The notes below the pieces were generated by a model, which saw only the letters and a program-made list of their open reading frames with translations, ran no database searches and was not told where the DNA came from. Both the position numbers and the translations under genes were made by a program. A stretch of DNA of 26,946 bases from a virus. Positions within the stretch are counted from its first letter, which is position 1; each line of letters starts with the position of its first letter. The stretch covers positions 1 to 26,946 of the IMG/VR virus record IMGVR_UViG_3300031576_000251; one strand, 5' to 3'. Positions 1-26,946 of the stretch are shown here, piece after piece.

Positions 1-260
1 AACACCACATTGACCTTGCTCTTCGTTTCCTCCATATCGCTTGCCATGTTCACCGCCGCGATGCCTGCCCCAAGGATCGGCAATGTCAATCCCAACGTGG
101 CTGTCCTTCCAAGATTGGTCAAATTCGCCCCAACATCCTTCATATTCTTGGAGACGTTTTGAGACCAGGTCTGAGATTTCCTCTCAGCCTCATCCATCGC
201 GCTGATAAATCCATTCTTATCCGCGATCAGTTTTACAGCCAGCGTCGCAATCGTTGTCAT
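1..260 (-). CDS. Tail tape measure protein, N-terminus (runs off left edge)
   Basis: The frame opens at ATG 258-260 and stays open to the window edge, giving 86 visible codons. The N-terminus reads MTTIATLAVKLIADKNGF, followed by an alpha-helical stretch and a Gly/Ala-rich hydrophobic segment (about residues 55-70). This start (VKL.AD..GF....) is typical of siphophage tape measure proteins, which set tail length and help DNA ejection. The position directly after the G/T tail assembly chaperone genes matches the conserved siphovirus order and is the main support. A palindromic repeat ends 11 nt upstream of the start, and the purine-rich GAAGG just before the ATG is the likely ribosome binding site. 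The rest of the protein is outside the window. Confidence 0.8.
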   Translation of the reverse strand, partial: MTTIATLAVKLIADKNGFISAMDEAERKSQTWSQNVSKNMKDVGANLTNLGRTATLGLTLPILGAGIAAVNMASDMEETKSKVNVV

Positions 261-271
261 TCAACTACCTT

Positions 272-307
272 CTCCCCTCTCCCATTGGGAGAGGGCTAAG
301 GTGAGGG
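272..307. repeat. Family A palindromic repeat, copy A1
   Basis: Pattern on the plus strand: CTCCCCTCTCC, short loop, GGAGAGGG, then a GGTGAGGG tail. It lies in the gap before the tape measure gene and ends 11 nt from its ATG. In the mRNA it forms a GC-rich hairpin preceded by CCCTCACC. Confidence 0.9.
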
Positions 308-314
308 TATTTCT

Positions 315-388
315 CTCCCCCTAAATATCCCGCTGCTCTTCAGCGGGTATTTGGGGGGATGTCTGCGTACTCGCAGACAGGGGGGTCG
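315..388. repeat. Family B palindromic repeat, copy B1 (provides a C-terminus)
   Basis: The plus strand has CCCCCTAAATA and TATTTGGGGGG arms around a CCCGCTG/CAGCGGG stem, then a second perfect 7-bp hairpin (GTCTGCG/CGCAGAC). The element covers the last codons and the stop of the T-type tail chaperone frame, so it has replaced or extended that protein's C-terminus with a Pro/Ser/Thr-rich tail. Confidence 0.8.
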
Positions 389-752
389 CAGGGGGGCTCA
401 CCAATCCACCAAAAGCGGTCCTCACCTTATTCCAAAGTCTCACGTGTTCAGGCACGGTCTCCTGCTCTTCGTGTTGATCCCATGCTTTCTCGAAGTCGAA
501 CATCTCCAGGTAGTCACCTGCAGTTTTCACAGGGTCACTATCCTTCGACCTCGTCATCGCATTGGCGATCAGAGCCATCAGGCTCGCGGTACGATAATCT
601 TCACGCCACTCACCATACGGTTGCAATCGGAAGAATGCCATCCATTCCGAAAACTCGTGACTGCTCATCACAGCCTGCCACTCGGCAACCGTTCGACCGC
701 CCAAAGCCAGTGCTAACTCAAACCACTGTCTTCGCTCTGGGCGGTCTCGGAG
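321..752 (-). CDS. Tail assembly chaperone T-domain, made by -1 frameshift
   Basis: This is the downstream frame of a lambda gpG/gpGT-type tail assembly chaperone. It has no ATG. The only nearby initiator is TTG at 702-704, which lies inside the conserved region, so expression by -1 frameshifting from the upstream frame at 752-758 is much more likely. Read from 752, the frame gives LRDRPERRQWFELALALGG and then RTVAEWQAVMSSHEFSEW, the signature of minor tail protein T / DUF4035-like proteins. The fusion would have about 124 + 143 = 267 residues. The chaperone binds the tape measure and recruits tail tube subunits. The last ~25 residues (SPPATPLSASTQTSPQ...) are encoded by a family B repeat and are probably not functional. 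Confidence 0.85.
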   Translation of the reverse strand, partial: LRDRPERRQWFELALALGGRTVAEWQAVMSSHEFSEWMAFFRLQPYGEWREDYRTASLMALIANAMTRSKDSDPVKTAGDYLEMFDFEKAWDQHEEQETVPEHVRLWNKVRTAFGGLVSPPATPLSASTQTSPQIPAEEQRDI

Positions 753-1123
753 TTTTTTGTGAGTTCATTCACATCTTCCTGCGTGATCCCACTCAACCGT
801 TGCGCCACTTCATACACACGGTTCAAAGCCGCCGCGCTCTTCATAGCCAGTGCAGGAATATCGGCGTCCGTGAAGATCTTGTTCCCCTCTTCGTCAACGG
901 CGCTGCGCGCCACAACTTTTGCTCTCAGGTTTTCAAGGTTGACTTGGGCGTTCTTGCCTTTGCCCTTGATCATGCTGGCTTCGAGCTCATCTCGTTCTTT
1001 GCCGCTCATCCCCTGCACCAGCATCATCTCAACACCGTTCGTTTTCCATTCGGGCACAGACACTTCCTCGCGTTGGATATCATTCACCGCAAAGATTGCC
1101 TCACGCGTCAAATACTTCGTCAT
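713..1123 (-). CDS. Tail assembly chaperone G-type protein
   Basis: This 136-residue protein is soluble and rich in charged residues. Its position between the tail tube gene and the T-type frame, together with the slippery site near its end, identifies it as the lambda gpG analogue. It starts at ATG 1121-1123 and terminates normally at 713. A minority of ribosomes would shift at A-AAA-AAC (752-758) into the T frame. In known systems the ratio of short to long product is critical for tail assembly. Sequence similarity to named families is weak by eye, so the call rests on context plus the frameshift signal. Confidence 0.85.
   Translation of the reverse strand: MTKYLTREAIFAVNDIQREEVSVPEWKTNGVEMMLVQGMSGKERDELEASMIKGKGKNAQVNLENLRAKVVARSAVDEEGNKIFTDADIPALAMKSAAALNRVYEVAQRLSGITQEDVNELTKNSETAQSEDSGLS
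752..758 (-). promoter_or_regulatory. Programmed -1 ribosomal frameshift site A-AAA-AAC
   Basis: On the minus strand the 0-frame codons are ACA AAA AAC (760-752), so the heptamer A AAA AAC sits in exactly the phase required for tandem -1 slippage. The new frame continues without a stop into the gpT-like sequence. This is the classical arrangement of siphophage tail chaperones. Confidence 0.9.
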
Positions 1124-1134
1124 ACAATTCTCCT

Positions 1135-1229
1135 GATGGTCGAGTAGAGCGGTGTTCGTCCGCTCATATCGAGACCAATCTAAATTCTCCAGACTCCAGG
1201 TTTCCCCACCTGAAACCTGAAATTTAGAT
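1135..1229. repeat. Family D palindrome (D1) joined to a nested inverted repeat
   Basis: 1135-1177 is a GATGGTCGAGTAG...ATCGAGACCA element, shared with 19075-19119. It is followed by outer arms ATCTAAATT (1178-1186) and AATTTAGAT (1221-1229) that enclose CAGGTTTC/GAAACCTG (1197-1204/1212-1219). It fills the gap before the G-type chaperone, ends 11 nt from its ATG, and overlaps the stop codon of the tail tube gene. Confidence 0.85.
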
Positions 1230-1658
1230 CTCCGTCACCGGTCCTGAGATTTTCAACTTCACATCCGCCGCCAGTTTGCCTTTCACCGGAGCCTTTGGTT
1301 TCACGCCTGTCACCAGCGCGGCAAATGCGAAGCCATTGGAGCCCGCGTCTGGGTATACGATTTGAAAGTTGCGTCTCGTCCGGTTCTTCATATCTGCCTG
1401 CAAACCTGTGACGCCATCCTGGGTGGCATTGCTCGGAAGGAAGTTAAGCGGGAAAGTAACCTCGCCGCCGCTCAAGAGCGTGCCCACAAACTCGTCCCAA
1501 CCGCCCGTACTGCCGTGATGAGTCACTTCTTCTGTAGCCAGGCTCATATCCGGACCTTCGATATCGCCTACTTCGGCGATGGTCGCAAACGTCTCAGTAG
1601 GCGTTGCTCCATCCCCTTTCTTCAAGAATGTCCCGAAGGACGAAATTGCATCGGTCAT
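1224..1658 (-). CDS. Major tail tube protein
   Basis: The 144-residue protein begins MTDAISSFGTFLKKGDG. It has the pattern 'GT.L..G.......I..V..I.GP......V..T.H.S..G..EF..TL..GGEV', which is characteristic of phage tail tube proteins of the lambda gpV / TP901 type. These form the stacked hexameric rings of the tail lumen. Length and place (after the tail terminator genes, before the chaperones) agree. ATG 1656-1658 follows AGGAGATAAACA, a good ribosome binding site. The stop codon lies inside the inverted repeat at 1178-1229. High confidence from sequence pattern plus synteny. Confidence 0.9.
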   Translation of the reverse strand: MTDAISSFGTFLKKGDGATPTETFATIAEVGDIEGPDMSLATEEVTHHGSTGGWDEFVGTLLSGGEVTFPLNFLPSNATQDGVTGLQADMKNRTRRNFQIVYPDAGSNGFAFAALVTGVKPKAPVKGKLAADVKLKISGPVTEI

Positions 1659-1680
1659 TGTTTATCTCCTGTTCAAATTC

Positions 1681-1748
1681 CGCTTTCCCCCAAATCGGTG
1701 CTCTTTCCTATTTGGGGGAAAGCGGCGTAGCCGAAGGGGGTCGGGGGG
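1681..1748. repeat. Family B palindromic repeat, copy B2
   Basis: CCCCCAAAT and ATTTGGGGG arms are followed by the tail AAAGCGGCGTAGCCGAAGGGGGTC. The tail is nearly identical to that of copy B5 at 19254-19313. It occupies the gap upstream of the tail tube gene, about 22 nt from its ATG. Confidence 0.9.
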
Positions 1749-1758
1749 TTAGCGTACT

Positions 1759-2133
1759 TTATCCAACTTGCAACACGCAGAAAAATATATCTGCGGTCTC
1801 GCCTTCGATGTACACATACCCATCGGTCTGTCTCCAGCCCACCTGATCCTTGAAAAAGAATCCAGCGATCTCACCGGGTCCCAGAGAATACGCTGAGATG
1901 TCGCCGGTGCGGTTCCTGTCATCAACCTTCGATGTGATCGCGAAAGTCCTGGCGAGTGTCGCATGTTTATTCCACACCAATAACAGATCCTTTCCGCTCG
2001 GAACGAACTGCTCCTTGATTGGGTCTCCACTCACATCCGCCGCGGTGAACGTTAAGTCCAGTGCATTCGCGGCGACCGGCAGGGTTGGGTAGGGTCCCGC
2101 CGGTGTTATTTTTGTCAAAGTGTTTCTAGCCAT
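1759..2133 (-). CDS. Putative virion structural protein in the tail module
   Basis: The 124-residue protein is rich in beta-prone segments. Its layout is 'LTFTAADV.........GKDLLLVWN......TFAITSKVDDRNRTGDIS.YSLGPGEIAGFFF...GWRQTDGYVYIEG', a recurring small phage structural pattern that looks like a compact beta-sandwich. It may be a tail or head accessory/decoration subunit. It lies between the zinc-finger-like protein and the tail tube gene, only a few nt after the former, so it is co-translated with the connector/tail set. I cannot assign a precise role, and no catalytic motif is visible. The start at ATG 2131-2133 is preceded by AAGGAGTAG. Confidence 0.65.
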   Translation of the reverse strand: MARNTLTKITPAGPYPTLPVAANALDLTFTAADVSGDPIKEQFVPSGKDLLLVWNKHATLARTFAITSKVDDRNRTGDISAYSLGPGEIAGFFFKDQVGWRQTDGYVYIEGETADIFFCVLQVG

Positions 2134-2136
2134 GAT

Positions 2137-2439
2137 CTACTCCTTTTTGCCTTCATAAAGTTTTTGTAACGCGCTCTCCGAATTGTGTTTCTCGATCAAA
2201 TGATTGATCATTTCATCGAAATCGAACACGTCGGTCGCACACGTTTTGCACACATACAACGTCTTCCCCATCCAATCCCTCACTTCATATTCCTCTTCAC
2301 TCCTATCGCCTACAGGTGAGGGGTCGGAGGTGAGATCGGGTGGCGGTTGCTCACTCCCCTCTCCTAAAGGAGAGGGGCTGGGGGTGAGGTCTTCAAATTC
2401 CTCTTCCAACTCTTCCTCAAATCTCTTCTTTGGCATCAT
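2137..2439 (-). CDS. Small C2H2-type zinc-finger-like protein with two repeat-encoded linkers
   Basis: This 100-residue protein has an acidic N-terminus (Glu-rich residues 7-17) and a C-terminal domain with C64, C67, H80 and H85 spaced as C-x2-C-x12-H-x4-H, a plausible single zinc finger. Residues 18-29 (LTPSPSPLGEGS) and 36-47 (LTSDPSPVGDRS) are translations of two family A repeat copies that lie in frame. The original protein was therefore probably about 65-70 residues. ATG overlaps the stop of the upstream tail terminator gene. A metal-binding small protein between tail genes could be a tail accessory or a regulator; I do not recognise the family. Confidence 0.65.
   Translation of the reverse strand: MMPKKRFEEELEEEFEDLTPSPSPLGEGSEQPPPDLTSDPSPVGDRSEEEYEVRDWMGKTLYVCKTCATDVFDFDEMINHLIEKHNSESALQKLYEGKKE
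2299..2389. repeat. Family A repeats, two copies inside a gene (A2)
   Basis: 2354-2389 is a near-perfect copy (CTCCCCTCTCC-loop-GGAGAGGGG plus GGGGGTGAGG). 2299-2336 is a degraded copy in the same orientation. Both are translated in frame in the zinc-finger-like protein. Confidence 0.85.
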
Positions 2440-2825
2440 GCCTCCTTATGGTCAATTCGAAAATCAATGATCTGTCTTCGTAAACCTGTCTCTGCGTCAA
2501 AGCCCGATAGTTCGTTTTCACTGAAAGACCCATAAACAAGTTCACTGCCCATCGTGCCTTGATAGGCATCCAGCGCACTTCTCAATGTGTTTGCAAGCTG
2601 GATGGCTCCTAACCGCGTCTTTGCCCAGCATGAAAACTGAAAGCGCGGGGTCGCGTAATGCGATGAACCAGAATGCGAATGCTCGCGCGGCGTGCTGATT
2701 CTCTGCCACACCAGCGCAGGGACCGTGGGCTTCTGCGGTAATACATCATCGTGCAGGCGGTCCGCGATCAACGCCGCTAATCCTGCGTCAGCCAATAGGA
2801 ATGTAACCAATCCCTGCTCAATCAT
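2436..2825 (-). CDS. Tail terminator / tail completion protein (DUF3168-like)
   Basis: The 129-residue protein begins MIEQGLVTFLLADAGLAALI, then has 'RLHDDVLPQ.....PALVWQRIS' and later 'PRFQFSCWAKT...A..LA..LR.AL'. This is the usual layout of DUF3168 tail completion proteins, which cap the tail and contact the head connector. It overlaps the genes on both sides by 4 nt (ATGA type) and sits between the gp10-like protein and the tail genes, as in HK97-type phages. The sequence runs to SFSENELSGFDAETGLRRQIIDFRI, an expected C-terminal beta-strand region. Confidence 0.85.
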   Translation of the reverse strand: MIEQGLVTFLLADAGLAALIADRLHDDVLPQKPTVPALVWQRISTPREHSHSGSSHYATPRFQFSCWAKTRLGAIQLANTLRSALDAYQGTMGSELVYGSFSENELSGFDAETGLRRQIIDFRIDHKEA

Positions 2826-3289
2826 CGCAAAGCCTCTTCGATCAATCTCACAGCCGTCAAGCCCATCGCATTCGAAACCTCATTCGTATGCTCGTCCACC
2901 ACGGGTCGCATGAACGGTCTCGCTTCCATAAAGGCGGTGCCAAGCTCCAACGATGGAGCGGCTTCTGCGTTTGTGCCTACTTGCGCAGACTCTCCATTCA
3001 ACAGGGATGATTGAATGCTGTTCAACAGGGCGCCGTAATCCACTGCTGGTGTTTCGCCAGGTGCAGAGGCTTGGTGCGGACGACCTCCTCCTCCATGCCT
3101 ATTCCTGTTTCCGCCTCGAGTGTAGATCCGCCCATGGTGACCTTCCTGCATGGATTGCTTGATAAAGCCTTCCAGCACGAATGCGCCAGCCAAGACAACC
3201 TGGCTCATGCCTGAGCCCACCCCGCTCTTTAGGTTTCGCAGTTTTCTGATCAGATCCTCTTCGCCAGTTACGTTATCTGCCATAAACAC
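2822..3289 (-). CDS. HK97 gp10-like neck/tail-junction protein
   Basis: This 155-residue protein has an N-terminal helix 'EEDLIRKLRNLKSGVGSGMSQVVLAGAFVLEGFIKQSM', a central Gly/Arg/His-rich loop, and a C-terminal 'EARPFMRPVVDEHTNEV...AMGLTAVRLIEEAL'. This is the standard gp10-family architecture (helix, variable loop, RPFMRPA motif). These proteins act at the head-tail interface. ATG 3287-3289 follows GAGGAGTGTTT; a second Met (codon 3) is an alternative start. A family A repeat ends 9 nt upstream. The 3' end overlaps the tail terminator start. Confidence 0.88.
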   Translation of the reverse strand: MFMADNVTGEEDLIRKLRNLKSGVGSGMSQVVLAGAFVLEGFIKQSMQEGHHGRIYTRGGNRNRHGGGGRPHQASAPGETPAVDYGALLNSIQSSLLNGESAQVGTNAEAAPSLELGTAFMEARPFMRPVVDEHTNEVSNAMGLTAVRLIEEALR

Positions 3290-3298
3290 TCCTCATAC

Positions 3299-3355
3299 TC
3301 CCCTCTCCCCGCAGGTCCCCGTTAGGGGATGAAGGAGAGGGGTCGGGGGTGAGGT
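3299..3355. repeat. Family A repeat, long-loop variant (A3)
   Basis: CTCCCCTCTCC and GGAGAGGGG arms flank an inner GGTCCCCGTTAGGGGATGA segment, followed by TCGGGGGTGAGG. It is closely similar to A4 at 6399-6454. It lies in the gap before the gp10-like gene. Confidence 0.9.
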
Positions 3356-3359
3356 GGGG

Positions 3360-3755
3360 TCACACACTCGGGTCTACCTTTCGTAAGTTCAACACGATCC
3401 CACTCGGACCCTCTTCAGGCGGTGAGATGATTTCGTAAACAGTTCCATTCAAAATGTTCTGACCAAAGCGGCTCTTGATGCGGAAACGATCCCTCAGGTC
3501 GAGCGTCGTACCCAATGGCAGCCGGAATTGCGCATCCCACCGCTCAACGATCCTGCCTCCGTCTCTCTGCTCTGATCCGCCAGTCATATCCACACCGCAG
3601 ATCAACATGACCTCATCCGTCCACGTGGGCACATCGGCATTTAACGAATCCTTTGCAGACGACCACACCAGGCGAATTACCTCATCCATCATGTAAGCTT
3701 CTTGTACTTCGCGAAACCGCTCTAATCGTTTTGCCTGAAAAAATTGTGATCTCAA
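3360..3755 (-). CDS. Head closure / stopper-type head-tail joining protein
   Basis: This 131-residue protein lies between the connector adaptor gene and the gp10-like gene, where SPP1 gp16 / HK97 stopper proteins are found. The C-terminal half is beta-rich ('WDAQFRLPLGTTLDLRDRFRIKSRFG......GTVYEIISPPEEGPSGIVLNLRKV'), matching the small beta-barrel of head-tail joining proteins, where DRF.....G..YEI is a common core. Start at ATG overlaps the previous stop by 4 nt. The assignment is mainly by synteny and fold pattern. Confidence 0.75.
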   Translation of the reverse strand: MRSQFFQAKRLERFREVQEAYMMDEVIRLVWSSAKDSLNADVPTWTDEVMLICGVDMTGGSEQRDGGRIVERWDAQFRLPLGTTLDLRDRFRIKSRFGQNILNGTVYEIISPPEEGPSGIVLNLRKVDPSV

Positions 3756-4468
3756 TTCGTCTCCGTGGTTCGTTCGCGTGCCAGGTCAGGCACCAGCGTG
3801 ATGGTCTTCGGGTTTCGCCGCGCCAGATGAAAACGGATCATCTTCATGGCTTGCTCAAACGTTTGCGAATCGCTAAATCTTCCGCCATCTGCTTCAAAGT
3901 CCGCGTGATGTGCATTGCCAGCCGCTTTCTCCTGCCAGATCATCGCCGCCGCCGCGTGCAGATCGTACGTAGCGGTCCAATCTGGGTTAACCATCATCTC
4001 CCCTGGCGTGGTAGTGGATGGTATTCTCGGTGGTTCGCCGTTCTCATCCACTACAGGGCACGCTTCGATATAAGCGGTCATGTCTGCATCGCTATAAACC
4101 GAGTTGACGGTCTCAGCAGTCATTCGTCTCAGTTTTCCAATGTTCAGGTTTGGCTTCAGCGTGAGAGTGGGGGGTTTTGCCAGCACTTCGATCAGGTAAT
4201 GCTCGCTCTTCACCACGCCCGCGCTGATCGTCACCGTCAACAAGGCTTCATAACGTCCAGCCGTTGCGTTCCCAGCCCAGTTATATTGGGCGTATCCACT
4301 CCCAACGGTCCCAGCTTGACCCGTGATGATCTGCGCGCCTGTATCTTTATTCCAAACATCGCACACGCACGATGATGGCGTTAAACGCGTCACACCGTCC
4401 ATGTCAAAAACATCGGTATGGAACAACTGTGAATTACTGATGACAATAGGATCTAATTCAGTAGTCAT
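3752..4468 (-). CDS. Head-tail connector adaptor with N-terminal Ig-like extension
   Basis: This 238-residue protein appears to be a two-domain fusion. Residues 1-95 (beta-rich, 'DMDGVTRLTPSSCVCDVWNKDTGAQ....GYAQYNWAG....GRYEALLTVTI') look like an Ig-like/beta-sandwich virion domain. The rest ('IGKLRRMTAETVNSVYSDADMTAYIEACPVVD', then 'TYDLHAAAAMIWQEKAA...ADFEADGGRFSDSQTFEQAMKMIRFHLARR') matches the all-helical gp6/gp15-type adaptor that joins the portal ring to the stopper. ATG overlaps the stop of the 452-residue gene by 4 nt. Typical adaptors are about 100-130 residues, so the extension roughly doubles the size. Confidence 0.75.
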   Translation of the reverse strand: MTTELDPIVISNSQLFHTDVFDMDGVTRLTPSSCVCDVWNKDTGAQIITGQAGTVGSGYAQYNWAGNATAGRYEALLTVTISAGVVKSEHYLIEVLAKPPTLTLKPNLNIGKLRRMTAETVNSVYSDADMTAYIEACPVVDENGEPPRIPSTTTPGEMMVNPDWTATYDLHAAAAMIWQEKAAGNAHHADFEADGGRFSDSQTFEQAMKMIRFHLARRNPKTITLVPDLARERTTETN

Positions 4469-5823
4469 AAGTTCCTTGTCTTCTTGCCTGTCAACTGCCT
4501 TGTTTTCACGCCGTCCAATTGATCTTGTTTCTTTCCGAAAATCCTGGCTCCAGGGTGTAGCGCGATTGAGTCAATCATGCTCGGGTGTTGCCATCCAAAA
4601 TACTCATAATAATATTCATAGCGTTCATCCATCTGCGGAAATTCGGTGAACGCAAGCGGCTCTTCTACAATTGTCTCTTCGATGACGACCGTCTGCCATC
4701 CGAAGAACTCTTCAACCAGGCTGTAACGTTCGTCCACCTCTGGGAGTTCGACAACTCCCAACAGTGCATCCTGCACATCGTCTGGAGCAATCCAGACGGC
4801 AAAGCCGCTGAAATCATGGGCGAACGCCTCGTCATACTGCTCATCAACCTGCGGCATCTCCGCCAGGGCTTGGAAATCAACGATGTCTTCAGGCGTCTGC
4901 CAGACCGCAATGCCAGCGTAATCTTGTTCCTCGCTGTAGTGCTCGTCAATGAACGGGAACTCACCTTCGGCAATGGCAGGTTCTTCGTCCGAAAGCGGGG
5001 CGCTCTGCAATCCGTCATAGAAATGCTCTTCGAGATAAGTCTCGTCAATGTCAGGCATCTCCGACCAGAACTGCTCCACAAGGAACACATCATCTGGCAT
5101 CAGCCACATTACCCAGCCTTCTATCAGGTTGGCAAAGGTAGCGTCATAAGTCTCATCAATCTCTGGCGTTTCAACAAATGGCTGATCAACTGTGATTGAA
5201 CCTTTCACGGATGCCGCGCAAATGGCTCGATCCAATCCGCTTCCCGACATGGTTGTTGTGCCGCTCACGCCATTTTTTGTCCCCACTGCACCCTGGTCTG
5301 AATTGAACTCTGTGCTGTCTGCTACCTCGGTTTGCCCGCTTAATCCAGCGTTGGCGTCAGTGGTGCTATACGATGCCACCACACAAATCATCAGGTCATT
5401 GAGGTCTGTGTTGATGGCAGGGGTAGTGCTTGTTCCGCTTCCAGCGGCGCTTGCCTGATCGCTGTCTCGTATGGGGTCACCCGATGTATCAACATCTTTT
5501 AAGAACACAATAAAGATGTTCGCGCCTTCATTAAGCACACTCGCCCATGTCCAGGCTAGTGTTTTGCTTGTTCCTCTTAATCCAGCAGGGACGATATATC
5601 GCCAGATCGTGGCATTCTCTGCACTATCCGAAGCCGCCGCAACAACAGATGTAAATGCGTTCCCGTCCAGCGACGCACTGGATAACACGCCTCCCCCTGC
5701 AATCCAGTACGCAGACGTAAACAAACATAATTCCGCGTCAGCTGGAATTGAGACGGATTGGCTCGGCGATGTGCCGCTGTTTTGGATTTGAATGATGGAA
5801 CCGGTGATGCTCGGAATGGTCAT
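4465..5823 (-). CDS. Virion protein with beta-rich N-domain and six acidic/aromatic repeats
   Basis: The protein has 452 residues. Residues 1-212 are a Ser/Thr/Ala-rich, beta-rich domain ('SQSVSIPADAELCLFTSAYW', 'TIWRYIVPAGL', 'ANIFIVFLKDVD', 'DLMICVVASYS'), resembling a jelly-roll/lectin-like virion domain. Residues 220-415 hold six copies of a 33-37-residue repeat beginning at P220, P257, P290, P324, P361 and P396. The core is P-x-[IVMF]-D-E-x-Y followed by F/Y-rich sequence and often G-[WF]. The repeats are strongly acidic and aromatic, while the last 25 residues are basic. It lies between capsid accessory genes and the adaptor. A head fibre or decoration protein is plausible, but I do not recognise the family. 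Confidence 0.6.
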   Translation of the reverse strand: MTIPSITGSIIQIQNSGTSPSQSVSIPADAELCLFTSAYWIAGGGVLSSASLDGNAFTSVVAAASDSAENATIWRYIVPAGLRGTSKTLAWTWASVLNEGANIFIVFLKDVDTSGDPIRDSDQASAAGSGTSTTPAINTDLNDLMICVVASYSTTDANAGLSGQTEVADSTEFNSDQGAVGTKNGVSGTTTMSGSGLDRAICAASVKGSITVDQPFVETPEIDETYDATFANLIEGWVMWLMPDDVFLVEQFWSEMPDIDETYLEEHFYDGLQSAPLSDEEPAIAEGEFPFIDEHYSEEQDYAGIAVWQTPEDIVDFQALAEMPQVDEQYDEAFAHDFSGFAVWIAPDDVQDALLGVVELPEVDERYSLVEEFFGWQTVVIEETIVEEPLAFTEFPQMDERYEYYYEYFGWQHPSMIDSIALHPGARIFGKKQDQLDGVKTRQLTGKKTRNL

Positions 5824-5855
5824 CTCATCACCTGGTTGAATTGTTAAGGTGCAGT

Positions 5856-5885
5856 CTCACGCCCACCCATGTGGATGGGCGTGAG
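5856..5885. other. Intercistronic hairpin (10-bp stem)
   Basis: CTCACGCCCA and TGGGCGTGAG form a perfect 10-bp stem that can extend by 3 bp past a mismatch. No U-run follows in the direction of transcription, so it is not a convincing terminator. It occupies the 110-bp gap before the 452-residue gene, where other gaps carry family A or B repeats. Confidence 0.75.
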
Positions 5886-5933
5886 AGATTTTCGATCAAA
5901 TCACAAACTTGGTTATTCCACATCCACAAGGAT

Positions 5934-6374
5934 TTAACAAAGTTCGTAGACCACATGGATCGTGACGGTACTGCTCCCCACGGCAGGGCGCACAGACAAT
6001 TGCCCTGAGTTGCGCACGACAAGTTCCTGCCCAGGCTTTGCCAACCAGCGATATACACCGCCGTTGGCATTCACTGGCAATCGCAACAGCGGGGTGCCGC
6101 TCAACGTAGGTTGAGCGCTCCAGGTCGTGTTAACCACCGTCACGCTATCCGCCAGGGAATCAGGGTCCACCGACTCAGGCGTGATTGCGCCGCCGCCAGT
6201 CGTGCCGCCCGTGGAACGTTGCACGGCAAGTTCATTCGCCGCGCTGGCAGTGCCCATGCCGCCCACCGAAATCTCATGGATCTTGATCTTCCGGCTTGCC
6301 GCGACAATAATGGTCAGCAGATCGTTCGCCGTGTTGAGAGCCACGTTGCTCCGCGTTACAGAATGCATACTCAT
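5934..6374 (-). CDS. Putative capsid-associated structural protein
   Basis: The 146-residue protein has beta-rich segments: 'LLTIIVAASRKIKIHEISVGGMGTASAANELAVQRS', a Gly/Thr loop, 'WSAQPTLSGTPLLRLPVNANGGVYRWLAKPGQELVV' and 'STVTIHVVYEL'. This matches the pattern of small phage surface proteins found after capsid genes, with a jelly-roll-like strand pattern. It may be a decoration or fibre-base subunit. ATG 6372-6374 is preceded by AAGGAGAAAAG. A family A repeat lies upstream. Function is inferred only from position and fold-like pattern. Confidence 0.6.
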   Translation of the reverse strand: MSMHSVTRSNVALNTANDLLTIIVAASRKIKIHEISVGGMGTASAANELAVQRSTGGTTGGGAITPESVDPDSLADSVTVVNTTWSAQPTLSGTPLLRLPVNANGGVYRWLAKPGQELVVRNSGQLSVRPAVGSSTVTIHVVYELC

Positions 6375-6398
6375 AGTCTTTTCTCCTTATTTCCTCAA

Positions 6399-6454
6399 CT
6401 CCCCTCTCCCGCAGGTCCCGTTAGGGGATGAGGGAGAGGGGTCAGGTGTGAGGG
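6399..6454. repeat. Family A repeat, long-loop variant (A4)
   Basis: It has the same structure as A3, with the inner GGTCCCGTTAGGGGATGA segment between the CTCCCCTCTCC and GGAGAGGGG arms. It ends 24 nt from the ATG of the 146-residue protein. Confidence 0.9.
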
Positions 6455-6458
6455 CAAA

Positions 6459-6833
6459 CTACGCCCTCACATATTCGATATACGCGGACCCAGCCAAGCC
6501 AGCCGCCGCGCCCGTGGCTTTACTGATCGTCAGGTATTGCGAAGCAGTCCACTTCTTTGCGGCAACACCATTCGTACCCTGGTTCTCGATGTTGTCAGCT
6601 AAGATCACCGCTGTTCCAACATCCAAACCATCAATCAGGGTATCGTTCAGTGTTGTTCCATTCGCCGCAATTCCAGCATCCACGGTACAAGCCGCAGTGG
6701 ATTTGGTTGTCACGTCAACGATCAAACGCTTGACGATCAGATCTGCGCCTTCAGGGTTTGCTAAGGAAAGCACACCGCCTCCGGCATCTAATGCCGCCAG
6801 CGCAACTTTCAAAGCTCCATTTTGTTCGGGCAT
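6459..6833 (-). CDS. Putative head decoration-like protein downstream of the capsid gene
   Basis: The 124-residue protein is directly downstream of the major capsid gene. Its sequence 'VALAALDAGGGVLSLANPEGADLIVKRLIVDVTTKS' is followed by 'CTVDAGIAANGT', 'LIDGLDVGTAVILADN', 'QYLTISKATGAAAGLAGSAYIEYVRA', a repetitive strand pattern typical of small phage capsid surface proteins. Decoration proteins commonly occupy this position and are made in amounts similar to capsid. ATG 6831-6833 is preceded by GGAGAAAATATC. No enzymatic motif is seen. Confidence 0.6.
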   Translation of the reverse strand: MPEQNGALKVALAALDAGGGVLSLANPEGADLIVKRLIVDVTTKSTAACTVDAGIAANGTTLNDTLIDGLDVGTAVILADNIENQGTNGVAAKKWTASQYLTISKATGAAAGLAGSAYIEYVRA

Positions 6834-6853
6834 GATATTTTCTCCTCGGATAA

Positions 6854-6904
6854 GGCGGCATCAAGCCGCCATTCATCCACTCCTGCGACACAAGTCGCAG
6901 GAGT
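6854..6904. other. Tandem hairpins just after the capsid stop codon
   Basis: There are two perfect stems. One is ACTCCTGCGAC/GTCGCAGGAGT (6879-6889/6894-6904, 11 bp, 4-nt loop), whose first base lies 5 nt after the capsid stop. The other is GGCGGC/GCCGCC (6854-6859/6865-6870). Neither has a following U-run on the coding strand. They could protect the capsid mRNA 3' end or attenuate downstream genes. Confidence 0.75.
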
Positions 6905-6909
6905 ATTAA

Positions 6910-7884
6910 TTAAGCCGTCAACACCGAGAACGGGAACCGCGTTGCCGCAGTCTGGTTCATCCGATTGATCGGATTCGGCAGGGCAAAGCCCAGGCGCATC
7001 ACAGCGCGCAACGCCACCATATCCTGTTGTGCCAGGTTGTACACGATGTTTCCCGCGCCGTCCTGGATCACAGCCTGGTCAAGGATCTTCCACGTGATGT
7101 CCTGGCGCATCGAATACACCAGTTGATTCCACTGACCTGCGATCAACAAACTTTGCGCCGCGTCAATGGAACCGTCCATCGGGAATTCCAACGGTGTGCC
7201 ATCCAACTCGTACGCGCTGGGACCCTGCATCGAAGGCTTGAAGATCGGCAGTTTCTCGACCGCCGAGCGCACATTGCGCAGTTTGCCCTTCATGCTCATG
7301 TGTGCCAGCACACCCGTCACCATGAATCCATCCGCTTCGGTCAACATGAACAGACCGTCCGCGCCCGCGCCTGTCTCGCCGAGAATGGCTTCATATAAGT
7401 CTGTGTAAGCCGCGGCAGAAATGGAATGGCTCGCCGCCACTGCGCCAGCCTTCAAGCCAGCCGCACCCAGATTGGTCGTCCACGAGGCTGGGATATTCGT
7501 CCCGTATAAAACAGCCTGGGCGATGGCTACATCGAAGGCGTTCTCGAGTTCGGGGCGCACCTCGCCCCAAATATCGAACTCAGCATCGTCGAGCACCGCT
7601 TCGGGGATCGGCACGATCACCGCCAGCTCCTCGGCGTCAATGTGCTTGTTCGACCAGTTCACTTCACTAGTCTGCTTTTTGCTGTTATCGCCGCTCACAA
7701 AGTAGGCGGTCGCCAGCGCAGACATCACGGGTAAACGACGTTGCGCCCGACTCATATTCGGCAGGCGGCGCGCCAGGCGCAATAATGGACTGCGCTCCGC
7801 CACATTCTTCAGGATTTCGTTCGATACTTCCTGCGGGATAAGCGCGCTCGCATCCGAACGATCAATGATATTTCCGTATGGCAT
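6910..7884 (-). CDS. Major capsid protein, HK97 fold
   Basis: The protein has 324 residues. The N-terminal 'LIPQEVSNEILKNVAERSPLLRLARRLPNMSRAQRRLPVM', the beta-strand 'AYFVSGDNSKKQTSEVNWSNKHIDAEELAVIVPIPEAVLDD' and the helix 'WGEVRPELENAFDVAIAQAVLYG' are the E-loop/P-domain signature of HK97-type capsid proteins. The C-terminal 'SLLIAGQWNQLVYSMRQDITWKILDQAVIQDG' and 'VALRAVMRLGFALPNPINRM' match the usual A-domain end. It follows the scaffold gene. There is no N-terminal delta domain, which agrees with a separate scaffold. ATG 7882-7884 follows AAGGAGAAAATATC. Confidence 0.93.
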   Translation of the reverse strand: MPYGNIIDRSDASALIPQEVSNEILKNVAERSPLLRLARRLPNMSRAQRRLPVMSALATAYFVSGDNSKKQTSEVNWSNKHIDAEELAVIVPIPEAVLDDAEFDIWGEVRPELENAFDVAIAQAVLYGTNIPASWTTNLGAAGLKAGAVAASHSISAAAYTDLYEAILGETGAGADGLFMLTEADGFMVTGVLAHMSMKGKLRNVRSAVEKLPIFKPSMQGPSAYELDGTPLEFPMDGSIDAAQSLLIAGQWNQLVYSMRQDITWKILDQAVIQDGAGNIVYNLAQQDMVALRAVMRLGFALPNPINRMNQTAATRFPFSVLTA

Positions 7885-7908
7885 GATATTTTCTCCTTAT
7901 TCATCTAT

Positions 7909-7946
7909 CTCCCCTCGCCCTCAGGGAGAGGGGTCGGGGGTGAGGG
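7909..7946. repeat. Family A repeat (A5)
   Basis: CTCCCCTCGCCCTCAGGGAGAGGGG plus TCGGGGGTGAGGG. It lies in the gap between scaffold and capsid genes, 24 nt before the capsid ATG. Confidence 0.88.
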
Positions 7947-7949
7947 TCT

Positions 7950-8507
7950 TTACTGCGTTCTCCCAGCCTGCCTGCGGATTCGGGAATTCATATCGGCGGC
8001 AACATTCGTAGTGCCCTCCGTCCCATCGCCTGCATTGCCAGCGGGAGTTTTTGTAGATGCAAACAATTCAGGGTACGACTTCTTCATCGTATCGAAGCTT
8101 ACGTTCCCTTTCTTATCGAACAACTCATCAGTCACGGCAGTGATATAAGCCAGTTTCAAATTCGTCACCTTGGCTTTGTGTGCCGCATCGAAGAAGTCTG
8201 CTCTTCGATCTGATTCAGCCAGCTTGTCGGCGAACGCCGTCAACTGCTTCTCTGCGTCGCTTCCCTTTTCGGCTTTAGTGGCAAGCTCGCGCATCTGTTT
8301 CTCGAGTCCTTTGCGGGTCTCCCGCTCGGAATCCAATGCGCTCTTCAAACCTTTGGTATGCCCATCCAGAAAACCCTTTACTGTTTCATCCTGCTTCTCA
8401 AACCAGGCTTCATAGGTCAGGGTTTCGCCTTTACCATTGTCTTGTCCTTCGCCGCCGCCTCCATTGGGATCGGCTTGGTAAAACACTTTCCAAACATGTT
8501 CGAACAT
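7950..8507 (-). CDS. Capsid scaffolding protein
   Basis: With the start at ATG 8505-8507 (AAAGGAG 6-8 nt upstream) the protein has 185 residues. An in-frame ATG at 8592-8594 would add 29 residues encoded entirely by palindromic repeats and is rejected as the start. The protein is highly charged with a central coiled coil ('ALDSERETRKGLEKQMRELATKAEK...EKQLTAFADKLAESDRRADFFDAAHKAKV') and ends in a short basic stretch (RIRRQAGR). This is the layout of phage GP20-type scaffolds, which direct procapsid assembly and interact with capsid through the basic tail. Position immediately upstream of the capsid gene supports this. Confidence 0.85.
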   Translation of the reverse strand: MFEHVWKVFYQADPNGGGGEGQDNGKGETLTYEAWFEKQDETVKGFLDGHTKGLKSALDSERETRKGLEKQMRELATKAEKGSDAEKQLTAFADKLAESDRRADFFDAAHKAKVTNLKLAYITAVTDELFDKKGNVSFDTMKKSYPELFASTKTPAGNAGDGTEGTTNVAADMNSRIRRQAGRTQ

Positions 8508-8523
8508 CTCGTTCTCCTTTGTT

Positions 8524-8589
8524 TCTCCCCTCGCCCTCTTGCTCCCCTCTCCTTCTAGGAGAGGGGTCGGGGGTGAGGTGGGTGAGGGT
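8524..8589. repeat. Family A repeats, nested/partial duplicate (A6)
   Basis: A full copy (CTCCCCTCTCCTTCTAGGAGAGGGG plus tail) follows a partial CTCCCCTCGCCCT copy, with an extra GTGAGGG at the end, as if one copy had inserted in another. It ends 16 nt from the scaffold ATG. Confidence 0.85.
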
Positions 8590-8608
8590 GGCATCTCGCC
8601 AATTGCTA

Positions 8609-8631
8609 TTCAGTGACCGCTTGTCACTGAA
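8609..8631. other. Hairpin overlapping the stop codon of the head morphogenesis gene
   Basis: Perfect 9-bp stem TTCAGTGAC/GTCACTGAA with a 5-nt loop; the TGA stop (8624-8626) lies in one arm. No U-run follows on the coding strand, so termination is doubtful. Confidence 0.6.
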
Positions 8632-9613
8632 CTAATTCACCAACGGGTGTAGGCATATAACTTCCTCCCCACGTTGGGTCATTTACAAACGTACTCATGT
8701 CGCGCAGGTCAACTCCGCTCTTCCACGCATCGTATCGTGCAGGTCCAAGCATCCCGCGTTGGGTTTCATCCGATTGCTCCGCAAACCACTGAGCGCCACT
8801 TTTCCAATTCGACTCTGGCACACCGATCACTACTGGCACTGCGGTGCATCGTCCATTCGGGTGCTCATCGAACTCACCATCCAGGCTCTCGATCATCATT
8901 CCATCAGCCATCAAACAACCGATGCACGTTCTTGAATCGTGTGATGCTAATCGTTTGTAACCACTCACCACACCGCTGTCGCGATATTGCTCAAAACTCC
9001 CCATTCGATAGGCTCGTAATGTTTCGGTGCGGGCAATGGTCAACGAACTGTTCAACCCAATCCCAAATGCATTAGCCATTGCTTTGCCAACATCGGTGGG
9101 ATGATTCCCAAATGCCAGACCTTTTATCAGCGCATCCATCATTCCATTCACTGCTTCAGGGTAGGCTCTCGAAAGCAGGGCTCGCAGGGAACTTCCATCA
9201 CTGGCATATCCGAACATCATCTCCAGCGATCGCACGGGCAATGTGTTGAAACGGGGCGCGACCATCCCTGCGTCTTTGTAGCTGATCTTCAAAGCCTTCA
9301 ACGCATCCTCGATGCCTGTCTTCGACATTTGTGCCTGCATGTTCGTGATCGCTTCATCGGCATATTCATTGAATCTGCCTGCCTCAGCACGTGCCTGGTA
9401 TAGCAATTTCACGAAACGATCATGCTTCTGGATCATCGCCTCGGTCACGATGTTCGCTCGCGCCAGCTCACTCGCCAACGCCTCCATCTCGGACTTCAAC
9501 GCCTGCTCCACTTTCAACCAGTCTCGCGCAAGCGAACGCATCAAGCCCTGCTCCTTCATAAGCAGTGCTTCTTTTCTCTTTCGCAAAAAGACCACAACGC
9601 CAGGATCAGGCAT
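8624..9613 (-). CDS. Phage head morphogenesis protein (Mu gpF / SPP1 gp7-like)
   Basis: The protein has 329 residues. The C-terminal region carries the hallmark 'ARTETLRAYRMGSFEQYRDS', then 'ASHDSRTCIGCLMADGMM' and 'DEHPNGRCTAVPV', with the paired Cys and the HPNCRC-like motif of the Mu F / SPP1 gp7 minor head family. These proteins sit inside the capsid bound to the portal. The N-terminal third is helical and charged. Its ATG (9611-9613) overlaps the end of the portal gene by 8 nt, so translation is coupled. A later Met (codon 19) is a possible alternative start. Confidence 0.9.
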   Translation of the reverse strand: MPDPGVVVFLRKRKEALLMKEQGLMRSLARDWLKVEQALKSEMEALASELARANIVTEAMIQKHDRFVKLLYQARAEAGRFNEYADEAITNMQAQMSKTGIEDALKALKISYKDAGMVAPRFNTLPVRSLEMMFGYASDGSSLRALLSRAYPEAVNGMMDALIKGLAFGNHPTDVGKAMANAFGIGLNSSLTIARTETLRAYRMGSFEQYRDSGVVSGYKRLASHDSRTCIGCLMADGMMIESLDGEFDEHPNGRCTAVPVVIGVPESNWKSGAQWFAEQSDETQRGMLGPARYDAWKSGVDLRDMSTFVNDPTWGGSYMPTPVGELVQ

Positions 9614-11009
9614 TCGTCACCTTGCTCCCTCTCCCTGTGGGAGAGGGCTGGGGTGAGGGAGAAGCGCCATTATTCGAAGCGCCGTTCCCCGCATTGAATC
9701 GCCTCTCAGCTTCCAACATGGATTTGGCAAAAGATGCCTGTTTAAGCGTGTCCTCTTCCTCTTTATCCTTCAACATCTGGTCGATAAAGGCTTGGCTCTT
9801 GCCTTCCTCGCGTAAGATGGTTATAAGTGGCATCCCCGCATTGACATTGGTCATCCTCGTCTGCGACTGCGTGAACGGCTGCACCGTTTCGGGCTTATCG
9901 AAGACTGGCGTCACATCTTCGGGCTTCACCTCCACACCTGAAGCCCTCAACATGAATAAAGTCACCTGCTTCCATACGGGAACAAAGCGATCTATGCGGT
10001 CCTGTGCTTTTTTATTCAACGGCGCTTCCATGGCGATCAACGCCTCGCCCGAAAGATTGCTTCCCACCGAAAAGAAATAATGCTTCGGCGTCCGTGTGAT
10101 CGAGCTGATCGCCGTTGCCATGTTGTCAATGCCCTTCAAGTAATTATCCAGGTCAGAAGCCGCGAACTGCCCCGCCATGGTCTGTTGACCAACTCCATCG
10201 CCTGCAGGCAGGTCCCACACTTCATTGGGTGAGTTCTTTAATTTGCCGTTCACTTCTGCATTGCTGATCACATATCTCTGCGGGAACGCGCCGAACTCTG
10301 CGGTCACCATCATGTCGGTCAACAACTTGTTGATTCCATTTTGGATGGGCACCACATTCTTCAGGTCACTCTTCACTTTTCGTTGACCCATCCGATAATG
10401 AAACACAGGGATCTCACCAAACGGATTCTCTGCAGTCGGGTTCTTCCCAGGCGCTTCGAGTGACGTGAACTCCTGCACATTTTTTGCCTTGTTACGGCTC
10501 CGATAATATTCAAGGTGGTCCGCGTAATACAGCGTCATCGAAAGCCGTTCACCGTCATCCACCCACCACTTCGCCCCGAACTTCTTCTTGCGCGGCTCGC
10601 TCTTCTCGTAAAACAAATGCACCAGCCGCGGGTCGTTGTGATACCCCTGCATCACGCCATCTGTATCTTTCCAGGCAATGAAATAACCTTCACCCGCGAC
10701 CAGGGTTGCTTCATGCACATCATCGCTTTCAAGTGAGATCTCCGAAGCCTCCCAGATCTCCCGCCATTGACTATCTACGTTCGTGCTTACTTGGATCTCG
10801 CGTAGGTTGATGCGGTCTCGCGCTGAATCAACTACTACAGAGCACCAATTCTCTGCAAAATAGGCGTCCAGGTCCTTGAAGATCTCCTGCAAACGTTTAG
10901 CCGTATACACCAGCGGTTGCTCGCCGTCGTAATAATTGAACAATGCGTTATAAGGCTCCTGCTTTGCTCTCAATGTTTTGAACGCCAATTGCAAATCTTG
11001 TATTGACAT
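9606..11009 (-). CDS. Portal protein (SPP1 gp6-like)
   Basis: This 467-residue protein opens with 'LQLAFKTLRAKQEPYNALFNYYDGEQPLVYTAKRLQEIFKDLDAYFAENWCSVVVDSARDRI', typical of SPP1-type portals ('YY.G..p......r.......w...vVd...dRl'). Later 'NPFGEIPVFHYRMG', 'QNGINKLLTDMMVTAEFGAFPQRYVI' and 'TPKHYFFSVGSNLSGEALIAMEAPLNKKAQDRIDRFVPVWKQV' are the conserved clip/stem core. It forms the dodecameric DNA gate at the packaging vertex. The C-terminal ~14 residues (SPSPQPSPTGRGSK...) come from a family A repeat. ATG 11007-11009, with a family B repeat 14 nt upstream. Confidence 0.93.
   Translation of the reverse strand: MSIQDLQLAFKTLRAKQEPYNALFNYYDGEQPLVYTAKRLQEIFKDLDAYFAENWCSVVVDSARDRINLREIQVSTNVDSQWREIWEASEISLESDDVHEATLVAGEGYFIAWKDTDGVMQGYHNDPRLVHLFYEKSEPRKKKFGAKWWVDDGERLSMTLYYADHLEYYRSRNKAKNVQEFTSLEAPGKNPTAENPFGEIPVFHYRMGQRKVKSDLKNVVPIQNGINKLLTDMMVTAEFGAFPQRYVISNAEVNGKLKNSPNEVWDLPAGDGVGQQTMAGQFAASDLDNYLKGIDNMATAISSITRTPKHYFFSVGSNLSGEALIAMEAPLNKKAQDRIDRFVPVWKQVTLFMLRASGVEVKPEDVTPVFDKPETVQPFTQSQTRMTNVNAGMPLITILREEGKSQAFIDQMLKDKEEEDTLKQASFAKSMLEAERRFNAGNGASNNGASPSPQPSPTGRGSKVTNA
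9625..9659. repeat. Family A repeat in frame at the portal C-terminus (A7)
   Basis: CTCCCTCTCCCTGTGGGAGAGGGCTGGGGTGAGGG. On the coding strand it is read as SPSPQPSPTGRGS, just before the stop and the start of the overlapping head morphogenesis gene. Confidence 0.9.
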
Positions 11010-11023
11010 AATCCTCGTAATCC

Positions 11024-11081
11024 TCTCCCCCTAAATTGCGTTAGCAATTTGGGGGGATGCCGCTTCAGCGGCAGGGTGGTC
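11024..11081. repeat. Family B palindromic repeat (B3)
   Basis: CCCCCTAAATTGC and GCAATTTGGGGGG arms, followed by GCCGC-ttca-GCGGC and AGGGTGGTC. It fills the gap between terminase and portal, 14 nt from the portal ATG. Confidence 0.9.
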
Positions 11082-12648
11082 AACCTTGATAACTTCCGAC
11101 TTCCTTCTGTGCTCTCTTCATCAATCGCAAAAGTTTGTTATACGCGCCGCTCCCCGCATCCACCTGGTCGTCATACTTGCCGCGGTTGAATGCCGCGCAC
11201 TCATCAATAAATGCTTCGTTCCATGCGCCTTTCAACAAAAAAACCATGCCGCCTTGCATCGCTGATTCAAACGGTTCTGAGCGTGACTCTTTATCGCCTG
11301 TCACCGTTTCGAACTTCACAGAGAATCCCATCAACAAACGGTTGGTAGCCTCCGCCGAATCCTTTCCTGCTGAACCTGGGTCCTGCTGGTGCCAGATATT
11401 CACCTTGCCATACATCTCTTTGTCGCTCATCGCAGTCTTCTTCATCTTCTCGTCGCGCTCATACGAAGTCCATTGCCCGCGCACAATGTCTATGATGTAA
11501 AAGAAACCGTCACTGCAATAAGCCATCAAAACGCCAGCTGTGAAATCACCCTTCGTCGAATTCGCCTTGTCCCACAGCCGCACGATAAACTTGATCGTCA
11601 CGCCTTCAGGGATTTTCGTAAGTACCTTGAACCAATCCCGTTTATATTTCTGCCCGCTCTTGGGGTACGGTAACTGCTGATACAACGCTTCGAAGTCATA
11701 GTCGCCCATATTGGCGCGTCTACTCAATAACCACTCACGCCCAAAGCGGCTTGCCCACAATGCCTCGCCTGGCTTTCTCCCCAAAGGATCTTCAAGCGGC
11801 AGATAAACCCCCTCCAGCATTTTCCTGCGCTGGTCATCGGCGTCAATTGCATAACTATCGAGCGCCAGCGCGGGTAACATAACCACATCCCACTGATCGG
11901 CATTTGGGTCTTCAGCCATACGCCGCACCAGGCGTCCTACCTGATCATCAGGGTGCCAGTGTGTAAAAAATAAAATGATTGCCGCAAATTCACGTTCAAG
12001 ACGGGTCAGCACCGATGACCTCCACCAGTCATCTACCAGCTCTCTACGCGGTTCGCTTTCCGCCTCTTCTCGGTTCTTGAATAGATCATCCCCAACAAAT
12101 AGGTCTGCGCCCAAACCTGTGATACCGCCGCCCACACCAGCGGCAACCACACCGCCTCGATGAGGCTGTGCCAGATCCCAGGCGGAGACGGATCTCGAAT
12201 CGCTCGATAATTCAACAGGCTGATCGCGGCTCGATAGTCCTCCAAAGATTGCCTGGTATTGTTTGCTCTCGATCAAGTCGCGCACTGCGCGGCTGTTCTT
12301 GCTTGCCAGATCCGCCCCATACGAGCTCATGATGATACGCGTATCTGGCAAGCGTCCCAGAATCCATCCAGGAAACTTTCGGCTCGCCAGTTCGCTCTTT
12401 CCATGGCGTGGCGGCAACAGGATGATTAAACGCCCGATCCCTTCTTGCCCCTTGGTCTGGATGAACTTCGCAACCTTCTCCAGCCTTTCGGAGATCAAGC
12501 GCATGTGCTGGGCATCCTCGAATTTAGGGTCCACATATTGGCAAAAATACATGAAGCGTTGACGCGCTAATTTCCTGCGGTCATGCTCCTGTTTTGCCGC
12601 GCTGGGTGAAATGTGCGTCTTGTTCGGCGCTAAAGGCATCGGGTACAT
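11080..12648 (-). CDS. Terminase large subunit (TerL)
   Basis: The protein has 522 residues. The N-terminal ATPase has Walker A PPRHGKSE (79-86) after LIILL, a Walker B-like segment LFVGDD (183-188) followed by KNREEAES, and coupling motif III FFTHWHPDD (227-235). The C-terminal RNase H-like nuclease shows LWDKANSTKGDFTAG (358-372, D360 candidate metal ligand), QQDPGSAGKD (421-430) and DDQVDA (493-498). Full length for the family, so both motor and nuclease look intact. It cuts and pumps the phage DNA into the capsid. ATG 12646-12648 overlaps the TAA of the upstream TerS-like gene in a TAATG junction, coupling their translation. Confidence 0.95.
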   Translation of the reverse strand: MYPMPLAPNKTHISPSAAKQEHDRRKLARQRFMYFCQYVDPKFEDAQHMRLISERLEKVAKFIQTKGQEGIGRLIILLPPRHGKSELASRKFPGWILGRLPDTRIIMSSYGADLASKNSRAVRDLIESKQYQAIFGGLSSRDQPVELSSDSRSVSAWDLAQPHRGGVVAAGVGGGITGLGADLFVGDDLFKNREEAESEPRRELVDDWWRSSVLTRLEREFAAIILFFTHWHPDDQVGRLVRRMAEDPNADQWDVVMLPALALDSYAIDADDQRRKMLEGVYLPLEDPLGRKPGEALWASRFGREWLLSRRANMGDYDFEALYQQLPYPKSGQKYKRDWFKVLTKIPEGVTIKFIVRLWDKANSTKGDFTAGVLMAYCSDGFFYIIDIVRGQWTSYERDEKMKKTAMSDKEMYGKVNIWHQQDPGSAGKDSAEATNRLLMGFSVKFETVTGDKESRSEPFESAMQGGMVFLLKGAWNEAFIDECAAFNRGKYDDQVDAGSGAYNKLLRLMKRAQKEVGSYQG

Positions 12649-13298
12649 TACTGATCACCGCTCTCTTCGGACCTGTGTAATACATCGCGTTCTTTGAGTG
12701 CGCGCTCGATGAGCTCTAGTTCATCGTCACTCAAATCAGTGAGATCGCCCGTCAACTTCCTCCGCAACTCTGCGCTGATCTGTGATGCAGGGATGTAATC
12801 TCTGCGCATTTCCATCGCCAGTTTTAGGTGATTGAAAAACTTGTAATCCTCACCAGCTTTATTCGCGCCTACATTCAAGGCTCTAAAATGATCGCCGCGT
12901 TGTTCCCATAAAGGCGCTGACTGCAAAATGGCAATCGTTTCAAGGATGGCTGGGTTGCGTTTACGCCACGTAGCGATCGGGCGGTCGCTTGTCAATCCGA
13001 GATACTCGCGGGCGAGTGCGTCCTGTGTGAGGGGCGCCCTGCCGTCTTTTGGCGTGGATGCCCAGGCAATGTAAGCCGCCTGTCTCCACGGCCAGCCGCC
13101 ATCCAGCAATTCAAAAAAAGTATTCAACCAGGCAACATCTTCAACTCGGCGTTCTTTCAACGCCTTTAATCCTGATTCGCTTCGTCTTCGAACTTCCTCC
13201 GCAGAAACGCCAACAGGCTCGGCATGTTCAAATTCAATGTCGAGCGCTAACTGACGATACTCGTCGGGTAACTCAAAGACGGGTTTCGGGATTGGCAT
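12648..13298 (-). CDS. Putative terminase small subunit
   Basis: The 216-residue protein is directly upstream of TerL with a TAATG overlap. The centre ('FFELLDGGWPWRQAAYIAWASTPKDGRAPLTQDALAREYLGLTSDRPIATWRKRNPAILE') has the pattern of an HTH segment: 'QDALAREYLGLTSDRPIATWRKR' could be the recognition unit. This is consistent with small terminase proteins that bind the packaging site. The C-terminal part is helical and acidic ('LTDLSDDELELIERALKERDV'), a possible oligomerisation or TerL-contact region. The assignment is by position and HTH pattern; I see no strong family signature. ATG 13296-13298 follows TGAGGAATTGA. Confidence 0.75.
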   Translation of the reverse strand: MPIPKPVFELPDEYRQLALDIEFEHAEPVGVSAEEVRRRSESGLKALKERRVEDVAWLNTFFELLDGGWPWRQAAYIAWASTPKDGRAPLTQDALAREYLGLTSDRPIATWRKRNPAILETIAILQSAPLWEQRGDHFRALNVGANKAGEDYKFFNHLKLAMEMRRDYIPASQISAELRRKLTGDLTDLSDDELELIERALKERDVLHRSEESGDQ

Positions 13299-13306
13299 TC
13301 AATTCC

Positions 13307-13536
13307 TCACGGCTTCCACATCACACCGAACCCGCGGATGCGCCCGCGCGCATCCCGCAATATTTCGATGTAATTTTTTTTTCGAGCGTCAACAACCTGC
13401 CCATTGCCGTGCCGTTCGCAACGCCAAAATGCGCGGCGATCTCGCTGACGCGCGGCGGGTAAGGGTTGGTTTTTTGGAAGTCAATCAAAAAATACAGTAG
13501 CATTGCATACTTCTCTTTCAATCGCGGTACAGACAT
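13307..13536 (-). CDS. LexA-type winged-helix DNA-binding protein, split by a frameshift at A9
   Basis: The 0 frame starts at ATG 13536 and gives 71 residues to 13321. The N-terminal 'YAMLLYFLIDFQKTNPYPPRVSEIAAHFGV' and 'GTAMGRLLTLEKK' match the winged helix of LexA N-terminal domains (YPPSVREIA.....S......L..LE.KG). After a run of nine A (13374-13382) the 0 frame becomes ITSKYCGMRAGASAGSV, unlike the family. In the -1 frame it continues NYIEILRDARGRIRGFG to a TGA at 13307-13309, giving 76 residues with a proper wing and ending 8 nt before TerS. No LexA protease domain is present. The frame change may be translational, transcriptional or a homopolymer error. Confidence 0.65.
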
Positions 13537-13540
13537 TCAT

Positions 13541-13903
13541 TCACCGTGTAAACGTGATATTGGCAACGCCAGTGATCAACGACCAGATCAACCCTATCAA
13601 TGAAATGCCAAAGATCGTGGCTACCCATGTAAGGATTTGATACCCAAACCACATCACGTTGACCTTCTTTGTAACTTCATCAAATCGTGTGGCAATATCG
13701 CTGGTCGTTTTTATTACTCCGATATAGGCGCCCTCCGAGAGAATCACTTTCTTCTCAACCTCAGCCACAACGGTCATTGCCTCGCGCAACACCGTAAACG
13801 CAAAACGTAGACCGTTCTTCGTCGAAAGGTCTCCGACTTCGATCAAATCATCCATCTGCTCGATGATTCGATCTGTTGTAGACTTATGCTGATTGCTGGT
13901 CAT
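13541..13903 (-). CDS. Single-pass membrane protein with N-terminal coiled coil
   Basis: The 120-residue protein has residues 1-83 hydrophilic and helical ('TDRIIEQMDDLIEVG', 'TVVAEVEKKVILSEGAY', 'SDIATRFDEVTKKVN'), followed by a hydrophobic segment (about 84-112, MWFGYQILTWVATIFGISLI) and a short tail. A soluble helical part followed by one C-terminal TM is the arrangement of XhlA-type phage membrane proteins associated with lysis. Here it follows a holin-like gene, which fits that idea, but there is no lysin nearby. I do not recognise the family. The TGA stop (13541-13543) lies 4 nt before the winged-helix ATG. Confidence 0.6.
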   Translation of the reverse strand: MTSNQHKSTTDRIIEQMDDLIEVGDLSTKNGLRFAFTVLREAMTVVAEVEKKVILSEGAYIGVIKTTSDIATRFDEVTKKVNVMWFGYQILTWVATIFGISLIGLIWSLITGVANITFTR

Positions 13904-13917
13904 AAATCACAAGCAAC

Positions 13918-13951
13918 ATGGAGTGGCGCGATCTGATTCGCGTCACTCCAT
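13918..13951. other. Intercistronic hairpin (14-bp arms, one mismatch)
   Basis: ATGGAGTGGCGCGA pairs with TCGCGTCACTCCAT around TCTGAT with one mismatch. It lies in the 63-bp gap after the holin-like gene. Transcription then runs into TTGCTTGTGATTT, which is a weak U-rich context, so termination is only partial at best. Confidence 0.7.
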
Positions 13952-13966
13952 TACTTTGAATCTGAA

Positions 13967-14347
13967 TTACTTCTTCGCCTTGACTTCGGGTTTCTTCTTC
14001 CGCAGGAACAAACTGTAAAAACCTGCGCCGCCCAGCAACACGATCAGGAACGACAAGATCGCCGAGAGCCAGTTATCGTAAGCCGCAGGGATCAACTGCA
14101 AACCGTAATTGATCGCCAGCACGATCAGCGACGCCACCGCCGAAGCGATCACGGCTGCCTGACCCGAAAGGTCTACGCCTCCCAGTTTGGCGCTCAGCCA
14201 CTTGAAGGCCGCGGTCACCAACACCATCGCCGCGAACTCGATCAACACGATCAATTCATCGGGCAGCTGCACCGCCATAGACTGCGCCACAGGCGCGCAC
14301 GCGACCAATGTCATCGAAACCAACGCGAACAAAATCAACTTCTTCAT
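13967..14347 (-). CDS. Lipobox-bearing three-TM protein, holin-like
   Basis: The start at ATG 14345-14347 (AAGGAGA upstream) gives 126 residues; the upstream extension to 14416 has no ribosome site and is rejected. The N-terminus MKKLILFALVSMTLVAC has a lipobox-like LVAC with C17. Three hydrophobic segments follow (about 35-50, 66-88, 93-115), and the tail is very basic (RKKKPEVKAKK). Several short TMs with a lysine-rich C-terminus is the profile of holins, which open the membrane for lysis, but the lipobox is unusual for one. It is the first gene after the consensus promoter at 14498-14526, so it heads the packaging/structural operon. Confidence 0.55.
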   Translation of the reverse strand: MKKLILFALVSMTLVACAPVAQSMAVQLPDELIVLIEFAAMVLVTAAFKWLSAKLGGVDLSGQAAVIASAVASLIVLAINYGLQLIPAAYDNWLSAILSFLIVLLGGAGFYSLFLRKKKPEVKAKK

Positions 14348-14407
14348 GGGGAATCTCCTTTGTGAATCATTTTCCCACTCCGCTCGGGAAAAAATTAAAC
14401 GAAAACA

Positions 14408-14431
14408 CCCCGACACTTTTCAGTGCCAGGG
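14408..14431 (-). terminator. Leader hairpin, possible attenuator
   Basis: CCCTGGCACT and AGTGTCGGGG pair (10 bp including two G-U) around GAAA, followed on the transcript by TGTTTTCGTTTAATTTTTT. It lies between the promoter and the first gene, so it could act as an attenuator or early/late switch. A further TTTTCCC/GGGAAAA pair lies at 14373-14397. Confidence 0.45.
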
Positions 14432-14497
14432 CGCTCAGGTCTGGAAATCTCGACCCATCAACAACATGGGTCTGCGGAAATATTGAATTGTGCCATC

Positions 14498-14526
14498 ATT
14501 TTAAATCCACTCACCGCGCTTGTCAA
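14498..14526 (-). promoter_or_regulatory. Consensus sigma70-type promoter for the late/structural genes
   Basis: On the minus strand TTGACA (14526-14521), 17-nt spacer, TAAAAT (14503-14498): a perfect -35 box and a 5/6 -10 box with ideal spacing. It starts about 150 nt before the ATG of the holin-like gene and lies just past the stop of the upstream gene. Confidence 0.85.
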
Positions 14527-14548
14527 CCCTCAAAACATGGATTCTGAT

Positions 14549-14848
14549 TCAGATGCGGTTGTAAAGCCGTTGTCTGCGTTTCATACTGCGCTCAATCCAC
14601 CCCATCAGACTCTCTCGCCATGCGTCCAGCGGTTTGCCTTTTGCCAGGCGCGTCTGCATACTTTGTAGTAAGACCAATTCATCCAACAGTTCCATCTCAT
14701 CCCTGGCAGCCCTCTCTTCCAGCTTCAACCACAATAACTCATAAGCCTCATCCGCAAGCGCACGCAGTTCTGCATTCACATCCACAGCGTTGGGGGCTTC
14801 GTCGTCTACAATCGCAAATTGTTCTTGTGGCAGCTTGATCGTTTTCAT
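14549..14848 (-). CDS. Small helical protein of unknown function
   Basis: The start at ATG 14846-14848 gives 99 residues, since the upstream part (to 14923) is Arg-rich and overlaps the previous gene. It begins MKTIKLPQEQFAIVDDEAPN and is then almost entirely helical and charged, with a coiled-coil-like centre ('LRALADEAYELLWLKLEERAARDEMELLDELVLLQSM') and a basic C-terminus. Acidic middle plus basic end suggests a small nucleic-acid or protein-binding factor. The ribosome site is weak, so translation may be coupled to the preceding gene, which stops 8 nt upstream. No family recognised. Confidence 0.6.
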   Translation of the reverse strand: MKTIKLPQEQFAIVDDEAPNAVDVNAELRALADEAYELLWLKLEERAARDEMELLDELVLLQSMQTRLAKGKPLDAWRESLMGWIERSMKRRQRLYNRI

Positions 14849-14855
14849 CTTTATC

Positions 14856-15377
14856 TTATAACGCCTCCGCCGCCAGCGTCGTAAACTTTCCCCAATCCAA
14901 TTCGCGCGAAGCCTCCCCCACAAGTTCCGTCAGCTCCTCGTTCAACCACCAAGAGACCTTGTCGCTTTCCCCCCGCATCCTGATCTGGTTCGACAAAATC
15001 ATGATCAGCACTTCTAAGAGAGTGTTTAATAATTCACCACAAAGGCTTGTACTGAGCCTGTCGAAGTGACACGCAGGACACAAAGGTTTGACCCGTGAAG
15101 GAAAAAATTCGTGAAAATTCGCGAAATTCGCGGCTAAATTTTGTTCAAAAGGCAAACCAATCACGCCTGAACAGAATTTCAAAACACTCTCTAACAGGTA
15201 TTGTCCCGTTGCATCATCCTTCAAATGCTCTTGCCGCAACTTCCCCTGCAACATCAATGCCAGCATCGTGAGAAACTCATCATCGAACCTCGGCTCATAG
15301 AGCGGTTCCAACAAAGTACTCACTTCCTCCCTGTGCTTGATCCGTAATTCCTCATGGGTATTACCTTTCGTGTTCAT
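14856..15377 (-). CDS. Unknown helical protein interrupted by an in-frame MITE
   Basis: ATG 15375-15377 (MNTKGNTHEELRIKHREEV) is preferred because AAAGG lies 10 nt upstream; an ATG at 15425 would translate the structured leader. The protein is 173 residues long. Its middle 59 residues (from ESVLKFC to GELLNTLL) are encoded by a 174-bp element plus a TAA duplication, inserted exactly between codons. Without it, the text reads ...GQYLL-EVLIMILSNQIRMRG..., a smooth helical protein of about 114 residues ending SWWLNEELTELVGEASRELD. It is the first gene downstream of the SOS-box promoter and its start is abutted by a repeat that can pair with the leader. I do not recognise the family. Confidence 0.65.
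   Translation of the reverse strand: MNTKGNTHEELRIKHREEVSTLLEPLYEPRFDDEFLTMLALMLQGKLRQEHLKDDATGQYLLESVLKFCSGVIGLPFEQNLAANFANFHEFFPSRVKPLCPACHFDRLSTSLCGELLNTLLEVLIMILSNQIRMRGESDKVSWWLNEELTELVGEASRELDWGKFTTLAAEAL
15018..15191. mobile_element. 174-bp MITE with TAA target duplication, inserted in frame
   Basis: Terminal inverted repeats GAGAGTGTTT (15018-15027) and AAACACTCTC (15182-15191) are flanked by TAA at 15015-15017 and 15192-15194. Insert plus duplication is 177 bp, that is 59 codons, and both ends fall on codon borders (TTA-GAG-AGT...ACT-CTC-TTA). It has no stop in the host gene's frame. It contains CTGAGCCTGTCGAAG (15052-15066), also found at 17093-17107, and an AATTCGCGAAATTCGCGG-like segment. 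A 3-bp TAA duplication with such ends resembles some IS5-family derivatives, but I cannot assign a transposase. Confidence 0.8.
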
Positions 15378-15567
15378 TTGATGGGTGCCTTTCTTAACGC
15401 AAAGTGCTGCCACAGAAACCGACATCGTCGGGCACCCATCAAGGCGGCGGCGATACGTCTTACATCTGTGGCAGCATTCTGCCTGTGAATATATGATTTT
15501 GTCGGAGAGAGACGCTGTTACTTAAATAACAAACGCCGCCTTCACAGATTGCCTTGATGGGTGCAAT
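15378..15567 (-). promoter_or_regulatory. Structured 190-nt leader with mutually exclusive pairings (candidate RNA switch)
   Basis: In transcript order: a = GCACCCATCAAGGC (15564-15551), b = TGCTGCCACAGA (15476-15465), a' = GCCTTGATGGGTGC (15445-15432), b' = TCTGTGGCAGCA (15416-15405), a2 = GGCACCCATCAA (15389-15378) touching the ATG. a/a' is a perfect 14-bp helix and b/b' a perfect 12-bp helix, and the order a-b-a'-b' is interleaved (pseudoknot topology). a' can alternatively pair with a2 (11 bp), which would cover the spacer between ribosome site and start codon. The predicted transcript begins at about 15567, just before a. Short CCGAC/GTCGG and GGCAG/CTGCC hairpins lie between. Confidence 0.6.
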
Positions 15568-15573
15568 GGCGCT

Positions 15574-15602
15574 ATTCTACACCCGAACCATTCACAAATC
15601 AA
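15574..15602 (-). promoter_or_regulatory. Promoter upstream of the structured leader
   Basis: TTGATT (15602-15597), 17-nt spacer, TAGAAT (15579-15574). Spacing is ideal and the boxes match 4/6 and 5/6. A further TTGACA lies at 15627-15622 with no good -10. Transcription would start about 15567. Confidence 0.6.
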
Positions 15603-15604
15603 TC

Positions 15605-15616
15605 GAACGCTCGTTC
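15605..15616. promoter_or_regulatory. SOS-type operator GAAC-N4-GTTC
   Basis: GAACGCTCGTTC on the plus strand, a dyad identical to the GAACNNNNGTTC core bound by LexA in Gram-positives and Dehalococcoides. It ends 2 nt from the -35 box of the promoter at 15574-15602, where a bound repressor would block it. It would tie the downstream genes to DNA damage. Confidence 0.6.
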
Positions 15617-15628
15617 TAATTTGTCAAG

Positions 15629-15961
15629 TCACTCCGCCAGATACGTCTTCACAAAATGCTCCATGATCCCCTTCTCAGGAAACCACTCCTTGATACGCCC
15701 GCATCCTGGCACGGAACACTTCCACACCAGGCTGAACAAGGTTCGCCCCTCCACCGTCCCCGCCACATCGATCTCTGCAGGCATCTCCGCCTGGGTATCA
15801 ACAGCCTCACGGAACAACATCAGCCGCGGCGAATGGTACCGAACCCTCACCCCATCTACATGGACGGTCACACGCACATGCTCGATCACACCCAATACGT
15901 GCCCTTCCGTATCCCGCCACTGCTTCAAATCGTGCAATTTCTTCCCGTCCAGTGTATCCAC
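15629..15961 (-). CDS. Small protein with Cys pair, unknown function
   Basis: With GTG 15959-15961 as start (GGAG five nt upstream, overlapping the previous stop) the protein has 110 residues; a GTG at 15988 would give 119. It is beta-rich in the middle ('HVLGVIEHVRVTVHVDGVRVRYHSPRLML', 'EIDVAGTVEGRTLFSLVWKC') and ends 'CSVPGCGRIKEWFPEKGIMEHFVKTYL'. C-x4-C with a downstream His (MEHF) may be a small metal site and looks like a truncated zinc-finger tail. It is the last gene before the SOS-box promoter. No family recognised. Confidence 0.55.
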   Translation of the reverse strand: MDTLDGKKLHDLKQWRDTEGHVLGVIEHVRVTVHVDGVRVRYHSPRLMLFREAVDTQAEMPAEIDVAGTVEGRTLFSLVWKCSVPGCGRIKEWFPEKGIMEHFVKTYLAE

Positions 15962-15962
15962 A

Positions 15963-16445
15963 TTATCTCCGTCCGCCAACCGCCACACATCTCTCCAACA
16001 TCCACTCCGCTTCCAACAACATCAACTCCCCTCGCCCTTCGGGAGAGGGGCTGGGGGTGAGGGAGATTTCCATGCCATGCTCTATCCCCTTCGGCAACTT
16101 CCTCATAAATCCAAACTGTGCATCTCCCCCAAACATGGCATGGAAATAAATCGCCGCATGATTTACTGCCTCCCGCACATGCTCATATCCTTCCAAATTC
16201 CACACCACCAACCTCCGAAACTTCCCCACCCTGCACGCCGCATCCACATCCCACACCCCGCGATACAGCCATTCCGCTTTCACGAAGTAACTGCCTGCCG
16301 TTTCGCCCTTCATGATGATTGCAGTAGTAGCAGGAATCCCGTAGGGGCGCAATATATTGCGCCCGATCTCCTCGTTCGACATCAGATGCACGTGCCGCAC
16401 GCACTGCCCATCCAGGAAATTCTCAATCTCTATTACTTCCGCCAT
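15963..16445 (-). CDS. Unknown protein with a repeat-encoded C-terminal linker
   Basis: This 160-residue protein starts at ATG 16443-16445, overlapping the Pol X-like gene by 13 nt. The N-terminal 125 residues look like a compact alpha/beta domain ('IEIENFLDGQCVRHVHLMSNEEIGRNILRPYGIPATTAIIMKGE', 'RLVVWNLEGYEHVREAVNHAAIYFHAMFG'). Residues about 128-140 (LTPSPSPEGRGEL) are encoded by family A copy A8, followed by a short helix. Function not recognised. Its place among the nucleotidyltransferase and ASCH genes suggests a nucleic-acid-related role, which is inference only. Confidence 0.55.
   Translation of the reverse strand: MAEVIEIENFLDGQCVRHVHLMSNEEIGRNILRPYGIPATTAIIMKGETAGSYFVKAEWLYRGVWDVDAACRVGKFRRLVVWNLEGYEHVREAVNHAAIYFHAMFGGDAQFGFMRKLPKGIEHGMEISLTPSPSPEGRGELMLLEAEWMLERCVAVGGRR
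16026..16063. repeat. Family A repeat inside a gene (A8)
   Basis: CTCCCCTCGCCCTTCGGGAGAGGGG plus CTGGGGGTGAGGG, read in frame as LTPSPSPEGRGEL. It uses the same reading frame as A2, A7 and A11. Confidence 0.9.
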
Positions 16446-17059
16446 TTCGCCTCGCGTTCCCTAGGCTCGATCCACCCCAATCCGCAAAACCCCAGGAACT
16501 CCGCCTCCTCCGCCATCGGCAAATGATTCTCCTCCGTCAACAGCTTCAATGCCTTATTCGGGTCATCGGGCATAACCGCCTTGCGAATCTTCCCCGCATC
16601 CCACACCACCTGATGCTTCACGAAATACCCATCAGGCAATGCCCCGCCATACTTCCGATTCGTCACCAGCCAATGACTGAAATCCGCAGAACCCGTGCGG
16701 ATCGCCAACTGCACTCCCCACTCCGCAGGCGGCAGGTTGATGAACAAGTCGCACTTGATGCCCGCATACCGCAGAAACAACTTCTTCATGCGGTCGCCGT
16801 TCAAATCCAGCGATACGTCATCACCCATCTGCGCGATCAACTGATCCAACTCGGTCTTATACGACGGGGGAATCGGCTTTCCAAACTCCAGCGGAGCGCG
16901 CTTCGGCGTAATTGTCAAATCGGGAATGCACACGATCTCGATATCCTTCACCTCGGGCTTCAACCGCCGAATCGAACCCGCGATCTCGATCCGCGTACAA
17001 ACGGGGCGCAAATGCTCCACCAACGCCTCCGCCACCTTCAACGCCACGTCATGTTTCAT
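16433..17059 (-). CDS. DNA polymerase X-like nucleotidyltransferase (minimal)
   Basis: The protein has 208 residues. The palm shows GSIRR (28-32) followed by VKDIEIVCIP with D39 and E41 (the DxD/DxE metal pair, here D-x-E) and the third acidic residue in KCDLFI (D104). A thumb-like RTGSADFSHWL (121-131) with GYFVKHQVVW and a C-terminal FCGLGWIEPRERE match the ends of bacterial Pol X proteins (LGL.Y..P..R). The usual 8-kDa lyase/HhH region before the palm is absent, so the enzyme is about two-thirds of normal length. Likely activity is nucleotide addition, possibly gap filling. ATG 17057-17059; family A copy A9 lies 7 nt upstream and may supply the ribosome site. Confidence 0.8.
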   Translation of the reverse strand: MKHDVALKVAEALVEHLRPVCTRIEIAGSIRRLKPEVKDIEIVCIPDLTITPKRAPLEFGKPIPPSYKTELDQLIAQMGDDVSLDLNGDRMKKLFLRYAGIKCDLFINLPPAEWGVQLAIRTGSADFSHWLVTNRKYGGALPDGYFVKHQVVWDAGKIRKAVMPDDPNKALKLLTEENHLPMAEEAEFLGFCGLGWIEPREREAKWRK

Positions 17060-17066
17060 AATGCCT

Positions 17067-17126
17067 CTTCCCCTCTCCCTTCGGGCGCCGCGCTGAGCCT
17101 GTCGAAGCGAGAGGGCAGGGTGAGGG
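17067..17126. repeat. Composite repeat: family A with an inserted TTCGACAGGCTCAG unit (A9)
   Basis: The CTTCCCCTCTCCCTTCGGG half and the AGAGGGCAGGGTGAGGG half of a family A copy are separated by CGCCGCGCTGAGCCTGTCGAAGC. The 15-bp CTGAGCCTGTCGAAG also occurs in the MITE at 15052-15066. Confidence 0.85.
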
Positions 17127-17134
17127 GTTCTCCC

Positions 17135-17497
17135 TCACCTCCAATAAATCACTTCCATATCGTTCGCCAATACATCCGCAGGATACCGCTCAAAAAATTC
17201 CAAGAATTCACTGATGCCAGAAAACCCATCACGCCGTGCGAACATGTGCTCCTCCGCCGCACTAAGAACTCTGCCATCCAGCTTCACCACACAATACCGA
17301 ATGGAAATCTTGATCGGCACCACCGACGTACAATCCACCACCCTCAACAGGCGGCACTCCTTCGTCCGCATCCCCGCATACAACTGCAACACATCCCCCG
17401 AACGCGTTGCCCGCTTCCTCCGCCTGCGGATCGTCTGCCTCTTGCTCCCATCCCAAATCGCCGCCAAAAACCGCCCCTGAAAGTTATACGCTGGCAT
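17135..17497 (-). CDS. ASCH domain protein
   Basis: The 120-residue protein is preceded by AGGTGCGTG, with ATG 17495-17497 chosen over GTG 17500. 'FQGRFLAAIWDGSKRQTIRRRRKRATRSGDVLQLYAGMRTKECRLL' is the ASCH signature (I..G.K..TIR.....r.GD.L.L..G.RT..C) and the C-terminus 'EEHMFARRDGFSGISEFLEFFERYP' matches the helical part. ASCH domains are PUA-related beta-barrels believed to bind RNA or modified nucleotides. In phages they are common small accessory genes, often beside polymerase or nucleotidyltransferase genes as here. A family A repeat lies 13 nt upstream. Confidence 0.88.
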   Translation of the reverse strand: MPAYNFQGRFLAAIWDGSKRQTIRRRRKRATRSGDVLQLYAGMRTKECRLLRVVDCTSVVPIKISIRYCVVKLDGRVLSAAEEHMFARRDGFSGISEFLEFFERYPADVLANDMEVIYWR

Positions 17498-17510
17498 CAC
17501 GCACCTGCTT

Positions 17511-17547
17511 TCCCCCTCTCCCAGCGGGAGAGGGCTGGGGTGAGGGT
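17511..17547. repeat. Family A repeat (A10)
   Basis: CCCCTCTCCCAGCGGGAGAGGGCTGGGGTGAGGG in the 56-bp gap before the ASCH gene. Confidence 0.9.
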
Positions 17548-17553
17548 GAAATC

Positions 17554-17895
17554 CTACCCATCACCCACCTCCGCCTTATCCAATCTCTTGATCTTCGCTT
17601 CAATCGCCTTCTTCAAAGTCGCCAGGCATACAACCTCAGCGGCTATTCGTAGCACATCAACATTCTCTTGGTTCTTCAATGAGCCCATTGCTTCAGCCAC
17701 TGATGTTGAAACCAAGTGATAAACACCATTACAGATTCCACATCTCCGGTGAATGGGGTACACATCTTGTATGGCGCGCCTGATCGATATTTCCACTCCA
17801 CATGCAACCTGGGCAATCGCGTCATCTTCCAATCTCCAGTCATCGCGCAAGAGATAATGATAGACCTTCGCATTTTTATACGGTCTCTGCCACAT
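17554..17895 (-). CDS. Unknown small protein with CxxC
   Basis: This 113-residue protein starts at ATG 17893-17895, with GGAGG 6 nt upstream. It reads 'MWQRPYKNAKVYHYLLRDDWRLEDDAIAQVACGVEISIRR', then 'HRRCGICNGVYHLVS' with a CxxC pair, and a helical C-terminus. The Cys pair with nearby His suggests a degenerate zinc knuckle. The start overlaps the stop of the 83-residue gene (TGATG). The 3' end is followed by family A copy A10. No family recognised. Confidence 0.55.
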   Translation of the reverse strand: MWQRPYKNAKVYHYLLRDDWRLEDDAIAQVACGVEISIRRAIQDVYPIHRRCGICNGVYHLVSTSVAEAMGSLKNQENVDVLRIAAEVVCLATLKKAIEAKIKRLDKAEVGDG

Positions 17896-18146
17896 CACGC
17901 ACCTCCGAAATATTCAAATGCGTTGATAAACCTGTCACAGGCTTCTTTACCAAAGTCCTTCTGCATAAGATGAGCAACCAGCATCCACTTGCCATAATCC
18001 AATTCAGTTTCAGCCAGAGCCTTCAAACTCTTCTCCGACATCGTCAAATATTTTTGATACCTGGCAAGCATCGTAGCTCTCTCAGTATCGGTTATTCGTA
18101 TCATCGTGACGATGCTTGGTGGCACCTGCAATTGATTCAATTTCAT
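17895..18146 (-). CDS. Unknown 83-residue helical protein
   Basis: MKLNQLQVPPSIVTMIRITDTERATMLARYQKYLTMSEKSL and so on: mostly helical, with a Met/Lys-rich amphipathic pattern and no recognisable motif. It overlaps neighbours at both ends by 4 nt or less (ATGA at 18143-18146 and TGATG at 17893-17897), so it is part of one translationally coupled set with the membrane-HTH protein and the 113-residue protein. Possibly a small regulator or structural cofactor; this is inference. Confidence 0.55.
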   Translation of the reverse strand: MKLNQLQVPPSIVTMIRITDTERATMLARYQKYLTMSEKSLKALAETELDYGKWMLVAHLMQKDFGKEACDRFINAFEYFGGA

Positions 18147-19039
18147 CTGGCACCTTCCTTCATTAGCTCAGGAAAATCCCTCACCGCATAATCAATCCAT
18201 CCATACGCCACGCGCTCGCTCGTTCCATAGCGCGTACAGATCCACTTCATTGTGATGATCTTTGCATCTCCGTTTTTGCGCATCTCCTCCACGATCAACT
18301 TTCTCTCATTCGTTGGCAACTGTCGCCAGCTTTGATATTTACCGAAAGTCGCAGGGGTCTCACTGTTACTTTCAGAAACTTTCCCTGAAACTTTCACCTT
18401 GCCGTTGCCATTTGCTGAAACTCCCAACTCCAGCGCCATCTTCTTCAATTCGTGCCTTTCCTGTCTGCGTGCATCAGCCTGTTGTTGTTTGAAAGCCTCC
18501 TTCGCGTCATCAATGGCTTTCTGTACAGCCTTCTCATCACGCAGTACCTTCTCCGCCACACGCCTGCTATGCTGACTGCGCAAACTGATCGTCAATGCGC
18601 CAGCCACGCTCAACGTCGAAAGAAGCAACTTCGAGAAACGTTCGATGAATTCCGAATCATCCAGCAACACATTCACCGTCAGCACCACCACCAAATAAAA
18701 GCCAGTGACCAATACCGCGGTGGTGATCGGCGCTCGCGGGTCACCCTCGCCCCTCGACGCGTTGTAATCCACAAACTGCGTCACGGTCGTCACGGTGCCA
18801 AGCCCAAGAAACTCAACCACCGCCGCACCGATCAGGCTCACCCAGAAACCCATATTCAACACATTCAGCAGGTTATCAAACGCCAGGCTCGCAGGGATGA
18901 TCGGCGCAAACAGTGGCACATAACCCACCACCACATCCACCAGCAACCGCTCAAAGGCATGGCTCAACTTCAGCGCGCCTTCCAACAGGCTGATCACCCA
19001 GGGCACAAAACTCAGTTTTTTTGTTTTCACTTTTGCCAT
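18143..19039 (-). CDS. Four-TM membrane protein with coiled coil and C-terminal HTH
   Basis: The start at ATG 19037-19039 (MAKVKTKKLSF) gives 298 residues; the extension to 19063 begins with TTG and lies in a repeat. Four hydrophobic segments (roughly 45-60, 62-85, 103-125, 135-155) are followed by a long charged coiled coil ('RRVAEKVLRDEKAVQKAIDDAKEAFKQQQADARRQERHELKK'). After a Ser/Gly linker, a C-terminal domain 'LPTNERKLIVEEMRKNGDAKIITMKWICTRYGTSERVAYGWIDYA' has an HTH pattern. Such a protein would put a DNA-binding domain at the inner face of the membrane. It is next to the FtsK/HerA-like gene and may anchor DNA or the translocase. No family recognised. Confidence 0.65.
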   Translation of the reverse strand: MAKVKTKKLSFVPWVISLLEGALKLSHAFERLLVDVVVGYVPLFAPIIPASLAFDNLLNVLNMGFWVSLIGAAVVEFLGLGTVTTVTQFVDYNASRGEGDPRAPITTAVLVTGFYLVVVLTVNVLLDDSEFIERFSKLLLSTLSVAGALTISLRSQHSRRVAEKVLRDEKAVQKAIDDAKEAFKQQQADARRQERHELKKMALELGVSANGNGKVKVSGKVSESNSETPATFGKYQSWRQLPTNERKLIVEEMRKNGDAKIITMKWICTRYGTSERVAYGWIDYAVRDFPELMKEGAR

Positions 19040-19052
19040 AAACACTTTCTTC

Positions 19053-19147
19053 TCCCCTCCCAAAATATCCCGTTGATGGTCGAGTAGGGCGCTCTTGTTC
19101 TTTGCCCGTATCGAGACCAGGGTATTTGGGGAGGGGTCAGGGGTGGG
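19053..19147. repeat. Family B repeat with nested family D palindrome (B4/D2)
   Basis: CCCCTCCCAAAATA and TATTTGGGGAGGGG arms enclose a family D unit (GATGGTCGAGTAGGGCG...CGTATCGAGACCA, 19075-19119), so one family has inserted in the loop of another. It fills the gap 13 nt upstream of the membrane-HTH gene. Confidence 0.9.
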
Positions 19148-19149
19148 AA

Positions 19150-20616
19150 CTACGCCCCAGCCATATCTGGGGTTTGGTTCAGCTTTGGTGGCGTTTGTTC
19201 CCGCATATACGGGCTTGGGGCGGTTTGAGGGGTTTGTTGGTTTGTTGCTTCTTCCCCTAAATACTCCGCTGTAGGCGGATATTTGGGGGAAAGCGGCGAA
19301 GCCGAAGGGGGTCCTACAAGTGCTCGTAAAGCATCCGTCACTACCCGCGCATTCCCCTGGCTGGTATCCTTCTTCAACCAGCCTCGTGCCTCATAACGTT
19401 CTGCCATCTTACGCGCGCCCGTATCGCTCAACCCCTGCTCCATCAGAAAATCCATGGTCATCTTTCCATCAGCCTGGCGCAATGAATTTATCACGATCCT
19501 TCTCTCTTCCTCAGGCAATGGCGAAGTGATCGCAGACTCTTTGACAGACATCCACTCTCGTTCCCGTTCTGGTGCAACATAATACGTTTGCACCTTTTGA
19601 TACTTCCCATTCGCCAGCAAGATCGCCCGACCAGGGTGCTTTAGCTTCAACGCCTGCTTGCCCCATTTGGGCGACCCCAATGTCACATTGCCACTCGTAT
19701 CATCGGCAACTCGCAGGCATAATCGGGTTGGGAACATCGCGGAAAGTCCGCGTGGGATATCCTCACTCCTCCAGTTGTGTGCCGCGATCATCAAATGCAC
19801 GCCCCACTTTCGACCCACTCGAGCCAGGTCTGCCACACGTTCCTGCACGCCGCGATCGCTCAAATGCGTGTTCATCTCGTCCGCAATGAAATAAATACGT
19901 TTCAATCTTCCCTCTCCTGTAGGAGAGAGTGGGGTGAGGTCGTTATACGCGTCCACGTCTTCAGGTGGAATTCCTTCTCGCGCCGCAACACGGAACAAAG
20001 CGCTTCTCGCCTCCACTTCAGCCTGCATCAACGTGAGAAGCCTGATCAACTCTGAGCGCGATCCCGCCACGGGCTGTTCGGCGAACACATTCCATAGATC
20101 AGGGTTGAAAGTGTGCATCACAGGGTCTGCAAGATATAACTTTGCACCCTGCATCCGCACCACGTGCGCGATCAATCGCAGAACCATACTCTTTCCGCTT
20201 TCCTGCGACCCGCCGATCAACATGTTCATGATCTTCGACGGATGCAAATGCACCTTTCCGCGCAGGCTCACCGCCAGCGGAATCTCACTGCCTTTCACAT
20301 CCTCAACAGGGAAGTTCACCACCTGCGTCAGCTTCGGTCTTCCTGTCAACGAGATGGCAAAACGCAAGCCGCTAGAGTTGCTCAACACCACAGGCAAACC
20401 GCCAACCGCGGTGCTCAATTGATGGACCACGTGGTCATTGGCATATTTGTGGATCGAACCTCGCAGGTTGCGCGCATCCATCACAGCCAGCATCAGGATA
20501 AAACTGCCATCCTTCACCACCTGGAACTTCATCGGCGGCTGAAGCTTCAATTCATCCACCAACACATGCTCAACTGCCTGAGCGATCTCTCGCACTCGGG
20601 CTATTCCTGTGGTCAT
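19150..20616 (-). CDS. FtsK/HerA-like DNA translocase ATPase
   Basis: The protein has 488 residues. Walker A is GGSQESGKS (135-143) in 'MNMLIGGSQESGKSMVLRLIAHVV', Walker B is IYFIADEMN (241-249, D246/E247), and 'RKWGVHLMIAAHNWRSEDIP' (269-288) is the sensor region typical of FtsK/SpoIIIE (...G.h...a.qrp....i.g). The C-terminal 'LRQADGKMTMDFLMEQGLSDTGARKMAERYEARGWL' is a winged helix like FtsK gamma or a related DNA-binding unit. There is no TM. Two repeat-derived segments are present: LTPLSPTGEG (227-236, between the Walker motifs) and residues ~436-456 from family B. Likely pumps or positions DNA, perhaps with the adjacent membrane proteins. Confidence 0.85.
   Translation of the reverse strand: MTTGIARVREIAQAVEHVLVDELKLQPPMKFQVVKDGSFILMLAVMDARNLRGSIHKYANDHVVHQLSTAVGGLPVVLSNSSGLRFAISLTGRPKLTQVVNFPVEDVKGSEIPLAVSLRGKVHLHPSKIMNMLIGGSQESGKSMVLRLIAHVVRMQGAKLYLADPVMHTFNPDLWNVFAEQPVAGSRSELIRLLTLMQAEVEARSALFRVAAREGIPPEDVDAYNDLTPLSPTGEGRLKRIYFIADEMNTHLSDRGVQERVADLARVGRKWGVHLMIAAHNWRSEDIPRGLSAMFPTRLCLRVADDTSGNVTLGSPKWGKQALKLKHPGRAILLANGKYQKVQTYYVAPEREREWMSVKESAITSPLPEEERRIVINSLRQADGKMTMDFLMEQGLSDTGARKMAERYEARGWLKKDTSQGNARVVTDALRALVGPPSASPLSPKYPPTAEYLGEEATNQQTPQTAPSPYMREQTPPKLNQTPDMAGA
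19254..19313. repeat. Family B repeat inside the ATPase gene (B5)
   Basis: CCCCTAAATA and ATATTTGGGGG arms, an inner TCCGC/GCGGA stem, then AAAGCGGCGAAGCCGAAGGGGGTC as in B2. It is translated in frame near the ATPase C-terminus. Confidence 0.88.
19909..19939. repeat. Family A repeat inside the ATPase gene (A11)
   Basis: TCCCTCTCCTGTAGGAGAGAGTGGGGTGAGG. On the coding strand it reads DLTPLSPTGEG, between Walker A and Walker B. Confidence 0.9.
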
Positions 20617-21569
20617 ACGTCCTCCTCGATGATTGCATCTTCGACCTCATCCAATAACGTTCGGTCCATCGCGCCTTCAGGTAATATTTCAATAGTCGGT
20701 TGCCTGCGCGGTCCGTCCAGAAGGATTGGCGGCACTTCTGGTTTCCCAGCAGGTAGAGCCCGCACCAGATCAACTTTCTGTTTTCGCTCGGTCATCTCAG
20801 TGCTTCCCTGTTGAAACTCAACGCTTCCATTTTCCAATAGTCGCATCGAAGTCGAACTATCCATATCCATCGCTGTAGATTCGATCACCAACACAGGCGA
20901 AGCGCCAAACGCATCCTTTTGAATCACACGCACCTTCGAATATCGAATACCCATCAACGTGATCAACCCGATCACCACCGCAAAAGCCATCCACGGTAAC
21001 CAGGCACGCGTCATATTGGTTGCTCTGTCCCGTTCAACAGCCAGCACCACGCTCTCCGCATTTCCCATCGCCGCGGTCGCCTGTGCCGCGCCGTAAGCCG
21101 CGTCCATCGTCGCAGTCGTTTGCCACGCTTGCTGGGTCTGCGTCTGATGCAATGCCTGGGCTGTCGCAGTCTGCGGGAACGCAGTCGCCGTTCCCTGTGC
21201 CTGAGCCGTGGTCGTCACCTCAAAAGATCGCTGTGTTGCAAATTGATTCGCAACGAACGCTTCATGCGTTGCGGTCGTCTGCATGTTGTAAGCCTGTTGA
21301 GTCGCTACCGCGGCTTGCTGTGTGGCATTCGCCTCCTTCACCTGTGCAGTCGCAGTTAATTGACCCCATATCCATATCTGCGTCGCCTCGATCGCTCTGC
21401 TTGTCGCCTCAGCCCTCTGCACTTCCACAAAGAAATCAACTGCTGGGTTCAATGGCTCTGGTGTTGTCGTAGGGGCTCCAAGCGGTGCACTACTCACACA
21501 TCCAGAGATTGCAAGAAGTAATAGAAAGAAAAATATGAGTTTGAATATGAGTTTGAATATGAGTTTCAT
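20613..21569 (-). CDS. Lipoprotein with Ala/Thr/Gln-rich ectodomain, TM and acidic cytoplasmic tail
   Basis: The protein has 318 residues. The signal peptide MKLIFKLIFKLIFFFLLLL and the lipobox AISGC (C24) predict lipid attachment. Residues ~50-175 are low complexity, rich in A, T and Q ('TATAQ', 'ATQQA' units), probably a long helix. One TM (190-209, WLPWMAFAVVIGLITLMG) then gives a C-terminal ~105-residue acidic tail ending DEVEDAIIEEDV, expected in the cytoplasm. Such topology (lipid outside, stalk, TM, tail inside) suggests a membrane scaffold. The gene overlaps the ATPase start by 4 nt, so the tail may contact the translocase. The KLIF repeat of the signal peptide is a 12-bp tandem repeat. 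Family not recognised. Confidence 0.65.
   Translation of the reverse strand: MKLIFKLIFKLIFFFLLLLAISGCVSSAPLGAPTTTPEPLNPAVDFFVEVQRAEATSRAIEATQIWIWGQLTATAQVKEANATQQAAVATQQAYNMQTTATHEAFVANQFATQRSFEVTTTAQAQGTATAFPQTATAQALHQTQTQQAWQTTATMDAAYGAAQATAAMGNAESVVLAVERDRATNMTRAWLPWMAFAVVIGLITLMGIRYSKVRVIQKDAFGASPVLVIESTAMDMDSSTSMRLLENGSVEFQQGSTEMTERKQKVDLVRALPAGKPEVPPILLDGPRRQPTIEILPEGAMDRTLLDEVEDAIIEEDV
21532..21567. repeat. 12-bp tandem repeat, three copies, in a signal peptide
   Basis: AATATGAGTTTG, AATATGAGTTTG, AATATGAGTTTC. It encodes the n-region of the lipoprotein signal peptide (KLIF units). Copy-number change would keep frame and alter the number of positive charges. Confidence 0.9.
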
Positions 21570-21958
21570 TTCTTGTCACCTTTCATGGTCGTCCACATCA
21601 TCCACATCATGTCTTGCAGGCTCGGCTTCTTCGCGTTCGCCTGGCGCACTTGTGGCTGTGTTCGTCTCTGCCAGAATCTCTCAGCGCCTCCATTTATCAA
21701 CTCACGGATTCGCGCCTGCTGATAAACAAAGATCCCGATCGTGATCGCCAGCGAGACGATCACTCCCGCGATCACCTTCGACAACACGGTCATGCCCAAC
21801 TCCTCGGTCGCCTGAACGATCTCAGGTGAACGGTCCAATCGAATCTCCAACTCGGTCTGCGCCGCCGCCGCTCGCGTCTGATCCCAACTCGAAAAAGCGA
21901 ACAACCCCCCCACTAGCAAGCACGCCAGAATGATGTAACCAAATCCTGTCCGATCCAT
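21566..21958 (-). CDS. Small two-TM protein upstream of the lipoprotein
   Basis: The start at ATG 21956-21958, with GGAGG 6-7 nt upstream, gives 130 residues. One TM is at the N-terminus (about 8-27, IILACLLVGGLFAFSSW). A ~30-residue polar stretch ('AAQTELEIRLDRSPEIVQATEELG') follows, and a second TM (about 60-82, VIAGVIVSLAITIGIFVYQQA). The tail is basic and Gln-rich, ending in Met/Lys (DMMWMMWTTMKGDKK). It overlaps the lipoprotein start by 4 nt. It is the first gene after the iteron region and probably forms a membrane complex with the lipoprotein and the FtsK/HerA-like ATPase. Family not recognised. Confidence 0.6.
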   Translation of the reverse strand: MDRTGFGYIILACLLVGGLFAFSSWDQTRAAAAQTELEIRLDRSPEIVQATEELGMTVLSKVIAGVIVSLAITIGIFVYQQARIRELINGGAERFWQRRTQPQVRQANAKKPSLQDMMWMMWTTMKGDKK

Positions 21959-22275
21959 ATCAGCCTCCGTTCTTAATGAACCCAATGCACCTGAATGAAA
22001 AAACATCCGTCGCGAAACTTCATTTCAATAGCCGAAAAATGGCTGGCGAATTGAATTTCGCGCTTAAAGTTCGCTAAAGGTTCATCTATGTGCATTTGAT
22101 ACATCCAAATAACTAAAAACAACTGGTTTTTTGAATGTAAATAACCAAAATCGCAACGATGCACATGGATGCACCTTCAAAAACCCAGATCGCAAGGCAG
22201 GAAAAATATTTATCTCCCCCCTATGCACTTGATAAAGGTGCATGGGGTGCATTCGGTGCATCCTGATGGTGTTTT
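21959..22275. repeat. Origin-like region with TGCA iterons (317-bp gap)
   Basis: The gap after the primase-helicase gene has eight TGCA cores. Three tandem 9-bp units GGTGCATNN lie at 22237-22263, and others are at 22224, 22160, 22170, 22091 and 21986 (the last three in ATGCAC context or its complement). An AT-rich stretch lies at about 22095-22152. Iterons plus an AT-rich segment beside a replication gene are typical of replication origins, but a repressor operator array is also possible. Two short ORFs here (22082-22279, 21973-22164) are probably chance readings of the repeats. Confidence 0.5.
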
Positions 22276-25200
22276 TCATAACAAAGTCTCCTGTTCCGCA
22301 TCGTTCAAGGGTCCAGTTGGGGTGCTTTCAACGGTATCCAAAGCAGTAGCAGGAACGTGTCCGTTTGATTTCAATTCATCCAGTCCATAACGCACCTTCA
22401 ACAACTCAAACCGCTCCTGAACAATGTCGGGTTGCGCGCCGCTGTGAACAATGGCGACAAACCCCCGCCCCATCTTGTGCACCGGTATCCTCATCTCACG
22501 ACACTTCCTTCCGATCGTGGAAGCGGTCACGCCACTCGCCGCAAATTTCTTTTTGCCTTTCCTTTTAACTTGTTGTTCACCGTCCTCTTCGCCCTCGTCG
22601 CCTGATTTGATGATGCTCGCTGGAGATTTTCCCGTCCCCAAATTCATCTCATCCATGATGAAGTTCACAACCTTGGTGAGATCTGAATAGCGAATATATT
22701 TGGCGGTCCCCCATGTAGCCAGTTCCGTATCATGCACAAAGCCCAGAATGGTAAAAGCCGGGTCCCGCAAACAGGCGTCAATGGCTTCAATGATGCGCGC
22801 CTCTGTTTTTTGCGCCCGCTCAAACTTCTGTTCTTCATATAGATTCTTCACAACCAGGTTGATCTCCTCCAAAGCCTTTTCGGTCTGTTGGTCTTTGGTT
22901 GGGTTCATCGTCAGAATATATTTGATGGGAACAGTGACCTGGTTCACACGTGTGGAAACCCTCGGGTCCTCAAGATAATCGGGCGGTTGCAGTGTGGGTT
23001 GCCAGTTCTTCAATCGCCATGTCATATCTAGGTTCCGCTTAAATAACGCCTGCGCTTCCATCTCAACGCTCCACCGCCTCGGAATTTTCTTCTCGATCAA
23101 CTCTGAAAGCTCATGCTTGATCGTTTTGATGGTCAGGAATCGGCTCTCGGTCGCATCCTGCGGAAATTTCCCGTACATCGTTCCCGTCTTGGGTCCATAC
23201 ACATAGAAATTCACCACCTCAAATTCCACACTGCCGTCCGGGTTCTTGAAGGATGTCATCATGGGCACCCAGGCTTGCTTTCTCATGGCTCCAATGTTAA
23301 GCATCACTACCCGATCATCGAATTCGTCCATGTTGTCTTTGATCTCGTCAAAGAACATCGTCCCGCGATACATGTGTTGCATGTGCTTGAACGAAGCCGC
23401 GCTCCCTGCGCCGGATGATTTTGTCAATCGGTAACATACCTCGCCCATTCGCAAAACGATGGCGCTCTTTCCCGAATCGTATTCCCCTTGCGCACGCAAA
23501 TAAGCCAGCTCATCAAAGCAATCATACAGCCATGTGAATTGGGCGTAATAAGAGCACAACTTATAGTCCAAAGGGTTATCCAGCAGGAAGGATCGCTTCA
23601 TATAAAGATCGTTCCATGCAAGTAATTCTCTGGTTGGTTTCTCGCCACCCAGATCCGAAGCAAACAACACAGCGCCGCTCTGAATGTTCGCGTCCACACG
23701 CGGAAAATACCGAATGCCTTTAATATCCAAATGCGTGGCTTTACCAATTCTCCCTTCAGGATCTCGATAAGCAAATGTAGCCTTCGACATTTTTGCATCC
23801 CATAAATAATCCACCAGCCAGCCTTTATTACTTCCCTCCTCACCAGGGAACCAGCCTCCAAAAATGCGCTTTACATCGAGCGGTTTACTATCATCTGTCA
23901 CATCGTCCGATCGCTCACCCAATGCCAGCTTCAAATTCTTGTTGAACTGGCTCATGTTTGTTCCGAATGAGCGCAGGAAAATCGCGATTAACTCAGACGA
24001 CAATTTCTTATCCCTCTTGATCTGAGCGATGATGTCATACGCGCGCATCATTGCCCCGTTCTTTTCCTCGACCGATAAGCCCTTATCTTTCTGACGGAGT
24101 GCCGCGTCTCTCGCCGCCATTTCTGCCACCGTCATCGATTTATTGATCCGCCGCCTGATCAACTCCACTTGCTTCTCTTCAGCGACCTCTCGACGCACGC
24201 ACCACTGGCGGATATCGTTTACATCCTTCAACGCCCAATTCACGATCTGCGTCATCGCTCCCAATTGACTCGCAATCGGGTAATCATGGTGCTCGCCAAT
24301 GGCGGCTTTCCTGCCTGCCCCGTCACTATCTGTGGCATGGTAGATGGTCGCATGTTGTTTGCGCAATTCTTCTGCCCAATAGTCATCCAGATACGTCCCG
24401 ATTTGACCAAACCCGTTGAAGCCCCATTGTGCAAGTGTGATCACATCTGCCGGTCCTTCAACGATCACAACATGAGGCGAATCGGTTCTATAATTCCAGC
24501 CAAAATAAGGTTGTCTCTCTCCCATCAATTCGCGTCTCGGGTTATAAGATTTGTTCTTGCCCGGATCGCTGACCAGTTTTCCGTCTTCAGTCTTCACCAA
24601 ATTCCGCGAGCTCATGTAGGTTACTTTTTGGAAATACAAATGCGGGTAGATCAACCTTGACTTTCCCATAAAGCCTGGGATGTATCCATTCTGAATATCA
24701 TCGTTGCTGATCGCGTCCGTGACTTCCAATTCACGCTCCCATTTATCCTTCAGCTTTGCCACATCGCCTTTGAAACCCAAAATAGCAACAGCCGCAGGGC
24801 TTTCAGGGTCAATGTTGTTCGCCACAAACGTTTCGCGCATCTCTTTGAATTCAGAAGTAGTAGCTAGTCCGCTAAATCCAAGCCTGGCATTCTGAATGGT
24901 CTCGTCGGTCCAGCCTCGCGCCCGCGCGTAACCCATTGCTCCCTGGCTCGATTGCATCCACCTGTTGAAAATTTTTGTTGCCACAGAAAGCAAATCCTCC
25001 GTTGCCTGATGGCGCAACCAGGTCTTCGTGTCACGATGCGTCCACTCAGGCAACGTGACACCCGCCTTTTTGGCGGCAAACTCCAGGGCTGTTTTCATAT
25101 CCATCCCACGTTCGTTCTTGAGATAGTTGAAAACATCGCCGCCCTGACCTTTTTGATTCCAGTAGTAGTACCACTCGCCAGATTGACGACTGCGAATCAC

Positions 25201-25335
25201 AACCAGGCTGTGCAAGCCTTCCCGATCACCACGGTATTGGTTACCCTTCCCCGCTAATGGGTAATCCTCCTTGATGATCTCCACCAAATCGACGCGCTTC
25301 TTGATCTCTCCAAAGATGTTGTCAGCCATGCTCAT
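22276..25335 (-). CDS. TOPRIM primase-helicase with degenerate zinc-binding domain
   Basis: The protein has 1019 residues. Residues 1-95 match the DnaG CHC2 domain by shape ('VDLVEIIKEDYPLAGKGNQYRG', 'WYYYWNQKGQGGDVFNYL'), but the zinc ligands are replaced and there is no Cys at all before residue 379. The TOPRIM core is intact: VIVEGPADV (290-298, E293) and YHATDSDGAGR (332-342, D336/D338). Between about residues 400 and 600 lies a linker. The helicase part has Walker A GEYDSGKS (617-624), Walker B MFFDE (660-664) and an arginine-finger candidate ESRFLT (730-735). The C-terminus is basic and probably winged-helix. Likely the phage replicative primase-helicase. Start ATG 25335; ATG 25329 is possible. 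Confidence 0.85.
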   Translation of the reverse strand: MSMADNIFGEIKKRVDLVEIIKEDYPLAGKGNQYRGDREGLHSLVVIRSRQSGEWYYYWNQKGQGGDVFNYLKNERGMDMKTALEFAAKKAGVTLPEWTHRDTKTWLRHQATEDLLSVATKIFNRWMQSSQGAMGYARARGWTDETIQNARLGFSGLATTSEFKEMRETFVANNIDPESPAAVAILGFKGDVAKLKDKWERELEVTDAISNDDIQNGYIPGFMGKSRLIYPHLYFQKVTYMSSRNLVKTEDGKLVSDPGKNKSYNPRRELMGERQPYFGWNYRTDSPHVVIVEGPADVITLAQWGFNGFGQIGTYLDDYWAEELRKQHATIYHATDSDGAGRKAAIGEHHDYPIASQLGAMTQIVNWALKDVNDIRQWCVRREVAEEKQVELIRRRINKSMTVAEMAARDAALRQKDKGLSVEEKNGAMMRAYDIIAQIKRDKKLSSELIAIFLRSFGTNMSQFNKNLKLALGERSDDVTDDSKPLDVKRIFGGWFPGEEGSNKGWLVDYLWDAKMSKATFAYRDPEGRIGKATHLDIKGIRYFPRVDANIQSGAVLFASDLGGEKPTRELLAWNDLYMKRSFLLDNPLDYKLCSYYAQFTWLYDCFDELAYLRAQGEYDSGKSAIVLRMGEVCYRLTKSSGAGSAASFKHMQHMYRGTMFFDEIKDNMDEFDDRVVMLNIGAMRKQAWVPMMTSFKNPDGSVEFEVVNFYVYGPKTGTMYGKFPQDATESRFLTIKTIKHELSELIEKKIPRRWSVEMEAQALFKRNLDMTWRLKNWQPTLQPPDYLEDPRVSTRVNQVTVPIKYILTMNPTKDQQTEKALEEINLVVKNLYEEQKFERAQKTEARIIEAIDACLRDPAFTILGFVHDTELATWGTAKYIRYSDLTKVVNFIMDEMNLGTGKSPASIIKSGDEGEEDGEQQVKRKGKKKFAASGVTASTIGRKCREMRIPVHKMGRGFVAIVHSGAQPDIVQERFELLKVRYGLDELKSNGHVPATALDTVESTPTGPLNDAEQETLL

Positions 25336-25663
25336 TTGCCCGTCCGATTCCTTTCAAAATTTCAGCAACTTACACCAACTAGCATCGTCCTTCAGCAACT
25401 TTCCGAAACTTGCACAGCCCGTTTCTCCAAACCTGCTGAGAATTTTCGAGCCACTTGCCAAGCCCCACCCCCCTACCTAAAACTTGAAACCTACCCCCAC
25501 CCTTGCCCCTGCCTGCAATGCGACATAACCCCACGTTATGTCGCATCCTTTTTCAATGAGGAAAACGCTTTTCTACACAGCACACAAGAACCCAGCACAA
25601 CGCCCCCAAAAGGGAAGTTTGCGATTCTTCCTACTACTGCATTAAGAACCAAACGCCGCATCA
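25336..25663. promoter_or_regulatory. 328-bp gap upstream of the primase-helicase gene
   Basis: No gene was found. It contains a perfect 12-bp dyad (25518-25529/25535-25546, listed separately) and direct repeats TTCAGCAACTT at 25361-25371 and 25391-25401, exactly 30 bp apart, with a degenerate third (TTCCGAAACTT) at 25401-25411. The plus strand from 25457 to 25512 is C-rich (GGGGTGGGG-like on the transcript). I see no convincing promoter. Confidence 0.45.
25518..25546. promoter_or_regulatory. Perfect 12-bp dyad, operator-like
   Basis: ATGCGACATAAC and GTTATGTCGCAT around CCCAC. On the plus strand CCTTTTTC follows, so plus-strand termination is possible, but no plus-strand gene is known. A repressor operator for the primase-helicase gene is the simplest reading. 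Confidence 0.45.
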
Positions 25664-25912
25664 TCACTTCGCCAGCCTCTGCAATGCGGATGCGAGCTGT
25701 GACTTGGCATCATCCACATCCTTGACCATTCGTGCAAGATCATCCAGTGCTGGGTCCAACAGCGACCCCAGTCCTGCACGTCTCATTGCTTGCCTGATGC
25801 GAATTTCCACACGTGGACTGCACTCTCCATGATCAGCCAATGCGCCAAGCACAGCTTCCAAATCGGAGCGCACCTTACTAAAAGAACCATTCATGCCCTT
25901 ACGTCTTGGCAT
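25664..25912 (-). CDS. Small helical protein of unknown function
   Basis: The 82-residue protein starts at ATG 25910-25912, overlapping the previous gene by 14 nt, with GGGAG upstream. Basic N-terminus (MPRRKG) and 'RVEIRIRQAMRRAGLG' followed by an acidic helix 'ALDDLARMVKDVDDAKSQLASALQRLA'. It could be a small DNA-binding or recombination accessory factor, but no family pattern is recognised. It is the last gene before the gap that precedes the primase-helicase. Confidence 0.5.
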   Translation of the reverse strand: MPRRKGMNGSFSKVRSDLEAVLGALADHGECSPRVEIRIRQAMRRAGLGSLLDPALDDLARMVKDVDDAKSQLASALQRLAK

Positions 25913-26213
25913 CCCGATTCTCCCGTTCAGTTGCTTCCATGTCTTTCCATGTCAGTTCGAGATAATGATCGAGACCATACAATGCAGTGACCATCAACCC
26001 ACCTGCAACAATGACCTTCCATAAAGTGGTCGCTACCAAAACTTCGCCATGCTCGAATAACCACACTGTAAATGGGATCATCAAACCAAGCACTCCGAAG
26101 ACATAAGCCAGTAATCTTGGCAAAACCTTACCCTTGAGTAACTTCATCCAGGGAAAGTAATGCAGGAATGCTTCGGTGATTATGACTAATGCAATCAATA
26201 TCCATTCGCTCAT
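25899..26213 (-). CDS. Three-TM small membrane protein
   Basis: The 104-residue protein has hydrophobic segments at about 3-19 (WILIALVIITEAFLHYF), 33-53 (LLAYVFGVLGLMIPFTVWLF) and 60-80 (ATTLWKVIVAGGLMVTALYGL), followed by a charged C-terminal tail (KDMEATERENRD). Small multi-TM proteins like this occur in phage accessory regions and may be holin-like or superinfection-related. No lysis gene is adjacent, so the role is unknown. It overlaps the upstream 78-residue frame by 86 nt. Confidence 0.55.
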   Translation of the reverse strand: MSEWILIALVIITEAFLHYFPWMKLLKGKVLPRLLAYVFGVLGLMIPFTVWLFEHGEVLVATTLWKVIVAGGLMVTALYGLDHYLELTWKDMEATERENRDAKT

Positions 26214-26364
26214 TTGGCACCACTGTTTCGTAAATGTTTCTTTCCTCGTACAATAATTGCAACAACTGGGAGATTCCCGCGTGCCAATCTCCCAGTCTGT
26301 CTTCTGGAACCTGGATATATTCCACTTTCAACTCGACCTTCAACTGCGCTGTGCGTCGAGCCAT
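26128..26364 (-). CDS. Small protein, 3' part overlapping the next gene
   Basis: The 78-residue protein has N-terminal residues 1-52 ('LKVELKVEYIQVPEDRLGDWHAGISQLLQLLYEERNI') that look like a real alpha/beta phage protein. The remainder (about 26 residues) is read out of frame with the start of the following membrane protein. The original stop may have been lost, or the gene may be truncated by a small indel. Start ATG 26362-26364 is 4 nt after the previous stop codon (TAATGAATG). Confidence 0.45.
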   Translation of the reverse strand: MARRTAQLKVELKVEYIQVPEDRLGDWHAGISQLLQLLYEERNIYETVVPNERMDIDCISHNHRSIPALLSLDEVTQG

Positions 26365-26367
26365 TCA

Positions 26368-26946
26368 TTACTCAAGCTCTTCTTCTATCACCGCATACAT
26401 GCTTTTCAATTCATCGGTAACATGCTCATCGAACCACTCTGCAATTCTCTCGATTGGAATTGTGATCCCCTCTCGCGGAGCAGTGGCAATAAATTCCGAT
26501 TTGAAGCGCTGGTGCAGAACGAAGGCTAGAGAAAAACAATTTCCATCGTAACATTGTGACTTCTCGCCTCGGTAGCCTATGTGAATCAAATACCATTGGC
26601 ATACATTCAGCGCGAGATCCGCAGGACCTGATCCGCCATATCCCCACTCAAATCCCGAAGGGGAATGCTGAACGACAAGATGGGGAACATTCGTGATCAC
26701 TCCGCCCACTACTTCCTCATCTTGAAACTTACGTCGCATCATAAGCATCTCATTGAGGGGAATTGAAAAATCGTTCTCATCACTAAATTCATCACGTTTG
26801 GCAATATCGTCGTTCATGGAATCTCCTCTTCTATGACCTCTGCAAATAGGACCCATGCCTGCATCCACAGACTTGGGGTTGCTCAATGGTTTCTTGCAAC
26901 GTGAGCAATAACTGACCCTTCTCACGCCGCCAAACGACAACTGTTG
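26368..26946 (-). CDS. DUF6011 zinc ribbon plus DUF6166-like protein (open at right edge)
   Basis: The frame is open to the window edge. The first residues read ...SYCSRCKKPLSNPKSVDAGMGPICRG, the DUF6011 four-Cys/GxGPxC zinc ribbon. The C-terminal domain contains 'HSPSGFEWGYGGSGPADLALNVC' and 'FKSEFIATAPREGITIPIERIAEWF', typical of DUF6166. An internal ATG at 26815-26817 has a strong AGAGGAGATTCC site, so a shorter 149-residue protein without the zinc ribbon may also be made. Both domains are common small phage proteins without known function. 5' end is outside the window. Confidence 0.75.
   Translation of the reverse strand, partial: QQLSFGGVRRVSYCSRCKKPLSNPKSVDAGMGPICRGHRRGDSMNDDIAKRDEFSDENDFSIPLNEMLMMRRKFQDEEVVGGVITNVPHLVVQHSPSGFEWGYGGSGPADLALNVCQWYLIHIGYRGEKSQCYDGNCFSLAFVLHQRFKSEFIATAPREGITIPIERIAEWFDEHVTDELKSMYAVIEEELE

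Follow-up and report, generated by a model that had tools for sequence, protein, structure and literature searches.

A probable FtsK-type DNA translocation module with a putative repeat-marked loading site in uncultured tailed phages

The window is an IMG/VR virus record, linear and 26,946 bp long, with all of its recognisable genes on the minus strand. In minus-strand order these are a primase/helicase-like replication protein (22276..25335), a cluster of four genes, a set of small genes, and then virion genes down to position 1224. The cluster comprises a 2-TM protein (21566..21958), a lipoprotein (20613..21569), an FtsK/SpoIIIE-family ATPase (19150..20616), and a multi-TM protein with a C-terminal HTH (18143..19039). 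An earlier sequence-only reading had described four adjacent genes here, the first three overlapping by 4 nt, and this description proves exact: all four are present on the minus strand, with overlaps at 21569/21566 between the 2-TM and lipoprotein genes and at 20616/20613 between the lipoprotein and ATPase genes. The ATPase gene and the fourth gene do not overlap and are separated by a gap of about 110 nt. The 2-TM gene most likely starts at ATG 21958, just after a Shine-Dalgarno-like GGAGG and in line with the end coordinate of the earlier reading, and the fourth gene most likely starts at ATG 19039, just after a Shine-Dalgarno-like sequence of the GGAGG/GGGAGG type; the latter start is preferred because TTG 19063 sits upstream of the ribosome-binding site. 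The phage context put forward in the same reading is borne out by the terminase large subunit (TerL, 11080..12648, minus strand), the phage's own packaging motor, and by portal, MCP, head-tail, neck and tail genes on the same contig as the module. The terminase, portal, capsid and tail genes also rule out an actinomycete ICE (AICE).

Relatives of the module were collected by protein search of viral contigs (L002 is G001, L003 is G002, L005 is G003, L006 is G004, L018 is G005, L023 is G007 and L024 is G008, with L019 near-identical to L018) and by DNA-pattern search (L027, which is G009, and L044, which is G010). The sample consists of metagenomic fragments and spans about ten lineages in all. 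The triad of 2-TM protein, lipoprotein and ATPase is found in the same tight order in all nine assessable lineages, namely the window, G001 to G004, L018, L023, L024 and L027, with L044 left out since a contig edge cuts it. The ATPase is therefore not a lone gene in most relatives, the outcome that would have spoken against a dedicated module. As a four-gene unit the module fares less well: several relatives keep the three-gene core but lack the fourth gene or have another in its place. TerL of one of two families is encoded on nine of ten module contigs, the window and eight relatives, with the PHROG_38 type in the window, G001, G002, G005 and G009 and the PHROG_9 type in G003, G004, G007 and G010. 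Since the triad spans both terminase families, the module is older than the virion genes or moves independently of them. The primase/helicase-like gene lies directly upstream of the module, and takes the same position in G001 and G002. Kilobases upstream, a class of small multi-TM protein recurs (window 25899-26213; L003 271-915; L005 2505-2858; L006 2400-2864; L023 2755-3108), and near the contig end the window encodes a protein with DUF6011 and DUF6166 domains (26368-26940).

By sequence and predicted fold, the ATPase is an FtsK-family motor. It carries a Walker A motif (GSQESGKS) and a Walker B motif (IYFIADE), scores 25.7 bits against Pfam FtsK_SpoIIIE (PF01580; gathering score 24), a threshold that the ATPases of G001, G002, G007 and G009 also pass, and matches PHROG_1358 'FtsK/SpoIIIE-like' with an E-value of 4e-27. 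When a profile of five ATPase relatives was compared with solved structures, FtsK, TcpA of pCW3 and type VII ATPases were among the matches. The AlphaFold model of the window ATPase (mean pLDDT 68) retrieved TcpA and FtsK as its best Foldseek matches (FtsK E 2e-16), and VIA-align 2 again ranked TcpA (Z 27.4) and FtsK (Z 26.9) above HerA and VirB4. Thus, of the 'FtsK/HerA-like' label first given to this protein, the FtsK half stands and the HerA half does not, as FtsK and TcpA are closer by both profile and fold. A type VII EccC/EssC identity was rejected, the EccC equivalog scoring 45.3 bits against a cut-off of 346.6 and the ATPase consisting of a single motor domain and a winged helix. That winged helix, which had been predicted, is seen in the model as a helix-helix-helix-two-strand unit at residues 369-426 (pLDDT about 80), within a C-terminal domain of residues about 366-435 (19312..19521, minus strand) that is kept in relatives. 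The Pfam family FtsK_gamma had no match in the ATPase, which drew weak matches to PaaX-like winged helices alone, and we therefore treat the domain as an analogue by position and predicted fold rather than a proven member. Hydropathy places no TM segment in the ATPase. Outside phages, searches gave one weak, lone FtsK in a bacterial genome (Tenacibaculum) and one FtsK at 26% on a plasmid (Azospirillum).

The two proteins encoded upstream of the ATPase are both predicted to be membrane proteins with cytoplasmic tails. Hydropathy gives the 2-TM protein its two TM segments, flanking an outside loop, and gives the lipoprotein a signal and one further TM. Homologues of the 2-TM protein occur in nine lineages, and its basic cytoplasmic tail bears a conserved P-K-x-S/T-x-Q-D motif (also written P-K-L-x-x-Q-D). 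The lipoprotein has a lipobox, an A/T/Q-rich stretch of ~165 aa that is predicted to be helical, a second TM at residues 190-208 followed immediately by basic residues, and a tail that ends in a conserved LDExExxxxEE; its structure model is of low confidence (mean pLDDT 56) and consists of long helices. By positive-inside reasoning, both tails would be cytoplasmic.

The fourth gene is an accessory and variable member. It had been read as encoding a four-TM protein; three of these segments are strong by hydropathy and the fourth is only probable. The HTH-bearing type is shared by the window, G001 (L002, a 58% homologue) and, distantly, G010 (L047, E 1e-10), whose protein shows a distant link to its G001 counterpart. 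G003 and L023 encode a zinc-finger version and G004 an unrelated HTH version, and hhalign detected no homology between the membrane proteins of G003 and G004 and the window protein. In G002 an actin-like (ALP) gene (L003 9391-10374) follows the ATPase directly and takes the place of the fourth gene, whereas no fourth gene lies nearby in the L018 lineage. The fourth protein was also considered as a relative of SpdB through DUF2637, which we take to be an Spd-related family, and was rejected for lack of a match. DUF2637 (PF10935) was absent from seven records at E 10, a weak test given how diverse Spd proteins are (PMC4170104). The linker of this protein, in its zinc-finger or HTH forms, is likewise encoded by repeat arrays that run through several reading frames: AGCGACGC in G003 and L023 (L005 10448-10543; L023 9802-9968) and GCAAGCAA in G010 (L047, about 1380-1600, reverse). 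This suggests that the linker repeats may form a second cis site for the DNA-binding membrane protein.

A scan for clustered octamers brought out a feature that the sequence-only reading had not contained, YCAAACY repeats that lie in coding orientation within ~100 nt of the 3' end of the relatives' ATPase genes. In the window the array spans 75 bp (19171..19245, minus strand) and is built of 7-bp repeats with the consensus TCAAACC. Lineages share a layout in which seven 7-bp units are set apart by 1, 2, 3, 13, 4 and 3 nt; in most relatives an ATATGG element comes next (window 19161..19166, minus strand). All seven units are perfect TCAAACC in G003, and one or more have decayed in some other lineages. 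The window array is itself degenerate, with two exact YCAAACY units and a decayed sixth unit; its spacing is kept, and it is recognised by its layout. Six relatives have four to seven exact YCAAACY units in the final 160 nt of this gene, against a maximum of two to three in Markov simulations. A weight matrix trained without the window scored the window site at 42.3 bits, the next site at -18.6, and simulated maxima at -16.5 on average. The matrix scan found one compact cluster per genome, and a lone cluster of this kind is more in keeping with a loading site than with guide sequences spread along the DNA. A genome-wide search for over-represented short words that might act as KOPS-like guides gave nothing convincing, and a looser repeat pattern run over IMG/VR returned mostly CAAACC runs without a nearby ATPase, together with one true relative, L044.

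The repeats are translated in most relatives, often to QT dipeptides, and they could be taken for a low-complexity, QT-rich protein tail without a function in DNA. Where the array is coding, protein homology could indeed contribute to the matrix score. However, the heptamer is read as QT, SN or LKP depending on frame, with all three frames used across the arrays and two to three of them within five of the six relatives above. In L027 the array is non-coding and inverted, about 260 bp downstream of an ATPase gene whose protein lacks the tail. Six further copies, in both orientations, lie on a contig with no ATPase gene, 3300018059_000009 (L032 5235-5539; L031 1-375); they resemble at least two lineages, and three are in tandem. 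At the level of the sequences compared, protein homology cannot explain the multi-frame reading, the non-coding copy or the ATPase-free copies, and a protein-tail origin is accordingly highly improbable. Across lineages the array co-occurs with the ATPase winged helix and not with ParB, the 4TM protein, ALP or terminase type: L023, where it is absent, has the sole ATPase with a different C-terminus, the winged helix being replaced. As judged from these patterns, the array adds independent support to a translocation module.

Other repeats are found in and around these genes. Further clusters lie downstream of the module at L006 10747-10816 (AATGCACCCGAA) and, as a palindrome, at L023 10465-10574 (GCACAAAATGTGC). 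Palindromic elements of the form CCCTCTCCC...GGGAGAGGG are scattered through the phage, with 12 half-sites against 0.22 expected, as is a second type, CCGCTTTCCCCCAAAT...; window positions are 275-295, 1680-1725, 6401-6441, 9627-9647 and 17514-17534. Two related stretches (19907-19940 and 19250-19310) lie in frame in the ATPase gene, where they add ~7 residues before Walker B and ~23 between the winged helix and the array. These elements are reminiscent of Rickettsia palindromic elements.

The closest known parallel is the TraB/TraA-Spd-clt system of Streptomyces plasmids and AICEs (pSVH1, pWTY27, pIJ101). TraB, a dsDNA-moving homologue of FtsK, loads at clt, a set of 5-9 bp direct repeats, and its C-terminal winged helix reads 8-bp direct repeats; in pWTY27 clt includes four 7-bp repeats and has its start within the gene for the translocase (PMC3583192). 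SpdB2, a membrane protein, binds both DNA and TraB and has a role in intramycelial spreading (PMC4170104). Common to these systems and the module are an FtsK-type motor bearing a winged helix at its C-terminus, neighbouring membrane proteins of which one has a DNA-binding part, and a short direct-repeat cluster within or next to the gene for the motor (PMC3583192, PMC4170104, PMC12857230). The module differs in its carriers, which are tailed phages equipped with terminase and capsid genes, in a motor without TM segments of its own, in the sequence and layout of the repeats, and in its lipoprotein and 2-TM partners, for which no family similarity was detected and no DUF2637 was present in the records. 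TcpA of Clostridium perfringens pCW3, the best structural match together with FtsK, is FtsK-like and a suspected dsDNA mover (PMC12857230), although it has its own N-terminal TM domain, unlike the TM-free module ATPase, and works with a T4SS. A search for signs of T4SS conjugation by way of its relaxase found no PF03432 member in 11 fragmentary records. The PHROG_1358 proteins of Bacillus, Listeria and Enterococcus phages (PM1, Moonbeam, SP-15) share the motor domain at 22-28% identity, and in PM1 the FtsK-like gene lies between the holin and a replication initiator, and neither a lipoprotein nor a 2-TM partner is annotated there. A literature search for FtsK-type transfer in Chloroflexota or their phages found no paper with the terms used.

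By analogy, we infer that the module works like TraB/clt. We regard it as reasonably probable that it encodes a TraB/FtsK-type dsDNA translocase, anchored by two membrane partners, that loads onto phage DNA at a putative clt-like site. Temperate or plasmid-like phages would use this machine at the membrane, on DNA of their own. As a soluble protein, the ATPase would assemble as a hexamer and be tethered to the membrane through the 2-TM protein and the lipoprotein, with their conserved cytoplasmic tails as likely docking points; FtsK and TraB have their membrane anchor in cis, and here it would be supplied in trans. The C-terminal winged helix may recognise the TCAAACC array contained in the 3' part of the ATPase gene itself, and the loaded motor would then drive phage dsDNA through the membrane or septum, while the accessory membrane protein, through its HTH or zinc finger, might tether DNA in a manner like SpdB2. 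It is the match between this parts list and the TraB/clt scheme that points to sequence-directed loading of a membrane-anchored dsDNA motor. Weighing against this reading are the decay of the window array, the varying orientation of the arrays in L027 and 3300018059_000009, which lends a strict polarity no support, and the lack of DUF2637 and PF03432 matches in the fragmentary records. The sequence-only reading had proposed membrane-anchored dsDNA translocation with a likeness to actinomycete FtsK-type transfer, and the triad in nine of nine lineages and the clt/TRS-like array both favour that proposal. As to where the DNA goes, we lean slightly towards delivery to an adjoining cell over capture by a daughter cell at division.

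The alternative that survives best, possible though clearly less likely, is phage-plasmid segregation, in which a septum-anchored motor pulls copies into both daughters or helps to resolve dimers and the array is centromere- or KOPS-like. FtsK itself works in this way, ParB genes are present in G003, G004, G005 and G007 and lie upstream of the module in several contigs, several contigs encode tyrosine recombinases, and in G002 the actin-like ALP gene immediately follows the ATPase; on gene content, such partition genes fit segregation equally well. However, the triad is constant while ParB and ALP are not, and no ParB was seen in the window, itself a fragment. The canonical guidance sites of FtsK, moreover, are dispersed over the chromosome rather than gathered into a single compact cluster. 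As a protein, chromosomal FtsK differs from the module ATPase in having an N-terminal multi-TM domain in cis.

We consider it unlikely that the array is an operator, a replication iteron or a recombination target that lies in the gene by chance, leaving the module without sequence guidance. The copies on 3300018059_000009 lend this some weight, as they are several, in both orientations and adjoin large serine recombinase genes, yet such a site would not be expected to track the ATPase winged helix as the array does. Besides the large serine recombinases, of which it has two, this 15.9-kb element encodes a tyrosine integrase and an AAA helicase, and neither the ATPase nor a terminase was found in it; it may be a satellite that uses its helper's site. 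Superinfection exclusion or host-envelope modification, in which the lipoprotein and TM proteins block incoming DNA and the ATPase acts as effector, is very unlikely: phage lipoproteins and small membrane proteins commonly serve exclusion, but the winged helix, the conserved array and the constant FtsK motor would be left unexplained. FtsK/HerA ATPases package DNA in other viruses, and several are among the Foldseek matches, but an alternative virion packaging or ejection motor can be largely set aside given the separate TerL in nearly all module contigs, the window included.

Overall, an uncultured group of tailed phages appears to encode an FtsK-like pump and its own apparent DNA landing site, in a layout known from Streptomyces conjugative plasmids, and the analogy suggests that phages with this module can pass their DNA across a membrane or septum independently of virions. 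The module would represent a type of translocase that leaves membrane anchoring to two separate, dedicated proteins, and would unite two lifestyles that are normally apart, that of virion-borne phages and TraB-type dsDNA conjugation. More speculatively, these tailed phages may possess a capsid-free second route, a conjugation-like pump paired with a clt site that carries their genomes from one cell to an adjoining one, and on which pump-less satellites with several copies of the site, such as 3300018059_000009, hitch-hike. If this is true, one could test whether phages spread through multicellular bacteria with neither lysis nor virions, and whether smaller elements parasitise such a route.
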